A stretch of DNA of 64,000 bases from Methanolacinia petrolearia DSM 11571 (GTDB lineage Archaea > Halobacteriota > Methanomicrobia > Methanomicrobiales > Methanomicrobiaceae). Location: assembly GCF_000147875.1 (NCBI RefSeq), contig NC_014507.1, positions 62,001-126,000 on the forward strand. The letters run 5' to 3'. Shown here one piece after another: positions 1 to 64,000 of this stretch. The position numbers and the translations under genes are program-made. Numbering within the stretch: the first letter of the stretch is position 1; each line of letters begins with the position of its first letter. The notes under the pieces were generated by a model, which saw only the letters and a list, made by a program, of their open reading frames with translations, was not told the DNA's origin and did not search any database.

Positions 1-255
1 CATAAGGAAAAGGGCAAAACCTGCAAGAAGCGGGTACCATAACAATTTCCTGTCGTTTATGAGAGTTTTTATACTCCGGGTTGCAATCCCTGCCCCGCGG
101 CCGATTCTTCTTCCGACGCCGTCTCCTCCTCCGCCGGGCTGTACCGAACGTACCGGTGCGTAACCGGACGAAGGTTCGGTCAGGGTAGTCTGGAGAGTTT
201 CCGTAAGGGGGCACCATGCAGTTTTTTTCCGGTTGGATCCTGAATATTCAGTCAT
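1..255 (-). CDS. Membrane protein, N-terminal part only (cut by window edge)
   Basis: An open frame reads from an ATG at 255-253 to the window edge without a stop, giving 85 residues. The start overlaps the stop of the upstream gene as ATGA, so the two are probably translationally coupled. The first 45 residues are hydrophilic, with a WCP motif near residue 15 and a glycine run near residue 43. A basic stretch and then a hydrophobic segment (WYPLLAGFALFLM) follow at the edge, as in multi-pass membrane proteins that begin with a cytosolic tail. The WCP motif echoes the MGWCP motif of the neighbouring DUF1673-like protein. I cannot assign a function. Confidence 0.7.
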   Translation of the reverse strand, partial: MTEYSGSNRKKTAWCPLTETLQTTLTEPSSGYAPVRSVQPGGGGDGVGRRIGRGAGIATRSIKTLINDRKLLWYPLLAGFALFLM

Positions 256-992
256 AACAGATTCTCCCTGATTTCTACCAGTTCTTCGAAACTTTTTCCG
301 TAGATCACGAGCTGTTTATTTTTCTTCGTGGTGATGACAAACGATTTGGGATACCTTTTCCGTATACGGGCGTAATTGTAGATTACCAGGAAGAAGATGG
401 AGATGACAATAAAAAATCCCAGGTATGCGATAAATAACGGGGTAAGTATTTCTCCTGAGATCCATTCGACATATCTGCCGTAGATACTGACAACAGAAAA
501 GACAGGAATTATGATAAGCCCTAATATTGCCAGAACAAATTGCGGTACCGGCCTGTGGTTGTCGATGATCTCGGCATTGTTAATATCGCTCTTTTGGATA
601 TGAACTGTCCTGAAACCTGGTCTTTTTACTGTAATCACGTCAGGTCCGGATTCAATAGTCGTGCGCTTTATATCGCTGTATATTATTAGATAACCCGTAA
701 CAAGCATGATACAGAGGAGCAGAAGGATATCTGTTCCGGGGTAATATTTATTGACGAATTTGAGGAACGCGACGATCGCGGCGATTTCCGTGCCGAATAC
801 AAGGAATTGCAACAGGGAGGTCCATGTCGGAACGTAATCGACTATCCTGTCGCTGGAAATCCTGTCCGGACTTCCGGGAGTTTCTCCTTTTCTTATCCCG
901 TATCCCGATATTCCCATCGAGGATTTCATTGCCGTCTTCGCCGGGCACCAGCCCATCCATTTGTGGATTGTCTCGGATATCCGGATTGTCAT
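252..992 (-). CDS. DUF1673-like membrane protein
   Basis: This is a 246-residue protein with a KWMGWCP motif at residues 11-17, which I recall as the hallmark of DUF1673 proteins of methanogens, mainly Methanosarcina. It has about four membrane segments, near residues 60-80, 90-106, 150-172 and 186-208, and a basic C-terminal cytosolic domain. Its start overlaps the stop of the HTH gene upstream by four bases (ATGA), and its own stop overlaps the next gene the same way. The three genes therefore form one tightly coupled operon with a regulator first. The function of the family is unknown; the family call rests on the motif only. Confidence 0.7.
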   Translation of the reverse strand: MTIRISETIHKWMGWCPAKTAMKSSMGISGYGIRKGETPGSPDRISSDRIVDYVPTWTSLLQFLVFGTEIAAIVAFLKFVNKYYPGTDILLLLCIMLVTGYLIIYSDIKRTTIESGPDVITVKRPGFRTVHIQKSDINNAEIIDNHRPVPQFVLAILGLIIIPVFSVVSIYGRYVEWISGEILTPLFIAYLGFFIVISIFFLVIYNYARIRKRYPKSFVITTKKNKQLVIYGKSFEELVEIRENLL

Positions 993-1435
993 ATCATCGC
1001 CCTCACTTTCCCGAAGAGTTCGTCAGCCATCTTCGTCGGATCGTCGGTCTTTTCGATCTTTACACCGAGCTCCCCGGCGTAGTCCCAGAGGAGTTCTATG
1101 CATTCCGTATATCTCTCGCAGCTTCCGCAGTCGCCTTCGTGCTCGAACCATACCTGAATCCCGTGCTTTTCGGAGACAAATATGATTGCGGCGGTCCTGA
1201 ACGGGATCGAACGGCCGATAAGAACCCCCCGTTCAGCATTGACTTTTTCAACCGCTATGCTGTTCGCTCTCGCCATATCCCGGAGAACTGCCTCTATCTT
1301 TTCGTCCATCTGGATCAATGCTCGCGAGACCGCCTGCCGGGATATCCCGAGCTGCTTTGCAATCGCGATATTGGCCATACCGCTCCGGCGCATCGCCCAG
1401 AACGCGAACTGCTTCTCATCCGTTGGCAGGAACAT
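989..1435 (-). CDS. HTH regulator with small cysteine motif, first gene of the DUF1673 operon
   Basis: This 148-residue protein opens with a helix-turn-helix region, with recognition helix around residues 30-45 (QLGISRQAVSRAL), of the sigma-70 region 4/Tfx style. A beta-rich part follows, and a cysteine cluster C-x2-C-x4-C sits near residues 103-110 (CGSCERYTEC), which could bind a metal or act as a redox switch. A perfect inverted repeat lies directly before its start, between the TATA box and the ATG, so the protein probably represses its own operon. It overlaps the downstream DUF1673-like gene by four bases. The exact HTH family is uncertain. Confidence 0.75.
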   Translation of the reverse strand: MFLPTDEKQFAFWAMRRSGMANIAIAKQLGISRQAVSRALIQMDEKIEAVLRDMARANSIAVEKVNAERGVLIGRSIPFRTAAIIFVSEKHGIQVWFEHEGDCGSCERYTECIELLWDYAGELGVKIEKTDDPTKMADELFGKVRAMI

Positions 1436-1436
1436 A

Positions 1437-1468
1437 TGTCAACATGGGTGTGTTGACAATATATACTT
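1437..1468 (-). promoter_or_regulatory. TATA box and inverted-repeat operator of the HTH/DUF1673 operon
   Basis: On the minus strand a TATA-like AAGTATATATT (about 1458-1468) is followed by the perfect inverted repeat TGTCAACA-N6-TGTTGACA at 1437-1458 and then the ATG at 1435. A start site about 25 bases after the TATA box would fall at the far end of the repeat, making the mRNA nearly leaderless. A protein bound here would block initiation. Confidence 0.75.
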
Positions 1469-1616
1469 TTTGTTGAACTCCTGAAGGATCGGTTAAGAAG
1501 GTGAGAGTTTTTGTTTATCTTCATCCTATGAGCTGGTGTGATCGAATCCTTTGTACCCCGTTATACCAACATTATGACAGGAGGAATAATATTTTCAAAA
1601 TCCCTGATCCTTTCAG

Positions 1617-1636
1617 GTCAACGTATTAATGTTGAC
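1617..1636. promoter_or_regulatory. Second copy of the GTCAAC-N8-GTTGAC operator
   Basis: GTCAAC and GTTGAC are spaced by 8 bases at 1617-1636, the same half-sites and spacing as inside the operator at 1437-1458, 179 bases away. It lies in the otherwise empty stretch between the HTH gene and the gene ending at 1697. It may be an auxiliary site for looping. A direct repeat ACGTATTA (1621-1628 and 1635-1642) overlaps it. Confidence 0.6.
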
Positions 1637-1696
1637 GTATTATAGATTTGTGTGTGTTGTATGAATTTTCCCGGGCCGGATAATCTACTCTGCCGT

Positions 1697-2446
1697 TCAC
1701 CCGCGATTCGTCATGAAAAATACGGGTACGAAATATAATAAAATTACAAAAATTATCATCATTATACCCATTGCAAAAAGGAGGCGGGCGTAATGCATAT
1801 TAAGTCTCTCCCTTTTGCTCCTTTCTCCTGTACCGGTTGCTCTTTTGGAGATCATTATGACTGAAATAACGATCAGTAAAAATAAAGCCGGGATCAACAT
1901 CGCTATCCCGAAAAGAAGAACTATAAAAAACGCCGCAATCGCCGGGATCAGGAGATCATATATCGGATTTTTTCCCATTATCCCTTCCAAATCCGTTTTT
2001 GAAACCTCTCCTTCATTATTATTCTCTTTATGGTATTCCTCCCGGTCGTAGAACCGGCCGGCGATCAGGTGACCGGCCAGGACAGCCAGAGAAATTACTA
2101 CAAATATTGCCATAAATCCGTTGAATGATTTCACGCCGTTGCTCAGCTGGATTGTAGTTATTGAAGAGGAGATAAACGTAAAAACGAAGAAGAAGACCGA
2201 TAAAATGGAGGTTATAGCAGTCTTCCCCGGGTACATGTAAAGCAGGTACGCAAGAATGGCCGGAACCAGAAAATAAATGAACAATACGATACCTGCATTA
2301 AGACCGGCCAGCCTGATCCCGAAAAACCATGTCTCCCAGTTGATGATAAAGACGAAAAGATTCATCAGCGAGAAAAAAACCAGGACTACAAACAGGATAA
2401 TGTATAATACCCGATCAAGACCGCGTGCAACCCCCGTCAGCTCCAT
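1697..2446 (-). CDS. Multi-pass membrane protein of unknown function
   Basis: The 249-residue product is almost entirely hydrophobic, with six or seven membrane segments. A charged loop near residues 137-162 (YDREEYHKENNNEGE region) splits it into two halves. Another charged stretch, near residues 207-217 (TGERSKRERL), precedes the last segment. I see no catalytic motif. It is a single gene with flanking non-coding DNA on both sides, including the operator-like site at 1617-1636 on its downstream side. Its start lies just after an AT-rich region with a weak TTTAAA element. Confidence 0.65.
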   Translation of the reverse strand: MELTGVARGLDRVLYIILFVVLVFFSLMNLFVFIINWETWFFGIRLAGLNAGIVLFIYFLVPAILAYLLYMYPGKTAITSILSVFFFVFTFISSSITTIQLSNGVKSFNGFMAIFVVISLAVLAGHLIAGRFYDREEYHKENNNEGEVSKTDLEGIMGKNPIYDLLIPAIAAFFIVLLFGIAMLIPALFLLIVISVIMISKRATGTGERSKRERLNMHYARLLFAMGIMMIIFVILLYFVPVFFMTNRG

Positions 2447-2485
2447 GATTAATATTGTTAATGCTGCACCCTTTAAATTTTCCGA

Positions 2486-2516
2486 CCGTAAAGTCGAAAT
2501 GAAAATAATTTTACGG
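2486..2516. repeat. Inverted repeat CCGTAAA/TTTACGG
   Basis: Seven-base perfect arms (2486-2492 and 2510-2516) are separated by 17 bases, about 40 bases before the start of the minus-strand membrane gene at 2446. It could be an operator or a terminator of the genes at 2597-3544. A second short hairpin (TCCGGG/CCCGGA) lies near 2528-2555. Confidence 0.35.
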
Positions 2517-2596
2517 TTCAGTTGAGGTCCGGGATTAAATTTTGTTTTCCCGGAAAATGGTGTATGATATTTTATCTGGTGACAGCTCGATCTAAC

Positions 2597-2803
2597 TTAC
2601 TCCGAAACTTTCTCAAGTATTCTTTCGATGTTGTCGATCTTCTTCTCCATTCTCTCAACCGTATGCCTGAGCATCGCGATCTCTGTTTTGATGTTGGATA
2701 TTTCGGCCTTTCTCTCCGATTCCGATCCAAACTGCTTCTCAATCCATTCCTTAAATTCACGGGTATCTCCCTCGGAGAATATTCCGGTAAGCTTTGGACT
2801 CAT
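2597..2803 (-). CDS. Small coiled-coil protein
   Basis: This 68-residue protein is predicted entirely helical, with a heptad-like C-terminal half. Its last 17 residues (MEKKIDNIERILEKVSE) closely match the C-terminus of the membrane protein encoded just upstream (EIEKKVDNISDILEKVAE), so the two probably share an ancestral coiled coil and may pair. It has no membrane segment. It lies 38 bases downstream of that gene on the same strand, probably in one operon with the ArsR-type regulator. Function unknown. Confidence 0.65.
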   Translation of the reverse strand: MSPKLTGIFSEGDTREFKEWIEKQFGSESERKAEISNIKTEIAMLRHTVERMEKKIDNIERILEKVSE

Positions 2804-2841
2804 GCTATTTTCCTCTTAAAAATTATTTTACAGGTTCATCT

Positions 2842-3240
2842 TTATTCGGCCACCTTTTCAAGAATGTCCGAGATATTGTCGACTTTCTTTTCTATCTCTT
2901 CGATCCTGCTGCCCATTACTGCCAGTTTTGCATTGGATTCTTCGACATTGTTCCTGCTTGCCAGCATATCCATCTTTGCAAGCACTGCATCCATGTACTT
3001 CTCAATCCATCCCTTGACCCTGGTTATAATCATGTAAATAACGATAACAACCAGAATAATCGGAAATAAATACATTAGTATCGAGGTACAGGATAACATA
3101 AATAATCCCAAATTGCTAACTGAAAATCCTAGCATAGATGCAACAAATGCTATGATCGGGATCACCAATACAACAAATACTGTAAGTAGAATTACAATCT
3201 TTGTCACCCAGTGGAACTCCCTTACGGTTTTAAAATTCAT
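2842..3240 (-). CDS. Two-helix membrane protein with C-terminal coiled coil
   Basis: The 132-residue product has two hydrophobic helices (about residues 13-35 and 44-70), a basic amphipathic stretch and then a charged coiled coil ending in the same LEKV(A/S)E motif as the downstream 68-residue protein. It starts inside the 3' end of the ArsR-type regulator (11-base overlap), which indicates a translationally coupled operon: regulator, membrane coiled-coil protein, soluble coiled-coil protein. An assembly of the two coiled-coil products at the membrane is an inference from the shared heptads. Confidence 0.65.
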   Translation of the reverse strand: MNFKTVREFHWVTKIVILLTVFVVLVIPIIAFVASMLGFSVSNLGLFMLSCTSILMYLFPIILVVIVIYMIITRVKGWIEKYMDAVLAKMDMLASRNNVEESNAKLAVMGSRIEEIEKKVDNISDILEKVAE

Positions 3241-3544
3241 CTTCTTTCATCTCCAGTTTTGAAATAAGATCAAGGCTCAAAGCAAATTCGAAGGGCACGG
3301 CCTTGTAATATCTTTTGAGGTAAGGCGGCTCTTCACCGACGTGGTTGGTTCCGGTGACGAGCCCTGCCTTTTCGAACTGTTTTAGGTAAATATTCACAAG
3401 CGGCCGGGAGATCCCGACCTCTTCAGAGATCTCCCGTGCAAACTTCTCTTCGTGTGCAATCGCCCTGAGTATGTTGAGCCTCTGTTCGTTTCCAAGAAAG
3501 CTGAGTAGTTTCGCAAGTTCAGTCACTGTCGCCGGGTTCAACAT
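3230..3544 (-). CDS. ArsR-family winged-helix regulator
   Basis: The winged-helix domain covers most of the protein (LSFLGNEQRLNILRAI, then a recognition helix VGISRPLVNIYLKQ), as in ArsR-type repressors. I place the start at the ATG at 3544 because the protein then begins at the HTH domain and a TATA-like and inverted-repeat region (3549-3572) lies directly in front. An in-frame ATG at 3604 would add 20 lysine-rich residues. No ArsR metal-site cysteines are visible. It heads an operon with two coiled-coil proteins. Confidence 0.8.
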   Translation of the reverse strand: MLNPATVTELAKLLSFLGNEQRLNILRAIAHEEKFAREISEEVGISRPLVNIYLKQFEKAGLVTGTNHVGEEPPYLKRYYKAVPFEFALSLDLISKLEMKEDEF

Positions 3545-3548
3545 GCTA

Positions 3549-3572
3549 ATGTGTTTATTATTTTTTACACAT
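3549..3572. promoter_or_regulatory. Possible operator ATGTGT-N12-ACACAT before the ArsR gene
   Basis: Six-base inverted arms flank an A/T-rich centre on the minus strand just ahead of the ATG at 3544, where an autoregulating ArsR protein would bind. If translation starts instead at 3604 the element would lie within the coding region. Confidence 0.4.
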
Positions 3573-3729
3573 GATAAATCTTTTTTAGACCTACCGTTGA
3601 TCATTCTTTAGGAACCTTCGAAAAACTGTCTGACCTGCAGGTGCAGTGGAGGCAAAAAGGAGGTTTTAGTCTCTTTATCCGGGATTTTTCAATATTGAAT
3701 CCTGTGATTATGCCGGGAAAGGATTCATT

Positions 3730-4095
3730 TTACCATAAAAACACCAGCAGGAGTGCCGCGATAAGGGGGAGTATAACACCGAGGCAGAACAAAACCAGCC
3801 AGATCAGGATATTCGCCTCACAGAACCGAATACCGTCCTCCCAGGCGGATTCAGGATCGAAGAAACCGTCCCTGAACGCCTCGCGAACAAGAAATACCAC
3901 GACGACAAGGAAGACAAAACCGATTCCGATCAATGATAACTGCAGGGGGGAAACGATCCTGAAGAAAATTCCGTATTCTGATATTCTTTCGTTCAGGCCG
4001 AAGCCGAGGAAAACCGTACCGACAGCTCCACACACCAGGGATGCCAGCAGGTTCACCATTTTTTTGGCTGGAACGCCGAAGATCTTCTTTGTCAT
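3730..4095 (-). CDS. Small multi-pass membrane protein
   Basis: A 121-residue protein with three or four membrane helices (about residues 12-32, 47-70 and 96-121), separated by a charged loop containing REAFRDGFFDPESAWEDG. I recognise no family. The start at 4095 follows an AT-rich region with a good TATA-like TTATAAAATATAAG on the minus strand near 4150. It is monocistronic by layout. The 3' flank up to 3604 holds no gene that I can support. Confidence 0.55.
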   Translation of the reverse strand: MTKKIFGVPAKKMVNLLASLVCGAVGTVFLGFGLNERISEYGIFFRIVSPLQLSLIGIGFVFLVVVVFLVREAFRDGFFDPESAWEDGIRFCEANILIWLVLFCLGVILPLIAALLLVFLW

Positions 4096-4227
4096 GATTT
4101 TTCCTGATTTTCTTTTATGAATGATTCAGGATTATACCCCTTATATTTTATAACCAATCCGGTAACCGGGTTTAGCGGTATATTCAAACAATAATTTATT
4201 TGGCTGATTCAATCAAAAAAAGAGAAT

Positions 4228-4500
4228 TCAATCCTTCCTCTCATTCTCCACGGCCTTTACGTCGTCCATCATATATGATCCCTCCTCGACGACCGTTCCC
4301 TTCATGGCATAGAAGGGGATAATCATCACCGCGGTGACGATGATCGCCGCAAGGGCAAGGATGACGATCGCTCCTACAAGCAGCAGGAAGCCGATTACAA
4401 GATATTCGAGGAAAAAGAGGGCGAGGATTATCAGGGCTATGACTATAATCGCCAGCAGTGTAGCCCATCCCGCTCTTGATGCCGCAGTATTGCTTTCCAT
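4228..4500 (-). CDS. Small membrane protein
   Basis: The 90-residue product has a long hydrophobic core (about residues 13-62), enough for two or three helices, and an acidic C-terminal tail (YMMDDVKAVENERKD). I chose the ATG at 4500 over the one at 4515 because GAGGAGG stands directly before it, and the upstream ATG overlaps that ribosome site. It follows the AIM24-like gene on the same strand by about 40 bases and may be cotranscribed. Function unknown. Confidence 0.6.
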   Translation of the reverse strand: MESNTAASRAGWATLLAIIVIALIILALFFLEYLVIGFLLLVGAIVILALAAIIVTAVMIIPFYAMKGTVVEEGSYMMDDVKAVENERKD

Positions 4501-4539
4501 ACCTGTCCTCCTCATATATTGAATTCCGGCCCGGCTTTC

Positions 4540-5232
4540 TCAGTCGGAACCGGAGCTTGAGGGCCGCGGAAGGAACGGAATAAGGGACTCTGCAAGCTGT
4601 TCAAGCGTCATCGACTGTATGACAATCTTTCCCGGCCCGGTGAGGGTGGTCAGGAAGAATCCCTCGCCGCCGAACATGGAGGTCTTTATGCCGCCCGCCG
4701 CCTGAATGTCGTAATTTACCGACGATTCCCATCCTACTACGTGGGCAGTTGCGATCTTGTAGGTCTGTCCCGGCTTAAGATCGATCTCGACAAGGTCTCC
4801 GCATGCATGGAAGAAGACCATCCCGCTCCCCGAGATCTTCTCGAGAATGAGCCCTTCACCGCCGAAAAATGTCGATCCAAGCTTCTTCTGGAATGCGATC
4901 TCCCAGTTGACGCTCTTCTCCGCACACAGGAATGCATCCTTCTGGGCGATAAACTCCTTTCCCGCGATATCCATCTCATAGATCTTTCCGGGTGCGTTTC
5001 CGCCGAATGCAACAACTCCGGGCCCTCCGTGGCTCGTGAAGTTCGTAACCATGAATGATTCGCCGGCGAGTTTTCTTTTGATTCCCTTGAAAAGTCCGCC
5101 CTCAAGTTCTGCTTTCATCTCCATGTTTGCACTCATGTAGACCATCGCACCGGCCTCTGCCCAGACGGTCTCAGCATTTTCGATCTCCATTGTGACAAAC
5201 TGGAGATTGTCACCTGTAATACTGTATTTCAT
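4540..5232 (-). CDS. AIM24/TIGR00266 family protein
   Basis: A 230-residue protein typical of the AIM24-like family: a repeated beta-sandwich with many glycines (AEAGAMVYMS, GGEGLILEKISGSG, FGGEGFFLTTLTGPG). Bacterial and archaeal members have no settled biochemical role; the fungal namesake is mitochondrial. The start at 5232 (MKYSITGDN) matches where the family usually begins and has AGGTAG before it; an ATG at 5262 would add ten unrelated residues. The C-terminus is a short low-complexity tail (PRPSSSGSD). It has no signal peptide. Confidence 0.85.
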   Translation of the reverse strand: MKYSITGDNLQFVTMEIENAETVWAEAGAMVYMSANMEMKAELEGGLFKGIKRKLAGESFMVTNFTSHGGPGVVAFGGNAPGKIYEMDIAGKEFIAQKDAFLCAEKSVNWEIAFQKKLGSTFFGGEGLILEKISGSGMVFFHACGDLVEIDLKPGQTYKIATAHVVGWESSVNYDIQAAGGIKTSMFGGEGFFLTTLTGPGKIVIQSMTLEQLAESLIPFLPRPSSSGSD

Positions 5233-5285
5233 AATATCTACCTGATTAGAATAAAAGCGCAATAAAAATAAATTCTTTTCTCAAT

Positions 5286-6107
5286 CTATGCTGCAGCACT
5301 GCCTGTATCGGGTCTGTACAGCGTACCTGCATCCCTGACCCCGGCGGATTTTTCTTCGGAGATCTCTTTTATCGTGATAATTACACCGACCGTATCTTCA
5401 TCCCTGTATCTCCTCGGGACGATCCTCACTCTTACCATGATATTTCCCCCGCTCCGGTCCTTCAGGAAGACGGTCTCCTCGTCCTCGCCGAAATAGGCCG
5501 CCTGCGAGAGTGCCCCGGGGTCAAAGCCTGTATTCCCTGAGAAATGAAGGATCTCCGACAACGGCTTTAACAGCATCTCGGCATTCGAGAGTCCCGTGAG
5601 GTTTTCAGTATAGGGATTGATATACAGTATTCTGCCTAAAGTATTTGTGATTACGATTCCCTCCTCGTATAAGCACATCTGCTTTACGCACGAGGGTATC
5701 TTTCTCGTTCCGCTCTCCTTTGCCTTCATATTCAGTTCAAACGCTCTTATGGCCAGAGAGACGGTGGACAGAAGTTCGCTCTTGTTGAACGGTTTTGCAA
5801 GGTAACCATAGGGTTCGGCAGAGTTGGCCCTCTCGATCGTCTCCTGGTCGACGGCCCCTGTCATAAAGATGACAGGTATCCTGAAAAGGTGCGAGATGTA
5901 AGTCGCCGTCTCAATCCCGTCAATCTCACCGGCGAGACCTATGTCGGAGATTACGACATCGGGAGTAATTGCTGCGGCAGACAAGAGTGCGTTCTCTCCG
6001 CTCTCCACGATGCCTGTTATCTCGTGGCCCTCTCTCTCCAGAATTATCGACACGATCTCGGCGATTTCGAAGTTGTCTTCAACAATTAAAATTTTCTTTT
6101 CTGTCAT
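5286..6107 (-). CDS. Response regulator with PAS domain
   Basis: The receiver domain (residues 1-125) has the acidic pair E10/D11, the phosphoacceptor D55 in VVISDIG, T83 and K105 in the AKPF motif. A PAS-like domain (about residues 145-255, with NTLGRILYINPYTENLTGLS) follows. There is no DNA-binding or enzymatic output domain, as is common in methanogens. The start lies two bases downstream of the pstS-like stop, so both genes share an operon, divergent from the hybrid kinase at 7299. It is the natural phosphorelay partner of that kinase, but this is inferred from position. Confidence 0.9.
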   Translation of the reverse strand: MTEKKILIVEDNFEIAEIVSIILEREGHEITGIVESGENALLSAAAITPDVVISDIGLAGEIDGIETATYISHLFRIPVIFMTGAVDQETIERANSAEPYGYLAKPFNKSELLSTVSLAIRAFELNMKAKESGTRKIPSCVKQMCLYEEGIVITNTLGRILYINPYTENLTGLSNAEMLLKPLSEILHFSGNTGFDPGALSQAAYFGEDEETVFLKDRSGGNIMVRVRIVPRRYRDEDTVGVIITIKEISEEKSAGVRDAGTLYRPDTGSAAA

Positions 6108-6109
6108 CT

Positions 6110-7144
6110 TCAGACCTCCTGGTTAAGTTCGGCAACCGAGAAGTAGCCGACCTCATTGAAGTAATCATCTGACGAAGGGGAGGTTGCAAATTCAATGAAG
6201 TCCTTCGCCAGAGCGGAAGCGTCACTTTTCGTCACGTAATTCAGCGGCCTTGTAAGGCCGGAGATGTAGAAGGATCCGCCCCCGTCGGAATGCTCTTCAT
6301 TTCTGAGTTCGAGAAGTATGGCCTCCCTGATCTTTGTAATGTCGGAAGGAACAGCCTCTCCTGATCCTTTATCAACGATTTTAAGGATCTTTACTCCCGG
6401 GTCCGATTCGGCGTAGCCGAAATCGACGAAACCGATGGAGAACGGGTTGTCCTTTACAAGATTCAATACCTCGGAGTTTCCTTCGGCTGCGAGCTGTTTC
6501 ACTTTCCCGTTTATGCCGTAGTCTTCGGCTTCAAGCGAGGAGTCGACGTTCTTTTTTCCCGGGAACAGCCAGTTTGCAAATGTCTCTTCGGTTCCCGATT
6601 TCTCGGATCTCTGGATCACGGAATTTATGCCGGCAATATCGGCCATGGACGATATGTCCTCTGATTCGCCATTGTAGAGAGCAGAGGCTTCTTCGAACGT
6701 AATCGTGTCAATGCCGTTCATTTGCGAGGTGATTATCACTATGGCGCTTGCGCCTATGCGGTACACCTCCAGATCAGGATATGAAAGCAGTTCGGAGTCT
6801 TCGACATCCCGTGAGGCGGCCCCGATATCGGTTAGCCCGGTTCCTGCCTCTTTTATACCCATACCCGACCCCCCACCGTTAACGACAATGTCAACACCCG
6901 GATTCTCTTTCATATATGCGGCAGCGAGTATCTCCGATACCGGCTGGATTGTCGTGGACCCTGATATCGTGAGATTTTTTTGTCCTTCCCCGGCTGCACC
7001 GGCAATGCCGGCATCATCCGAAAGGCATCCGGGAGATGCTGCTGCAAGAAAAAAAATTACAATGATAAAGGTGGAGATGGCGTTTTTTTTCTGTATATTT
7101 GCAAATCCGGATTTTTTTTCCGGAGCAGAGAGCAGCATACCCAA
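6110..7144 (-). CDS. pstS: PstS-like phosphate-binding lipoprotein
   Basis: The 344-residue protein has a hydrophobic leader ending in a lipobox-like ASPGC near residue 40, then the PstS-type fold. The motif SGSTTIQPVSE, the VNGGGSGMGIKEAGTG phosphate-loop motif and AASRDVEDSE are all present, so it should bind phosphate or a related oxyanion outside the membrane. No pstC, pstA or pstB gene lies in the window. Instead it is cotranscribed with a response regulator and divergent from a sensor kinase, which suggests a sensing role. A second in-frame ATG lies two codons in. Confidence 0.9.
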   Translation of the reverse strand: MGMLLSAPEKKSGFANIQKKNAISTFIIVIFFLAAASPGCLSDDAGIAGAAGEGQKNLTISGSTTIQPVSEILAAAYMKENPGVDIVVNGGGSGMGIKEAGTGLTDIGAASRDVEDSELLSYPDLEVYRIGASAIVIITSQMNGIDTITFEEASALYNGESEDISSMADIAGINSVIQRSEKSGTEETFANWLFPGKKNVDSSLEAEDYGINGKVKQLAAEGNSEVLNLVKDNPFSIGFVDFGYAESDPGVKILKIVDKGSGEAVPSDITKIREAILLELRNEEHSDGGGSFYISGLTRPLNYVTKSDASALAKDFIEFATSPSSDDYFNEVGYFSVAELNQEV

Positions 7145-7298
7145 ATCACCTGCCAGAGGAGTCTGTGGCTGATAAAATATACTTTGCCTTAGTAAAATAT
7201 CTGATGCTACATTGAATAAGTATTAGTACGTATCAACATGTGATAACGATAGGATAATTCGATGAAGTATATCTTTATTTGATAACTTTTTAATATTG
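7145..7298. promoter_or_regulatory. Divergent promoter region of pstS-RR operon and hybrid kinase
   Basis: On the minus strand AAAGTATATTTTAT (about 7177-7190) is a good TATA box for pstS. On the plus strand AGTATATCTTTATTTGATAA (about 7266-7285) can serve the kinase gene, leaving a very short leader and no visible ribosome site. Both units can thus be controlled from one 150-base region. Confidence 0.5.
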
Positions 7299-10200
7299 AT
7301 GGCTCTTGTCGAAGGAGACTCCGGGTACGAGCTTTTTTCCCGGATCACCTCACCGTTCGGGAGAAAAGGAAGAGGCAAAGGAGAAAAACGGAAATCGATT
7401 CGCACAACGACTGCCGCGATAATTGCCGTTACCCTTCTCGGGCTGATATTTCTCCTCTATATTCTCTCCTCTGTAAGTCTCGATTCAGGTTTTTCAAGCC
7501 TTGAAGAGAGGCTGACCGGCGACAATGTGATGAGGGCGGCAAATGCGGTGAATGCCGAGGTCGACCGGCTCGATTCAATTGCAAATGCATGGGCCACATC
7601 AGAAGAGCTTCCCGAATTCATCGACAGCGGTGACACTTCGGTCGCACGTACGATATTCACCGACGGGAGGCTTGTCGATGTCGGGGTAAATATTCTGCTT
7701 ATCACCGACTCGGAGGGAAACATCCTGTGGCACAAATACATGAACCTCGACTACGGCCACCAGATGCCGACTCCCAAGAGTCTGCTCTCGCAGATCGCCG
7801 GGCATGAGGATGTGCTTAGCAACGGGACGACAAAAGGAACCTTAATGCTTAATTCAGGGCCGATGCTCATAGCATCCCGCCCTATAACGGATCCGGAATC
7901 GGGCGATCCGTTTGGAAACCTGCTTGTAGGAAGGTATCTTGACAGGAGTGAGGTTTCGTCATTATCAGCGACAACCCAGCTCGATATCTCGGTAATTGAA
8001 AACAAATCGGGTTTCGAGGAATATTTTGAAATTTTCGCGGATAAAGGGGCTGGTAATGCCGCAAACGGCAGCTCCATAATCATCAGCCCCGTCGATGACA
8101 AATACGTTGCCGGATTTTCGGAGATCTATGATATTTACGGCGAACCGGTAGCGGTTCTTCAGGTCACTGAACCGAGAGACGTGACGATTTACGGAAAAGG
8201 CGTCCTCAGCCTGCTGATAATGATGCTCGTACTCGCATCCGTAATCTTCGGTGCGGTCATCCTCGTCCTGATCCAGAGATCGGTCGTATCGAGGCTTGAG
8301 AACCTGAACAGGGAGATCAAAACTGTTGCCATGACAGAGAGTCCTGAAGGCAGGATCAACATCGAAGGCGACGACGAGATATCGTCCGTTGGTTCGGCGA
8401 TCAACATGATGCTGGAGTCGATAGAAAAAGGGAAAGAGCAGTACAGCAGGCTTTTCGACAACGCAAATGACCTGATCTTTACGATCGATGCAGACGGGGC
8501 GTTCGTCTCGGCCAACGGGGCGATGGAGAAAAAAACTGAACTTGAAGACGGGGGGCTTGCCGGCAGAAAGATAGAGGAATTTGTCAGGAACGGCGGAATG
8601 GAAAAGATCCGGCCTCTTCTCGCCGGGAACGGCATGGAGAACAGCGGCAAGACGGAGATAACACTGCTCTCGGCCAGCGGAGAAGAATACCTGGTAGAGT
8701 TCAGCGCCCAGCCCTTAACCGGTTCCGATGAGATGACCGGGTTTTTCGTTATAGCGAGGGATGTCACTGCGAAGAGGAAGGCCGAGGAGGAGCTGAAAAA
8801 CCACAGGAACCGCCTCCGGGAGCTTGTAACGGAGAGAACGGCCCAGCTCGAGCATGCCAACAGCGAACTTGTAAAGGAGGTCGAAGAGAGGATAAGGTTC
8901 GAAGAGAGCCTTGCGGAAGAGAAGGAAAGGCTTTCGGTCACCTTGTCATCCATTGCCGAGGGCGTTATCGCTACGGATCACCTCGGGTATGTGACGCTTA
9001 TCAACAGGGAGGCATCTGCAAAGACCGGGATAAGTGCCGGGAATTCCGAAGGAAAAAGGATTGACAGCATCTTCATGCTCGAAAAAGCAGGCAGGCCGGA
9101 GGACATCGGTTCGATAGTTCTCGATGTTATATCTGACAGGAAGGTCTTCGAGATTAACACCGAGGTCGATCTCTTCGACTCGGAAGGGAATGCGTATCCT
9201 GTTGTCCTGTCTGTCTCACCGCTTACAGACAGGTCCGGGACATCGATCGGTGCCGTAATCGTATTTCGCGAGATATCGGAACGGCTGAGATGGGAGGAGG
9301 AAGTCTTGAGAAGGCAGAAGCTCGAATCGCTCGGAGTCCTTGCGGGAGGGATAGCCCACGACTTCAATAACATACTTACGGCGATCTCCGGGAATATCGG
9401 TCTTGCGAGAAATATGGCCGAAGGAGATGTCGACGTCTCCTCCCGCCTGGAGGAGGCTGAAAAGGCGATATCGAGGGCCAAGGATATCACCCGGCAGCTT
9501 ATTACGTTTTCAAAAGGCGGAGAGCCTGTCAGGCAGGTCCAGGATATAAAGTCGATGATCAGGGAGTCGGCGGAATTTGTCTCTCACGGGAGCAATGTAA
9601 AATTGTACTTTGATATCGCAGACGATCTCTCCAATGTCGAGGTCGACAAGGGGCAGATCAGCCAGGTGATAGAGAACCTTGTGATAAACTCCATACAGGC
9701 GATGGCAGACGGAGGAAATATCTACGTGCAGGCCAGGAATGCAGGCGTAATCTCCGGAAAGGACGGCCTTGAAGACGGAAAATATATCGTCATATCCGTA
9801 AGGGACGACGGCAGCGGAATTCCGGAGGAATACAGGGAAAAGATCTTTGATCCCTATTTTACCACAAAAAAGAGCGGAAACGGGCTTGGGCTTGCATCCT
9901 GCATGTCGATAATAAGGAAGCACGGCGGTGCGGTAAAGCTGATTTCGGAGGTCGGTGTCGGAACCGAATTCAGGATCTACCTCCCCGCGACCGAAAGAAG
10001 TGTTGAGGCCGAAGACGGGCTCTCCGGCGGAATGCTCTCCGGTTCATCGAGAGTTCTCGTGATGGACGATGACAGGAGCATCTATGATACGATACCCCAG
10101 CTTCTGCGGGGCTACGGTTTTGACGTCGAGGCGGCATTGGACGGTGCGGAGGCGATAAGAATCTACCAGCAGTCGAAGATTCTTAAAAAATCCATAGATG

Positions 10201-10445
10201 TCTTTGTTATGGATCTTACGGTTCCGGGAGGCCTCGGGGGAGTTGAAACGATCGCCCTGCTGAGGGAGTTCGATCCCGATATACTCGCAATAGTGTCGAG
10301 CGGGTACTCGAACGATCCGGTCATGGCGGATTTCAGGGAATACGGCTTCGATGCGGTTCTCCCGAAGCCCTATAATATTGAGGATCTCGTGAGGCTTATC
10401 AACAGGCTGGTCTCTGAAAAGGAAAAAAAGGATAAGACCGGTTAA
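7299..10445 (+). CDS. Membrane hybrid histidine kinase (CHASE4-HAMP-PAS-PAS-HisKA-HATPase-REC)
   Basis: A 1048-residue sensor. Membrane helix 1 (about 38-58) and helix 2 (about 300-325) enclose an extracellular CHASE4-type domain. Then come HAMP (about 325-378), PAS (about 380-490), a coiled linker, a second PAS (about 543-660), a HisKA domain with H687 in GGIAHDFNN, an ATPase domain (about 780-897, with DDGSGIP and GLGLA) and a C-terminal receiver (about 917-1043) with D972 in VMDLTVPGG. The start is uncertain: ATG 7299 or TTG 7296, neither with a clear ribosome site. It is divergent from pstS and the PAS response regulator, which suggests a phosphate-linked phosphorelay. Confidence 0.9.
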   Translation: MALVEGDSGYELFSRITSPFGRKGRGKGEKRKSIRTTTAAIIAVTLLGLIFLLYILSSVSLDSGFSSLEERLTGDNVMRAANAVNAEVDRLDSIANAWATSEELPEFIDSGDTSVARTIFTDGRLVDVGVNILLITDSEGNILWHKYMNLDYGHQMPTPKSLLSQIAGHEDVLSNGTTKGTLMLNSGPMLIASRPITDPESGDPFGNLLVGRYLDRSEVSSLSATTQLDISVIENKSGFEEYFEIFADKGAGNAANGSSIIISPVDDKYVAGFSEIYDIYGEPVAVLQVTEPRDVTIYGKGVLSLLIMMLVLASVIFGAVILVLIQRSVVSRLENLNREIKTVAMTESPEGRINIEGDDEISSVGSAINMMLESIEKGKEQYSRLFDNANDLIFTIDADGAFVSANGAMEKKTELEDGGLAGRKIEEFVRNGGMEKIRPLLAGNGMENSGKTEITLLSASGEEYLVEFSAQPLTGSDEMTGFFVIARDVTAKRKAEEELKNHRNRLRELVTERTAQLEHANSELVKEVEERIRFEESLAEEKERLSVTLSSIAEGVIATDHLGYVTLINREASAKTGISAGNSEGKRIDSIFMLEKAGRPEDIGSIVLDVISDRKVFEINTEVDLFDSEGNAYPVVLSVSPLTDRSGTSIGAVIVFREISERLRWEEEVLRRQKLESLGVLAGGIAHDFNNILTAISGNIGLARNMAEGDVDVSSRLEEAEKAISRAKDITRQLITFSKGGEPVRQVQDIKSMIRESAEFVSHGSNVKLYFDIADDLSNVEVDKGQISQVIENLVINSIQAMADGGNIYVQARNAGVISGKDGLEDGKYIVISVRDDGSGIPEEYREKIFDPYFTTKKSGNGLGLASCMSIIRKHGGAVKLISEVGVGTEFRIYLPATERSVEAEDGLSGGMLSGSSRVLVMDDDRSIYDTIPQLLRGYGFDVEAALDGAEAIRIYQQSKILKKSIDVFVMDLTVPGGLGGVETIALLREFDPDILAIVSSGYSNDPVMADFREYGFDAVLPKPYNIEDLVRLINRLVSEKEKKDKTG

Positions 10446-10459
10446 TATTCTTTGTCGGT

Positions 10460-11218
10460 TCAGATCTCGCAGCTTTGTCTGCTGAAGAGTAGCGAGAACG
10501 AATCCGCCGGAAATGAAGACCAGTCCGCGATTTCGCAGGCCGGAGATTTACTGACGGCATTGATTCTCCTGATCTCTCTTTTTATCTTTGCTCTCTCGGC
10601 TTCCAGCCTGATCTTTTCCATGTCCTCCCACCTGTTGACAGGCGATCTTGCGATGTTAAATGCTGCATTTACATCTGCATGACAGATGTACCCGCACTCG
10701 GGGCACTGGAAGACTTTTCTGTGCCTGCGGCCGTGTGCACCGCATCTGCTGCAGATCTGAGAGGTGAACGACGGGTCGACATACAGGACGGGTATACCCC
10801 TGCGGACTGCACGGTTTTCGACCATCTGGCACAGGTGATAGAAGTACCAGTTGTTAATGGAGAAATCCGTGATGATCCCTCTTCTGTTCTTCCTCCTGAA
10901 ACGGCCGCCGGAGAGCCTTTCGAACTTGATGCCGCAGTCGAGATCAGATGCGATCCTAACGATCTCCCTGCTAAGGTATTTGTTGAGATCCCTGAGCTGT
11001 CCGGTCTCTCTTTTATCCAGCCGCTTCAGGTTTCTGGTCTTTTTCCTGTTCTTCAGTTTCTTTCGTTCCCTGTTGAATTCATCGTGGATAAGGCGGGCCT
11101 CTCTCCCGAGTTTTGCAGTAAAGCCGGTATTCGGGTCTGCGACAACTGCAATGTACCCGGTTGTGTTCAGGTCGATTCCAATCCACCGGTCGGACAATTC
11201 TGCCTGTACCTGTGTCAT
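10460..11218 (-). CDS. TnpB-like protein reduced to the RuvC nuclease and zinc-ribbon half
   Basis: The 252-residue protein holds only the catalytic half of an IS605-type OrfB/TnpB. RuvC-I is D16 (GIDLN), RuvC-II is E100 (KFERL), the zinc ribbon is C156/C159/C172/C175 and RuvC-III is D182 (HADVNAA). All active-site residues are intact, but the N-terminal WED/REC region of about 180 residues seen in full-length TnpB is absent. This is not a cut-off open frame: the ATG has GGAGGA eight bases before it and overlaps the stop of a short upstream ORF. It ends 14 bases from the kinase gene, leaving no room for a downstream guide RNA or element end. It is probably a fixed, domesticated gene; an old truncation is the alternative. 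Confidence 0.85.
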   Translation of the reverse strand: MTQVQAELSDRWIGIDLNTTGYIAVVADPNTGFTAKLGREARLIHDEFNRERKKLKNRKKTRNLKRLDKRETGQLRDLNKYLSREIVRIASDLDCGIKFERLSGGRFRRKNRRGIITDFSINNWYFYHLCQMVENRAVRRGIPVLYVDPSFTSQICSRCGAHGRRHRKVFQCPECGYICHADVNAAFNIARSPVNRWEDMEKIRLEAERAKIKREIRRINAVSKSPACEIADWSSFPADSFSLLFSRQSCEI

Positions 11219-11319
11219 GATGTAATTCCTCCTTCGAAATTCATGTGGCTTGAAATTTTTCGCGGGACGATGCTGTCTGAAAAAGAGTATTCGGGTTTAG
11301 TCTGGGTTTTTGGACCCAT
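11215..11319 (-). CDS. Possible 34-codon leader ORF coupled to the RuvC gene
   Basis: A short frame runs from ATG 11319 to TGA 11217-11215, overlapping the RuvC gene start as ATGA. The TATA box at 11341-11352 lies about 25 bases before this ATG, so the transcript would start at or next to it and be leaderless. The ribosome site of the RuvC gene lies inside this ORF. The peptide is polar and matches nothing I know. It may be a regulatory leader peptide, or just an open stretch between TATA box and gene. Confidence 0.4.
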   Translation of the reverse strand: MGPKTQTKPEYSFSDSIVPRKISSHMNFEGGITS

Positions 11320-11340
11320 GTATGATACTTTAACCCGATC

Positions 11341-11352
11341 AAATATATATCT
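11341..11352 (-). promoter_or_regulatory. TATA box of the RuvC gene, next to an inverted repeat
   Basis: AGATATATATTT on the minus strand is a strong TATA box. Just downstream (11291-11337) a nested inverted repeat, CGGGTT/AACCCG outside and TGGGT/ACCCA inside, covers the expected start site. It may be an operator, a 5' mRNA hairpin, or the relic of an IS200/IS605 left-end hairpin. Confidence 0.55.
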
Positions 11353-11466
11353 TGTCGTCAAAAATCAGTATTAGAGGCATAAATTATATTGTCACAGGTG
11401 TTTCAATGAGTTTCGAACTTAATAGAATCTTTTATGATTTTATAACACTCCATTTTAGAATACAGC

Positions 11467-12435
11467 ATGTTTTCGGATATCCAGTTTATTTCCTTCCTTA
11501 ATTATACGATAAGGGCGGTTCTTTTAATCACTGCCGGTATTATTCTCGTAAACCTGATATCCGAAACGGGTGTAATGTCGAAATTTAAGATTATCTCGGT
11601 CCCGCTCTGCCGGATCTCCGGTCTGTCGGAGGAGGCTGTTTTATCTATCCTCTCAATGGTGATAAACCCGACTGCGGGAAAGTCGATGCTCGCAGAATAC
11701 CACAGGGCCGGAAAGGTCGGGAAGGAGGAGATCGTTCCGTCGCTCATCATCGGGACTTTCCCGGCAGTATTCGGGGAATCGATATTCAGGGCCCAGTTCC
11801 CGACGGCGGTTGTAATCCTCGGCCCTGTCCTGGGAGGGATCTACACCTTCTTCAACCTGTTCTCCACCTTTATTCAGGTAATCGGGGCGCTGATATACAC
11901 CAATCTTGTGCTAAGGAGGAAAAGATCGGTTCCGGAGAAGGAGTACGAGAAGGTCGAGGCGGCTGAAAAGCTGAAGAGACCTGATATGAAATCGCTGAAG
12001 AAGGCGGTTGAAAAATCCAAAAAGCCGCTGAAGAAGATCATACCGATCACGATAATTACGATGATCGTCTTCTGGCTGCTGGGCGTGGCGGGCGTCCTCA
12101 ACTGGCTTTCGGTTATATTCGATCCCATTTTGAACCTTATCGGCCTTCCCGGTGAGGCATCGGCCGCACTCCTCGCCCAGTTCATGCACTTTTCTGCGGG
12201 GTATACAGTCGTCGGATCGATGGTGGACACCGGAATGCTCGACTTCGGCCAGGCACTCGTGACCCTCATTCTCGGGAGCATGATCCTTATAACGATGATA
12301 TACCTGAAGTACTCGGTTCCGCTGTATATCGGAATGTTCGGGAAGGACGGAATCAGGGTCGCAGTCATCGCCTACTCGGCAAGCATGGCGGCGAAGGTGA
12401 TCTGCATCGCAATCGTGATGGCGATCTTTTTTTGA
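11467..12435 (+). CDS. Nucleoside-recognition (Gate) domain membrane protein
   Basis: This 322-residue integral membrane protein carries two Gate-type blocks (about residues 15-130 and 185-320), split by a basic cytosolic linker near residues 145-190. The pattern ISGLSEEAVLSILSMVINPTAGKSM in the first half and GLPGEASAALLAQF in the second is that of the nucleoside-recognition/SpmAB-like proteins common in methanogens. The substrate is unknown. The TATA-like TTTTATGATTTTATAAC about 30 bases before the ATG, with no ribosome site, suggests a leaderless transcript. It is convergent with the lipoprotein gene downstream. Confidence 0.85.
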   Translation: MFSDIQFISFLNYTIRAVLLITAGIILVNLISETGVMSKFKIISVPLCRISGLSEEAVLSILSMVINPTAGKSMLAEYHRAGKVGKEEIVPSLIIGTFPAVFGESIFRAQFPTAVVILGPVLGGIYTFFNLFSTFIQVIGALIYTNLVLRRKRSVPEKEYEKVEAAEKLKRPDMKSLKKAVEKSKKPLKKIIPITIITMIVFWLLGVAGVLNWLSVIFDPILNLIGLPGEASAALLAQFMHFSAGYTVVGSMVDTGMLDFGQALVTLILGSMILITMIYLKYSVPLYIGMFGKDGIRVAVIAYSASMAAKVICIAIVMAIFF

Positions 12436-12457
12436 AAAATTATTGATATAATGCAGG

Positions 12458-12868
12458 TTATTCAACCTTTATAAGCCAGAAAGCATTTTTTTGCCTGTAT
12501 TCCCCTTCGGATTTGAGTTCACCTAAAAGAACGACTTCTTCACCGTTTGAAAGTCCTGAGACATCGACTGCCGGACGTGAGGTCTTATTGTCCTCGACCA
12601 TCATGTCGTACCAGACGTCGATCTTCTCCCCTCCCGATGTAAGGTGGAAGCACAGGCAGTTGAGTATACCGAGATCGCTTACCACCCCGTTAACATAAAC
12701 AGGTGTGTCGTATTCCGGATTTGCGAGGAGTTCACCTACGGAAACGCTTTCATTGTCCGTATACTGGTCTTCATCGGTGCACCCGGAGACAAGGAGCAGG
12801 GCAGTAAGAAGCAGGATGCAGGTTCCCCATTTTGCCAGGCATGAGGGGATATCGTCCTGAAAGATCAT
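12458..12868 (-). CDS. OB-fold lipoprotein
   Basis: A 136-residue protein with a signal segment (about residues 14-30) ending in the lipobox LLVSGC, so it is likely anchored on the outside of the membrane. The mature part looks like a small OB-fold domain (VSVGELLANPEYDTPVYVNG, then NGEEVVLLGELK), as in tRNA_anti-like/NirD-type extracytoplasmic OB proteins. A CLCF motif gives one pair of close cysteines. Partner and ligand are unknown. It stands alone downstream of mch. Confidence 0.75.
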   Translation of the reverse strand: MIFQDDIPSCLAKWGTCILLLTALLLVSGCTDEDQYTDNESVSVGELLANPEYDTPVYVNGVVSDLGILNCLCFHLTSGGEKIDVWYDMMVEDNKTSRPAVDVSGLSNGEEVVLLGELKSEGEYRQKNAFWLIKVE

Positions 12869-12988
12869 ACTGGTGTTTTTGGAGTTTCATATTTATTATA
12901 TTTCTACTGGCAGATTGTACCGGGGAAACCGGTCTTTTTGCGGGTTTAATTCGAAAATACGCCATGATCCCGGGTTTAAATTGGTACA

Positions 12989-13011
12989 AAAAAGGGGAAT
13001 CTGAAAAAAAT
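12989..13011 (-). terminator. Oligo-T terminator after mch
   Basis: On the minus strand T7 follows the mch stop directly, and T6 lies a further 10 bases downstream, the usual archaeal terminator form. A small hairpin ACCGG/CCGGT with a five-base loop lies further on, near 12918-12932. Confidence 0.6.
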
Positions 13012-13959
13012 TTAGAGAAGCCCGAAGGATTTGAGTGTTACTTCGGGGTTGATAGCGCCTACGCGGTAGACGACGCCTTCTGATAATTCGTTTATGACGA
13101 CCTCTGCCGGCGAGAAGAGGTTCGTGTCTATCTGGTAGAAGTCAAAGTTCGCCTTCTTGAACGTGTCGTAGAACGGCTCTCCGTATGACGAGGACTTGTT
13201 GGACGGGATCTTGTCGAGATAGTCCTTGATCTCCGGTGCTCTCATCGTGAGGTAGATCTGGCCGTGGTAGATGGTTGCATCGTTCGTGCATCCCATTGCC
13301 CTTGTCGAATCCTTCTTCACAGGGGGAATCGGGGCGGTTCCCATCGCGGACTCGACCTTCTTCGTATCGAAGCCGAGCTCGTTGAGCTTGTAGATTGCTG
13401 TCTCTACACAGCGGCCCGAGACCTGAATAGAACCGACGATCGATGCCGTAGGTGCGACGACCGCACATACGTTCGCGACATCGACACCGCACTTCTCGGC
13501 TATGTTCTCCATGACCTCTCCGTTGGGGAGCTTGTCGGACTCGAGACAGATGACCGCATAGTCGCTCTCATCCTCGTATTCGATGACTTCGTATGTGTGC
13601 TTGGGCATCAGCGAGAGTGCACGTGCCGGGCCGCTTCCCATCGCGAAGAAGTTGCCGACCTTTACAGTCCATCCGGCCTTCTGTGCGCCGAGGCAGGAGA
13701 TTGCCGGGAAGTCGGTGTTTACATCGATGAACGGCATGGGAATTTCGTTTATTTTGCCGTTCCTGAACGTAATCTCCGAGAGGCCGCCCATGCAGATCTC
13801 AGTAAAACGCTTTCCTGCCTGGTATCCTCCTATTGCACTTACACCACAGTCGACTAAACGTGCACCGTTGTCGAGCTGGTGGAACTCAACATTGTAATCC
13901 TCCGGAAACTCCGCGAGGTCCTCAAAAAGATCGAGAGCAATTTCATTGACACTTATCAT
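13012..13959 (-). CDS. mch: Methenyltetrahydromethanopterin cyclohydrolase
   Basis: The 315-residue Mch catalyses the reversible conversion of formyl-H4MPT to methenyl-H4MPT, the third step of methane formation from CO2, in the cytosol. The family pattern is clear across the whole length (NGARLVDCGV, ICMGGLSEITF, PMPFIDVNTD, FFAMGSGPARAL, VSGRCVETA). I place the start at the ATG 13959, which has AGGAGG eight bases before it; the upstream in-frame ATG would add eight residues and include that site. It is transcribed alone, as often in methanogens, with a strong TATA box behind it. Confidence 0.97.
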   Translation of the reverse strand: MISVNEIALDLFEDLAEFPEDYNVEFHQLDNGARLVDCGVSAIGGYQAGKRFTEICMGGLSEITFRNGKINEIPMPFIDVNTDFPAISCLGAQKAGWTVKVGNFFAMGSGPARALSLMPKHTYEVIEYEDESDYAVICLESDKLPNGEVMENIAEKCGVDVANVCAVVAPTASIVGSIQVSGRCVETAIYKLNELGFDTKKVESAMGTAPIPPVKKDSTRAMGCTNDATIYHGQIYLTMRAPEIKDYLDKIPSNKSSSYGEPFYDTFKKANFDFYQIDTNLFSPAEVVINELSEGVVYRVGAINPEVTLKSFGLL

Positions 13960-13997
13960 GAATAATCCTCCTGAATCTAACATTGAACCAGCAAAAG

Positions 13998-14010
13998 TTA
14001 TAATATTTTT
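13998..14010 (-). promoter_or_regulatory. TATA box of mch
   Basis: AAATATTATAAC on the minus strand lies about 45 bases before the mch ATG, which leaves a leader of about 20 bases containing the AGGAGG site. A start separate from cdc6 fits a highly expressed gene. Confidence 0.6.
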
Positions 14011-14030
14011 TAAATGACTCTGGAGGCGAG

Positions 14031-15164
14031 TCAGTCGAGAATCTCGAGTACACGGGCCGGATCGTACCTGAGCGTGATTAATCTCGTCCGGCCTCTGCCT
14101 TCGCGATAGTTCAGGTTCAAAAGCCTCATCGCGTCAAGCTTTTTGACGATTTCGTAGTACCTCGTATAGCCCATCTTCCGGCTCTCTTTGATCAGTTCGA
14201 ATATCGCCCCTGCAGAGAGCTCTTTTTTGTCCATACTGTTCTCTGCAATGATTTTCAGCACGTCTCTCTCCTCGTCTTTGAGTGTCTTTGCAGTATGGGA
14301 GAGGTGCAGGTATTTCGAGATCTCATATGCGCGGCAGATATCCTCCCTCTCAAGGCTTCTTCTTGCGTCGTTCTCCGCGTAAAGGGTCGCTCTCTTGAGC
14401 AGGTCGATTCCTACCCTGAGGTCGCCGAGATTAGCGGTCTGTTCGACGACGAGATCGAGCATGGCCTCGTTTACAACGTTCGGGTAGAGGCCCTGCTGTA
14501 TCCTCTGGTTTAGGATCTCGTGGATCTCGTCCTCCCCGTAAGGCGGGAAGTAGATATCGGTCGGCCGGAATACGGACGAAACCCTGCTGTCGACCTCCCT
14601 CATCAGATCGACGCCCATGTCGGATATTATGGCGATTACCCCGATCCTGACTCCTTCATAGGATTCGTGAGCCCGGAGGAGGGTGTACAGGACCTTGTTG
14701 ATCTCGTTTTCGTAAAGAAGATAGTTTGCATCGTCGAGGCAGACGAGGAGGACAGCGTCCTTGTCGAGTATCAGTTTGCAGACCGAGTCGAAGAGAGACT
14801 TGAAAGAAGTCCCGGAAGCAGGCGGCTGCTGCCCCGAAAGCTTCCTGTAGATCCTTGAAAATATTGCGAACTTGGTGTTTTCAATCTGGCAGTTGACGTG
14901 TACCGGGATTATCCTGTGAGTGGCTTCTTCGATATCCAGGAAAAGCTTCTTTATGCTCGTCGTCTTCCCCGTGCCCGGGGGCCCCCTGCATATGGTATTG
15001 AGCGGTCTTGCACCCTTCATGCCGGGCCTGACCTGAAATGCGAGCTCCCTCATCTGGGTGTCGCGGAAATTGAACTGCTCGGGGACAAAGTCGATCTCGA
15101 ATACCTCGGGGTCACGAAACAGCGTCTCCTCCCACATGAGCAGATTCTTCTTCATATTAGACAT
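14031..15164 (-). CDS. cdc6: Orc1/Cdc6-type replication initiator
   Basis: This AAA+ protein has Walker A GPPGTGKTTS near residue 65, a Walker B of unusual form (LLVCLDDANYL instead of the common LDEID), a sensor/arginine region (VDSRVSSVFRP) and a C-terminal winged helix (about residues 290-377) for DNA binding. It should recognise origins and load the MCM helicase. I start at ATG 15164, behind AGGTGAAA; a GTG two codons upstream overlaps that site. I could not find clear origin-recognition-box repeats in the short flanks, so an origin here is not supported. It precedes mch on the same strand. Confidence 0.9.
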   Translation of the reverse strand: MSNMKKNLLMWEETLFRDPEVFEIDFVPEQFNFRDTQMRELAFQVRPGMKGARPLNTICRGPPGTGKTTSIKKLFLDIEEATHRIIPVHVNCQIENTKFAIFSRIYRKLSGQQPPASGTSFKSLFDSVCKLILDKDAVLLVCLDDANYLLYENEINKVLYTLLRAHESYEGVRIGVIAIISDMGVDLMREVDSRVSSVFRPTDIYFPPYGEDEIHEILNQRIQQGLYPNVVNEAMLDLVVEQTANLGDLRVGIDLLKRATLYAENDARRSLEREDICRAYEISKYLHLSHTAKTLKDEERDVLKIIAENSMDKKELSAGAIFELIKESRKMGYTRYYEIVKKLDAMRLLNLNYREGRGRTRLITLRYDPARVLEILD

Positions 15165-15232
15165 TTTCACCTGAAACCTATTAATTCATGCCTTAGGCGG
15201 TGTGAAAGAAAGTATGCGTTCGCAGTCCGCCT

Positions 15233-15703
15233 CTATTTCTGCATCTCCTCGAGGCATTTCTTGCAGAGCGAGCGTCCCATGAAGATCTGCGAGAGCTGCT
15301 CCTCGGCCTTCGAGATCGGCCTTCCGCACGAAGAGCATGTAAACCCTGTATTTTCAACAGGTTTTTCCTCCGGCAAGGGCTTTTCCTGAGCCGGTTCCGA
15401 GACAGGAATTGCGGGTTCGGCCGGAGTTTGAAGGATCTCAGGTGCCGGATACGTCTCCTCTTCCACTATATTGGTAATTACCGGCTCCCCGGGATTCTCC
15501 AGCACCCTCCTCCTGTAGTTGTCGATCCTCTTCTTCGTCTCCGGGTCGTTTCTCCCGAACCTGGAGAGAACGCTGTCGAGGTATTCTATAAGCTCGTCGG
15601 CATCGCAGCCGTCTTTTGCCTCCCCTTCGACCTCGACCTTCAGGTTCTCGTAGTTCTCAAGATTTACCGTAATTCCGATTGATAGCTTCCTTTTTTCGCT
15701 CAT
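15233..15703 (-). CDS. Hypothetical protein with C-terminal C4 zinc finger
   Basis: The 156-residue protein has an N-terminal alpha/beta part (about residues 1-75, including EVEGEAKDGCDADELIEYLDSV). A proline- and glutamate-rich linker (about 78-118) follows, and then a C-terminal zinc finger of the form CSSCG...CKKC (about 121-152). It resembles small archaeal zinc-ribbon proteins of unknown role. It lies directly upstream of cdc6 on the same strand with about 70 bases between, so cotranscription is possible. An inverted repeat AGGCGG/CCGCCT (15195-15232) follows its stop. Confidence 0.6.
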   Translation of the reverse strand: MSEKRKLSIGITVNLENYENLKVEVEGEAKDGCDADELIEYLDSVLSRFGRNDPETKKRIDNYRRRVLENPGEPVITNIVEEETYPAPEILQTPAEPAIPVSEPAQEKPLPEEKPVENTGFTCSSCGRPISKAEEQLSQIFMGRSLCKKCLEEMQK

Positions 15704-15805
15704 GTATATTCCTGCACTGAATTATTCGTTTTCAGGTTATCGATGATCTGTATTATTGCGTCCCGGAACAAAAGAGTATTCAGGTTCTGCCGGGCGGCTA
15801 TTTCT

Positions 15806-15870
15806 GCGGCAGATGATGAAAGTTACCCCCACTGACCGCCCGGAATGATGAAGCAGGGATCTGATGCCGC
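15806..15870 (+). ncRNA. C/D box sRNA (2'-O-methylation guide)
   Basis: All parts of an archaeal C/D sRNA are present in order. A 6-bp terminal stem GCGGCA/TGCCGC (15806-15811 with 15865-15870) encloses box C ATGATGA (15813-15819), a 12-base guide AAGTTACCCCCA (15820-15831), box D' CTGA (15832-15835), a 9-base spacer, box C' ATGATGA (15845-15851), a 9-base guide AGCAGGGAT (15852-15860) and box D CTGA (15861-15864). The 12-base first guide has the canonical archaeal spacing; the second is short. It lies in the gap between two minus-strand genes and would be bound by L7Ae, Nop5 and fibrillarin. Confidence 0.85.
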
Positions 15871-15887
15871 TTTGTAAGTTCAGCGAT

Positions 15888-17063
15888 TTACTCTTTTTTC
15901 TCCGCCTGCCCTAAAAGGAGCTTCATGAACATATCCCCTTCGATAAGACCGAAACCGCCGTTTTCAGCCGCTTCTTTTTCGGAATAGCAGGTCGTTCTGT
16001 CCCGTCCCCTGCCGACGATGATGAACGGAACCGGATTGGATGTATGCGTCTTGAGCCTGATTGGAGTAGGGTGATCCGGCAGAATTCCGATGGCCGCATC
16101 CGTACTCTCGAGGATCATCCCTACCGCTTCGTCAAGACGCTCGATCGCCTTAACCTTCTCTTCGATGCTGCCCATATGCCCGGCCTCGTCAGGCGCCTCG
16201 ACATGCATGTAGATGAAGTCGAGCCTCTTCAGACCTTCGAGTGCATATTTCGCCTTCGCCATATAGTCTGTATCGAGAAATCCGGTCGCACCGGGTACGG
16301 TTATAATCTCCATTCCTGCAAGCGTCGCTATGCCGTTCAGGAGGTCCACAGCCGAGATCATTCCGCCCGAAACCCCGTACTTCTCCTTAAATGGCTCCAT
16401 CGACGGTTTTTTGCCGCCACTCCACGGCCATATTCCCGTTGCCGGCTTTTCACCGCGGGCTATCCGCTCGCGGTTTACAGGGTGGTCTTTGAAGACTTCG
16501 GCGGCAATATTCATCGCTTCGAGCAAAATCTCCCTGTCGGGTCCTTTTGGTACATGCGGATCGATCTCCTGCCCGACGATGTCATGGGGTGGTGCCGATT
16601 CCGACCCTTTTCCGCCCTGAAGGATGAGAAGATTCCTGTAACTGACACCGGGGTACACTCTTATGCCCTCAGGGAGGGCTTTGTTTAAGGATTCGATAAG
16701 CCTGGGGCCGTCGTCTCCAGTTATGTGCCCTGCGGAGAAATCAGCCATTACCCCGTCTTCGATAGTCACCAGGTTGCAGCGGTAGGCAATCGCGTCCTCG
16801 CCGAAATCTATGCCCATGCTCACCGCTTCGAGCGGTCCCCGTCCTGTGTAGCATTCACGCGGGTCGTACCCGAGGACGGAGAGGTTTGCGACATCGCTTC
16901 CCGGAACCATTCCGTCGGGAACCGTTTTCAGCATCCCGCAGGCACCGTTTGAAGCCGCCCAGTCCATGTACGGTGTATTCGCGTATTCTATCGGTGTCTT
17001 TCCGCCGAGTTCCTCCAGCGGCTCGTCGGCCATTCCGTCGCCGAGAATTACAATTGCCTTCAT
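15888..17063 (-). CDS. apgM: Archaeal cofactor-independent phosphoglycerate mutase
   Basis: The 391-residue enzyme interconverts 3- and 2-phosphoglycerate in glycolysis/gluconeogenesis. It belongs to the alkaline-phosphatase-like metalloenzymes: the N-terminal metal and serine region (ILGDGMADEP, then VPGSDVANLSVLGYDP with the catalytic serine) and the C-terminal metal residues (YMHVEAPDEAGHMG, GILPDHPTP) are complete. Its start overlaps the stop of the epimerase gene by four bases (ATGA), so the two are coupled. It may also act on related phosphonopyruvate-like substrates, but the length and motifs fit ApgM. Confidence 0.93.
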   Translation of the reverse strand: MKAIVILGDGMADEPLEELGGKTPIEYANTPYMDWAASNGACGMLKTVPDGMVPGSDVANLSVLGYDPRECYTGRGPLEAVSMGIDFGEDAIAYRCNLVTIEDGVMADFSAGHITGDDGPRLIESLNKALPEGIRVYPGVSYRNLLILQGGKGSESAPPHDIVGQEIDPHVPKGPDREILLEAMNIAAEVFKDHPVNRERIARGEKPATGIWPWSGGKKPSMEPFKEKYGVSGGMISAVDLLNGIATLAGMEIITVPGATGFLDTDYMAKAKYALEGLKRLDFIYMHVEAPDEAGHMGSIEEKVKAIERLDEAVGMILESTDAAIGILPDHPTPIRLKTHTSNPVPFIIVGRGRDRTTCYSEKEAAENGGFGLIEGDMFMKLLLGQAEKKE

Positions 17064-18004
17064 ATGTATTTTATTTCCTTCAGCAGTGCCTTTACGGCGA
17101 GTCGTACGGATTCGACCGAGCCTGTTTCAGGCTTCCATCCCAGGGTCTTCAGCTTGTCCACCCCGAGCTGCATCTTCGGGACGTCGCCTACCCAGCCCCG
17201 GTCGCCGCCTGTGTAGGTGAACCTCACGCCGGAAAGATCCATCTCTTCGACCACGATCTCCGCCAGTGCTGTTACGTCGATCCAGTCTTCCGATCCGATA
17301 TTGAAGAAGTTGAACGCCTCATCCGAATTTTCGATGGCGAAGAGGACCGCTTCGATGCATGCACCCACAGATAGATATGATTTGATCTGCTTTCCGTCGC
17401 CGAGGATCTCGAGCTCTTCCGGGTTGTCGATCAGCTTGTGGACGAAGTCCCATATAACACCATGTCCACTTCTTTCGCCGATGATGTTTGCGAACCTGAA
17501 CACCCATGACTTCATTCCGTATGTATGGGCGTAGCCGGCGATCATCGCCTCGCATGCAAGCTTTGATGCCCCGTATATCGAGATTGGTATCATCGGGCTG
17601 TAATTTTCCGGCGTGGGAATGACTCCGGCTTCGCCGTACACGGTCGAGGTCGAGGTGAAGACGAACTCCTTTGCCCCGTGCACCCGCATTGCATCGAGAA
17701 CTCTCTCGGTTGCGAGAACGTTGTTGTCGAAGACCCGGGCAGGCGAGATCGCACTTGCCCTGACATCAGGGTCCGCGGCGAGATGGAAGACCCTTCCGGC
17801 GCCAGAGATCCTCTCCTGCCACCCGTCGTCGAGCAGGTCGGCCTGTAGAAATTCGGCCTTTCCGCTCTCTATAAGGGGCATAATATTTGTAGTCGCCCCG
17901 GCGCTCAGGTTATCGATTACAAGCACCCTGTCGCCTTTTTTCACGAGGGCGTCGACGATGTGGGACCCTATAAAACCGGCCCCTCCTGTGACTACTGAAA
18001 ACAT
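17060..18004 (-). CDS. NAD-dependent sugar-nucleotide epimerase (GalE-like)
   Basis: This 314-residue short-chain dehydrogenase has the NAD-binding TGGAGFIGS at residues 6-14, the catalytic STSTVYGE serine region near residue 117 and YGASK near residue 144. The best match is the UDP-glucose 4-epimerase/dTDP-glucose dehydratase group; which sugar it uses cannot be read from the sequence. It probably supplies sugar nucleotides for S-layer N-glycans made with AglB elsewhere in this window. It is the first gene of an operon with apgM and is divergent from uraA. Confidence 0.85.
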   Translation of the reverse strand: MFSVVTGGAGFIGSHIVDALVKKGDRVLVIDNLSAGATTNIMPLIESGKAEFLQADLLDDGWQERISGAGRVFHLAADPDVRASAISPARVFDNNVLATERVLDAMRVHGAKEFVFTSTSTVYGEAGVIPTPENYSPMIPISIYGASKLACEAMIAGYAHTYGMKSWVFRFANIIGERSGHGVIWDFVHKLIDNPEELEILGDGKQIKSYLSVGACIEAVLFAIENSDEAFNFFNIGSEDWIDVTALAEIVVEEMDLSGVRFTYTGGDRGWVGDVPKMQLGVDKLKTLGWKPETGSVESVRLAVKALLKEIKYI

Positions 18005-18184
18005 CCGATAATTAATTACGCAGGTTGAATGGTTTTAGTTTTGGGTTGAAGAACGAATGAGTAATTATATTGCCCTATCTGAAAAAAAATTATCAGATGC
18101 ATTCCGGTCCGCTTCCTTACGTTTTTTTCACCGGGATCGTTTCATCTTCTTTCAGTTTTGTTCTGAGTTTATTGGAGGTTTTTA
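18005..18184. promoter_or_regulatory. Divergent region between epimerase and uraA
   Basis: A TAATTATATTG TATA box (about 18063-18073) can drive uraA, leaving a leader of roughly 85 bases. A hairpin ATCTGA/TCAGAT with an A-rich loop (18077-18098) lies at the expected start. TTGGAGG precedes the uraA ATG. I see no known riboswitch. Confidence 0.4.
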
Positions 18185-19450
18185 ATGGATTTGACAGCTA
18201 ACAAAAAAGAGACCGGGAAGAACGTCCTTATGGGTCTCCAGATGATCTTCGTCGCATTTGGATCCCTTGTTCTCGTCCCGCTTCTGACCGGTCTCGATCC
18301 AAGTGTCGCACTGTTTACGGCAGGTGTCGGCACCCTGATCTTTCAGGTAGTAACAAAATGGAAGGTCCCCATCTTTCTTGCGTCCTCGTTCGCATTTATT
18401 CCGGCGATTACATACGGGATTGCGGCGTGGGGCCTTCCGTCCACCCTCTGCGGTCTTGCCGCAGCCGGTCTTTTCTACGTTGTTTTAAGCATTGCAATCA
18501 GGTATTTCGGTGTAGGGATCATCCACAGGGTCTTCCCTCCTATTGTAGTCGGTCCCGTGATTGCGATCATCGGTCTCTCCCTTGCGCCTACCGCGGTCAG
18601 CATGGCTCTCGGGCAGTCCGGCGACGTCCAGGTTATACCGGTTGAAACAGCACTGATAATCGCCGGGATCTCCCTTGCGGCAACACTGGCTGTTTTTCTC
18701 TTTGCAAAAGGCATCCTGAAGCTTATACCGGTTCTTGTCGGTATCGTTGTCGGATATATCGTCTCTTTGGTGCTGGGCGTAGTGGATATGAGCTCGTTCT
18801 TCGAGTCCTCGATAATTGCGGTGCCTCATTTCGTGCTCCCCGAGTGGAACCTTGCAGCGATCCTCTTTATCGTTCCGGTGGCAATCGCACCCGCAATCGA
18901 GCATTTTGGTGACATACTCACGATCGGTTCGGTCACAGGGAAGGACTATCTCGCCGATCCCGGTATTCACAGGACGATGCTCGGCGACGGTATAGCAACG
19001 TTCTTCGCGTCATTCGTCGGCGGTCCGCCCAACACGACATATTCCGAGGTCACCGGAGCGGTGGCTCTTACAAAGGCGTTCAACCCGGTAATCATGACAT
19101 TCGCAGCGATATTTGCGATAATATTTGCATTTGTCGGAAAGATCGGCGGATTCCTTCAGACCATTCCCAACCCCGTGATGGGGGGCGTCATGATACTGCT
19201 TTTCGGCCTTATCGCGAGCCTCGGTATCAACCAGCTCATCCTGAACAAGGTCAACCTTTCGTCAGCCAAGAACATAGTAATCGTCTCTCTCATCCTTGTG
19301 GCAGGTCTCGGCGGACTGTTCATCCCGATTGGCGACTTCCAGCTCGCGGGCATCGGTCTTGCTGCGGTCATCGGTGTCGTCCTGAACCTGATAATCCCCG
19401 GCGAGAAGGAAGAGGAGCATGTAGTAGGCGATAAGGGAGTTGATTTCTGA
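18185..19450 (+). CDS. uraA: Uracil/xanthine permease (NCS2)
   Basis: The 421-residue membrane protein has about 12-14 helices in the NCS2 pattern, including the signature FVGGPPNTTYSEVTG (about residues 278-292) and the substrate region IAPAIEHFGDILTIGS. It imports uracil by proton symport. The gene for uracil phosphoribosyltransferase starts one base after its stop, so uptake and conversion to UMP are encoded together and the substrate is very probably uracil. The C-terminus is acidic and short. The start has GGAGG five to nine bases before it. Confidence 0.93.
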   Translation: MDLTANKKETGKNVLMGLQMIFVAFGSLVLVPLLTGLDPSVALFTAGVGTLIFQVVTKWKVPIFLASSFAFIPAITYGIAAWGLPSTLCGLAAAGLFYVVLSIAIRYFGVGIIHRVFPPIVVGPVIAIIGLSLAPTAVSMALGQSGDVQVIPVETALIIAGISLAATLAVFLFAKGILKLIPVLVGIVVGYIVSLVLGVVDMSSFFESSIIAVPHFVLPEWNLAAILFIVPVAIAPAIEHFGDILTIGSVTGKDYLADPGIHRTMLGDGIATFFASFVGGPPNTTYSEVTGAVALTKAFNPVIMTFAAIFAIIFAFVGKIGGFLQTIPNPVMGGVMILLFGLIASLGINQLILNKVNLSSAKNIVIVSLILVAGLGGLFIPIGDFQLAGIGLAAVIGVVLNLIIPGEKEEEHVVGDKGVDF

Positions 19451-19451
19451 T

Positions 19452-20081
19452 ATGCCTTCCTGCACGGTCAACCATCCCCTTGTGGCCCATAAACTGAGCC
19501 TTTTGAGGGATATCAGCACAAATTCAAAGGATTTCAGGGACCTGATAAGGGAGCTGACGATGTATCTCACCTACGAGGCGACGAGAGACTGGGAGCTCGA
19601 GAAGACCAGTGTCCGGACGTGGGAGGGAAGAGATGTCGAGGCGTTCAGGGCGAAAGGCATCGATCCGACGATCGTCCCCATATTCCGTGCAGGCATCGGT
19701 ATGCAGGAGGGTTTTCTGCAGGTAATTCCGACGGCAACGATAAGTTATATCGGATTTTACCGTGATGAAGAGACACTTTTGCCGCAGATGTACTACGCAA
19801 AGCTTGCATCGAGGATAACAGAGAGGAAGGTCTACATCCTCGACCCGATGCTTGCGACAGGCGGAACCACGTCTGCCGTATGTTCATATCTCAAGAAGCA
19901 CGGGTGCACGGACATCAAGGTGCTCTGTATTCTTGCGGCGCCCGAGGGCCTGGCGAAGATGGATGAAGACCATCCCGATGTCAGCATCCTCCCGGCCGCA
20001 ATCGATTCGCACCTGAACGAGAAGGGGTATATCATACCCGGCCTCGGCGATGCGGGCGACCGTCTCTTCGGGACGAAATAA
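19452..20081 (+). CDS. upp: Uracil phosphoribosyltransferase
   Basis: A 209-residue type I PRTase-fold enzyme that makes UMP from uracil and PRPP. The PRPP loop (LDPMLATGGTTSAV, about residues 135-148) and the C-terminal uracil-binding region (YIIPGLGDAGDRLFGTK) are complete. I start at ATG 19452, one base after the uraA stop; a TTG four codons upstream overlaps that gene and is less likely. T6 in CCCTTTTTTCAC just after the stop is a likely terminator. Confidence 0.95.
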   Translation: MPSCTVNHPLVAHKLSLLRDISTNSKDFRDLIRELTMYLTYEATRDWELEKTSVRTWEGRDVEAFRAKGIDPTIVPIFRAGIGMQEGFLQVIPTATISYIGFYRDEETLLPQMYYAKLASRITERKVYILDPMLATGGTTSAVCSYLKKHGCTDIKVLCILAAPEGLAKMDEDHPDVSILPAAIDSHLNEKGYIIPGLGDAGDRLFGTK

Positions 20082-20141
20082 TTCCCCCCCTTTTTTCACA
20101 GTACCGGCTGGTTTAATATTCCGTGGCGGGCACTTTATTAT

Positions 20142-21032
20142 GTGACGCGGAAAGAGACCTTTTTTGAATATGCAATAATCTATATCAAGGGGCTTTTAAT
20201 GGGAATCTGCGACATCATTCCCGGTGTATCCGGCGGAACGATGGCGCTAATCACCGGGATATACGAACGCCTGGTAAGGGCCATCGGAAACATCGGCCCT
20301 TCTCCTGCAAAGTACCTGCTTAAGGGCGATGTCAAGTCGGCAATGGAGGAGTTTGGAAAGTTCGATCCCATATTTCTGGTCGTGCTTGTTGCCGGTATCG
20401 GGACCTCCTTTCTCGCGATGTCGAACATCATCCTCGTGCTTCTCAATGATTATGCGGTGCAGACGTTCTCGTTCTTCTTCGGGCTCATCGTCGCATCGGC
20501 TGTAGTATTGTTCCTTATAATCGAGGAGGACTCGAGGGACAAACGGGCCGCCGCATTCCTTCTCATAGGAGCCGCTGCAGGATTCATTCTTGCAGGCTTA
20601 AACCCGGCATCGCTCGGCCATTCGCTTCCGGTTCTCTTTCTCTCCGGGATGGCGGCGCTTTGTGCGATGATCCTCCCCGGGATCTCCGGTTCGTACATCA
20701 TGCTCGTCCTCGGCCAGTACGAATACATGCTCAGCGTGATAAAATCGCTCTCATTCGTTGAGATAGCAACATATGTCGCCGGCGGCGTAATCGGGCTGCT
20801 CCTCTTCTCGCGTCTGCTGAAATACCTGCTCAAGACACACCATACCGCAATGATAGCTTTTCTGACCGGACTTATGCTCGGGTCGGCAAGACTGCTCTTC
20901 GACAAGATTACTGCCGCAGGCGGGACGATCGGATCTGCGTTTCTCTTCGTTGCGGCAGGCGCAGTCGTAATTATCATAATGGAGCTCGCCAAGAGATTTT
21001 TTTCAGATCGCGAGCAAAAAGCGGAAAATTAA
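20142..21032 (+). CDS. DUF368 membrane protein (PopT-type polyprenyl-phosphate transporter)
   Basis: The 296-residue protein has about eight helices and the family signatures CDIIPGVSGGTMALITGIYE near the N-terminus and LPGISGSYIMLVLGQYE near residue 187, the two inverted-repeat halves of DUF368. Bacterial DUF368 proteins (PopT) have been shown to recycle undecaprenyl phosphate across the membrane. An archaeal role with dolichyl phosphate in N-glycosylation is inference. It starts with GTG at 20142, with TTTAATATT about 25 bases upstream as TATA box. Confidence 0.88.
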   Translation: MTRKETFFEYAIIYIKGLLMGICDIIPGVSGGTMALITGIYERLVRAIGNIGPSPAKYLLKGDVKSAMEEFGKFDPIFLVVLVAGIGTSFLAMSNIILVLLNDYAVQTFSFFFGLIVASAVVLFLIIEEDSRDKRAAAFLLIGAAAGFILAGLNPASLGHSLPVLFLSGMAALCAMILPGISGSYIMLVLGQYEYMLSVIKSLSFVEIATYVAGGVIGLLLFSRLLKYLLKTHHTAMIAFLTGLMLGSARLLFDKITAAGGTIGSAFLFVAAGAVVIIIMELAKRFFSDREQKAEN

Positions 21033-21183
21033 TTTTTTTGAACAAATCCTTCCCTCCCTTAAGGAATATAGCGAAATATTCGGGATATTGGATGAATTAA
21101 CGCAACCTTAAGACTTTTTGGACACATGTATGTGATAAAGGTGTAAAAAATTTTTATATAGTATGAATAAATCATAAGATCTT

Positions 21184-21654
21184 ATGTCACTAAAACCGTT
21201 AATCGAAAAGAAATACCTGATCAACGGCCCTCACAGCGAGGCCAAAATGGAGATCGTGGATAAGAACATCCAGGAAATAATCTCGGGCGGAACAAATAAA
21301 TTTACGTATGATACCGTCGTGCTGAAGCCTTATGCAAAGGCATATCTTGGAATTACTCTCAGTCCGGAGACGAGGCTCTCGGAAGATGAGACGACATATG
21401 AAGAAGAATGGCGGGATATCGGGCAGAATTCCCTGAAGAAGCTGTATCCCGGTGAGTTCCTGGAAAAACCCGATACGATCTATCTCCTGTATAAGGACGA
21501 GTCTTCTGAGGTCGTGCGTTCATATGAAAAAATATTCCTTGATGAGTTTTCGGGTTTCATTGATGCCGACGAAGCGGAAGTGGATGCAGAAAAGAAGGAT
21601 ATGGGCATGAATTCATATTATCTCTACCTGTTCCTGCAGTATTATATGAAATAA
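21184..21654 (+). CDS. Hypothetical acidic protein
   Basis: A 156-residue soluble protein, rich in glutamate and lysine, with no cysteine and no motif that I recognise (TYDTVVLKPYAKAYLGITLSPE near residue 45; a YLYLFLQYYMK end). The TATA box TTTTTATATAG (about 21149-21159) stands about 25-30 bases before the ATG, and no ribosome site is present, so the mRNA is probably leaderless. It is transcribed alone and convergent with the CPBP protease gene, with only eight bases between the stops. Confidence 0.7.
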   Translation: MSLKPLIEKKYLINGPHSEAKMEIVDKNIQEIISGGTNKFTYDTVVLKPYAKAYLGITLSPETRLSEDETTYEEEWRDIGQNSLKKLYPGEFLEKPDTIYLLYKDESSEVVRSYEKIFLDEFSGFIDADEAEVDAEKKDMGMNSYYLYLFLQYYMK

Positions 21655-21662
21655 CCATTTTT

Positions 21663-22844
21663 TTAAATTACATTAAATCCCAGGAGAAGCCCCAGGAAGA
21701 GCACGAAATCGTATGTCGTATGCGTTATTGCACTGACGGTCGTGCTGTAGCGCTGCCTGATTATGCCGAAGATCAGTCCGGCGATGAAAACCGATATGAT
21801 TCCGTCCCAGTTGTACTGGAATGCATGAAGGGAGGCGAAGAGCATAGCCGGTAGTATTATTCCGAATCTCGGCTGAAGAACGCCTCTTACCGAGATCTCC
21901 TCGCCGAATCCCGCACAGACCGAAGCGATTACTATACCCGGGAGAGTCATGTAAGGGACGAGAAACGCTTCGAAGGCGTCGGAATCAGTGAGAGGCCAGC
22001 CGGCTGCATTCCAGATTAATGCGATTATGGCATCGACCGCATAAAAAACCACGATCAGGGAAAGTGCTGCACCGATTGCAATTAGGACCTCCTTTGCGCC
22101 GGGTTCTGAAAGGCCGAGCCTCTGCAATGCCTCCTTAAAATTCCTCTTCGTGAAAAGGCCGACGATTGCAAATGAGGCAAGAATCGTCCAGAAAAGCGTA
22201 TAAATATCGACCGCAACAGTCCCTTCGAGGAATGCAGCATCATTTTTTATTATCTCCATAAAAGCCGGGGACAGGTATGGCGGGACTCCCGCAACCGAAA
22301 CCGGGACAAGGGGGATTATTGTTACGGCAAAGATCGCCACCAGTGCGATGATATGCACCCGGCAGAAGGGATCGAAGTCGAGTCTTGAGGCAAGCTTTAC
22401 GCGGACCGTTTTTAGAAGCGGGATAAGGGAGAAGATCGCCGCTCCTGCACAGCCAAGGAAGAGGAGAGCGATCTTCCCGAGGATACCCGTATCTGCTATG
22501 GCGTCAAAGGCTCCGGGATCGAATTCTTCGGAGAAGACAATGTCTGCCGGCAGTATCGAGATCAGGCCGAAGAAGAACGATATGAAGGCTGTAGCCAGTA
22601 TTATTCCGAGAAGGATCGCATATGCCGGATATTTCAGCATATCCATGCGTTTGTTCATCGAAAGATAGGCGGCAATCGCGAGTATCACGAACGGAGCAAG
22701 GGTTGCAGATGCCCCGAGGAATTCACCGGCCGGAGAGCCGTCTCCCGCAAAAAAGCCAAACACAGGGGCCAGTGCGAATACGAGTACCAGTACCAGGATT
22801 CCTGTAAATCTTACGGATTCCGGTGGAGTGGATAGAATATTCAC
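21663..22844 (-). CDS. CPBP-family intramembrane protease (CAAX/Abi type)
   Basis: The 393-residue protein has about ten membrane helices. The C-terminal third carries the CPBP motifs: EExxxR in FGEEISVRG (near residue 320), a histidine in FASLHAFQYNW and a third motif HTTYDF near the end. These glutamate-dependent intramembrane proteases include Rce1-like CAAX proteases and bacteriocin-immunity proteins; the archaeal substrates are unknown. It is transcribed alone from a start at 22844. Confidence 0.85.
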   Translation of the reverse strand: MNILSTPPESVRFTGILVLVLVFALAPVFGFFAGDGSPAGEFLGASATLAPFVILAIAAYLSMNKRMDMLKYPAYAILLGIILATAFISFFFGLISILPADIVFSEEFDPGAFDAIADTGILGKIALLFLGCAGAAIFSLIPLLKTVRVKLASRLDFDPFCRVHIIALVAIFAVTIIPLVPVSVAGVPPYLSPAFMEIIKNDAAFLEGTVAVDIYTLFWTILASFAIVGLFTKRNFKEALQRLGLSEPGAKEVLIAIGAALSLIVVFYAVDAIIALIWNAAGWPLTDSDAFEAFLVPYMTLPGIVIASVCAGFGEEISVRGVLQPRFGIILPAMLFASLHAFQYNWDGIISVFIAGLIFGIIRQRYSTTVSAITHTTYDFVLFLGLLLGFNVI

Positions 22845-22986
22845 GTCCTATAATATCTGTTCTCTTCAGCGATAAATTGATTCGGCCATGGTTTGTGCCG
22901 TTTTTCAGTTTAGATTTTCCGTGCCGTTAATGAAATGTTATCAGCGATTAATGCCAAATATCTCATGACAAGAGGCATCTTTGGTT

Positions 22987-23859
22987 ATGTATATAGGAAT
23001 AGATCACGGGACGACGGCGATACGGTTTGCCTGTGAAACAGGCCATTTCAAAATATCCCGTGAGGATGCGAGGGAATTCAAATTCAGCGACCTGGAAAGG
23101 CTTTGCCCTGTCGATGAGATTGACGGAATATCCGTCTGCTATTCGATGGGCGACGGAATATCGGCCATAACCTCCATCGGAAAGGTAGAGAACAGGGGCG
23201 TTGTCTCCAGGGAGGGTGCAGGCGAGCATATCGGCGGCGGAACGAGGGTATACGACGAGGTTGCCGGATCAGGCGTTCCTGCGGTTGTAATTCCGGGAAT
23301 ACACCGGGGATCGCCCACCGACCCCAGGTTCAAGGCGTATTCGCACCAGACCAGCCCTGAAAAGATCGGCATCGCATACCAGGTCTTCCTCGATCACGGC
23401 GGCGATTTCGTTGTCGCGGACGTGAGTTCGAATACCGTGACGATGCTTGTTTCGGGCGGAAAGATCGTCGGTGCATTCGATGCCTGCATCTTCTCTCCGG
23501 GAACGAAACATGGTGCGCTCGACGTCGATGCGATAAGAAAGATCGACAACGGCGAATGGTCGGCAAACGAGGCGTTCCTCCATGCCGGTGTCGGGGAGTC
23601 TCTTCCTGCTGACGTGAGAAAAAGCGCCCTTGCGATGTTTACGGCGATGGAATGTGCCTCGATGAAACTTTTAAACAGGGATGCAAAAGTCGCACTCGCA
23701 GGCTCGATGGCCCCGGCAATTGCTGCTGAGGTCGAGGCACTCCTGCAGGAGAAGATCTTTGTCTATGACGAGTGGTGCGCATCGATCGGCCTCTGGAAGA
23801 TTGCAAAAGAGGTATTCGAGAGGAAAGAAGGAGTCCTCGGACTGGAACTGGATCTCTGA
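22987..23859 (+). CDS. Methanogenesis marker protein 12
   Basis: The 290-residue protein starts with the ASKHA phosphate-loop motif YIGIDHGTTAIRF and continues with VADVSSNTVTMLVSGGKIVGAFD and GSMAPAIAAEVEAL, as in methanogenesis marker protein 12, found in nearly all methanogens. Members have an actin/sugar-kinase-like ATPase fold; a role in maturing a methanogenesis enzyme is suspected but not settled. I start at the ATG 22987 rather than TTG 22981. T6 in CCTTTTTTAAT directly after the stop looks like a terminator. Confidence 0.9.
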   Translation: MYIGIDHGTTAIRFACETGHFKISREDAREFKFSDLERLCPVDEIDGISVCYSMGDGISAITSIGKVENRGVVSREGAGEHIGGGTRVYDEVAGSGVPAVVIPGIHRGSPTDPRFKAYSHQTSPEKIGIAYQVFLDHGGDFVVADVSSNTVTMLVSGGKIVGAFDACIFSPGTKHGALDVDAIRKIDNGEWSANEAFLHAGVGESLPADVRKSALAMFTAMECASMKLLNRDAKVALAGSMAPAIAAEVEALLQEKIFVYDEWCASIGLWKIAKEVFERKEGVLGLELDL

Positions 23860-23999
23860 CCTTTTTTAATATATAATTTAAATAGAGTCTATATTCTATT
23901 TACATCACCTATTTACCGGATTCTGGAAATTTCTTTTTTGTACGATCTTTCCGGGGGCGAATTGCAGTTTACCGGCGGCCCCCGGCGTAGTTACGGGAT

Positions 24000-25760
24000 A
24001 TGGGTATAATGGTCAGGGAATCTTTCAATAATCAGGAATATACGCTCCAGCTGCTGTATGAAAATCCTCTTCCGATGGTTATTTTTGATACGGGCGGTAG
24101 AATAGTCGATTTTAACCGGGCCTTCATAGATTTCTCCGGGTATGGCGATGATCGCCTCGGGGGAATGCATGTATCCGAATTCAGGACTGTAAATCATGGA
24201 GGAGAAGGATTTTCAGCCTGCCTTGAAAAGAGAAGCGGGGTCCGCTTGTTTGAGGATATGGAACTTCCTTCAGGGCTTAAATACGCCGACGTCAGGTTCA
24301 CCCCGGTGAAGGACGGTAAAGGGGATATAGAGTATATCTTTGGCGTATATATTGACAAATCTAAGATAATCTCCCGCAACAAGTACATGTCGAAGTTCAT
24401 CTCGAAGACAGTATCCAATCTCTCCCTGCTTGCGGAAGGCAATACCGGCTTCGACCTGGAGGTCCCGCCTGCCGGCGATCAGACTGAAGAACTACGGGCA
24501 AACTTCCTGAAGATAAACGATCAGCTGAAACTTGCCAAAGAGGCGATAGATTCCATGATCGACGAATCCGCCCGGCTGTCTGAGGCGGGTATAAACGGAA
24601 ACCTCTCCTACAGGGCCGATGCGTCAAAGTTCAGGGGCGGGTTTGCCACAGTGATAGGGGGCTTCAACGAAACTCTTGATGCCGTTGTATTCCCTGTTCG
24701 CGAGACGGTAAGGATCGCAAACGCCTTCGCAAAAAAGGACTTTTCCAGGCGTTTCAGCGAGCAGATCATCGTCGGCGGTGATTTTGCCGGCCTCAAGGCC
24801 GCACTGAACGGGACCGGAGCCGAGATCGGCGAATCGCTGTCTGAAATCCGGGAATCGGTCCGGGTTCTCGAGGAGTATGTCCGCGGAACTTCGGAGAACG
24901 TGAACGATGTTGCCGGAGCAACCGAAAAGGTCGCGATCAAAAATCGCGAGTCCGCCGAAAATTCCGAAAAGCAGCTTGAAGCCGTCGAAAGGGTGGGCCG
25001 CGAGATCGAGGACCTTTCTGCCTCGGTGGAGGAGATCGCTTCCAATGCGGCGGAGGTCAGAGATGTGGCTCAAAGGGTCATCGCCACCGGGGATGAGGCG
25101 AAAAATCTCGGCAGCGAGGCCGATGCGAGGATGAATGCGGTCGAGAGGCTTTCTCAGGAATGTGTTGAGAACATCGGCAGGCTGAACACCAGGATGCTTG
25201 AGATTAACGACATAGTCAAGCTGATATCCGATATTTCGAGCCAGACGAATATGCTCGCGCTGAATGCGGCGATAGAGGCTGCACGTGCCGGCGAGCACGG
25301 CAGGGGATTTGCGGTGGTCGCACAGGAGGTCAAGAATCTGGCGGGCGAATCCAAGACTGCAGCAGCAAGGATTTCCGGTCTTATCGATGAGATAAAGAGC
25401 GAAAGCGACGTTACGACAAGATCGATGGAGACCTCCTACAATGAGATTTCGGAGGCGATTGCGAGTGTCGAAAAGACGATTGAGTCCTTGAACGGCATAG
25501 TAAACCTTGCAAACGAGGCCTCTGTAGGTGTGATCGAGATCGCGAAGGCATCGGAGATGCAGTCGAACGCCACCGCATCGGTCATGGGCTCTATGGAGCA
25601 GACTACCGGAATGAACAGGGAGAACATGGAGAGGATCATCCAGGTCGCCTCCCTCAGTGAGGACGTTTCCGCATCAATTGAAGAGATCGGGATGGGAACC
25701 GCCGAACTCTCGGATATGGCGAAAAATCTCAGGAATATTCTCGAGGAGTACCGGTTTTAG
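24000..25760 (+). CDS. Soluble methyl-accepting chemotaxis-like protein with PAS domain
   Basis: The 586-residue protein has no membrane segment. A PAS domain (about residues 15-130, with [21 protein letters not shown]) is followed by a HAMP-like helical region (about 180-275) and a full signalling domain with the conserved tip near residues 412-448 ([19 protein letters not shown]). It should report an internal cue, perhaps redox through the PAS domain, to CheA/CheW, though no che gene lies in the window. An in-frame ATG three codons later is an alternative start. Its stop overlaps that of the sensor kinase on the other strand by four bases. Confidence 0.92.
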
Positions 25761-27493
25761 ATATCCCCGGGAATATCAAAGGAATACCACGTTCCCCTTT
25801 CCGTGTTCACGGTCATCGTTCCTTTCAGCTGGTCCCTGATAAGCCTCTTGACAATAGTCAGCCCGAGCGACCCCTGCCTGTGTTTTTCATAGTCCTCCGG
25901 AAGGCCGATCCCGTCGTCCCATACGTCAAGAAGAATACGTCCATCTCTCAGCCTGAACCTGATACCAATTGTTCCGCTCTCCCTCCCGGCAAAGGCGTAT
26001 TTGACTGAGTTGGAGAGGATTTCATTGATGACAAGGCTTAACGGTATTACGAGATCTATCGGGAGCCTGTGGTTTTCGATGTCGAGCTCAAGGTTTACCC
26101 TGCAATCTTCGTAATCGCAGAGGGACTGGATGATATTGAAGGCAAGGGATGTAAAGTGCTCTTTTGAGTTGACCGACGAGATGTCATCCGCCCTGTAGAG
26201 CGATTCGTGCACTGAGGCAATTGCCCTGATCCTGTTTTCGCACATTAAAAGGGCTTCTTTTGCAGCCGTGTCCCCGACACTCCCTGACTGAAGCTGGATG
26301 ATGCCTGATATGATCTGGAGATTGTTCTTGACCCTGTGGTGCAGTTCATGGAGCAGGACGGTCTTTTCATCTAGTGCCCCGACAATCTTTTCGACCATGT
26401 TGGAGATGCTCTCTTCAAGCTGCGAGAACTCCCTGACACCGGAAGAACGAATCTCGTGATCGTAATCACCTCCTGCGATGGCATCGACGTCTTCGACAAT
26501 ATCACGTATCGGTTTTGTAAACGTCTTCGTAAGGACGATCAGAAGTGTGAAGAAGAGCGCAACAAAGATCGCATAGATCCCGAGCTGAAACAATACGACG
26601 GAGTTGATCTCGTCATTGAGCATCTTTTCATCGTAGATGAACGCTATAGCAAGGCTCATATCCGCACCGCTCTCCGGCCTGGAAAGATCGACATACCTGA
26701 TTACGGTGGCTGTACCTGCCTCGTCATCCCTGATGACGTAATCGGATTTCTTCCCGATCACCTCCTCCTTTACCAGGGCCTTCATCTCCGGTTCGGTCTC
26801 ACTGCTGTCCCCGATCAGGTTTCCGAGGACCTCGTAGAGGTCGATCGATTCAAGATAAGGGTTTAAAGGCCTCAGTTGATCTACCGTATTCCCGTACCTG
26901 AGCAGGAACCTTGCATCCTCCTTTTTTATTGCGTAAGACAGTTCGAGGATGTATTTGTGGTCGGGCGTCGGGTAATATGCATATTTCCGGATGTTTTCAA
27001 TATCCCTGACTCCCTTTGAGATCCTGTCGCCGACAAAAGAATCCCCGTTTCTGGTTTGATCAAGGAATTCGGTGAAACTGCCGGAATTAGAAAAATCCAG
27101 CCCCAGGTCGATCTCGTTTGTCGTATATGCAATAACGTTTTTCCCGTCAATTATGTAGAGATCGTACCTTTCGCCGAGTTCTTCTTTAAGGGATTCGAGA
27201 TCCATATCTCCCGGGCTGCCGCCGGATTCGTTGTAAGCCCCGAGAAATATTGCAAATGATCTCTTCATCTCTTCATCGAGGCCCATGTCGTATATCGCTA
27301 AGCCCTGGTCGACGGTTTTAACGGCATTAATTATGTTTTCTTCAGTATTTTCCTGTAAAAAAGCGTATTTTTCCTTATAGTCGTTGGAGACATCGATCAC
27401 GCTCAGGTAAAACAGCCCGGATATCAGAGGGACCGTAAGAATGATAATAAAGGTCAGCAGGCGGTAATAAAATGAAAAATCTCTCCTTGCCAT
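25757..27493 (-). CDS. Membrane sensor kinase, HisKA_2 type
   Basis: A 578-residue sensor: membrane helix (about 12-32), a large extracellular Cache-like domain (about 33-285), a second helix (about 295-320), HAMP (about 322-375), a HisKA_2 phosphoacceptor motif [17 protein letters not shown] near residue 380 and an ATPase domain ending at [10 protein letters not shown]. HisKA_2 kinases often signal to non-DNA-binding regulators. The sensor half is paralogous to that of the next kinase upstream on the same strand (shared YYPTPDHKY, motifs around the IKKEDAR/IDEDGPR region), but the kinase halves differ. TATA-like AGAATATATATT (about 27530-27541) precedes it. Confidence 0.9.
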
Positions 27494-27565
27494 TCATTCC
27501 CCGTCGAATATAATCAGAAAGGGCAATTTTAATATATATTCTTATTGTTCGTTTCAAATATTGCG

Positions 27566-29452
27566 TTATGCCTTCCTGAGGGTTACGCAGATCATAAGCC
27601 CTTTTTCGGGATGCCCTTCGACTGTATCGAGTGCCTCGACACTTCCCCCGTATCTTTCGGTTACAAGTGTCTTTACAATGAAAAGCCCGACTCCGTTGCC
27701 GTTTGCCGTCCTTCCCGAAAGGTTCTTCGTATACCTGTTGAAGCATTCCTCCTTCCTGTCGTCAGGAATTCCAGGCCCGTTGTCTGCAATGCAGATCCTT
27801 ACGTCATCGCCTGACTCCGTGACAGAGATCCGAACTTCGCAATCGGATCCTGCATGCCTTATGCTGTTTCCGAGGATGTTTGTAAACACCTCCTCGAGCA
27901 GTTTGTCGGCCATAACCTTCAGGCCGGTGCCTTCGTAGGCCACTTTTAGCGGGAAGAGGGAGATGGCGTGCCTGATTATATTATCGAGATTCACCGGCGA
28001 AAGGCTGGCATCCTTTTCACCGTTCTTCATTGCCCTCATCAGCGAGATATTCCTGATTATATCGGTATTCTGGTGAATTGCGCTGATCAGCATCTTCACT
28101 ATACTCCTGTCCTCTTCCTTTGAGAGATCCAGCATTATCTCGGCATAACCGAGTGCTGCCATATTGGAGTTGTTTATGTCGTGCGTGATTATATCAAGGT
28201 AGAAGTTTGCTTCATTGCTCTTTTCAAGCGCCTCTTTCGTCCTTGAGGCGACAATGGTCTCGAGCTCGTCATTCTGTCTCTTTATGAGCTCTTCGGACTC
28301 CCTGACTTTGCTTATGGTCTTCTTAAGACGCTCTACCATATTGGAGATGCTTGCCTCAAGGTGCGCAAACTCCTTTCCGCCCCTGCCTGTGCGAATCTGG
28401 TGATCGAGGTCGCCCGATGCGATTTTGTCAACGTCATCGACAAGATATTTTAACGGCCTCGATATGGCAATGCAGAATATGCTCAATATCAGGATAAGCA
28501 GAATACTCAGTCCTGCTATGTTCAGGAGGTCAGAATACCAGGCCGACGCTATGTTGTCTTCAAGCAGGTTTTCATCATATGTGAATGCGATTGCAAGGCT
28601 GGTATCGGATCCGATCCCGTCTTCGTAGAGATTAACCAGCCTGTAATCGGTAAATGTCCCTTTTGCCGAGTCTTCGAGAGTGACGCTCTTTTTTTCTCCG
28701 ATAACATTGTTTATTATGAATTTTCTTAGCTCTTTATCCGGTTCGTCGGGCTCACCGATTGTGTATCCGAATATATCGTACAGTTTTACGGACGTGAGAT
28801 AGGGGTTCATCCCTTTAAGCTCTTCGATGGTCCTGCTGTATTGCAGGAATTTTCTGGGGCCGTCCTCATCGATATCATAGGAAAGCTCAAGCACATATCT
28901 ATGGTCCGGGGTGGGATAGTAGGCGTATTTTCTTATGGTTTTCTCCTCGCGTATTCCCTTAACCACCCGATCTCCAACATAGGAATAACCCTCGCGGACG
29001 TTATCGAGAAATCCTGAAAAGTCTTCAAGGTAAGAGAAGTTGAGGCCGAGATCCGTAGCCATTGTGGTATAAGTTATTGTATGGGTTTCATCTATGACGT
29101 ACAGGTTGTAGTCTTCACCGAGCCCTTCCCTTATCGCTTCGAGATCTACCTGCGAAAGATCCCCTTCCGATTCGTCATAGGCACTGAGGAAGGGTTCGAA
29201 CCCTTTCTTCATCAGATCGTCGAGTCCTTCGTCATAGACCGTCAGGCCCTTGTCGACTACTATTAATGTCTCGATTATACTCTGTTCAGTGTTGTTTTTG
29301 AGGAGATCAAAATTGGAGTTATATTCTTCGGATACGGATTTGTAGCTGTCATATGCCAGGCCCAGTGATATAGGAATGACTATCAATATGCATATTATCA
29401 ATAAAAGCTGCAAAAAAGACAACTTTTCAGAAAATTTGTTTTTGATACTCAT
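27566..29452 (-). CDS. Membrane sensor kinase, paralogue of the downstream kinase
   Basis: This 628-residue sensor has the same plan: a helix near 12-32, a Cache-like extracellular domain (about 33-290), a helix near 293-318, HAMP, a coiled linker, a HisKA-like dimerisation domain with H in DIITHDINNSNMA (about residue 424) and a full ATPase domain (DNGPGIP, NGVGLFIVK). The phosphoacceptor HDINN form is common in methanogen kinases. The extracellular half is clearly duplicated from, or ancestral to, the kinase at 25757, so both probably sense the same or related ligands with different outputs. No receiver domain is attached. Confidence 0.9.
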   Translation of the reverse strand: MSIKNKFSEKLSFLQLLLIICILIVIPISLGLAYDSYKSVSEEYNSNFDLLKNNTEQSIIETLIVVDKGLTVYDEGLDDLMKKGFEPFLSAYDESEGDLSQVDLEAIREGLGEDYNLYVIDETHTITYTTMATDLGLNFSYLEDFSGFLDNVREGYSYVGDRVVKGIREEKTIRKYAYYPTPDHRYVLELSYDIDEDGPRKFLQYSRTIEELKGMNPYLTSVKLYDIFGYTIGEPDEPDKELRKFIINNVIGEKKSVTLEDSAKGTFTDYRLVNLYEDGIGSDTSLAIAFTYDENLLEDNIASAWYSDLLNIAGLSILLILILSIFCIAISRPLKYLVDDVDKIASGDLDHQIRTGRGGKEFAHLEASISNMVERLKKTISKVRESEELIKRQNDELETIVASRTKEALEKSNEANFYLDIITHDINNSNMAALGYAEIMLDLSKEEDRSIVKMLISAIHQNTDIIRNISLMRAMKNGEKDASLSPVNLDNIIRHAISLFPLKVAYEGTGLKVMADKLLEEVFTNILGNSIRHAGSDCEVRISVTESGDDVRICIADNGPGIPDDRKEECFNRYTKNLSGRTANGNGVGLFIVKTLVTERYGGSVEALDTVEGHPEKGLMICVTLRKA

Positions 29453-29632
29453 TAGTGCCCGACCAATATGTATTACAATTCTTCTTCCCGGGTTGGCATA
29501 ATAATTGCGTTTTTTATTTGATTCTCAGGAAGGCAAAAATAATCGATCGGGGCTATTTGGAGGTTAATTTTTTGGATGCAGTAAATGTTTGGAGAAAAAA
29601 GATGAATATTTAGTTGAATTTTATCGCGCTTT
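29453..29632. other. Non-coding gap between thermosome gene end and sensor kinase start
   Basis: About 180 bases of AT-rich DNA with short T-runs (GTTTTTTATTTG near 29508). It contains the promoter of the minus-strand kinase and the 3' flank of the thermosome gene. I see no gene, repeat or RNA in it. Confidence 0.5.
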
Positions 29633-31288
29633 TTACATCATGGGGGGCATGCCGCCCATTCCACCCATACCGCCCATGCCTTCCATATCCTCGGGGCCTG
29701 GTGCGCCGCCGCCCATCTTGGATGCAGCGATGACATCGTCGATCCTGAGGATCATGACTGCGGCCTCTGCGGCCGATGCAATTGCCTGGGTCTTTACACG
29801 CATGGGTTCGACTACGCCTGCCTTGAGCATATCGACTGCCTTTGCCTCGAATACATTGAGACCGGCTGTTTTCTTTCCGTTCTCGTGCTCCGAGCGGAGT
29901 TCGACGAGCATGTCGATCGGGTCGAGACCTGCGTTCTCTGCAAGTGTCCTCGGGATGATCTCAAGTGCGTTCGCGAATGCCTCGATTGCAAGCTGTGAAC
30001 GGCCTTCCTGTGATGCCGCAAATTCACGGAGCCTGAGCGAGAGTTCTACCTCGGGTGATCCGCCGCCTGCAACGAACTTCTTGTCCTCTACTGCAACGCC
30101 GACTACACGGAGTGCGTCCTCGAGTGCACGGTCCAGCTCATCTACAACGTGTTCCGTTCCGCCGCGGACGATAAGTGTGCATGCCTTCGGGTTGTCGCAC
30201 TCTGTAACGAAGATCATCTCTTCGCCGCCGACCTTCTTCTCCTCGACAAGTCCTGCCTTACCGAGTTCTGCTGCATCGATTGCATCGATCGATGAGATGA
30301 CGGTTGCGCCTGTTGCGCGTGAGAGCTTTGTCAGGTCCGACTTCTTGACACGGCGTACTGCAAGGACTCCTGCCTTTGCGAGGTAGTGCTGTGCGATGTC
30401 GTCGATTCCCTTCTGGCAGACGAGAACGTTTGCGCCTGATTTGACGATCTTCTCTACGATCGTCTTGATCATCTTCTCTTCCTCGTCGAGGAACATCTGA
30501 AGCTGGTCGGGCGATGTAATCGAGATCTCTGCGTCGACTTCAGTCTTCTTGAACTCGACCGGTGCATTGAGGAGAAGGATCTTTGCGTTTTCGATCTTCT
30601 TCGGCATGCCGGGGTGGACACGCTCCTTGTCGATTACGACTCCCTCGATAATCTCCGAGTCCTCGATTGTGCCGCCGACCTTCTTCTCGACTTTTACGAA
30701 ATCGGTGTCGACGGTTCCGTCCTCATCGGCGATCATCGTGATTGCCTTGACGACGAGCTCGGTGAGCTTGTCCTTTGCGGCCTCTGCTCCCTTGCCTGTC
30801 ATTGCGGTGTCTGCAATCTTTGTAAGCATCTTCTTGTCGGTTGGCTTGACATCGATTGCGAGTTCCTTGATGAGTTCCTGTGCCTTGTCTGCTGCGAGCC
30901 TGTACCCGTGTGCGATGACCGTGGGGTGAACGTCCTGGTCGAGAAGCTCCTCTGCTCTCTTGAGCAGTTCGCCTGCAACAACGACTGCGGTTGTGGTTCC
31001 GTCTCCTACCTCGTCGTCCTGGGTCTTTGCGACCTCGACCATCATCTTTGCGGCCGGGTGCTCGATGTCCATCTCTTTGAGGATGGTCACACCGTCGTTC
31101 GTGATTACCACGTCACCGATGGTGTCGACGAGCATCTTGTCCATGCCCTTTGGTCCGAGTGTTGTTCTTACTGCACTTGCAACAGCTTTAGCAGCTGCGA
31201 TGTTCCCGCTCTGGGCGTCGCGGCCGCGTGTACGCTGGCTGCCTTCCTTAAGGATAAAGATAGGCTGTCCTCCAAGATTTGCTGCCAT
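29633..31288 (-). CDS. thsA: Thermosome subunit (group II chaperonin)
   Basis: The 551-residue chaperonin subunit assembles into double rings that fold proteins with ATP. The nucleotide motifs [13 protein letters not shown] (about residues 42-54), NDGVTIL and GDGTTTAVV (about 96-104) are intact, as is [10 protein letters not shown] near the C-terminus. The end is the usual flexible GGM repeat ([13 protein letters not shown]). The codon use is strongly biased towards a few codons compared with neighbours, as expected for an abundant protein. It has its own consensus promoter at 31333-31342. Whether it is an alpha or beta subunit cannot be told from sequence alone. Confidence 0.97.
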
Positions 31289-31332
31289 ATTAGTAACTCC
31301 TATATTATGTCTTAAAAATGTGGTTAGTAGTT

Positions 31333-31342
31333 CTATATAAAG
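31333..31342 (-). promoter_or_regulatory. TATA box of the thermosome gene
   Basis: CTTTATATAG on the minus strand is close to the archaeal consensus, about 50 bases before the ATG. GGAG follows 8-11 bases before the start codon. It lies just after the stop of the upstream HTH regulator gene, so the thermosome is transcribed separately. Confidence 0.7.
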
Positions 31343-31343
31343 A

Positions 31344-32264
31344 TTATTGATCTTCGATCAGCTCGATGAACTCGGACCCCTGAGTAAGATCTGAGAGCAT
31401 GTCCTCGCCGATAATAAGTGTTTTCCCGATGCGTTTTTTCTTCTTGTAGTCCGTCAGGACACATACCGCCCGCGATTCGGTTATCTCGGATATATTGCCG
31501 ATTAGACCGGCGTGCCTGATCGTCTTCTGGGCGGTTCCGTACCCGGTGAGTATGGTCTTCTTCTCGTAGACCGCGAGCGCGTCGAAGGGGGCCCTGCACA
31601 TGGTATGCGTCTCGATCCCGATTCTCCTGAAATCCGGGGGGAAATTGTCTTCGTGCTCCTTTTGCTCCGATTTTTTCGCCAGATCGGAGGATTTTTTCAG
31701 TATGTCTATGGCTTCGACGATAGCTGCGTCGAAAAGCTCTTCGAGGCGGATCGCGATATCGAGTGTCGTGCTCATCCCGCTCTCGTACTTGGATATGGTT
31801 CTTCTCGATACGCCGAGCGAGGAGGCAAGGTCCCCGAGCGAAAGATTCCGGCTTTCGCGCAGATCCCTTAGTTTTCCGCCGTTGATATTGACGTAAAGCC
31901 CGCCGGGCTGTGCGAACACGAGCGGAGGGACTTCATCCACGAGAAAATCATAGAGAGTCTTCGAGTTCGTAGCGACGATCCCGTGCCGGATATACACCGC
32001 ACCCCTCTCGAGCTCAGAGTCCCTGGCCCGCTCCCCCACTATAATCGGCGTCGCATCAAGGTGATGAGCGATGAGCGCAAGATCGTGTGCACTCTCCTCG
32101 CCCACGCTGTCGATGTGGGGAACGACCTTTATGACAAGCAGCTTTGCATCCTTTCGCGCGATAATGTCGAAGCTCCTGGGCCTTATTCCGCACCTCTCCG
32201 ATACGTTGTAGCCCGCCATTATCAGCACGCTGATTACAGTCTGCACGAGTCTTTCCTGGGACAT
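31344..32264 (-). CDS. Archaeal Cro/C1-type HTH regulator (MJ0558-like family)
   Basis: The 306-residue protein has an N-terminal nuclease-fold-like domain (about residues 1-115, [17 protein letters not shown]). A central Cro/C1 HTH (about 130-185, [32 protein letters not shown]) and a C-terminal ligand-like domain follow. This layout defines a conserved archaeal family annotated as putative HTH-type transcriptional regulators; targets are not known to me. It sits directly upstream of the thermosome gene but transcription appears separate. It is divergent from tiaS over about 125 bases. Confidence 0.88.
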
Positions 32265-32388
32265 GATACCTTCAGTTTACAATTAATCTTCTTATGTTTA
32301 AGTGATCTATATTAAATTTGTACCTTTTCCATTTATAGAAAAAGAACTTTGGATGGTGACATGGCCGGGTGAATCCGGCAGGTTTTAG

Positions 32389-33606
32389 ATGCTTATTGGA
32401 ATAGACGATACCGACTCTCCGGCAGGAATGTGCACAACATATCTTGGTGCGGTCTTTGCAGGAAAACTTCGTGAAGAAGGCTATTCGGTTGATTCCATGA
32501 CCCTTGCAAGACTCAACCCCAATGCACGCTACAAGACGAGGGGCAATGCGGCGGTATGCATCGAAACCAATGCAGGCGAGAAGGGCTTCGATCTTGCCTG
32601 CAGCCTAGTGGACGAGCTTGCGGATCTCTCCTGCGAAAGAACGAATCCCGGTGTCGCTATGGCCGAATCACCTCTCCCGTCATGGTTTTACACAAAAGCG
32701 GTAACGGATTTTCTCACGATAGAAGAGGCTGCCGAATTCCTCGATGAAAACGGTGCCGTATACAAGGGATGGAAGAACGGGAGGGGTCTCATAGGTGCAG
32801 CTGCGGCACTCTCAGCCTCTTTCGATGACTCTACATACGAACTGCTTGCATACAGGCACCACGAAGAGAAAGGAGAGAGGATCGTCGATCGCGGGAGTAT
32901 CTTCCTTGCCGAAGAGAAGACGTATCCGCATACCTGGGACTCGGTCGACTTCGGAAATAATGTCGTCGTCTGCGTCCCTCACACGCCCGATCCCGTTCTC
33001 TACGGGATCAGGGGCGAGTCCCCGGAATGGGTAAAGAAAGCGGTGTCATATATCAAATCCGAAGAGCCGTTCATCACCGCGCTTTACAGGACAAACCAGG
33101 GGACGGATGCACACCTGCTGGACGCACGGATCGCGGACATAAAGGAAGATCGATCATACCGGATCAGGGGAAATGTTTCCTCCTCCCCTTCGACCGGTGA
33201 AGGAGGGCATGTATCGTTCTTATTATCCGATGAACCGGGAATATCTGTCCGCTGTATGGCCTACGAACCGACGAAGGAATTCAGGGATGTCGTCCGTAAA
33301 CTCATTCCTGGGGATGAAGTCACTGTCTGCGGGAGTTTTAAGGGCGGAAGCATCAACCTCGAAAAGATTGAGGTAATATCCCTTGCGGAGAAGACATTTG
33401 CGAAACCTCCCGTCTGCTCCTGCGGAAAGAGAATGACGAGCGCCGGTACAGGGAAGGGCTACAAGTGCAGGAGATGCGGTGAGAAGTCCGGTGAAGCCGA
33501 GATAGTACATATTGAAAGGGAGCTTCCACTTGGCTGGTACGAGGTTCCGCCGGTTGCACGCAGGCACCTTTCAAAACCGCTTGTGAGGAGCAGGGCTAAA
33601 AATTGA
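32389..33606 (+). CDS. tiaS: tRNA(Ile2) 2-agmatinylcytidine synthetase
   Basis: The 405-residue TiaS attaches agmatine to C34 of the AUA-reading tRNA-Ile using ATP, an archaeal equivalent of bacterial TilS. The N-terminus has the signature IGIDDTDSPAGMCTTYLG. An OB-fold region (about 250-330) and a C-terminal zinc ribbon (CSCGKRM...CRRCG, about 343-366) complete the normal length. A small hairpin GCCGG/CCGGC (32364-32379) lies just before the ATG, where it could affect translation. Confidence 0.95.
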   Translation: MLIGIDDTDSPAGMCTTYLGAVFAGKLREEGYSVDSMTLARLNPNARYKTRGNAAVCIETNAGEKGFDLACSLVDELADLSCERTNPGVAMAESPLPSWFYTKAVTDFLTIEEAAEFLDENGAVYKGWKNGRGLIGAAAALSASFDDSTYELLAYRHHEEKGERIVDRGSIFLAEEKTYPHTWDSVDFGNNVVVCVPHTPDPVLYGIRGESPEWVKKAVSYIKSEEPFITALYRTNQGTDAHLLDARIADIKEDRSYRIRGNVSSSPSTGEGGHVSFLLSDEPGISVRCMAYEPTKEFRDVVRKLIPGDEVTVCGSFKGGSINLEKIEVISLAEKTFAKPPVCSCGKRMTSAGTGKGYKCRRCGEKSGEAEIVHIERELPLGWYEVPPVARRHLSKPLVRSRAKN

Positions 33607-33638
33607 AATATTATAATAAGAAAAATTAGGTAAGGATT

Positions 33639-34757
33639 ATGTTTATTTTTATAATATCTATCGTATTATTGTTAATTTCAGGATTCCCTTATCTATACTA
33701 TCTTCTCGGAATAAAATTCGGGAAAAAAACACTCCCGGTAACAGTTTTAAATGAAGATCAATATCCGCCCGTCAGTGTGATCATATCTGCCTACAACGAA
33801 GAAAAGATCATCGCGGAAAGGCTTGAAAACCTGATCGAAGGGGGCTACTCCCTGGAAAAATTCGAGCTTATATTCATTGACGACAATTCTTCCGACAATA
33901 CGAAAAAGCTTGCCGAATCCAAACTGGCGGATTTAGGAGTTAATTACAGGATATTTTCAAACGATTCCAGGAAAGGAACGAACAGATCATATAACTTTGC
34001 TCTTGGAATAGCCGAAAACAATATCGTGGTTACAACCGATGCGAACAAATTTTTTGAGAAGGATGCACTCAGGGTCCTGATCTCACGGCTTTTATCAGAT
34101 GACCGGATTGCAGCGGTATGTGCCGAAACGAAACCATTTGCCAAGTCTGCAAAAGAGAGAACCGGAGGAATGGAGAGTGTCTACAGGGGTTTCTACGGCC
34201 GGATGTGCGACTGGGAGAGTGCGAACGATTCCACGTATAATTTCAACGGATCTCTCGTTGCATTTAAAAAGGATATTATCGGTTCTATAAAGGAGAACAA
34301 AGGGGCCGATGACGCGAATACGGCATTTGAAGCGATAAGGAAGGGTTACCGTGCGGCATATGTCATGGATGCGGTAATATACGAAAAAATCCCCCCCAAT
34401 ATCCACAAACAGTATAAACAGAAGGTTCGGAGAGCGAAGAGGCTCATAGAGGCTACATTGTCGAATCTCGACCTCTTGGGAGAAAAGAGGATCTTTTCCC
34501 GGAGATTTTACCCGGTGAGGATAATGATGTATGTTACGTCGCCGTTTCTGTTCCTTCTTGGCACCGTGCTGTTCTTCATATCGTTGTTTATTTTTAACGC
34601 AATAGCCGCTACACTTCTTCTGGTTCTGTTGCTGCTGTTTGTTTATGCAAAAAAGTCTTCTTTTATCTCTTCGTTTATTATAAACCAGATATACCTGTTA
34701 CTGGGTCTGCTTAATATCAGAAAGGACATGAGAACCTGGGAGAGTACATCTGTTTAA
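33639..34757 (+). CDS. Membrane glycosyltransferase, family 2
   Basis: A 372-residue protein with one N-terminal membrane helix, a GT-A catalytic domain (VSVIISAYNEEKIIAERLENL, FIDDNSSDNT, VVTTDANKFFEKDAL with the DxN/DxD-like metal site, and a late KVRRAKR in place of the QxxRW motif) and two or three C-terminal helices. It resembles processive or polyprenyl-linked family 2 transferases. It lies beside asnB and aglB, so a role in surface glycan or S-layer glycosylation is likely. It is convergent with asnB, with eight bases between. Confidence 0.85.
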   Translation: MFIFIISIVLLLISGFPYLYYLLGIKFGKKTLPVTVLNEDQYPPVSVIISAYNEEKIIAERLENLIEGGYSLEKFELIFIDDNSSDNTKKLAESKLADLGVNYRIFSNDSRKGTNRSYNFALGIAENNIVVTTDANKFFEKDALRVLISRLLSDDRIAAVCAETKPFAKSAKERTGGMESVYRGFYGRMCDWESANDSTYNFNGSLVAFKKDIIGSIKENKGADDANTAFEAIRKGYRAAYVMDAVIYEKIPPNIHKQYKQKVRRAKRLIEATLSNLDLLGEKRIFSRRFYPVRIMMYVTSPFLFLLGTVLFFISLFIFNAIAATLLLVLLLLFVYAKKSSFISSFIINQIYLLLGLLNIRKDMRTWESTSV

Positions 34758-34765
34758 ACCGTTTT

Positions 34766-36571
34766 TTAGGGGAAGAAGATCCTTAGCCAGAGTTCGGTGC
34801 ATACAATCCTCCAGATCTCGGATGAATACTGCTTTTTACCTGCAATAAAGTCGTTGTAATCGGCGGTTACCATTTTGGAGTCCCAGTACTTTCTCGATGA
34901 AAATGACTCGGACCCAAGGACTTCGAGGATATGATCCTTAAGGCTTCCCTGCATCCAGACTTCTTCGGGCGTGGAAAAGCCTTTCTTGTCCATTCTGCAC
35001 CGGATCGATTCGGGAACCAGGTCTTTGATGGATTTTCTGAAGATGAATTTTGTAACCCCTTTTCTGATTTTTTTATCCGCAGGAAGGCTGTTTGCAAAAT
35101 TCACGACCCTGTAGTCAAGAAACGGGACTCTCGCTTCGACGGAGAAGGCCATCGACACCCTGTCCTCCCAGTGTAGCAGATAAGGAAGGTTCGTACTTGT
35201 TAAATCGGTCATCAGCGATTCGTTCAGGTTTCCCTGGTAACGAACCAGCGGCTCCTCAAATCCCTTTATGAGATCCCGCCTCTGTTTGCGGACAAAATAC
35301 TGCCTGACGGCATAAAAGAGAAAACCCGAGTGACGCCTCAGAACACCAAGGGATTCCGAAGCGGCTGTTAAGAAATGTTTTCCATGTAACAGGCTTGAGA
35401 TATGGCAGTATATATATGCGAGATAGCCGGCGAATATCTCATCTGCACCTTGCCCGTCAAGGACAACCTTAACCTGCTTTGAGAGATCCCTCATAACGCA
35501 GTACTGGGAGTAAAGCGTAAGCTGCATGAACGGTTCGTCGTTCGAATAGATGAGATGGCCGAGATCCTCCCATAAATCCTCGGGATTGGGCCTGGTGTAA
35601 TATGCGTCAACTTTTAGAAAATCAGTGACTATTTTGACGTACTCGCTCTCGTCAAATTTTTTTTCCTCAAAAACAGCAGAAAAAGTTTTCTGTTTTGGAG
35701 CACCGGGGCAGTTCTCCTTAAGCAGCCTGTTAATCAGGGCAGTGATCGTGGACGAATCCAGACCGCCGCTGAGACATGTGCCGGTAGGGACATCGCTTCG
35801 AAGATGTATCTTCACAGAATCTTTCAGGAGTTCCAAAAGCTGTTTTGAATCTTCCGTGTCGGTCTTGTGATCGGATATTATTTCATTGCTCTTTTCCGTG
35901 TGCCAGTAACAGAATGCTTCGGGCTGGCAACCTGCCCGGATCTGCATATAATGGCCTGCAGGGAGCTGAAAAATCCCATCAAACATCGTTTCGTTGGTGT
36001 GATCCGAAAGGCCCCATTTCAGGAAATTTATAAGCTGTTTTTCGTTCGGTTCTTTGCCTACACCCTGGTAGCAGCGCAAAGCCTTTATTTCAGATGCAAA
36101 AATGAAGTTGTCATCCTTTATCGCATAATAAAATGGCTTAATCCCTAACCTGTCGCGTGCGCAGAAGAGTTCCTTTTTATTTCCGTCCCAAATGGCAAAC
36201 GCCCACATGCCGTTAAACTTTGAAAGGCAGTCGGGCCCCCATTCCTCATAACTATGAATGATGACCTCGCTATCAGTTTCTGATTTGAAAATGTGTCCAA
36301 GGCTGGTCAATTCTGTCTTTATATCCGGATAATTATAGATTTCTCCATTGAATATCAGCCAGAGGGAATCATCCTCGTTTGTCATTGGCTGTCTGCCTTC
36401 TTTTGACAGATCGATAATGGAAAGACGGCGGTGGGCAAGGCCTATCTCATCTTCAATAAAAAAGCCGGAATCGTCAGGGCCCCTGTGCGTAAGAACTTCC
36501 GACATCGATCTCAGGCATTTTTCATCGGCCGGTTTTCCTGAAATATTGAATAGTCCTGCAATTCCGCACAT
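34766..36571 (-). CDS. asnB: Glutamine-hydrolysing asparagine synthetase
   Basis: The 601-residue enzyme starts with the N-terminal glutaminase nucleophile Cys2 (MCGIAGLFN), which fixes the start codon. The glutaminase domain covers about residues 1-200. The synthetase domain follows, with the ATP pyrophosphatase loop CLSGGLDSST near residue 265 and DGQGADEIFAGY. Its place between a glycosyltransferase and aglB leaves the option that it amidates a sugar acid of the N-glycan, as AsnB-like enzymes in polysaccharide clusters do. Plain asparagine synthesis is the default reading. Confidence 0.92.
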   Translation of the reverse strand: MCGIAGLFNISGKPADEKCLRSMSEVLTHRGPDDSGFFIEDEIGLAHRRLSIIDLSKEGRQPMTNEDDSLWLIFNGEIYNYPDIKTELTSLGHIFKSETDSEVIIHSYEEWGPDCLSKFNGMWAFAIWDGNKKELFCARDRLGIKPFYYAIKDDNFIFASEIKALRCYQGVGKEPNEKQLINFLKWGLSDHTNETMFDGIFQLPAGHYMQIRAGCQPEAFCYWHTEKSNEIISDHKTDTEDSKQLLELLKDSVKIHLRSDVPTGTCLSGGLDSSTITALINRLLKENCPGAPKQKTFSAVFEEKKFDESEYVKIVTDFLKVDAYYTRPNPEDLWEDLGHLIYSNDEPFMQLTLYSQYCVMRDLSKQVKVVLDGQGADEIFAGYLAYIYCHISSLLHGKHFLTAASESLGVLRRHSGFLFYAVRQYFVRKQRRDLIKGFEEPLVRYQGNLNESLMTDLTSTNLPYLLHWEDRVSMAFSVEARVPFLDYRVVNFANSLPADKKIRKGVTKFIFRKSIKDLVPESIRCRMDKKGFSTPEEVWMQGSLKDHILEVLGSESFSSRKYWDSKMVTADYNDFIAGKKQYSSEIWRIVCTELWLRIFFP

Positions 36572-36709
36572 CGTTATGTATATTTTTGTTCTTCTGATAA
36601 TTATTGTATTGGGGATTATATCTTCTGAACTTTATTTTATTAATGGTATCTTCCTTAAGACAATAATATAATAGCCTTTGCTTGAGATAATTCTTAGGCA
36701 GGAGATAAT

Positions 36710-39295
36710 ATGGACTTCCAGTCTTCTTTGAATAAACGAAATCTGATAGTATTAATTTTAATTATCGTTTTTGCCTATTTCGCGTTCTGGATGAGAATGA
36801 TTCCTGCGGAAGGGCTGGTATCGTCTGCGGGGGTGGATCTCCTCGGAAACGACCCGTGGTACAATCTCCGCGAGATCGAAGTGATGGTGAGCAATTCCCT
36901 CCAGTATCCGTGGTTTGACCCTATGACCTATTACCCGTACGGTACGGATAATTTCTGGGGACCACTGTTTCCGATGATTGCCTCGGTTATGTGCATTCTT
37001 GCAGGTGCATCTACAAGGCCCGAGATAATGTATGTGTCGTCCTTCCTTCCTCCTCTCATGGCGGCTGCGATGGTTCCGGTAACTTACTTTGTTGCAGAGA
37101 GGGTGTATAACTGGAAGGCCGGGCTTGCTGCGGCCTTTATAGTCTCTTTTGTAGGTGGACAATATTTTTACAGGTCGCTTTTTGCATTTGTAGATCACCA
37201 CATTGCGGAGGTATTCTTCAGCACCCTGTTCTGCCTGGCTTATATTGCATATCTGGTTTATGTGAATAAACATCCGGTAGACTTTAGGGATAAGGAATCA
37301 CTTAAGATTCCAGCTCTCATAGCAGTCGGTTCCGGAATCGCCTATACTCTTGGTCTTTATGTCATGCCGACCATGGCGCTCTTCGCCCTGCTTGTTGCAA
37401 TATTCACAGGACTGATGTTCATAATAAACAGTTACAGGAACGTATCCTCGGAGTACCTTGTTCTTGCCAATACCGTAACATTCCTCGTTGCAATTGCCGG
37501 TCTCCTGGTTCTCGGATTGCACCATTCCGGCACTTCAATGATAAGATATTCCATGGGCCATGTTTATGCCTATCTTGCTCTTATTGTCGGCACTCTGGTT
37601 CTTTACGGATTAAGGAGAGCACTGAATGAGAAGCCCTGGCATTATTATCTCGGTTCTGTTATTGCATTCGGGGTAGTTGCAATTGCATTTATGATCGTTG
37701 CAATGCCGGATTTTTACGGAACATTCTTATCTGGCCTGGCAGGGTTCTTCGGTTATTCCGCCCAACTGACCACGATAGAGGAAGCGCAGAACTGGAGCCT
37801 TGATAAAGCGTGGAGTTCGTTCAATGTCGGTATTATTCTTATGATCCTTGGGCTCTTTGCTTCGGTGTTCCTGTATCTAAAAGAGAAGAAGGAGACCTTC
37901 ATCTTCATACTCGTATGGTCGCTTTTGATAATTTACTCGACAACAATCCAGGTACGCTATGAATATTATCTTGGTGTTAATATTGCAATTCTCACGGGAA
38001 TCCTTACTGCATGCACCCTGAGTTATGGCTGGTCGGAGATTGAAAAGATCCTCTCCGGATTAAAATCCGAACAGCAGGCTCCACCCCAGGAGGAGAGCAA
38101 AAAGAAGGGCAAAGGTAAGAACCAGCCAAAAGCACTCCCTAAAAAGAAGCCTGTCAATTCAGGAAAGATCATCCCGTTTGCTGCCGTGGTTGTTTTCATC
38201 GCAGCATTTGCCTACGTGATGGTTCCTGTAGACATCAATACCTCTGAAGTGATGAAGAACTACGGAGGAATGACCTATGACTGGAAAGAGGCGCTGGAAT
38301 GGTTCGGGGAAAACTCTCCGGAGACAGGGATAGATTATTACGCAATCTACGACAGGGCTGATTATACCAATCCGCCGGAATCCTATGGTGTGATGTCGTG
38401 GTGGGATTACGGCCACTGGATAACCTTCATCTCGGAAAGGCCGCCGAATGCCAACCCGTTCCAGGAGGGTGTAGCAGGTTCCAACGGTGCTGCTGCATAT
38501 TTCATCCAGCAGTCAGAGGAAGAATCGAATGCGATACTCGACAATCTCAACACCCGGTACGTTATTACGGATGCAGAGATGGATTCAGGTGACGGAAAAT
38601 TCTGGGCGATGTCGACATGGTATGATCCCGAGGTTCAGTCGGCACCATATCTCGAGCATTTCCTCAATATCAATAGCGATAATTCTTATAGCGTCGTTAC
38701 GTTCTATACGCCTGAATATTACAATACGATGATTTCACGTCTGCACAACTTTGACGGTTCGATGGTTGATCCTTCCCAGGTGGTATATATCGAGTACGTT
38801 GACGGAGCGGCGTATGGTTCTCCGTATCCCATTCTCTCGGCAGCTACAATGCTTGGTTTCAACGAGGCCGAAGCCAAAGCTGAAGAGTTCAATGCGGCGA
38901 ACGCCGGAACCGGCAAAGCGGCTGAAATACTGAGCTGGAATGTCCTTGTACCTGATGGGAAGGTGCCTGCACTTCAGCATTATCGTCTTATCCATGAATC
39001 CCCGACAAACATTCTTGAGGCAAACAATCAGGATCTTAAGTATGTCAAGGTCTTCGAGTATGTCCCGGGAGCTGTAATCAACGGGGAAGGGACGATTAAA
39101 ATCGATCTTGAGACAGGCACAGGCAGGCAGTTTTCGTATATGCAGGAGAGTGTCGACGGCCGGTTTATAGTTCCGTATTCGACCACCGGTGCAAACGGGG
39201 ACGTAATGCCTCTTGGCGACTACACGATAGTCGAGACGGGCGAGACCTTCAGCGTATCCGAAGATGCCGTGATGAACGGTCTCACGATCAACTAA
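36710..39295 (+). CDS. aglB: Oligosaccharyltransferase AglB (STT3 family)
   Basis: The 861-residue integral membrane enzyme moves the glycan from dolichyl phosphate to asparagine in exported proteins. About 13 helices are followed by a lysine-rich loop (about 450-480), one more helix (about 487-503) and a soluble catalytic C-terminal domain. The catalytic signature SWWDYGHW is at residues 563-570, and the first acidic metal-site motif GNDPWYN is at about 46-52. It is single-copy in the window, divergent from asnB. A T10 run right after the stop should terminate it. Confidence 0.95.
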   Translation: MDFQSSLNKRNLIVLILIIVFAYFAFWMRMIPAEGLVSSAGVDLLGNDPWYNLREIEVMVSNSLQYPWFDPMTYYPYGTDNFWGPLFPMIASVMCILAGASTRPEIMYVSSFLPPLMAAAMVPVTYFVAERVYNWKAGLAAAFIVSFVGGQYFYRSLFAFVDHHIAEVFFSTLFCLAYIAYLVYVNKHPVDFRDKESLKIPALIAVGSGIAYTLGLYVMPTMALFALLVAIFTGLMFIINSYRNVSSEYLVLANTVTFLVAIAGLLVLGLHHSGTSMIRYSMGHVYAYLALIVGTLVLYGLRRALNEKPWHYYLGSVIAFGVVAIAFMIVAMPDFYGTFLSGLAGFFGYSAQLTTIEEAQNWSLDKAWSSFNVGIILMILGLFASVFLYLKEKKETFIFILVWSLLIIYSTTIQVRYEYYLGVNIAILTGILTACTLSYGWSEIEKILSGLKSEQQAPPQEESKKKGKGKNQPKALPKKKPVNSGKIIPFAAVVVFIAAFAYVMVPVDINTSEVMKNYGGMTYDWKEALEWFGENSPETGIDYYAIYDRADYTNPPESYGVMSWWDYGHWITFISERPPNANPFQEGVAGSNGAAAYFIQQSEEESNAILDNLNTRYVITDAEMDSGDGKFWAMSTWYDPEVQSAPYLEHFLNINSDNSYSVVTFYTPEYYNTMISRLHNFDGSMVDPSQVVYIEYVDGAAYGSPYPILSAATMLGFNEAEAKAEEFNAANAGTGKAAEILSWNVLVPDGKVPALQHYRLIHESPTNILEANNQDLKYVKVFEYVPGAVINGEGTIKIDLETGTGRQFSYMQESVDGRFIVPYSTTGANGDVMPLGDYTIVETGETFSVSEDAVMNGLTIN

Positions 39296-39299
39296 AATC

Positions 39300-39309
39300 T
39301 TTTTTTTTT
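39300..39309 (+). terminator. Oligo-T terminator after aglB
   Basis: Ten consecutive T follow the aglB stop by four bases, a typical archaeal termination signal without a hairpin. Confidence 0.7.
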
Positions 39310-39364
39310 CGAATTTTTAAATTTCAGTTCTTAAGCTGGCAACTCTTGTGCAAGTTCTCTCTTT

Positions 39365-39498
39365 TCATTATCGAATGAGGTGACCGAAGGTCGTCATAGG
39401 AATCGGTGGGGGTAGTTCTTCGGTTGCCCCGGCCGGGAAGAAAGTTAAGAATCGATGACCGGCGTGGCAGGGTTAAAGGTAAGTGGAATATTCCACTT
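39365..39498. other. GC-rich structured gap between aglB and ycaO ends
   Basis: The convergent gap holds a GC-richer block with several inverted repeats: GACC/GGTC with a GAA loop near 39377-39387, GCCGG/CCGGC near 39433-39463 and, at 39481-39498, the perfect 18-base palindrome AAGTGGAATATTCCACTT followed by a T-rich stretch. A 90-codon minus-strand frame here has no ribosome site and an unusual composition, so I do not call it a gene. An ncRNA or a two-way terminator is possible. Confidence 0.4.
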
Positions 39499-39549
39499 TC
39501 TTTCTCATAATCCCGGCAATATAATTGAAAAAGAAAAAAATCGTTTATA

Positions 39550-40740
39550 TCAATGTCTTCTTCTGACTCTCGTCTTGTCCATATATGAGACTTCAAGGCC
39601 TGGAATGACTACCCTTACGACAGGAACGGGGGTCTTCGAGAGATCGCACACACAGACTCTTTCTGCATGCCCTTCCAGCTCTTCAAGGGTGACTTTAAGG
39701 TCTTCGTCGATATATTCCGTGCTCTTGTCCGGAATCTCCGAGAGTTTTATACTCTCGGCCTCATCGGTAAACCACATCCTGTTAATTCTCTTGAGCCTCT
39801 CATAGCCTGCCTTTTCTATGAGCATCCGGCGTTTCGGGTCTTCACGTCCTCCTTTAAGCGAGCTTCCCCTGCTCTGTGCAACCTCAGTTAGCGCCCTCAG
39901 GACGGCGATCTCCGGGTTGAGATGAGTGCCCGATCCCATTACAAGGAGAGAAGGGTCTTTCGTAAGGGTGTCGTCCCCTCCTGCCGCAACCGTGGGAACG
40001 CCGGTCTTTGCATCGATCAGCCACAGGTGGATCTTAACTCCGTTGTCTTCGAATATATCGAGGAGCTCCTTTGCCGGGCCTTCCTTGTCTACAATAATCT
40101 TTTTGCCCATCGATCTTGCATTCTCCGCATCGCTCAGGGCATCTCTTTCAATGACCTCGAAGATCGCATGGAGGATTGCCTCCTCGATAACGTTTCCGCT
40201 CGCAAGGCCGTTCGTATCGCTCCTGAACAGCTGCTGTGCCATGCCTACCGGATCATACGGGTGGAATACCGCATTGCTGGGGACGTAAATCTCCTCTTCG
40301 TTCATCATATCCCATGACGGAGTCCAGTGCAGCTTTTCACCGCTTTCAAGCGGACGGGGGAGTATGAGGTCGGCCGGGTCGACAGCAGTTGCAGGCCCCA
40401 TGCCATCGAAGCTTTCATGGATCATGCTCTCTCCCCTGTACTCTGCGCTGTACCTCTCGATCGCCTCCATCATGGCCGAAACTTCGGCATGGACGGGACG
40501 GGTCCCTTTGCCTGCATGCATCCTTGTAGCACCCGGTTTGGCTCCCGGCCTCGATGCAGAGTATACGGGGATGCCGAGCCTGTCGAGTCCAGTTATATCT
40601 TCAACCTCGACAACACCGATCTCGGGCATAAGCGGTTTAATCTTTTCAAGTGTTTTTTCCGGGGCCGTCACTCTGTGCGTTCCGTCGAAGTACTCCTTCT
40701 TTATCCTGTTTATCCTGATGGGGTCGATATGGGTGAACAT
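39550..40740 (-). CDS. ycaO: YcaO-domain protein, methanogenesis marker 1
   Basis: The 396-residue protein is an ATP-dependent YcaO enzyme. The ATP-site pattern (AEVSAMMEAIERYSAE near residue 86; EAILHAIFEVIERDAL near residue 187; VLRALTEVAQSRGSS near residue 286) is complete. In methanogens this family (marker 1) makes the thioglycine in McrA, with TfuA where present; no tfuA lies nearby. The start at 40740 faces the DUF2098 gene across a short AT-rich promoter. It is placed between aglB and nikR without an operon partner. Confidence 0.93.
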   Translation of the reverse strand: MFTHIDPIRINRIKKEYFDGTHRVTAPEKTLEKIKPLMPEIGVVEVEDITGLDRLGIPVYSASRPGAKPGATRMHAGKGTRPVHAEVSAMMEAIERYSAEYRGESMIHESFDGMGPATAVDPADLILPRPLESGEKLHWTPSWDMMNEEEIYVPSNAVFHPYDPVGMAQQLFRSDTNGLASGNVIEEAILHAIFEVIERDALSDAENARSMGKKIIVDKEGPAKELLDIFEDNGVKIHLWLIDAKTGVPTVAAGGDDTLTKDPSLLVMGSGTHLNPEIAVLRALTEVAQSRGSSLKGGREDPKRRMLIEKAGYERLKRINRMWFTDEAESIKLSEIPDKSTEYIDEDLKVTLEELEGHAERVCVCDLSKTPVPVVRVVIPGLEVSYMDKTRVRRRH

Positions 40741-40798
40741 CTCTATGTGATGTTTGGAAAACCAACTTTATATTTTAGATGCACTTAACAGACTGTTA

Positions 40799-41083
40799 AT
40801 GGAAAATGCAACTATAGCTCCCGGTTCATTGGTGAGATATCCGCGGACCGGAACTTCAGGCAAGGCAACAGGTTCGAAGATCATCGACGGAAGAGAGTTC
40901 GTCCTTATCGATTCGACAGGTATGTATTACCGGGCGGATCAGCTCATTATCGTAGATTCGGTGACAGAGAAGCGGGAGAGAGGCGAAGAAAAAGGAATAG
41001 AACGCTTTAAAGCTGAAAAAAAGCTGACCAACGAAGACATCCGGGATGCTTTCGACGATGTCACCGGTGTAGGAGCGGGATAA
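40799..41083 (+). CDS. DUF2098 family protein
   Basis: A 94-residue protein of a methanogen-restricted family of unknown function. Its first half is a small beta-rich SH3-like fold (PGSLVRYPRTGTSGKATG, then GREFVLIDSTGMYYRADQL) and the second a charged helix. I start at ATG 40799, because the TATA-like TTTATATTT lies at 40768-40776, inside the longer frame that would begin at 40754. The mRNA is then leaderless or nearly so. It is divergent from ycaO with a shared promoter region, which supports a link to methanogenesis. It is convergent with nikR. Confidence 0.8.
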   Translation: MENATIAPGSLVRYPRTGTSGKATGSKIIDGREFVLIDSTGMYYRADQLIIVDSVTEKRERGEEKGIERFKAEKKLTNEDIRDAFDDVTGVGAG

Positions 41084-41088
41084 AAAAA

Positions 41089-41511
41089 TTATTCTTCTAT
41101 AGGGATTGTGGTCAGTTTTACCGAATCCACTCCCTTCTGGGCCATGAGGCTCTCTGCAATCTTTTTGATCTTCCCGGCATCTCCCCTGACAAGTATTATT
41201 TCAAGGCACTTGTCATGTGTAACATGCGCATGAAGCGATGACTGGATAATATCAAGATGTTCGTGCTGGATCTCGGTCAGCACCTGCAGGAGTCCTCTCT
41301 GTTCATGGTCGTAGACCATCGTTATGACACCCTGTCTCTCACCCTCAACATCGGACATCCACTGGTAGTATGTGATATAACTCCTGATTGCGTCCCTGAT
41401 ACCTTCTGATCTTGATGAATATCCCCTGTATTCCAGGATTGTATCAAATTTGTCGAGAAGGTTCTTCGGAAGCGATATGCCTATCCTTGATAGATCGGAT
41501 TCATGCGTCAT
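41089..41511 (-). CDS. nikR: Nickel-responsive regulator NikR
   Basis: The 140-residue protein joins an N-terminal ribbon-helix-helix domain (RIGISLPKNLLDKFDTIL, GYSSRSEGIRDAIRSYI) to a C-terminal ACT-like nickel domain. The metal ligands are present as H-H-H-C (HEHLD, SLHAHVTHDKCLEI). It should repress nickel uptake genes when nickel is plentiful; none lies in the window. I start at ATG 41511, eight bases after AAGGTG; ATG 41517 and 41538 are in-frame alternatives. A link to ycaO is plausible because McrA needs nickel F430, but that is inference. Confidence 0.92.
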   Translation of the reverse strand: MTHESDLSRIGISLPKNLLDKFDTILEYRGYSSRSEGIRDAIRSYITYYQWMSDVEGERQGVITMVYDHEQRGLLQVLTEIQHEHLDIIQSSLHAHVTHDKCLEIILVRGDAGKIKKIAESLMAQKGVDSVKLTTIPIEE

Positions 41512-41684
41512 TTTCATTTCACCTTTTCCTTTCTGCAATGTTAGGATGTATTACTGTTTGTGTCTTTTATTAAAAGTGTTTCTTACTTGATATGCAGTTT
41601 CAATCCTGTCTCATGATATTTTTATCATGCTTTTTTGATCCGGATAATTAAATTAAAGTTTATGTAAGTAAAAATAATTTTAAT

Positions 41685-42210
41685 ATGGGGTGCTAAACTT
41701 ACGACCGGGAGTGTTGAAATAAGGAAGATCAATATACCTGACAATATCGGTGTCAGGGACGACTTCCTGGAGACTGCAAGATCGATATCATGTCTGCCTG
41801 TCGAACATTCGGTCGTCTTCGATGCTTCGGGAAATATTATTGAAAGGAATACTTCGGGGGAGAGGAACAGGATATTTATCTGGCAGGCGGATCTCTTCAG
41901 GCTGTCCGGAAAGATATTCATGCATAACCACCCGTCGGGAACCTCATTTTCGCTCAGCGATGTCCATACGGCATGCATGCTGGGGATGGCGGGTATGGTT
42001 GCGGTCACGAGCAAATACATCTATTGTCTCTTTCCCCCGGAGGAAAAGGACAATTTCATGCGAAGCGACTATGCCGATATTGTCCGGTGCTATACGGTGA
42101 GATGCAGGACGCTTCCCCTGTCGAGGAGGTTTAAATCGCCAGATCTTGCATGGGAGCACGTTGCCATCGATATGGGCCTTCGCTATCTTCGTATTGCTTT
42201 CCCTGGTTAA
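41685..42210 (+). pseudogene. RadC-like JAMM/MPN domain gene with a one-base start lesion
   Basis: The frame ending at 42210 carries a JAMM metalloprotease motif HNHPSGTSFSLSD (about 41923-41961) and an upstream glutamate region (PVEHSVVFDASGN), as in RadC-type MPN domains. Between the in-frame TAA at 41665 and the ATG at 41920, inside the motif, the frame has no ATG, GTG or TTG. An ATG at 41685 is followed by four G; with three G it would read MGAKLTTGSVEIRK directly into the frame. This suggests a one-base insertion in the G-run, either real or a sequencing error. The family is seen again in the gene at 60079. Confidence 0.75.
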
Positions 42211-42373
42211 TTTAAGTTACATTCTCGATCGAATCTTTAAAAAAGGGGAGTATATTGAGGATCAGGCCGTTTTAGGATACCAAATACCGAAAACATTTAT
42301 AATGATCTGGTGTCCGTGACAGAGTACGTATAAGTATCCGGGTCTTACATATATAAGGGAGGTTAGGATAGTA

Positions 42374-43609
42374 GTGAGCGATCCATTAATACCAGGAGTA
42401 AATATCGGTCTTGTAGGCCACGTAGACCACGGGAAGACCACTTTGGTCTCAGGTCTTACCGGCCAGTGGACAGACAGGCACAGTGAGGAAATTAAACGCG
42501 GAATCTCGATCAGGCTCGGATACGCGGACGCAACCTTTTACAGGTGTCCGAAGTGCAAGGGTGCTGATGCATTTACCACGGAGAGCATATGCCCCGAATG
42601 CGGCAGCGAGTGCGAACCTTTCAGGACGGTTTCTTTCGTAGATGCACCGGGCCATGAGACGCTTATGGCGACCATGCTCTCGGGTTCGGCACTTATGGAC
42701 GGGGCGATGCTTGTAATCGCCGCAAACGAGAAATGCCCGCAGCCCCAGACAAAGGAGCACCTGATGGCGCTTGAGCTTGTCGGAATCGAGAATATCGTTA
42801 TAGTGCAGAACAAGATTGATGTGGTTTCCCAGGAACAGGCGCTTGCTCACTACAAGGAGATTAAGAAATTTGTAAAGGGAACTATCGCCGAGAACGCCCC
42901 GGTGGTTCCTGTTTCTGCACAGAAAGGTATCAATATCGGTGCACTGATCCAGGCACTCGACGAGTACATACCGGTCCCCGAGAGAGACCCTGACGACGAT
43001 CCCATAATGCTTATCGCAAGATCGTTCGACATCAACAAACCGGGATGCAGCTGGCGTGACGTCAAAGGCGGCGTTATCGGTGGTTCACTCACACAAGGTG
43101 TCCTCAAAGAGGGCGACGATATAGAGATCCGCCCGGGTATGAAGGTCGAGGCCGAAAACCAGGTCCGTTGGGACCCGATCATGACAAAGGTTACATCGAT
43201 CAATGCGGGCAAAAACAGGGTTACAGAGGCAACTCCGGGCGGTCTCCTCGGTGTCGGCACAAAACTCGATCCCGCACTTACCAAGAGCGACGCTCTTGCA
43301 GGCCAGGTTGCCGGGCTTGTCGGAAAGATGCCCCCGGTATGGAGCCGTATGGCCTTTAAGGTCTCTCTTATGGAGAGGGTCGTCGGATCAGACGATGAAT
43401 TTACAATCGAGCCCCTGAAGCACAAGGAGCCTCTGATGCTCTCCGTCGGAACCGCAGTTACGGTAGGTGTCGTTGTAAATGTCAAGAAGGATATCGTCGA
43501 TGTCGTTCTCAAGAGGCCGGTCTGTGTCGCAGTCGGCTCGAGGATTGCAATCAGCCGTCAGGTCGGAGGCCGATGGCGCCTGATAGGAATGGGGACTCTG
43601 GTCGAGTGA
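42374..43609 (+). CDS. eif2g: Translation initiation factor aIF2, gamma subunit
   Basis: The 411-residue GTPase brings initiator tRNA to the ribosome. The G motifs [16 protein letters not shown] and NKID are present, and a zinc knuckle (CPKCKG...CPECGSEC, about residues 56-77) lies in the G domain, as in all aIF2-gamma. It starts with GTG behind GGGAGG. A TATA-like AACATTTATAATG (42292-42304) lies some 75 bases upstream. It opens the block of translation and transcription genes that continues with the PIN protein, overlapping it by four bases. Confidence 0.97.
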
Positions 43610-43986
43610 GGGTCCTCCTTGATGCAAACGGCCTGATGGTGCCTGTCCAGTTCAGCGTGGACATATTTACAGCGATCGGGGGGCTCGTCGGCTCTTTTGA
43701 GCCTGTGACTCTCGAAGGTGTTGTAAGGGAGCTCGAAGGGCTTTCGAAGGGCCGCGGCAGGGATGCGGCGGCGGCGAAGGTCGGACTTTCCCTTGCAAAG
43801 AGGTGTCTGGTGGAAAAAAGCCCTTTAAGCGGCGTTCCGGTGGACGATATGATAGTAGATTTCGCCGACAGGACCGGCTGTATGGTGATGACCAACGATC
43901 GGCGACTGAGGGAAAGACTGCTTGATAAAAATATTGATGTAATATCCCTTAGAAATCAGAAAACACTTGAGATAATAAGAGGCTGA
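43606..43986 (+). CDS. PIN-domain nuclease (archaeal Fcf1/Utp24-like)
   Basis: The 126-residue protein is a single PIN domain with the acidic residues D6 ([10 protein letters not shown]), an E near residue 38, D in VDDMIVDFA and D in MTNDRRLR. Archaeal genes of this type next to aIF2-gamma are related to Fcf1/Utp24, nucleases that mature the 18S rRNA, so a role in rRNA processing is likely. I start at GTG 43606, which overlaps the aIF2-gamma stop (GTGA); a longer frame from 43573 would run inside that gene. Confidence 0.85.
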
Positions 43987-44016
43987 AGAAAGCCTGAAAA
44001 AACGGGTGAAAAACAG

Positions 44017-44586
44017 ATGTATTATAAAATGAAGCTCATTGACAAGGTGCGCGTGCCTCCCAACCGTCTTGGTGAGGATTTGAGTTCCGTTGTTCTGGAC
44101 GAACTCCAGCAGCAGCTTGAGGGAAGTATCGACAAGGATATCGGGATCTTCATTGCCGTGACAGAGATACACGACATAGGCGAAGGCGACATTATTCCCG
44201 GAGACGGGGCGGTATATTACCATGTCGAGTTCGATGCGGTCGTTCTGCGCCTTGCAATGCAGGAGGTCATCGAGGGTGAGGTCGTCGAAACGACGAGTTT
44301 CGGTGCCTTCGTTTCGCTCGGCCCGATCGACGCGATGCTCCACGTAAGCCAGATATCGGATGATTTCATCAACTATGACGAGAAAAACGGACGCCTGGTC
44401 TGCCAGGAGACACGGAGACAGATCTCTGTCGGCGATATAGTTCGCGGGCGTGTGGTCTCGCTGAGTCTTTCGGAGAGAGACCCGAGGGAGAGTAAGATCG
44501 GCCTTACAATGAGGCAGGCAGGTCTCGGAACGGGTCAGTGGCTTACAGAGGAGATGGAGGCGGAAAAGGCAGATGGCTCCTCGTAA
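44017..44586 (+). CDS. rpo7: RNA polymerase subunit Rpo7 (RpoE')
   Basis: The 189-residue subunit forms the stalk of archaeal RNA polymerase with Rpo4 and binds the emerging RNA. The N-terminal tip domain (about residues 1-80, KLIDKVRVPPNRLG) and the C-terminal S1/OB domain (about 82-180, GEVVETTSFGAFVSLGPIDAMLHVSQI) have normal length. It overlaps spt4 by 14 bases and belongs to the conserved block with aIF2-gamma and S24e. Confidence 0.97.
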   Translation: MYYKMKLIDKVRVPPNRLGEDLSSVVLDELQQQLEGSIDKDIGIFIAVTEIHDIGEGDIIPGDGAVYYHVEFDAVVLRLAMQEVIEGEVVETTSFGAFVSLGPIDAMLHVSQISDDFINYDEKNGRLVCQETRRQISVGDIVRGRVVSLSLSERDPRESKIGLTMRQAGLGTGQWLTEEMEAEKADGSS

Positions 44587-44776
44587 TAAGAAAAATCTTA
44601 GGGTATGCCGCGTATGTCACCATGTAGTCGAAGGCGAGTCGTGCATGACATGCGGCAGCACGAATCTCAGCGAGGACTGGGCAGGTTACCTGTATATAGT
44701 CGACCCGAAGAACTCGGAGATCGCAAAGAAGATGAATATCGATATGCCCGGCAGGTACGCCCTTAAAGTACGCTGA
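44573..44776 (+). CDS. spt4: Transcription elongation factor Spt4 (RpoE'')
   Basis: The 67-residue zinc protein pairs with Spt5 to keep RNA polymerase processive. The zinc site is C-x2-C at residues 12-15 (CRVCH) and C-x2-C at 24-27 (CMTCG). The conserved end AGYLYIVDP...PGRYALKV is intact. It starts inside rpo7, as in many archaea. Confidence 0.96.
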   Translation: MAPRNKKNLRVCRVCHHVVEGESCMTCGSTNLSEDWAGYLYIVDPKNSEIAKKMNIDMPGRYALKVR

Positions 44777-44786
44777 GTCCGTTGAA

Positions 44787-45287
44787 ATGAACTGGTATCT
44801 TCCCGAACGGCACAGGGACAGATTTAAAGAGCCTTTCGGGAGACTCTTCCCTGATATCAGGGCCGCGCTTGAGTATTCAGGCGGCGCACCCGTTTTTGCA
44901 GTTGGTGATGTAGTCACCTACAATCTCGTGAGAAATGATGTAGTCCCCGAGATTGCAGTTATCGACGGAATTACGATGAGGGAGCCGTGCAGCAGGACGC
45001 CCCGTCTTCGTTCGTCGAGATTCGAGGTTGAAAATCCGCCGGGAATGATCACCGGAGAACTTATCGACACTCTTCTGCTTGCACTTGAGTCGAGGCCGGC
45101 GCTCGTTCATGTAAACGGCGAGGAGGACCTTGCTGTTATTCCTCTTGTGAAAATAGTGCCCGACGGGTCTGCGGTTTTTTACGGCCAGCCCGGAGAGGGT
45201 GTCGTCGTGAAGATTGTAGATGAAGAGGCAAGGCGTCTTGCCGACGAACTTTTTTCGCTCTTTGAAGCGGATAACTCCTGTGAGTAA
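44787..45287 (+). CDS. GTP-dependent dephospho-CoA kinase
   Basis: The 166-residue protein belongs to the archaeal DUF359 family, shown to phosphorylate dephospho-CoA with GTP, the last step of CoA synthesis. Family motifs are present: VFAVGDVVTYNLV, PEIAVIDGITMREP, VENPPGMIT, VHVNGEEDLAVIPLV and YGQPGEGVVVK. It follows spt4 by ten bases in the same operon, a common archaeal order. T9 at 45299-45307 ends the transcript. Confidence 0.93.
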   Translation: MNWYLPERHRDRFKEPFGRLFPDIRAALEYSGGAPVFAVGDVVTYNLVRNDVVPEIAVIDGITMREPCSRTPRLRSSRFEVENPPGMITGELIDTLLLALESRPALVHVNGEEDLAVIPLVKIVPDGSAVFYGQPGEGVVVKIVDEEARRLADELFSLFEADNSCE

Positions 45288-45298
45288 TCTTTTAAGTC

Positions 45299-45307
45299 TT
45301 TTTTTGA
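45299..45307 (+). terminator. Oligo-T terminator after dephospho-CoA kinase gene
   Basis: A run of nine T lies about ten bases after the stop. It separates the aIF2-gamma/rpo7 operon from the structured gap and the S24e operon downstream. Confidence 0.65.
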
Positions 45308-45415
45308 ATAGGCATGAGCTCCTGAAGAGGCAGCCCGGGCGCAAAGTTTCTTCGCTTTCAATCAGATACCTGCGAAATTGCGATAGCCCTGCCTGGATGA
45401 AGGTTTGGAGCAAGA

Positions 45416-45494
45416 GGGGATGCTTGTCCATCCCCGATTGCGACTTATCGCGATGAGGGGGAGGGTCATAGGGAGGGGGATTCTCCCCCCTCCC
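45416..45494. repeat. Cluster of three strong hairpins in a non-coding gap
   Basis: Three back-to-back inverted repeats stand in the 300-base gap after the T9 terminator: GGGGATG/CATCCCC with a six-base loop (45416-45435), ATTGCGA/TCGCGAT with a four-base loop (45437-45454), and GGGAGGGGGA/TCCCCCCTCCC (45471-45494). A 78-codon plus-strand frame covers part of it but has no start signals. Upstream, AGGCAG and CTGCCT (about 45329-45395) could close a larger fold. It may be a stable ncRNA or a small mobile palindromic element. Confidence 0.5.
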
Positions 45495-45594
45495 TTAATA
45501 GATTGAATTTAATCTGATACTCACTTAAAATTGAAAATTATAAAATCAGCAGGGCCTTAGTCTGTGCGAAATTTTCATCTAAAAAAAGAGAAGT

Positions 45595-45768
45595 TCAGGC
45601 CTCGTAGGCTACGAGTACTGCACCCATCTTCTTCTCCATGTCCTGAAGTGTTTTCAGGTCCGCAGCGGAGAGATCCTTGAATCTCTGCTCTGCAAGAAGA
45701 TAGACGCCTAGATCCGATTCGAGGTCTTTGATCTTTTTAATCTTTTCATCGTTTAGTTTTGCGTACAT
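45595..45768 (-). CDS. Small conserved-looking helical protein
   Basis: The 57-residue product (MYAKLNDEKIKKIKDLESDL start) is highly charged and helical with regular coding character. It is followed on the minus strand by a T7 run (45581-45587) as terminator. GAGGCG lies about a dozen bases before the ATG. I believe similar short proteins occur in other Methanomicrobiales, but cannot verify this. It is the only minus-strand gene between the two plus-strand operons here. Function unknown. Confidence 0.65.
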   Translation of the reverse strand: MYAKLNDEKIKKIKDLESDLGVYLLAEQRFKDLSAADLKTLQDMEKKMGAVLVAYEA

Positions 45769-45984
45769 CTTCGCATCGCCTCATCCCCTTGTCGGCTTCA
45801 GGATATTTATAATATCTCTTAAATTATATTGGTTTAGATAAATATTTCCTGCAATTGGTCATTGGTCTCCAAGGCTCTGTTTTATCCCTGATGATGGATT
45901 TTCTCTTCTGAAGATCTCTTCACCGTGGTCAATCCATTTGGCTATGTTTTAAATAAATACGCGGACAATATTTGAGGGATATCG

Positions 45985-46302
45985 ATGGACTTTGAGTTTA
46001 TAAAAGAAGAAGAAAACAAACTTCTCAACCGCACTGAGCTCGACTTTGTCCTTACATACGACGGCGCGACACCTTCAAGGAAAGAGATTCTCGGGAAGCT
46101 CTGCGCACTTCGCAATGTAAGCCCAGAGCTCTGTGTCCTCGGTTCGATGAAAACAGAGTTTGGAAAGCAGGAGATTGCAGGGCAGGCACGCGTATACCAG
46201 GATGCCGAAGTACTGAAATCGACAGAGCTTAATCACGTAATTGAGAACAGCACCTTCACTGCGGAAGCCGCTGAGGCTGCCGAAGAAGGAGCTGAAGAGT
46301 AA
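45985..46302 (+). CDS. rps24e: Ribosomal protein S24e
   Basis: The 105-residue small-subunit protein carries the S24e core (EEENKLLNRTELDFVLTYDGATPSRKEI, KTEFGKQEIAGQARVYQD). Its C-terminus is an alanine/glutamate-rich acidic tail (EAAEAAEEGAEE). It opens the S24e-S27ae-Kae1 operon; the S27ae gene follows by 18 bases with GGAGGAG in between. Confidence 0.96.
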   Translation: MDFEFIKEEENKLLNRTELDFVLTYDGATPSRKEILGKLCALRNVSPELCVLGSMKTEFGKQEIAGQARVYQDAEVLKSTELNHVIENSTFTAEAAEAAEEGAEE

Positions 46303-46320
46303 GTAACGGAGGAGCAGACG

Positions 46321-46476
46321 ATGGGAGTAAAGCGTTATACCTATTACAAAGTCGAAGACGACAAGGCCGTTACAGAAAAGAAGCACTGCCCGCGCTGCGG
46401 ACCGGGTGTCTTTATGGCGGAGCACAAGGATCGTGTCTCCTGCGGCAAGTGCGGATATACTGAATTTAACAAATAA
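46321..46476 (+). CDS. rps27ae: Ribosomal protein S27ae
   Basis: This 51-residue zinc protein of the small subunit (start [11 protein letters not shown]) has the C4 site CPRCGPG...CGKCGY at about residues 23-45. In eukaryotes the same domain is fused to ubiquitin; in archaea it stands alone. Its ribosome site GGAGGAG lies ten bases before the ATG, after the S24e stop, and the kae1 gene follows by nine bases. Confidence 0.96.
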
Positions 46477-46485
46477 ATGAGATAA

Positions 46486-48072
46486 ATGCCTGAAAACGGG
46501 CAGATCCTGGGGATTGAGGGAACAGCGTGGAACCTCAGTGCCGCTATTTTCGGAGATGATCTAGTATCTCTCTTTTCAAAACCTTATAGCCCGCCGCATG
46601 GAGGAATCCACCCGCGTGAAGCTGCCCAGCATCATGCTTCTGTGATGAAAGAGGTCATATCGGCCGCAATCGAAGGTCAGGACTTATCGAAGATCTCGGG
46701 TATTGCATTCTCGCAGGGGCCGGGTCTCGGGCCGTGCCTCCGTACAGTCGGAACGGCCGCCCGTTCGCTTGCACTTGCGCTTGATGTCCCTCTCATCGGG
46801 GTCAATCATTGCGTCGCCCATGTCGAGATAGGAAGGTGGCAGTGCGGGTGCGATGACCCAATCGTCCTATACGCGAGCGGTGCGAATACCCAGGTCCTCG
46901 GGTTCCTGAAGTCCAGGTACAGGATTTTCGGCGAGACGCTGGATATCGGGATCGGGAATGCTATAGACAAGTTCGCGAGGAGCAGGGATCTTCCCCATCC
47001 CGGTGGACCGCTCGTTGAAAAACTTGCTCTTGAAGGCGAGCCGGTGGAGCTGCCTTATACGGTCAAGGGGATGGACCTTGCATTCTCGGGGCTGATGTCG
47101 GCTGCAAAAGATTGCAATGCACCTCTTGAGGACATCTGCGCCGGGTTCCAGGAGACCGCTTTCGCGATGTGCGTCGAGGTCACTGAGAGGGCTCTCGCCC
47201 ATGCAGGGAAGGACGAGGTTCTCCTTGTCGGCGGAGTGGGTGCGAACTCCCGCCTGCAGGAGATGCTCAGGTGCATGTGCGAGGAGCGGGGAGCGGAGTT
47301 CTTCGTTCCTGAAAGGAAGTTCATCGGAGACAACGGTGCGATGATCGCTCTTACGGGAAAGATCATGCTCGAAGCCGGTCAGACTGTAACGATCCCAGAA
47401 TCGGCTGTGAATCCCGGCTATCGTTCGGACGATGTTGTCGTTAAATGGCGGAAGGACACGGGCGATCTCCCTTATGCGAAGGCGAACCTCCTCGAAAATG
47501 GGCAGGCGAGGGGGGCAGAGGCTGTGGTTACAGAGTCCGGGAGAGACGTGATCAAGCGCCGGCTCTCCAAGAAATACAGGAATTCCTCGCTTGACTCCCG
47601 TCTGATCGCGGAGAGGACGAGGGCCGAGGCGAGGCTGATATCGCAGGCAAGAAGGTATGGTGTCCCGACGCCCCTGATAAGGGATGTCACTGCAGATTCG
47701 ATAGTCATGGAAAGGATCGACGGGCCGATGCTCAAGCTTGACCTGACCCGGGATCACGTTCACGATGCCGGAAGGATCGTCGGAAGGCTTCATACTGCAG
47801 GAATCATCCACGGCGATCTAACTACATCGAACTTCATCGTCCGGGATGGAAGATGCGTCCTGATCGACTTCGGGCTTTCATATATCTCGTCGGAGATCGA
47901 ATCAAGAGGAGTCGATCTCCATGTCTTCTTCCAGACTCTCGAAAGCACGGCACCGGACCATGCCGATCTGAGGAAGGCCTTCTGCGAAGGATACGCTGAA
48001 ACCTTCGAAGAGTCAAAGGATGTCTTTGAAAGGGTCGAGGAGATCCGGCTGAGGGGAAGATATCTTCACTAA
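46486..48072 (+). CDS. Kae1-Bud32 fusion, tRNA t6A synthesis
   Basis: The 528-residue protein joins the t6A transferase Kae1 (about residues 1-325, with the ASKHA fold and metal-binding histidines in NHCVAHVEIG near residue 107) to the kinase/ATPase Bud32 (about 330-528, with HGDLTTSNF and LIDFGLS). Together with Pcc1 and Cgi121 they form the KEOPS complex that makes t6A37 in ANN-reading tRNAs. The fusion is common in methanogens. It lies in the S24e-S27ae operon, as in many archaea. Confidence 0.97.
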   Translation: MPENGQILGIEGTAWNLSAAIFGDDLVSLFSKPYSPPHGGIHPREAAQHHASVMKEVISAAIEGQDLSKISGIAFSQGPGLGPCLRTVGTAARSLALALDVPLIGVNHCVAHVEIGRWQCGCDDPIVLYASGANTQVLGFLKSRYRIFGETLDIGIGNAIDKFARSRDLPHPGGPLVEKLALEGEPVELPYTVKGMDLAFSGLMSAAKDCNAPLEDICAGFQETAFAMCVEVTERALAHAGKDEVLLVGGVGANSRLQEMLRCMCEERGAEFFVPERKFIGDNGAMIALTGKIMLEAGQTVTIPESAVNPGYRSDDVVVKWRKDTGDLPYAKANLLENGQARGAEAVVTESGRDVIKRRLSKKYRNSSLDSRLIAERTRAEARLISQARRYGVPTPLIRDVTADSIVMERIDGPMLKLDLTRDHVHDAGRIVGRLHTAGIIHGDLTTSNFIVRDGRCVLIDFGLSYISSEIESRGVDLHVFFQTLESTAPDHADLRKAFCEGYAETFEESKDVFERVEEIRLRGRYLH

Positions 48073-48290
48073 AAATTAAAAAGACTAATTATTAAATACA
48101 AAAATTTCAATTTCCGAAATCATCTGGAATCTATTTTTTTAAAAAATTAAGAGTTGTATATTATAAAACAGGCTTTTCACATTATTATATAGTATAGTAT
48201 AATATATTATGTTCTAATTATTAAGCAAATTTAAAATATTATCGATATATTATTAATCTCTATAAAATTAGTGAACTTTGGAGAAAAATT
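48073..48290. promoter_or_regulatory. AT-rich gap and promoter before the P-loop operon
   Basis: About 220 bases, very rich in A and T, with several TATA-like stretches (AATATATTATG near 48200, GATATATTATTAATC near 48243, CTATAAAATTAG near 48260). It marks the left edge of the AT-rich island. No gene or RNA is seen. Confidence 0.5.
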
Positions 48291-48482
48291 ATGAAAGATC
48301 GATTAAATTTGGCGTCCGTGCGAAGTCAAAGTATGGCGAAGGCTTCTGTCTTACTTGAAGCTACGAAAATTGTTCGCCCGATGTGTATTTCTAATCAGGC
48401 ATTGCAGGAATTTGGAAAATATTCGGATAGTCAAACGCCATGTTATGGGAATATCCTGGTAGATAATGAATGGGGGGCATAA
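48291..48482 (+). CDS. Small protein, first gene of the P-loop/Ig-like operon
   Basis: A 63-residue protein starting behind TTTGGAG, with its stop TAA overlapping the next ATG by one base (TAATG). It has two cysteines and a mixed composition with an alanine-rich helical part (SQSMAKASVLLEATKIVRP); no family is recognised. Coupling to the P-loop gene and a good ribosome site support that it is real. Confidence 0.6.
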   Translation: MKDRLNLASVRSQSMAKASVLLEATKIVRPMCISNQALQEFGKYSDSQTPCYGNILVDNEWGA

Positions 48483-49540
48483 TGACAGCAACACTTCCGA
48501 AGATTTATGTATTTTCTTCAGTCCCCGATCAGGGGAAGACAAAACTGGTTCTTGAACTCTATAATCATTTCAGCAGTAAGGGGTACAGAGTTGCCTGTCT
48601 TCAGGCGAACAAAGGCCAAAAAGATTTCAAGGTCTATATCAAGAAAGATATTTACCATTATTCCGTTCCGTTAGAGGCTGCAAAAAGCAGGGCAGAGCTT
48701 GAAAAATGGATCCCTGCTGGATTCGACATATATCTGATGGAGGTAACTCTTGGTAATTCTCCTGTGGATATTGCATATATTTCGCTCTTTGACAATATTA
48801 ACGAAGTTATTTCTTCAGAATATCTTGATTCATGGGAGGATTATGTTATCAAATATTTCGAGGACAACTGGATTCATGAAAGCAGCAATGGTGAGTGCAA
48901 ATCCTCGGACTTTTGGGATTATATTCATGACAGAAATGTACAGAAGGTAATTATCGGTACAATGGGAGAGCCAATTTGCCCGTTTATGGACAGTGGAGGT
49001 TATATTCACAATGTCAGTTCCCTTGTCTATGACGAGATCGACCCAAAATATACTTTTCCGGTCAGCAATAAGAGACTCATAACTGTCGGAGCATTTCCGG
49101 GTGAGTACTGGGACATATATCCGCATATGCGTTGGTACAGTTCAAAGTATGCCAAATTTATGGAGAGATTCAGGAATGAAAGTTATGACATTGCAGTTAT
49201 TGGTGATTCTGCCCAGGAAAAGCTAAAATTTCAGAGCAAACCCAAGAATCACCTGGTGATCTGTTACCAACCGGGCGTATATGCTAATATTGAGAGAAAG
49301 GAACCGGATATGAAAGTTAATACGGATTTTAAAACCTTTATAAAAAATTTAAATAATATTCTTCAAGGCAATGAAATATCTGATGAAGATAATGTGCTTT
49401 CACGGTATAACAATAGTTATAGGACATTTAAACCTGTTCCTGAGAGGGAATCGGTTTGGAGAGAGGGGAACATCGTCTTCTGCAACGGCTGGATCCATCC
49501 TCAGTACCTAATCAGTAAGGGTTTTCTGGAGGTGGAATAA
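48482..49540 (+). CDS. P-loop protein of BioD/CobB-like type, function unknown
   Basis: The 352-residue protein begins with a strand and a phosphate loop SSVPDQGKTKL (about residues 11-21), then LYNHFSSKGYRVACLQANKG, the layout of BioD/CobB-type SIMIBI ATPases, though the usual first glycine is a serine. A second-strand aspartate region (AGFDIYLMEVTLG) follows near residue 82. I start at ATG 48482, which overlaps the stop before it and follows a G-run ribosome site; an ATG at 48470 is less likely. The C-terminal half, with many aromatic residues and an LVICYQPG strand, is unfamiliar. A truncated second copy lies at 53021. Confidence 0.75.
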   Translation: MTATLPKIYVFSSVPDQGKTKLVLELYNHFSSKGYRVACLQANKGQKDFKVYIKKDIYHYSVPLEAAKSRAELEKWIPAGFDIYLMEVTLGNSPVDIAYISLFDNINEVISSEYLDSWEDYVIKYFEDNWIHESSNGECKSSDFWDYIHDRNVQKVIIGTMGEPICPFMDSGGYIHNVSSLVYDEIDPKYTFPVSNKRLITVGAFPGEYWDIYPHMRWYSSKYAKFMERFRNESYDIAVIGDSAQEKLKFQSKPKNHLVICYQPGVYANIERKEPDMKVNTDFKTFIKNLNNILQGNEISDEDNVLSRYNNSYRTFKPVPERESVWREGNIVFCNGWIHPQYLISKGFLEVE

Positions 49541-51160
49541 ATGTGCGGGCCAATTGTTTATCCCCCGGTAATAACTTCAATAGAACCTTCTCAGGATTGT
49601 ACAATTGATACGGATGAAAGTTTCTTTGATCGGCTTTTTGAATTTGCAGTCGATGCTGCATCAACTCTTACAGTAATTGTAAACGATGCCATTGCTTTTG
49701 TAATCGAAAAAGCTGCGACATTTTTCTCCTGGTTATTTGACGCCGCTAAGACAACTGTAGTGGAAGGAATCAATACTATAAGGCTAGTTGCCGAAAATTC
49801 GGCTGGTTCTACGGAAAAGATCATTCATGCCGTAATCACCAATACGCCAGTAACATCCGCACCTCAGATCACTGCAAAGATTCCCGATCAGCAGGCTGTC
49901 TCTGACGTCCATGGTGGATCGAGTGTAAGAACTTTTGGGGTAACGATAGATCAGCCTGCAACCATAACATTCTCGATCGACAATCAGGAGAAAAGCAAAT
50001 ATTACGCTGTTGCTGATGCTACATGGGAATGCGATTTTTCTGCCTATTCAGCGGGGACTTACAATGTGGAAGTAACTGCTATCAATTCGAATGGTGACGA
50101 TACATTTTCATGGTCGTGGGAGATTATTGAGCAGCCGGTGATAACCTTTATAACCCCTTCATCAGGGAATGTAAGTAACTATAACACAAACGGGAAGAGG
50201 CTCTTTAGTGCAGGCGTTAATATTCCGTCTATACTGGAACTTTATTTTAACGATCGCTTGATAGAGAAGACCTCATCCGAGATTACAGTGATCTCCCATG
50301 AGTTTGATCTGGTTCCTCTTGGATCACATGACGTCAAAATCATCGCTAAGAAAGATGACGTTCAGGTTGAAAGATCGTGGAGCTGGAGTGTGAATGAATA
50401 TTCAAGTTCTGACGTAATTTATTGTGAGAGCCGTCATTATTCAGGTTTGCGTTTATTGCATGGCGATTTGGCTGACGTTGAAAGAAACTTGAATTTTAAT
50501 AGCAATATGGATCTTCGATGTCAAAAATCTCAACTTCCTGATGGAAGCTGGATATACCTCTTTACATGTTCAAACATAGGTCTAGTGGTAGATGACGATT
50601 TGGAATTTCCCCCAATAGTAATTAATCCATCGAATAGTGGAGAAAATGTCTATCTGGGAGGTTTTAATACTATAGAATTATCTCTTGCTGAAACCTATGC
50701 GAATGAAAATTTTGTATTATTCTCGTCAATGGATAAGTTTTGTATCGGTATATATCCTTTAAAATGGGGAAATTTTGAAAATTATTATAAAATGCAGGGA
50801 GATCTTGAATTTATACTCGGTCTGGCGGGTTTAATACCCGATATAATCGAGACTTTTCATATTGGTGATATAATAAGTGGGTTGTTACTCTTGGCTCCTA
50901 GCGATAAATCACCTGAATTCGAATCGATAAATTATTCTTTTCCTTATGAGGCAACTATGGAATTAGACGGGGTGTCTCCCACTGGCGGCAGGTCCCCCTA
51001 TGTAGAAAACCAGTTTAGATGGATTGCCTGGGTACAAAAGGAGAGTAGCGTTAAATTTAATTTCCTGATGAAATTAATTGAAACAAATGCTGAAGGAGAA
51101 TATTTTGAAACCAATAAAGAGATTCAGCTAACTGCCGGAAATGACCCGGTTGTTCTTTAA
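49541..51160 (+). CDS. Ig-like repeat protein coupled to the P-loop gene
   Basis: The 539-residue protein starts directly after the stop of the P-loop gene, behind GGAGGTGG. It has no signal peptide. Three immunoglobulin-like repeats of about 90 residues can be seen, starting at PPVITSIEPS (about 8), APQITAKIPD (about 107) and QPVITFITPS (about 201). The last two end in a tryptophan-rich edge strand (FSWSWEI, RSWSWSV). The first contains an unusual helical insert (FVIEKAATFFSWLFDAAK). The C-terminal 240 residues form a separate domain. No family is recognised. Absence of an export signal makes a cytosolic partner of the P-loop protein the simplest reading. Confidence 0.7.
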   Translation: MCGPIVYPPVITSIEPSQDCTIDTDESFFDRLFEFAVDAASTLTVIVNDAIAFVIEKAATFFSWLFDAAKTTVVEGINTIRLVAENSAGSTEKIIHAVITNTPVTSAPQITAKIPDQQAVSDVHGGSSVRTFGVTIDQPATITFSIDNQEKSKYYAVADATWECDFSAYSAGTYNVEVTAINSNGDDTFSWSWEIIEQPVITFITPSSGNVSNYNTNGKRLFSAGVNIPSILELYFNDRLIEKTSSEITVISHEFDLVPLGSHDVKIIAKKDDVQVERSWSWSVNEYSSSDVIYCESRHYSGLRLLHGDLADVERNLNFNSNMDLRCQKSQLPDGSWIYLFTCSNIGLVVDDDLEFPPIVINPSNSGENVYLGGFNTIELSLAETYANENFVLFSSMDKFCIGIYPLKWGNFENYYKMQGDLEFILGLAGLIPDIIETFHIGDIISGLLLLAPSDKSPEFESINYSFPYEATMELDGVSPTGGRSPYVENQFRWIAWVQKESSVKFNFLMKLIETNAEGEYFETNKEIQLTAGNDPVVL

Positions 51161-51399
51161 TAAGCCGGAATGTGAGATGGGAAATAAATATGATTTATTT
51201 AACAAAACATATTTATTCTCTCTAAAGGAAATTCTCTATTGAAAGGGGGCTGAAATAAAAATAGCTTAAAATCTATCATCTGTTACAATATTCGAATTTA
51301 TTAAAAATATGTATGTGTTTAAATTTTAGAAAACTAAAAGGATCAAATAGATACTTTAAGGAAAGTTGTTCATTTTTGGACAAATTATAATGTGCATTT
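51161..51399. other. AT-rich non-coding gap
   Basis: About 240 bases without a supported gene on either strand. AT-rich stretches (AATTTATTAAAAATATG near 51295, ACAAATTATAATG near 51380) can serve as promoter for the Yip1-like gene at 51400, for which the TATA-like element about 20-25 bases before the ATG suggests a leaderless mRNA. Confidence 0.5.
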
Positions 51400-52062
51400 A
51401 TGAAGGAAATTACGGTTGATAAACCACTAAGTTCTGAAGAATCAGAAAATGAAGTTTCAATTGATTATCTTCACCTGATCTATCTTTTATACAGGCATCC
51501 TTCACAGGCCTTCAGGATAGTCAATAGTGAAAAAACAGTTCATGGAATTGTTTTTTTTGTTGTTTTTGTGTTTATTCTCACATTTTTTTATAGTCTTTAT
51601 ATTTATTATTTTTCAGGTATTTTTTATTATGATTTGTCACCGATTTCAATAATCACAGTAATTTTTGATGGAATTCGAAATGGTTTGGTTATAGTAATTA
51701 AATATTTATTATTATTTGGAATAGGCGCGGTATTTTTATTATTTTTGCTATGGATTATTCAATCTAAAATTCCAGTAATACAATCATTAAGTGTAATCTT
51801 CTACAGCTGTGCAATTGCATATCCCTTCACTCTGTTGAGGTATTTTATATATATCCCGTCAGAATATTCACTACTTAGCTATGGTCTATTTTATTTATAC
51901 CTCCTGCCCCTTGCGTTTCTGGAATATATCGGACTTAAAGACTTATTAAAGACGAAACACCACCTGATCCTGATAGGAGTATTAATAACAATTGTGATCC
52001 AGTACCTGATATTCGAACCTGTTTATTTGTTCATCTCGGGCATTTTGAATGTAATCTTTTGA
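51400..52062 (+). CDS. Yip1-like multi-pass membrane protein
   Basis: The 220-residue protein has a 40-residue charged N-terminal segment and five or six membrane helices. A LYRHPSQAFR motif just before the first helix is characteristic of archaeal and bacterial Yip1-domain proteins. Function of the prokaryotic family is unknown. Low GC content and loose codon use match the rest of the 48-53 kb island. It is convergent with the radical SAM gene; the readthrough extension of the latter would end four bases from its stop. Confidence 0.7.
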   Translation: MKEITVDKPLSSEESENEVSIDYLHLIYLLYRHPSQAFRIVNSEKTVHGIVFFVVFVFILTFFYSLYIYYFSGIFYYDLSPISIITVIFDGIRNGLVIVIKYLLLFGIGAVFLLFLLWIIQSKIPVIQSLSVIFYSCAIAYPFTLLRYFIYIPSEYSLLSYGLFYLYLLPLAFLEYIGLKDLLKTKHHLILIGVLITIVIQYLIFEPVYLFISGILNVIF

Positions 52063-52101
52063 ATATTAAATCCTTCTTTCTGAAAGGTCCTGGCAGTGGT
52101 T

Positions 52102-52929
52102 TCATATGCCACAAACTGAACATATGGGATCTTCTGCCATCTCCTCCCTAAAAATATTTCTTTTGTGCATGATCTCATCAAATGTTTCTGAGTTGATATT
52201 TCCAAAAACTATATCGGGCCTATAGCAACAGGGCGTCATATCACCGTTATATCTCATAAACAGAGTTGTGTTGAAAAGACGGCATGGAAGAGTGTGAGGA
52301 ACGGGCAAGGTAATTTTTAAACCCGTTTTCTCTGTAAAATCATTGACTTTTCTAAAAATTTTTTCTTCCTCTTTTGTATACTCGGGCTTCCAGGGATATG
52401 ATCTTTCAAAATTAACTGCATCAACACCAAGATCATTTGAAATGGAGAGTGTTTCTTCAACTGTATCGAAATTGCATTCCATCATTGCAATATTAATATA
52501 TGTTTTTGGAAAAGTGAACCCTTTTTGTTTTTTTAATTCATGAAAATATTTTATATTACCGGAAATATCAGGAGAGAACAAAGACAGATCCGGAATGCTG
52601 AAAGCAATAATTCCGACTCCTGATGACAGCAGTCCTTCAGCTTTCTCTCCTACAAGCGTCGCGTTAGTAGTAAAGTTCACCGAAAAGCCCTTTTCCGCAC
52701 CATATTTTATCATATCGACAAGATACGGATTCATAAGGGGTTCTCCCCACCCATGAAGAGAAAGATACCTGAAGCCCTGCTGATCAACTGCCTTTTTAAA
52801 CACTTCAAAGTTTATATTTTCTCCTTTCTGCGAGTATTTTTTTCTAAAGCAGAAAGGGCAATCAAGGTTGCAATCCGTAGAGGGTTCGACTTGGAGAATC
52901 GGTGGTACATATTTATTCTGTGTGTTCAT
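52102..52929 (-). CDS. Radical SAM/SPASM protein interrupted by TGA near its end
   Basis: The 275-residue frame has the radical SAM cluster motif C-x3-C-x2-C (STDCNLDCPFCF, about residues 18-28), a GEP-like HGWGEPLMNP and a C-terminal SPASM region (MTPCCYRPDIVFGN, then CSVC). The frame stops at TGA within what looks like the last cysteine motif: without it the protein would continue for 11 codons, including NHC, to TAA at 52066. The result would be C-x2-C-x5-C, the usual SPASM end. Substrate unknown; no peptide precursor gene was recognised beside it. GAGG precedes the ATG. Confidence 0.85.
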   Translation of the reverse strand: MNTQNKYVPPILQVEPSTDCNLDCPFCFRKKYSQKGENINFEVFKKAVDQQGFRYLSLHGWGEPLMNPYLVDMIKYGAEKGFSVNFTTNATLVGEKAEGLLSSGVGIIAFSIPDLSLFSPDISGNIKYFHELKKQKGFTFPKTYINIAMMECNFDTVEETLSISNDLGVDAVNFERSYPWKPEYTKEEEKIFRKVNDFTEKTGLKITLPVPHTLPCRLFNTTLFMRYNGDMTPCCYRPDIVFGNINSETFDEIMHKRNIFREEMAEDPICSVCGI

Positions 52930-53020
52930 TCATCAGCCTCTATTCCATCGCCTATTGTATTTTTAAATTAATAAATAAAATTTTCTCAAGAAATTGGAGT
53001 CTGAAGACTAAATAAAATCC

Positions 53021-53149
53021 ATGGAAGACATAATAGCAACAAAACTTCCGAAGATTTACGTATTCTCTTCAGTCGCTGATCAGGGGAAAACGAAACTGAC
53101 ATCCGAGTTGTATAATCTCTTCAGCAGTAATGTTCTGGGATATTATTGA
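53021..53149 (+). pseudogene. Truncated second copy of the P-loop gene
   Basis: A 42-codon frame from ATG 53021 to TGA 53149 reproduces the start of the P-loop protein at 48482, including LPKIYVFSSV, DQGKTKL and LYN.FSS. The DNA is also very similar over about 90 bases (for example CTTCCGAAGATTTA and GATCAGGGGAAAAC). Similarity ends abruptly at FSS and a stop follows. It is a remnant of duplication or recombination, and with 48482 it forms imperfect direct repeats around the island. Confidence 0.8.
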
Positions 53150-53232
53150 CGGACTATTTTTCGAACATTGAATTGATAATAGCTTTGAATCCCCCAAAAA
53201 ACATATCCATCTTCCCGCAAAACAAAACAGAA

Positions 53233-53550
53233 ATGAACGTCTACTGCTCAATTCTTACGATTCTTACTGCCGTCTTCGCCGGGCTTCTTGTAATCGATGT
53301 ATTTACGACGACACTCGTCCTGAACATGGGAGGAACCGAATTAAATCCCCTGATGGCCGGGATCGCGAGCCAGCCATGGCTTCATCTCCTGATAAAAACG
53401 GTGTTCGCAGTATTTATTGTTCTTCTCGCCTGCCAGGCCGAGCACATAAAGCAGCATTCCGGTGCAGTGATCCTGATCGCCGCATGCTCTATGTTTCTCG
53501 TGGTAGCAGTTCACAACATCCGCGTCGTGCTTTTCACTTTTTTGGGTTAG
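53233..53550 (+). CDS. DUF5658-like membrane protein, first tandem copy
   Basis: The 105-residue protein has three or four helices and the motif GGTELNPLM (about residues 37-45) after the first long helix, typical of DUF5658 proteins. I start at ATG 53233, where similarity to the next gene begins; a TTG at 53146 would add 29 unrelated residues that overlap the P-loop remnant. The next gene is a paralogue of the same layout. Function unknown. Confidence 0.75.
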   Translation: MNVYCSILTILTAVFAGLLVIDVFTTTLVLNMGGTELNPLMAGIASQPWLHLLIKTVFAVFIVLLACQAEHIKQHSGAVILIAACSMFLVVAVHNIRVVLFTFLG

Positions 53551-53603
53551 TGTGAAGCTGTTTTCGCGAAAATATTTCTTTTCTCCGGCAAAATATCTTC
53601 TAA

Positions 53604-53942
53604 GTGAACTTCCACGGCTTTACCTTTCTCGGTTTTCTCTCTGTTATTCTGGCCGGTCTTTTCCTGGCGGATGTTGTAACAACGGCTCTCATCCTGGAGA
53701 TGGGCGGAAGCGAACTCAATCCACTGATGATCGATATCGTGAGCCACCCGTGGCTTCATTCCATTGTAAAATTTATTGCAGCCCTCTTTGTGATTGCAGT
53801 TGCATGTTATACCGAGCGCTTAAAGAAAAATGCGGGTGCTGCGATCCTTGTTATTGCATGCTCGATCTTTCTTTTGGTTGTCGCCCATAATGTCTGTGTT
53901 TTGATCGGTTTTTCCCCGTCTGGTGTTTTTCCGGGCTTTTAA
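53604..53942 (+). CDS. DUF5658-like membrane protein, second tandem copy
   Basis: A 112-residue paralogue of the preceding gene with the same segments: GLFLADVVTTALILEMGGSELNPLM, then SHPWLH and VVAHN.CV near the end. It starts with GTG at 53604; no ATG is available. Its GC content is again that of the main chromosome. Its stop overlaps the stop of msvR on the opposite strand by four bases. Confidence 0.75.
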   Translation: MNFHGFTFLGFLSVILAGLFLADVVTTALILEMGGSELNPLMIDIVSHPWLHSIVKFIAALFVIAVACYTERLKKNAGAAILVIACSIFLLVVAHNVCVLIGFSPSGVFPGF

Positions 53943-54721
53943 TTCTCTCGGGGGACTTCCTCTTTTTTCGTTATTACAAACCGGCAGAAGGGGTCTCCTG
54001 CGGCATAGCAGTGAGTCTCCGTTACGTCGACTTCGTCTCCGGTCTGCCGGGTGAAGACCGCCGTTAAGAGCCCGCAGTCGAAAGAGCATGCCGGTCTTCC
54101 GATCTTCGGGAGGTCCTGGCATTCGTAGCAGTCCGTGACCGTGATGACAAGCTGGTCGCCCTCTTCTATCGTGATCTTTCCGAGCTCGTTCGACCGGAAG
54201 AAATCTGATAGTTTCTTCAGGAACTCCTCGTTCGAGTTGTCGGAGACTATCTTTGCGACCTCGTTTCCCGCCCTGATCCCTGCACTGAAGAGAACCGGCT
54301 CGATGTTGACACCGCTTTGGAGAAGGCTCGTCCGTATAGTATTGAATATCAGCCTGAACACCGAAGCCGGCCTGACCGAATCCCCGAGAACCGGCTGTTC
54401 TTCCCAGCCTGCGGGCATCTGACATACGGGGGCCGCAATAGTCCCGAGATATCGTGCATCGAGGTACAGGAATTTCCGTCTTGCATCGTTTTCATCCGTC
54501 CTTTCGGCCAGGATTCCGTCATCTGTCATATCGCGGAGATGAACCGAGACCGTCGATTTGGCGCGTCCGATCCTACGGACTATATCGTCGAATCTCTGCT
54601 CTCCTGTCATCACCATGCGGAGTATCTCAATGCGTACGGGGCTGTTTACAACGATCGTCCTGCCGTTTTTCAGGAATATGAGGGCATCCGCTTTTTCTTC
54701 AGTCTGCTCCGTCGCTTTCAT
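53939..54721 (-). CDS. msvR: MsvR, redox regulator with V4R domain
   Basis: The 260-residue protein pairs an N-terminal winged helix (about residues 25-90, SPVRIEILRMV, RRIGRAKSTVSVHLRDM) with a C-terminal V4R domain (about 120-250). The V4R part carries several cysteines (TDCYECQD, ACSFDCG, HCYAAGDPFCRF). This is the layout of MsvR, a methanogen regulator whose DNA binding depends on cysteine oxidation. As in Methanothermobacter it is divergent from an F420H2 oxidase gene. A long imperfect inverted repeat in between is its probable operator. Confidence 0.93.
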   Translation of the reverse strand: MKATEQTEEKADALIFLKNGRTIVVNSPVRIEILRMVMTGEQRFDDIVRRIGRAKSTVSVHLRDMTDDGILAERTDENDARRKFLYLDARYLGTIAAPVCQMPAGWEEQPVLGDSVRPASVFRLIFNTIRTSLLQSGVNIEPVLFSAGIRAGNEVAKIVSDNSNEEFLKKLSDFFRSNELGKITIEEGDQLVITVTDCYECQDLPKIGRPACSFDCGLLTAVFTRQTGDEVDVTETHCYAAGDPFCRFVITKKEEVPREN

Positions 54722-54745
54722 CCTTCATGATATATCCCGGGCAAA

Positions 54746-54796
54746 CTTTTTATAGATTCTGTTCGTATACACTAGAATGTTAGTGAATATGCGAAC
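54746..54796. promoter_or_regulatory. Divergent msvR/fprA promoter with inverted-repeat operator
   Basis: CTTTTTATAGA (54746-54756) can act as TATA box for fprA and, read on the other strand (TCTATAAAAAG), for msvR. Downstream on the fprA side an imperfect inverted repeat spans 54761-54796: GTTCGTATACACTA at one end, and TAGTGAATATGCGAAC at the other with two extra bases. It covers the expected fprA start site, so binding there should block fprA and could also control msvR. Confidence 0.75.
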
Positions 54797-54813
54797 AAAA
54801 AGGTGAAAGAAAA

Positions 54814-56028
54814 ATGAAAGTGACTGAACTTGCAAAAGGAGTGTACTGGGTTGGAGCAATAGACTGGAATCTTCGCGATTACCATGGCTACACCCTTCCC
54901 GGAACCACATACAACGCATACCTCGTAATCGGAGAAAAGGTTGCATTGATCGATACGACATACCCCGGCTTCGAAGGCCAGATGCTCGATCATGTGGCGT
55001 CGATAATCGACCCGATGAAGATCGATTATGTGATCGCAAATCACGTCGAGATGGACCATTCCGGAGGTCTCCCTAAGATCGCAAAGATGCTCCCCGGAGT
55101 TCCCATCTACTGTACACAGGCGGGAGTCGAAGGATTCAACCGCCATTACGACACCGAAGGCTGGAATTTCCATGTGATAAAGAACGGTGAGACTCTCGAT
55201 CTCGGCGGAAAGACGCTTGTCTTCCTCGAAGCCCCGATGCTTCACTGGCCCGACTCGATGTTTACGTATCTTGCAGAAGACGAGATCCTCTTCCCCAATG
55301 ACGCGTTCGGCCAGCATATCGCATCTTCCGAGCGTTTCGACGACGAACTCGGCACAGACGAAGCGATGGAGCATGCACAGAAGTTCTTCGCAAACCTCAT
55401 TATCCCGCTCGCCCCGAAGGTCTTAAAGAAGCTCGGCGAAGTCACCGACCTGAAAGTTGGTATCAGGATGGTTGCACCGAGCCACGGCGTGATCTGGAGG
55501 GAGAATGCAATGGGAATCATTACCGCATATGCCAACTGGTCCAACGGAGTGTCAAAGGACAAAGTAACGATTGTCTACGATACAATGCATGGATCGACCA
55601 CAAGAATGGCGACGGCTATCGCAGAGGGAGTTATCGAGGGCGGCTGCGAGGCGAAAGTCTGCATGCTCAAGGACGGAAGATACAAAGGCACCCACAGATC
55701 CGATGTTGTAAAGGAGATCCTTGATTCAAAGGCGGTAATCGTAGGAACGCCGACTCTCCAGGACGAGCCGCTTCCTACTGTTGCCGGGTTCATGAGCTAT
55801 CTCCGCGGCCTCCGCCCAGGGCGGCTTACGCAAAAGAAGAAGGGATTTACATTCGGCTCCCACGGCGGCTCCGGCGGTGCGGTGCGGATAGTCGAAGACG
55901 ACATGAAAAAGGCCGGAATAGAGATATTCAGGGAGCCTATCGAGGTTTACTACAGGCCTGACAAGGATGAGATCGAACTGTGCCGCAGGGCCGGAAAGGA
56001 GATCGCAGAGGCTGTGAGGAATAGCTGA
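54814..56028 (+). CDS. fprA: F420H2 oxidase (A-type flavoprotein)
   Basis: The 404-residue flavodiiron protein reduces O2 to water with F420H2, protecting the methanogen from oxygen. The N-terminal metallo-beta-lactamase-like domain has the diiron ligands NHVEMDHSGG (near residue 80) and LHWPDSM (near residue 148). The C-terminal flavodoxin domain (about 255-400) has the FMN loop YDTMHGSTTRMA. It starts behind AGGTGAAAG. Divergent msvR and the operator between them indicate redox control. NO reduction is a possible second activity of the family. Confidence 0.95.
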   Translation: MKVTELAKGVYWVGAIDWNLRDYHGYTLPGTTYNAYLVIGEKVALIDTTYPGFEGQMLDHVASIIDPMKIDYVIANHVEMDHSGGLPKIAKMLPGVPIYCTQAGVEGFNRHYDTEGWNFHVIKNGETLDLGGKTLVFLEAPMLHWPDSMFTYLAEDEILFPNDAFGQHIASSERFDDELGTDEAMEHAQKFFANLIIPLAPKVLKKLGEVTDLKVGIRMVAPSHGVIWRENAMGIITAYANWSNGVSKDKVTIVYDTMHGSTTRMATAIAEGVIEGGCEAKVCMLKDGRYKGTHRSDVVKEILDSKAVIVGTPTLQDEPLPTVAGFMSYLRGLRPGRLTQKKKGFTFGSHGGSGGAVRIVEDDMKKAGIEIFREPIEVYYRPDKDEIELCRRAGKEIAEAVRNS

Positions 56029-56203
56029 ACACTCTCAACTCACTGTAAGATCACACACCAATAATCCTCCAAGATATATTTTCAGATTCCCCTTAATCTA
56101 GGAATTTATTTGTTTATTTCCTGAAATCCTGATTTATTTTCAGGCAGGCATATACTGTATAGTTGCCTATTACTTCTCTAACTGATCGATGGAGGATGCA
56201 GTC

Positions 56204-56938
56204 ATGAAGAACCAGTACTTCGGCGATTACCGCGATATGTTCAAGTACGATCTGATTCAGGAGGCAATGAAGAAAAATAAAGGCTTTAAGCGTTTTTCAT
56301 TTATCCCGATGCTGACGGATTTCAAAGAGTGCAACGACGGAAACAAACGTTATTATAATTCCGAGAAGATAGAAAAGCGCCCGGGCTCCGGGAACACGGA
56401 TCTTGTTGGTTATCTGCGAGACTATAACGACAAAGTCAGGGATCGGAAGAACAGGGACCTCAGGCATATCAGGGATTATTTCGGTGCCTATATAAATATC
56501 GAAATCTTCGAACCCGACGAACCCATGCAGGGGAAATATTTTGTCAATAAGAACCGGAGTTTGTACTTCCAGGCTATTCCTGACATATATCTTGAATCTG
56601 CACTTGTCTTCGTCGATCCCGACAACGGAATTGAGGTGAAGAATTCATCGAAAAAACACATTCTCTATCAGGAGATTCGATCTCTCTATGAACGGATGAG
56701 CGATGATTCTGTTTTGATGATCTACCAGCACTTCCCCCGGCAGAAACATGAAGAGTATATTGACCGGAGGAAAGAAGAACTCGGGCAAAGAAGTGGATCG
56801 AAATTGAAACCGCTCTGGATCTCGGACAACGAGATAATCTTCTTCTTTCTTTCCAAAGGCCAGGAAGCGAATAATATTATCAGTGGTGTTCTGTCTGATT
56901 ATTCCGGGAAATATCCTGAAAAATGCAGGAATGGCTGA
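56204..56938 (+). CDS. Conserved protein of unknown function (NQYFGD family)
   Basis: The 244-residue protein begins MKNQYFGDYRDMFKYDLI and contains FVDPDNGIEV near residue 136 and YQHFPR near residue 176. I recall these blocks from a widespread family of bacterial and phage proteins of unknown function; the DPDNG block recalls the metal or nucleotide sites of nucleases or methyltransferases. I start at ATG 56204, eight bases after GGAGG; an ATG at 56189 contains that site. It stands alone, with short inverted repeats in the upstream gap (CCTGAAA/TTTTCAGG near 56119-56145). Confidence 0.7.
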   Translation: MKNQYFGDYRDMFKYDLIQEAMKKNKGFKRFSFIPMLTDFKECNDGNKRYYNSEKIEKRPGSGNTDLVGYLRDYNDKVRDRKNRDLRHIRDYFGAYINIEIFEPDEPMQGKYFVNKNRSLYFQAIPDIYLESALVFVDPDNGIEVKNSSKKHILYQEIRSLYERMSDDSVLMIYQHFPRQKHEEYIDRRKEELGQRSGSKLKPLWISDNEIIFFFLSKGQEANNIISGVLSDYSGKYPEKCRNG

Positions 56939-57013
56939 GTATCCCGAATGCCGGAAACGAATTCCGGGATACTAGGTCAGTTTAAAAAGTACCCCGGATA
57001 ATTACTACAATAG

Positions 57014-58300
57014 ATGAAAGACAAAGGCCCCGCCCTTGAACGGACACTCTCGCTGCCCACTGTCGCGATATCCGGGATCGGGATAATTCTCGGGGCCGGC
57101 GTCTATGCACTCATAGGCGAGGCTGCATCGCTGGCGGGAAACGCCCTCTGGCTGTCGTTTCTCTTTTCGGCCCTGATTGCCGCCTTCACCGGACTTTCAT
57201 ATATGGAGCTCTCGTCGATGTTCACCGAGGCGAGCGCCGAGTACGAATACACCCGCCGTTCCTTCGGGGGAACGCTTGCATTCATCATCGGAATAATGGT
57301 CATTCTCTCCGGGATTGTCGGCGCCGCAACTGTCGCACTCGGTTTTGCAGGCTATTTCAGCACATTTACAGGAATTCCGCTTCTTCCGGTCGCCTTCGCC
57401 GTGCTCGTCATATTGTCTGCTGTTATCTTCTCGGGGATCAAACAGTCGGCGGCCGTTGCAATCGTCTTCACCCTGATCGAGGCAGGTGGAATAGTAGGGA
57501 TGATCATAATTGGGCTTCCGTACATCGGTTCGGTCGATTATCTTGCGATTCCGCTCGGAATTGCAGGCGTCTTCCAGGCATCGGCTTTGATATTCTTCGC
57601 TTACCAGGGATTCGAGGAGATTGTCAAACTCTCGGAGGAGACTGTAGAACCCGAGAGAACGATACCGAAAGGGCTGATGATTGCAGTTGTCGTGACCGTC
57701 ATCCTGTATATTGCCGTCTCGATATCGATAGTCAGTATCGGCGGCTATGAAGCGGTTGCAGGCTCCAAAAATCCCTTTGCCATGGTTGCGGAGAACACGT
57801 TTTCCGGGGGCGGGACGGTATTTACGATAATCGCACTCTTCGCTACAGCAAATACCGCACTCCTTATGATGCTCGCATCTTCGAGGATTCTTTACGGGAT
57901 GGCAAAGAGGAAACGCATGCCCGGAAAGTTTGCATGGATCTCTCCGCGAACAAAAACACCTGTCTGGTCAGTTGCAGCCGTCCTTCTGGTCTCCCTGGTC
58001 TTCCTTCTTCCGGGAGAGATCCGTGACGTCGCACTTATAGCAAACTTCACCCTCTTCTTCACGTTTGTGGTGATAAACGCAGCCGTGATAGCGCTGAGGT
58101 TCAAAATGCCGGAAAAGAGCAGGCCTTACAGGGTGCCGTTTACGATCGGAAAGGTTCCTGTTCCGGCTGTTTTGGGGATATTTACGTGCCTCTTCTTCCT
58201 CTCGGTGATGGATCCTGTGATACTCGGTGTAGGTGTAGTCCTGACCGTTGTTGCGGCTGCAGGTTCATATCTGTTCCCTGAGAAGAAGGAATCTGTTTAG
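57014..58300 (+). CDS. APC-superfamily amino acid permease
   Basis: The 428-residue protein has 12 membrane helices. It shows the APC pattern of an unwound first helix with a GxG motif (SGIGIILGAGVYALIGEAA, about residues 19-37), and FFAYQGFEEIVKLSEE near residue 200 in helix 6. It should import an amino acid or related compound; the substrate cannot be read. It is convergent with the ribonucleotide reductase gene, with about 20 bases between the stops. Confidence 0.9.
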   Translation: MKDKGPALERTLSLPTVAISGIGIILGAGVYALIGEAASLAGNALWLSFLFSALIAAFTGLSYMELSSMFTEASAEYEYTRRSFGGTLAFIIGIMVILSGIVGAATVALGFAGYFSTFTGIPLLPVAFAVLVILSAVIFSGIKQSAAVAIVFTLIEAGGIVGMIIIGLPYIGSVDYLAIPLGIAGVFQASALIFFAYQGFEEIVKLSEETVEPERTIPKGLMIAVVVTVILYIAVSISIVSIGGYEAVAGSKNPFAMVAENTFSGGGTVFTIIALFATANTALLMMLASSRILYGMAKRKRMPGKFAWISPRTKTPVWSVAAVLLVSLVFLLPGEIRDVALIANFTLFFTFVVINAAVIALRFKMPEKSRPYRVPFTIGKVPVPAVLGIFTCLFFLSVMDPVILGVGVVLTVVAAAGSYLFPEKKESV

Positions 58301-58322
58301 ACGTTTAGATCCTGAATATTCG

Positions 58323-60023
58323 CTAACAATGGCCGTCACCGAACTTCCCGAGGCACAAAACGGCGTCCTTCCTACTTGAGGTCCGGTATATTGTTATACC
58401 CTTGAGCCTGCATCTCCACGCAAAGAGAAGGGCCTCCGAGATCTCGTTCTTTGTCGAGGTTCCCGGCATGTTTATCGTCTTCGAAATAGAGGCGTGCACA
58501 TGCTCCTGGAATGCCGCCTGCATCAGGATGTGGTCCCGCCACCTGATATCCAGGGCAGTTGTAAATATTTTGGTGAACGAGTCGGGGAGCCACCCGATGT
58601 CCTGGACTGTTCCTGTCTCGTGGACGTGGGAGAGCACCTCCCCGACTCTTCTCTCCCTCTCCTCCGGGTTGGGAAACAGCTTTCCGGCGACGGTTTCGAG
58701 CTCTTTTTTGAACAGGGGGTGAACCATCCTGAAAGACTCGCCCGCTGTATTCATTCTCGTATACGAATAGGAAAATACCGGTTCTATTCCGCTCGAGCAC
58801 TCTGCAATTATCGATATGGAGCCGGTGGGCGCAATGGTCGTGAGTGCGGCGTTCCTGACCATCTTTCCGTTTTTCTCCCATACGCTCCCTTTCCAGGCGG
58901 GGAAGGGGCCTTTCTCCTCTGCAAGCCTGCCGGATTCCGAGACTGCGGTTTCGGCAACGAACTGCATTATACTCCCGCAGTACTTCCTTCCTTCGGGCGA
59001 ATCGTAGGGTATCCTGCGCATGATTAGGGCGTCGTGGACTCCCATGAGACCAAGGCCGACCTTTCTCGTCCTCTTCGTCGCCTCCTCGATCTCCGGTATC
59101 GGGTACCTGTTTTTGTCGATGATCCTGTCGAGGAATTTCACTGCAGTTCTGATTGTCTTTTCCAGCGAAGCAAGATCAGTCTCTCCTTTTTCATCGATAA
59201 ACTTCGACAGGTTGATCGATCCCAGGACGCAGCTTTCGAATGGAAGCAACGGCTGCTCTCCGCATGGGTTGGTGGCATTGATATTTCCGAGCGCCGGGGT
59301 CATGTTTTTGCGGTTGATCTCGTCGTAGAATAGCAGGCCCGGTTCGCCGTTTCTCCAGATCCCTTCGGTTATGCCGTTCCAGATGTCGCCGACAGTAATC
59401 TCTTCGGCCGTCTCCTCCCGTGTTATCCAGACCCTGTCGAACCTTCCGGCCTCCACAAGCCCCATGAACCTGTCGGTGACCATGACGGATATGTTGAAGT
59501 TCGCGATGTCCCCTTCCCTTGTCTTCGAATTTATGAACTTCAATATATCGGGGTGGTCGACGTTGAGTATGCCCATATTAGCCCCTCTCCGCCTGCCGCC
59601 CTGGCGGATGACCCCGGTAACGGCGTCAAAGGCCTTCATGAAGGAAACCGGGCCCGATGCTACACCCTCCGATGATTCTACGAATGCGCCTTCCGGGCGT
59701 ATGTTCGAGAAGTTATAGCCGGTACCGCCGCCGCTTTTATGGATCATCGCCCCCCATTTCATGGCGTCGAAGATCTCGGTTATCGAGTCTCCGACATAGA
59801 GAGTAAAGCATGCCGCAAGCTGATTCATGTCCGTTCCGGCGTTCATCAGTGTGGGCGAATTCGGGAGGAACCTGAGAGTATTCATCATATCGAAATATTC
59901 TGCCTCTTCTTCCGGGGAGTCGGCTATTGCGCCTGCCACCCTGCGGCAGAGCTCGTCGAAGCTCTTCTCATCGTCCCTGTAATATCTCAGCATGAGTATT
60001 CTCTCTGCGGCTTCGCCGGTCAT
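58323..60023 (-). CDS. nrdJ: Class II (cobalamin-dependent) ribonucleotide reductase
   Basis: The 566-residue enzyme reduces ribonucleotides with adenosylcobalamin. The N-terminal SPTLMNAGT and CFTL block (first active cysteine), the HKSGGGTGYNFS glycine motif, NPCGEQPL (with the radical cysteine) and APTGSISIIAECSSGIEP are all present. No ATP-cone domain precedes the core. The C-terminus is short and ends with a cysteine pair (CLGKFGDGHC), which could serve as the redox relay. It is divergent from the JAMM-like gene at 60079 across about 55 bases. Confidence 0.93.
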   Translation of the reverse strand: MTGEAAERILMLRYYRDDEKSFDELCRRVAGAIADSPEEEAEYFDMMNTLRFLPNSPTLMNAGTDMNQLAACFTLYVGDSITEIFDAMKWGAMIHKSGGGTGYNFSNIRPEGAFVESSEGVASGPVSFMKAFDAVTGVIRQGGRRRGANMGILNVDHPDILKFINSKTREGDIANFNISVMVTDRFMGLVEAGRFDRVWITREETAEEITVGDIWNGITEGIWRNGEPGLLFYDEINRKNMTPALGNINATNPCGEQPLLPFESCVLGSINLSKFIDEKGETDLASLEKTIRTAVKFLDRIIDKNRYPIPEIEEATKRTRKVGLGLMGVHDALIMRRIPYDSPEGRKYCGSIMQFVAETAVSESGRLAEEKGPFPAWKGSVWEKNGKMVRNAALTTIAPTGSISIIAECSSGIEPVFSYSYTRMNTAGESFRMVHPLFKKELETVAGKLFPNPEERERRVGEVLSHVHETGTVQDIGWLPDSFTKIFTTALDIRWRDHILMQAAFQEHVHASISKTINMPGTSTKNEISEALLFAWRCRLKGITIYRTSSRKDAVLCLGKFGDGHC

Positions 60024-60078
60024 GTTATGTCTCCTTTACCACTCTTATCTTCGGATAAATCTTTATCTTTTCCCCGAC

Positions 60079-60603
60079 ATGATCGGATTGCCGGGTTACT
60101 GGCAGGATGATACAATAGCAGAAGATGCAGATTCCGGTTTATTGCCCGGAATTGAAGAGTTCGAGCGGACTATCAGTATGAATAACGAAAAAGAAGGAGA
60201 AGTGGCGGCGGCCTTCAGTCCCGACGGGCGGCTCATGTGTTTCTTTGCCGGATTTTCGGCCCTGATGGTAGATGAGACCGAATGCCCGACTGTACGGGGA
60301 AGCATCCTGACACATAACCACATCTCCGATACAGCGTTTTCAATGCATGACATAAAGGAAGCTTCTGAGCTTGGTTTGACAGAACTCAGGGTTGTGGGGC
60401 CGTCCGGGTGGCATTCGATGAAACCGGGTCCGGAGGGGTGGCCGTCACCCGTTGAAATTTCGTCAGCCTATGCAAGAATATCATCGGAAGTCGCTTCCCT
60501 TCCCGGAGAAGGGAGTATGAGGGAGAATTCTATCCTAATTTGCGAAAGACTTGCGGATGAACTCGGCCTGATCTATGAAGGAGGGGCTTTTGATGTACCA
60601 TGA
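60079..60603 (+). CDS. JAMM/MPN-like protein
   Basis: The 174-residue protein contains HNHISDTAFSMHD (about residues 79-91), with the same H-x-H-x7-S-x2-D spacing as the JAMM motif in the gene at 41685, and an upstream glutamate block (EGEVAAAFSPDGRLM) in the place of the JAMM glutamate. The usual proline after the second histidine is isoleucine. I start at ATG 60079; the longer frame would run into the nrdJ gene. The target is unknown: isopeptidase, RadC-like or non-catalytic are all possible. Confidence 0.65.
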   Translation: MIGLPGYWQDDTIAEDADSGLLPGIEEFERTISMNNEKEGEVAAAFSPDGRLMCFFAGFSALMVDETECPTVRGSILTHNHISDTAFSMHDIKEASELGLTELRVVGPSGWHSMKPGPEGWPSPVEISSAYARISSEVASLPGEGSMRENSILICERLADELGLIYEGGAFDVP

Positions 60604-60653
60604 TCCTGTTGGAATGGAATAATTAAATATTCGTCTGAACGACCTCATAAATA

Positions 60654-61103
60654 ATGAAAAAGCACTATATCCCCCCAAATTATTTTTATCTTGCTCTAAT
60701 CCTGACAGCTCTCCCGGGATGTCTCTTTCCGCAGTTCAATATTATCACATATCCTTTCAATCTCCCCGGGTTCATTGTCGTAGCCATTGGGGTGCTGGTT
60801 ACGTATGTCTCATGGAAGGTCTTCATAGATCACGGGACGTCCGAATCTTACCGCAAAGATGCAACCTGCCTAGTCTCGGACGGACTTTATGCATACAGCA
60901 GAAATCCTATGTATATAGGCATGATTCTGATTGTTCTCGGCCTGTGGATATGTATGATGATGAATCTTCTTGCACTCGCCGGACCGGTCTTTCTTTTCCT
61001 TGTGCTAAACTTCAGGTTCATACCATACGAGGAAAGCGTGATGTCCGGGCAGTTCGGAGAGGAATTCACGGCATACATGAAAAAAGTCCGGAGATGGCTG
61101 TAA
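60654..61103 (+). CDS. Isoprenylcysteine/phospholipid methyltransferase-like membrane protein
   Basis: The 149-residue protein has four helices and the ICMT/PEMT C-terminal pattern: LYAYSRNPMYIGMILIVLG (about residues 78-96) for SAM binding and the end PYEESVMSGQFGEEFTAYMKKVRRW. Family members methylate lipids or prenylated cysteines with SAM; the archaeal substrate is unknown. It stands alone between the JAMM-like gene and the XTP pyrophosphatase gene. Confidence 0.85.
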   Translation: MKKHYIPPNYFYLALILTALPGCLFPQFNIITYPFNLPGFIVVAIGVLVTYVSWKVFIDHGTSESYRKDATCLVSDGLYAYSRNPMYIGMILIVLGLWICMMMNLLALAGPVFLFLVLNFRFIPYEESVMSGQFGEEFTAYMKKVRRWL

Positions 61104-61181
61104 CTTCACTGGGCTGAAACCGGGTTTCATCCGTCTTCTTTTTTGAATGCTGTTAATAGAAATCAGGTTCAAATCTCATCG

Positions 61182-61730
61182 ATGAATCTTAAGGTTGTCA
61201 CCGGAAATCCGAACAAGGTGAAGGAGGTCGCGGCCTATTTCGGGGAGTTTGTGGTTGTCGAGCATGTAAAACTCGATCTTCCCGAGTACAGGGGCGACGA
61301 TGTGGGAGAGATCGCCCGCGGAAAGGCGAAGGTCGCATATGAAGCGGTGGGAGAGCCGCTTATCGTGGATGATACCGGATTTTATATACGGGCTCTGAAC
61401 GGATTTCCCGGTGCATATGCGGCTTTTGTTCTCGATACTATCGGAATGGAAGGTGTCCTTAAGCTCATGGAGAGTAAGCCCGAACGGAGCGCTTACTTCG
61501 AGACGGCGATAGCGTATGCCGATGAAAAAGGGATCTTCATCTTCAAGGGAAGAGTCGAAGGCGAGATCATGACCTCACCACGGGGCAAAGAGGGTTTCGG
61601 CTACGATCCCGTGTTCAGCGTCGGAGGGAAGACCCTTGCGGAGATCCCGCTCACGGAGAAGTCTGCAATATCCCATCGCGGCAGGGCGCTTGAAGAGTTT
61701 AAAAAATGGTTTGTTGAAAACAGGCTGTAA
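61182..61730 (+). CDS. XTP/dITP pyrophosphatase (Ham1/RdgB)
   Basis: The 182-residue enzyme hydrolyses non-canonical purine triphosphates such as XTP and ITP to monophosphates, which keeps them out of DNA and RNA. The substrate motifs TGNPNKVKEV (residues 6-15), VDDTGFYI, GFPGAYAAF, GFGYDPVF and ISHRGRAL are intact. I start at ATG 61182, where the family begins; an in-frame start at 61143 would add 13 residues. It is convergent with the Er-VIT1 gene, with eight bases between. Confidence 0.95.
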   Translation: MNLKVVTGNPNKVKEVAAYFGEFVVVEHVKLDLPEYRGDDVGEIARGKAKVAYEAVGEPLIVDDTGFYIRALNGFPGAYAAFVLDTIGMEGVLKLMESKPERSAYFETAIAYADEKGIFIFKGRVEGEIMTSPRGKEGFGYDPVFSVGGKTLAEIPLTEKSAISHRGRALEEFKKWFVENRL

Positions 61731-61738
61731 TAACCCTT

Positions 61739-62620
61739 TCATATATCCACACCAAATACAATCTTTACCACAGCTCCGAGGACGAATGAAAGCCCGGCAA
61801 CCCCGAGACTGATCGCCGCCATCTCCATGAACCTTCTTTTGAAGTCCAGGTCCTTCGCCACTGAGATGTAGAAGTTGAAGACGAATATTATTATTATGCC
61901 TGTTATTATCGTGACCGCCAGTGCGACTGCGTAATTTCCGAATATAAAATACGGCAGTATGAGCAGGAATACGGTCAGTATATATGCTGCGCCGGTGTAT
62001 GATGCGGCCCTGAACGGGTCTTTTTCTCCTCCGCCGTCCGCCTTTTCGGACAGGTACTCAGATGCCGCCATCGAAAGAGCTGCGGCAATACCAGTGATAA
62101 GCCCGATGGCGCCGATCAGGGCTGTATTCTGGAGAGCGAACGAAAAACCCGCAAGTGCCCCTGTAAGCTCGACGAGTGCGTCGTTTAACCCGAGAACGAC
62201 AGACCCCATATAGCCGAGCTTCTCCTCGTTGATCATGTCGGCGAGTTCGAGCTCGTGCCTCTCTTCGTCTGCGAGAATCCTGCTGATCTCGGGGAATTTC
62301 TCTTTTATCTCAGAATAACCCGACTGGGCCCGGTTTTCTCCTTTCTCCATCAGTTTGATCGTAAAGGTAAGTCCGAAGACCCTTGCCATTGTAGTAAACC
62401 AGAGTATTCTTCTTTTGTCCGGCGAAAACTCCTTCCCTGTAATTTTTTTTATGATATTATAATGCTTCAGCTCGTCGCCGGCGATCCTCCCGAGCACCTC
62501 TTTGTTGTGGGGATCCTTTTCCTTCTCTGCCAGTTTTTCATATATCAGGTGTTCGGTTATCTCGTTCTTCTGAAAATGGTCGAGAATCCCTGAGATATCC
62601 TTTGAAAATCCGCTTTCCAT
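61739..62620 (-). CDS. Erythrin-VIT1 iron/manganese transporter
   Basis: The 293-residue protein fuses an N-terminal ferritin-like domain (about residues 1-130, with E-x-x-H type ligands in AGDELKHYN and DEERHELELADM) to a VIT1/CCC1 transporter with five helices (LGLNDALVELTGALAGFSFAL near residue 143; AASEYLSEKADGG). Bacterial relatives (MbfA) export iron under peroxide stress. A role in iron homeostasis is consistent with the oxygen-defence genes msvR and fprA in this window, though they are 6 kb away. Confidence 0.88.
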   Translation of the reverse strand: MESGFSKDISGILDHFQKNEITEHLIYEKLAEKEKDPHNKEVLGRIAGDELKHYNIIKKITGKEFSPDKRRILWFTTMARVFGLTFTIKLMEKGENRAQSGYSEIKEKFPEISRILADEERHELELADMINEEKLGYMGSVVLGLNDALVELTGALAGFSFALQNTALIGAIGLITGIAAALSMAASEYLSEKADGGGEKDPFRAASYTGAAYILTVFLLILPYFIFGNYAVALAVTIITGIIIIFVFNFYISVAKDLDFKRRFMEMAAISLGVAGLSFVLGAVVKIVFGVDI

Positions 62621-62706
62621 CTTAGATTATCTTTGTCCTGCCGCCCGATAACCTTTTTTCGTCGTCGTCCGGGATCTGTTCTTAGGATCTGCCTGCGATT
62701 CGCTCC

Positions 62707-62727
62707 AATGCCGTTTCTGCCGGCATT
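62707..62727. repeat. Perfect 7-bp hairpin AATGCCG/CGGCATT
   Basis: A seven-base loop separates the arms in the gap between the Er-VIT1 start and the L40e gene. It lies about 90 bases behind the Er-VIT1 ATG and could be an operator of that gene; the L40e TATA box lies well downstream at 62810-62818. The rest of the 225-base gap shows no gene. Confidence 0.4.
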
Positions 62728-62809
62728 ATCTCAGAAGATACTTCTTGGTTATGTTTCCGGGTCGCTGCAGATCCCTTTCGAATCCAAACTGTTAATATCT
62801 CCCGCATCG

Positions 62810-62818
62810 TTATATATA
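62810..62818 (+). promoter_or_regulatory. TATA box of the L40e gene
   Basis: TTATATATA stands about 30 bases before the ATG at 62847, predicting a leader of only about ten bases. Confidence 0.65.
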
Positions 62819-62846
62819 GAACCGATATTAAGGGGATATACCAGAA

Positions 62847-62993
62847 ATGGCAAGATTCGCAGAGGCCGAAGCAAGGCTCTTAAATGTCAAGATATGCATG
62901 AAATGCAACGCAAGGAACCCAATTCGCGCAACAAAATGCCGCAAGTGCGGCGGTTCGGAGCTTCGCCCGAAGTCCAAGGAAAGAAAAGGATAG
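62847..62993 (+). CDS. rpl40e: Ribosomal protein L40e
   Basis: A 48-residue large-subunit zinc protein ([12 protein letters not shown] start) with the C4 site CMKCN...CRKCGG at residues 17-34 and a basic tail. As with S27ae, the eukaryotic form is fused to ubiquitin. It has its own TATA box and is followed by T-rich sequence (ATTTTTTCC, then ACTTTTTTTGC) as terminator. Confidence 0.96.
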
Positions 62994-63075
62994 TATTTTT
63001 TCCGGAATCTATACTTTTTTTGCAGAATTATTTTATTATATCTGGATGCGGTGGTAATTCGCGGCCGCAGATCAT

Positions 63076-63729
63076 CTATGCACTATAGTAGGTGACCTTT
63101 TTTCCGCCTTCGCTGTACTCGCCGTGGTAGGTCTCGATATTTCTCTTGTATCCTATTCTCTGCTCCACTCCGAGCTCCCTGAGGACCTCTCTTATTCTCA
63201 TGACGTCCTCTTCGTCCTCCCAGTCGGCCGTGTTTACATAGACGACCGCCCTTTCGTCTCTTGAATCCGGGTTCTCCTTTGCGGTGCTGACCCTTGCGGA
63301 GATCCCGAGCCGTCCTGCTGCCGTTGCATCGCGAATCTTTCTCCAGATCTCGTCGATATCTGCCTTTTCCATGAAAATAAGCCACTTCCCACCCTTTTCA
63401 TCATCAAAATCCTCAGGCGAGAAATCAGGGTAGTCCTGCACTATCCAGTACATTCTTGTTGTCTTCGAGGGAATCACGCCCTCGCCTTCAAGAAGCATAT
63501 CGTAGATCCGGTCTTTTCCTCCCGGCTCATCTGCAAGCGCCTGTGAAAGCTGTGGGTATTCGTCTTCGAAATCCGAGAATATTACATCAAACTCATCTCT
63601 GAAATCCTCTCCCGCTTCAACGCGCTCAAACAGATATTTGCCTTTTTTTGTAAGTTCGCGGTTGAGTATTATCTCGAATATTCCGTATGCCGCCCCGGAA
63701 AGCGGATTTTCATCTCCCTCGACTTCCAT
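63076..63729 (-). CDS. DUF1917/BLES03-like protein
   Basis: The 217-residue protein contains GKWLIFMEKADIDEIWRKI (about residues 112-130), LGISARVSTAKEN, VYVNTADWEDEEDVMRI and a GYKRNIETYHGEYS end. These are the blocks of the DUF1917 family, which includes human C11orf68/BLES03 and has an eIF4E-like fold. No biochemical role is known to me. The N-terminal 100 residues are acidic and helical and appear separate. It is the only minus-strand gene at this end and has its own promoter region after 63729. Confidence 0.75.
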   Translation of the reverse strand: MEVEGDENPLSGAAYGIFEIILNRELTKKGKYLFERVEAGEDFRDEFDVIFSDFEDEYPQLSQALADEPGGKDRIYDMLLEGEGVIPSKTTRMYWIVQDYPDFSPEDFDDEKGGKWLIFMEKADIDEIWRKIRDATAAGRLGISARVSTAKENPDSRDERAVVYVNTADWEDEEDVMRIREVLRELGVEQRIGYKRNIETYHGEYSEGGKKVTYYSA

Positions 63730-63842
63730 GATATGATATTATCCCGGTGAAAAATTATTTTTATGCTTCCGGGGTGCGACGAAAAATTTTAATTAATTAT
63801 TTATTCTGAGTAAAAGAAATAAGACCAAACATTAGATCGAAA

Positions 63843-64000
63843 ATGGATCAAAAAAGTACCGGCATTGTAGTATTGATTGCAATATCAATTTTTATCCTGC
63901 TTGTTGTCCAGGCCGTAGGCGTCCTGACTCTTGCCAGCCATAATGAAAACCTGGTGATAGAGAGAACCTGGGATGAGCTTAAAGACTACGCGGTAATTAT
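63843..64000 (+). CDS. N-terminal part of a membrane protein (cut by window edge)
   Basis: An ATG at 63843 opens a frame that runs to the window edge (52 residues). After a short charged start (MDQKSTG) comes one strong membrane helix (IVVLIAISIFILLVVQAVGVLTLA) and an external charged region. The layout is that of a signal-anchor protein such as a sensor with an extracellular domain. AT-rich DNA (AATTTTAATTAATTATTTATTC, 63787-63808) precedes it as promoter. Confidence 0.55.
   Translation, partial: MDQKSTGIVVLIAISIFILLVVQAVGVLTLASHNENLVIERTWDELKDYAVI

What the first reader, a model, noticed from the sequence alone, without database searches (positions are those of the whole stretch)
10460..11352. 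TnpB-derived RuvC nuclease without the RNA-binding half, with its own expression signals
The protein keeps all three RuvC carboxylates (D16, E100, D182) and the zinc ribbon but lacks the N-terminal half that holds guide RNA and DNA in TnpB. It is not a recent deletion by appearance: it has a strong TATA box, a GGAGGA ribosome site at the right distance and no stop or frameshift. There is no space for a guide RNA at its 3' end. This is the reverse of nuclease-dead TnpB regulators: an active-site-intact nuclease with the targeting half gone. It may be a domesticated nuclease with a new partner.
Basis: partly seen in the sequence, partly recalled or inferred. Interest (0 to 1): 0.7.

Follow-up and report, generated by a model that had tools for sequence, protein, structure and literature searches.

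The report
TnpB nuclease core without guide-binding half
A methanogen gene keeps only the cutting half of TnpB, the ancestor of the CRISPR enzyme Cas12; it has been inherited at fixed chromosomal positions across the order Methanomicrobiales with its cutting site unchanged, so it looks like a host gene that uses this nuclease without the usual guide-RNA machinery.

Summary
The 252-aa gene (window 10460-11218, minus strand) is the C-terminal half of TnpB: RuvC D16/E100/D182, four zinc cysteines and a 60-aa tail. WED and REC are absent. It is not a recent truncation. 54 of 232 Methanomicrobiales genomes, in four families, carry a short form. The short forms are one clade (support 99/99), sit at family-specific fixed loci, and show purifying selection (core dN/dS 0.015-0.26) with invariant catalytic and zinc residues. 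Outside the order, nearly all clade relatives found still carry the N-terminal half. No N-half lies near the gene, and none was found in 12 carrier genomes. Residues conserved in full-length relatives on likely guide-RNA and heteroduplex surfaces are lost, and one Methanoculleus branch has shrunk to 179 aa.

Most likely it is a host nuclease that no longer uses a TnpB-type guide and gets its specificity from a partner or from nucleic-acid structure. Activity, substrate and partner are unknown. No description was found in the open-access library, which lacks the two most relevant papers. A conserved 5' leader remains unexplained.

The parts
10460..11218 (-). CDS of the RuvC+TNB-only TnpB derivative, 252 aa, stop codon included
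11171..11173 (-). RuvC-I catalytic Asp16 codon (motif WIGIDLNTTG)
   Evidence: invariant in 52 short and 45 full-length sequences
10919..10921 (-). RuvC-II catalytic Glu100 codon
   Evidence: invariant
10673..10675 (-). RuvC-III catalytic Asp182 codon (motif HADVNAAFNI)
   Evidence: invariant
10694..10753 (-). TNB zinc ribbon, C156-C175
   Evidence: Pfam PF07282 E 3.1e-23; four Cys invariant
10463..10645 (-). C-terminal tail, residues 192-252: predicted helix 196-223, then a hydrophobic end (FSLLF); analogous ends in most sister families
   Evidence: weaker constraint than the core
11227..11232 (-). GGAGGA ribosome-binding site, 8 nt before the ATG
11342..11353 (-). TATA-like box AAGATATATATT, 135-124 nt before the ATG
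   Evidence: same position in L050 and L051
11254..11320 (-). Conserved leader: blocks CATGGGTC and CGCGAAAAATT, spaced 55-56 nt
   Evidence: one occurrence in each of G000, G001, G002 and G009, upstream of this gene; function unknown

Best explanation
An ancient, host-domesticated TnpB catalytic core. SHOWN by sequence: an IS605-type tnpB of the 'GVDxNTTGH' clade lost its WED and REC half once, before or during the radiation of Methanomicrobiales, and the remaining RuvC+TNB gene became a mostly single-copy chromosomal gene inherited at fixed loci. Selection keeps the metal-binding triad and the zinc ribbon but has let go of residues on the likely guide-RNA and heteroduplex surfaces. INFERRED: the protein is a metal-dependent RuvC endonuclease that no longer uses a TnpB-type guide. 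Without WED and REC it cannot read a TAM or hold an omega-RNA scaffold as TnpB does. It would instead cut single-stranded or structured nucleic acid that it reaches through the TNB ribbon, with specificity supplied by a partner (in many members perhaps through the added C-terminal helix and hydrophobic end) or by substrate structure.
For: 54 of 232 genomes of the order carry the short form. One clade, 99/99, apart from full-length relatives. Similar start 11-13 codons before the first RuvC motif in most of f1, f4 and f5. Family-specific conserved neighbourhoods, plus neighbours shared between families. Core dN/dS 0.015-0.26. Triad, four Cys and TNB residues R165, K168, F170, S153 invariant, while guide-side residues conserved in full-length forms are lost. 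179-aa members lack 27 residues between the first two motifs and still model as RuvC. No N-half near the gene or in 12 carrier genomes. No association with TnpA (Fisher p 0.82). TnpB structure and contacts: PMC10097598.
Against: No activity, expression or partner data. No neighbour is conserved in all families. The gene is absent from about three quarters of the order, so it is dispensable. The equation of lost residues with ISDra2 contacts rests on motif position, not on a solved complex. An unrecognised RNA or N-lobe substitute cannot be excluded.
Confidence: 0.6

Rival explanations
1. An RNase-type regulator: the RuvC core acts on RNA, possibly its own mRNA, binding or cleaving the conserved 5' leader and regulating itself or other transcripts. 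The ancestor's ability to cut its own mRNA was kept and its DNA targeting lost.
For: TnpB cuts its own mRNA with the RuvC site (PMC10278001). A leader of about 100 nt with two conserved, uniquely placed blocks precedes the gene in f1, and a different conserved leader in Methanoregulaceae.
Against: The leaders of the families are unrelated, have no consensus fold and may simply bind a transcription factor. TnpB's RNA cleavage depends on scaffold binding, which is lost here.
Confidence: 0.15
2. Still RNA-guided: a separate protein or a larger RNA replaces the WED/REC lobe, as large omega-RNAs do in IscB and IsrB.
For: Small RNA-guided relatives lacking a REC domain exist in the IscB/IsrB line (PMC10097598). 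Some basic residues of the RuvC helices persist in many members.
Against: No N-half in trans in 12 genomes. No room 3' of the gene in the window. Guide-side residues are lost and 179-aa members lack a RuvC helix. No Rfam or consensus structure around the gene.
Confidence: 0.12
3. A non-catalytic nucleic-acid-binding regulator, for example a competitor of IS605 TnpB or a transcription factor that merely retains the fold.
For: TldR shows that TnpB can become a regulator (PMC13418256).
Against: All three carboxylates are invariant in 52 sequences, unexpected if catalysis were unused. Presence is unrelated to TnpA, and the own genome has no other TNB-domain protein.
Confidence: 0.1
4. A decaying transposon remnant without function.
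For: Absence is frequent (54 of 232 carry it), and two MAGs show frameshifts near the first RuvC motif.
Against: dN/dS far below 1, invariant active site, single origin and fixed loci.
Confidence: 0.03

Closest known systems
TnpB of IS200/IS605, specifically the ~345-aa archaeal 'GVDxNTTGH' clade
   Same: RuvC triad, TNB zinc ribbon, 46-50% identity over the core; three short members even keep an IS605-like tail motif
   Different: No WED/REC, no TnpA or IS ends, no room for a 3' guide RNA in the window, fixed locus, guide-side residues lost
TldR (TnpB-like nuclease-dead repressors)
   Same: TnpB derivative with a host-side role (PMC13418256)
   Different: TldR lost the nuclease and kept guide and DNA binding; here the nuclease residues are kept and the guide-binding half is gone
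Cas12f and Cas12u (type V effectors)
   Same: Best structural matches of the RuvC-TNB core (7wju Z 18.8); PADLOC Cas12u3 E 5e-34 over the C-terminal half
   Different: No REC/WED, no adjacent array, half the size
IscB / IsrB
   Same: Compact RuvC-bearing relatives of Cas9 without a REC domain (PMC10097598)
   Different: They replace REC with a large omega-RNA; no such RNA was found here

Membership tests
TnpB (RNA-guided IS200/IS605 nuclease) | RuvC D/E/D triad and TNB zinc finger | tested here: met
TnpB (RNA-guided IS200/IS605 nuclease) | N-terminal WED and REC domains | tested here: not met
   The match starts at model position 192 of 389; no N-half near 53 short genes or in 12 genomes
TnpB (RNA-guided IS200/IS605 nuclease) | omega-RNA overlapping the 3' end of the gene and the IS right end | tested here: inconclusive
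   14 bp to a convergent gene and no repeats argue against it; an RNA inside the CDS cannot be excluded by sequence
TnpB (RNA-guided IS200/IS605 nuclease) | Carried by a mobile element, with TnpA or multiple copies | tested here: not met
   Single copy, no TnpA in the genome, conserved neighbourhoods
TldR | RuvC catalytic residues lost | tested here: not met
   Triad invariant
TldR | Guide-RNA- and DNA-binding half retained | tested here: not met
Type V CRISPR effector (Cas12) | Adjacent CRISPR array | tested here: not met
   No repeat array within window 6000-16000
Domesticated transposon gene | Vertical inheritance at a fixed locus under purifying selection | tested here: met
Domesticated transposon gene | A demonstrated host function | not testable with these tools
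   Needs a knock-out and biochemistry

The most novel reading that the evidence does not exclude
A TnpB/Cas12-lineage enzyme family that has dropped RNA guidance altogether and serves the archaeal host as a stand-alone or partner-directed RuvC nuclease, down to 179 aa, possibly regulating itself through a conserved mRNA leader.
Probability: 0.5. Interest if true: 0.85.

Novelty: new variant of a known kind. Interest (0 to 1): 0.72.

Why it matters
Cas12 and TldR show what TnpB becomes when guidance is kept. This family shows the opposite path, with cutting kept and guidance discarded, in a vertically inherited archaeal gene. It makes testable what a TnpB RuvC core does alone and how a domesticated nuclease stays safe without a guide. 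It also exposes a naming problem: all 42 members scanned hit the NCBIfam model 'RNA-guided endonuclease TnpB family protein', and the window protein passes its cut-off, although they lack the half that binds guide RNA and DNA. A natural 179-252-aa RuvC core could also be a useful minimal nuclease scaffold.

Tried and rejected
Recent truncation: rejected by the single clade and the lack of N-half remnants. Split TnpB with the N-half in trans: nothing convincing in 12 genomes; best was E 0.41, taken as spurious. Link to IS605 TnpA: none (Fisher p 0.82). Link to CRISPR: Cas1 is in 219 of 232 genomes, so it cannot discriminate. Leader RNA: RNAalifold gives no stable consensus and Rfam nothing above gathering near the gene. 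CRISPR array or IS ends near the gene: none. Full-length TnpB at the locus in relatives lacking the gene: the Gate gene sits in other surroundings there, with no TnpB. Literature: nine topical searches of the open-access library found no description of a RuvC-only TnpB family; the PNAS 2023 TnpB/Cas12 classification and the Nature 2024 TldR paper are not held, so prior mention cannot be excluded. The sigma-70 promoter scan does not apply to archaea. One PDB comparison of a full-length relative failed on coordinates and was not repeated.

Full report
WHAT IS THERE. The window lies in a 2,843,290-bp single-contig genome. That length equals the published Methanoplanus (now Methanolacinia) petrolearius SEBR 4847T genome (PMC3035365). 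On the minus strand, 10460-11218 encodes 252 aa. The protein matches only the second half of TnpB: NF040570 positions 192-388 of 389, E 2.6e-35, above the curated cut-off, and the Pfam TNB domain, E 3.1e-23. D16/E100/D182 and four zinc cysteines are present. An AlphaFold model built on 42 natural sequences (mean pLDDT 80.7) matches the RuvC-TNB part of Cas12f (7wju, Z 18.8, rmsd 3.9, 180 residues) and of TnpB (8h1j, Z 14.2, rmsd 3.4, 163 residues) over model residues 3-194. In ISDra2 TnpB the missing part is WED (1-12, 117-176) and REC (13-116), which read the TAM and, with RuvC, hold the omega-RNA scaffold and the heteroduplex (PMC10097598).

SURROUNDINGS. The upstream gene is divergent (Gate/nucleoside recognition, 11467-12435) and the downstream gene is convergent (histidine kinase, its stop ending 14 bp away). 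A TATA-like box lies at 11342-11353 and GGAGGA at 11227-11232. No repeats suggestive of IS ends or a CRISPR array lie in window 6000-16000. It is the only TNB-domain protein in the genome, and there is no Y1 TnpA match.

NOT A RECENT TRUNCATION. Of 232 Methanomicrobiales genomes, 59 have a strong hit; five of these hold only full-length copies, leaving 54 with a short form, in four families. The short forms begin at a start codon typically 7-20 codons before the W-[IVL]-G-[IV]-D-L-N motif, 11-13 codons in most of f1, f4 and f5. Some upstream frames stay open longer, but without N-half similarity, and in three members of genus g39 no ATG/GTG/TTG is available, so their start is uncertain. Within families the flanking genes are conserved. 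In f5 they are a ~600-aa membrane protein, a diphthine-ammonia-ligase-like protein and a sugar kinase upstream and often a K+ channel downstream. In f4 they are a HAD protein and a kinase-like protein upstream and the K+ channel or a HEAT-like protein downstream. In the window genus and G009 it is the same histidine kinase (the f4 and f5 neighbour names are read from sequence by eye, not from a profile search). Neighbours are also shared between families: the K+ channel between f4 and f5 (39-53% identity) and the Gate gene between f1 and f3 (48-49%). The 52 short rows form one clade (99/99) apart from 15 full-length relatives. In a GTDB-wide scan and a viral-contig scan, relatives of this clade outside the order almost all carry the N-half; the exceptions are broken, edge-cut or more distant copies. 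No N-half remnant lies near any short gene, and none was found in 12 carrier genomes. Five of six full-length copies checked in the order have TnpA within three genes.

SELECTION. Pairwise core dN/dS is 0.015-0.26 where dS is not saturated; the tail is looser, 0.13-0.54. Across 52 short and 45 full-length sequences, the short forms keep the catalytic triad, four cysteines, P149, S153, R165, K168 and F170 completely. Residues at least 85% conserved in full-length forms but lost in short forms include K189, Y190, R194 and Q198 of RuvC helix 1, S263-W264 and Y275-K276 (L061 numbering); H222-K223 are partly lost. In ISDra2, RuvC helices 1-2 carry basic omega-RNA contacts, H262/K263 contact the pseudoknot region, and Y309/W313 stack on the first guide-target pair. 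Equating those with the residues lost here is my inference from motif position. Two Methanoculleus-group members are 179 aa with 57 instead of 84 residues between the first two catalytic residues, and still give a confident RuvC-like model (pLDDT 81.8, pTM 0.77) with one helix where others have two. Selection has kept the cutting machinery and not the guide interface.

TAIL AND LEADER. In most families the C-terminal tail is a basic, partly helical segment plus a hydrophobic end (ENLLAVLE, FSLLF, GLFSLLD); most Methanoculleus members lack it. Three members (L053, L064, L082) keep an IS605-like tail motif (GSTDTP) seen in full-length copies, consistent with descent from that clade. In four f1 genomes CATGGGTC and CGCGAAAAATT lie 55-56 nt apart upstream of this gene and nowhere else in those genomes, although the upstream gene differs in G009. 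Methanoregulaceae have a different conserved leader. Neither has a consensus fold or an Rfam match.

MECHANISM. Best supported: a host RuvC endonuclease that no longer uses a TnpB-type guide (0.6). The loss of WED/REC and of guide-side residues, and the persistence of the triad and TNB, are shown. Cleavage, substrate (single-stranded or structured nucleic acid) and a partner are inferred. Rivals: an RNase or autoregulator (TnpB cuts its own mRNA with the RuvC site, PMC10278001), an RNA-guided form with a replacement lobe, a non-catalytic regulator, or decay.

NOVELTY. It fails the TnpB membership test on WED/REC and mobility, and the TldR test on nuclease death. It behaves like a domesticated transposon gene and is the mirror image of TldR. 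I found no description in the open-access library, but key papers are not held.

Noticed in passing
L057-L081 and L086 (Methanoregulaceae), about 130 nt upstream of the gene: Conserved leader: a TATA-like box, GGAGG about 85 nt before the start, a block TTGTACAGCNGTTGAA about 35 nt before it, and the GTG start embedded in AGGTGATC (complementary to the 16S 3' end, from general knowledge). No stable consensus fold.
   Followed up: partly
L104 (G145) and L105 (G143), Methanoregulaceae MAGs: The gene is frameshifted near the first RuvC motif while the rest reads on: assembly error or real loss.
   Followed up: partly
G169 (L063 and L098): Two different short copies in one genome, an exception to single copy.
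   Followed up: no
L093, L094, L097 (genus g39): No ATG, GTG or TTG lies in frame before the RuvC motif; a non-standard start codon seems needed.
   Followed up: no
PADLOC model PDLC01039 'Csx1': A model labelled Csx1 matches these RuvC proteins over most of the core (E 1.3e-21), which suggests the model is a misnamed TnpB-like family.
   Followed up: no
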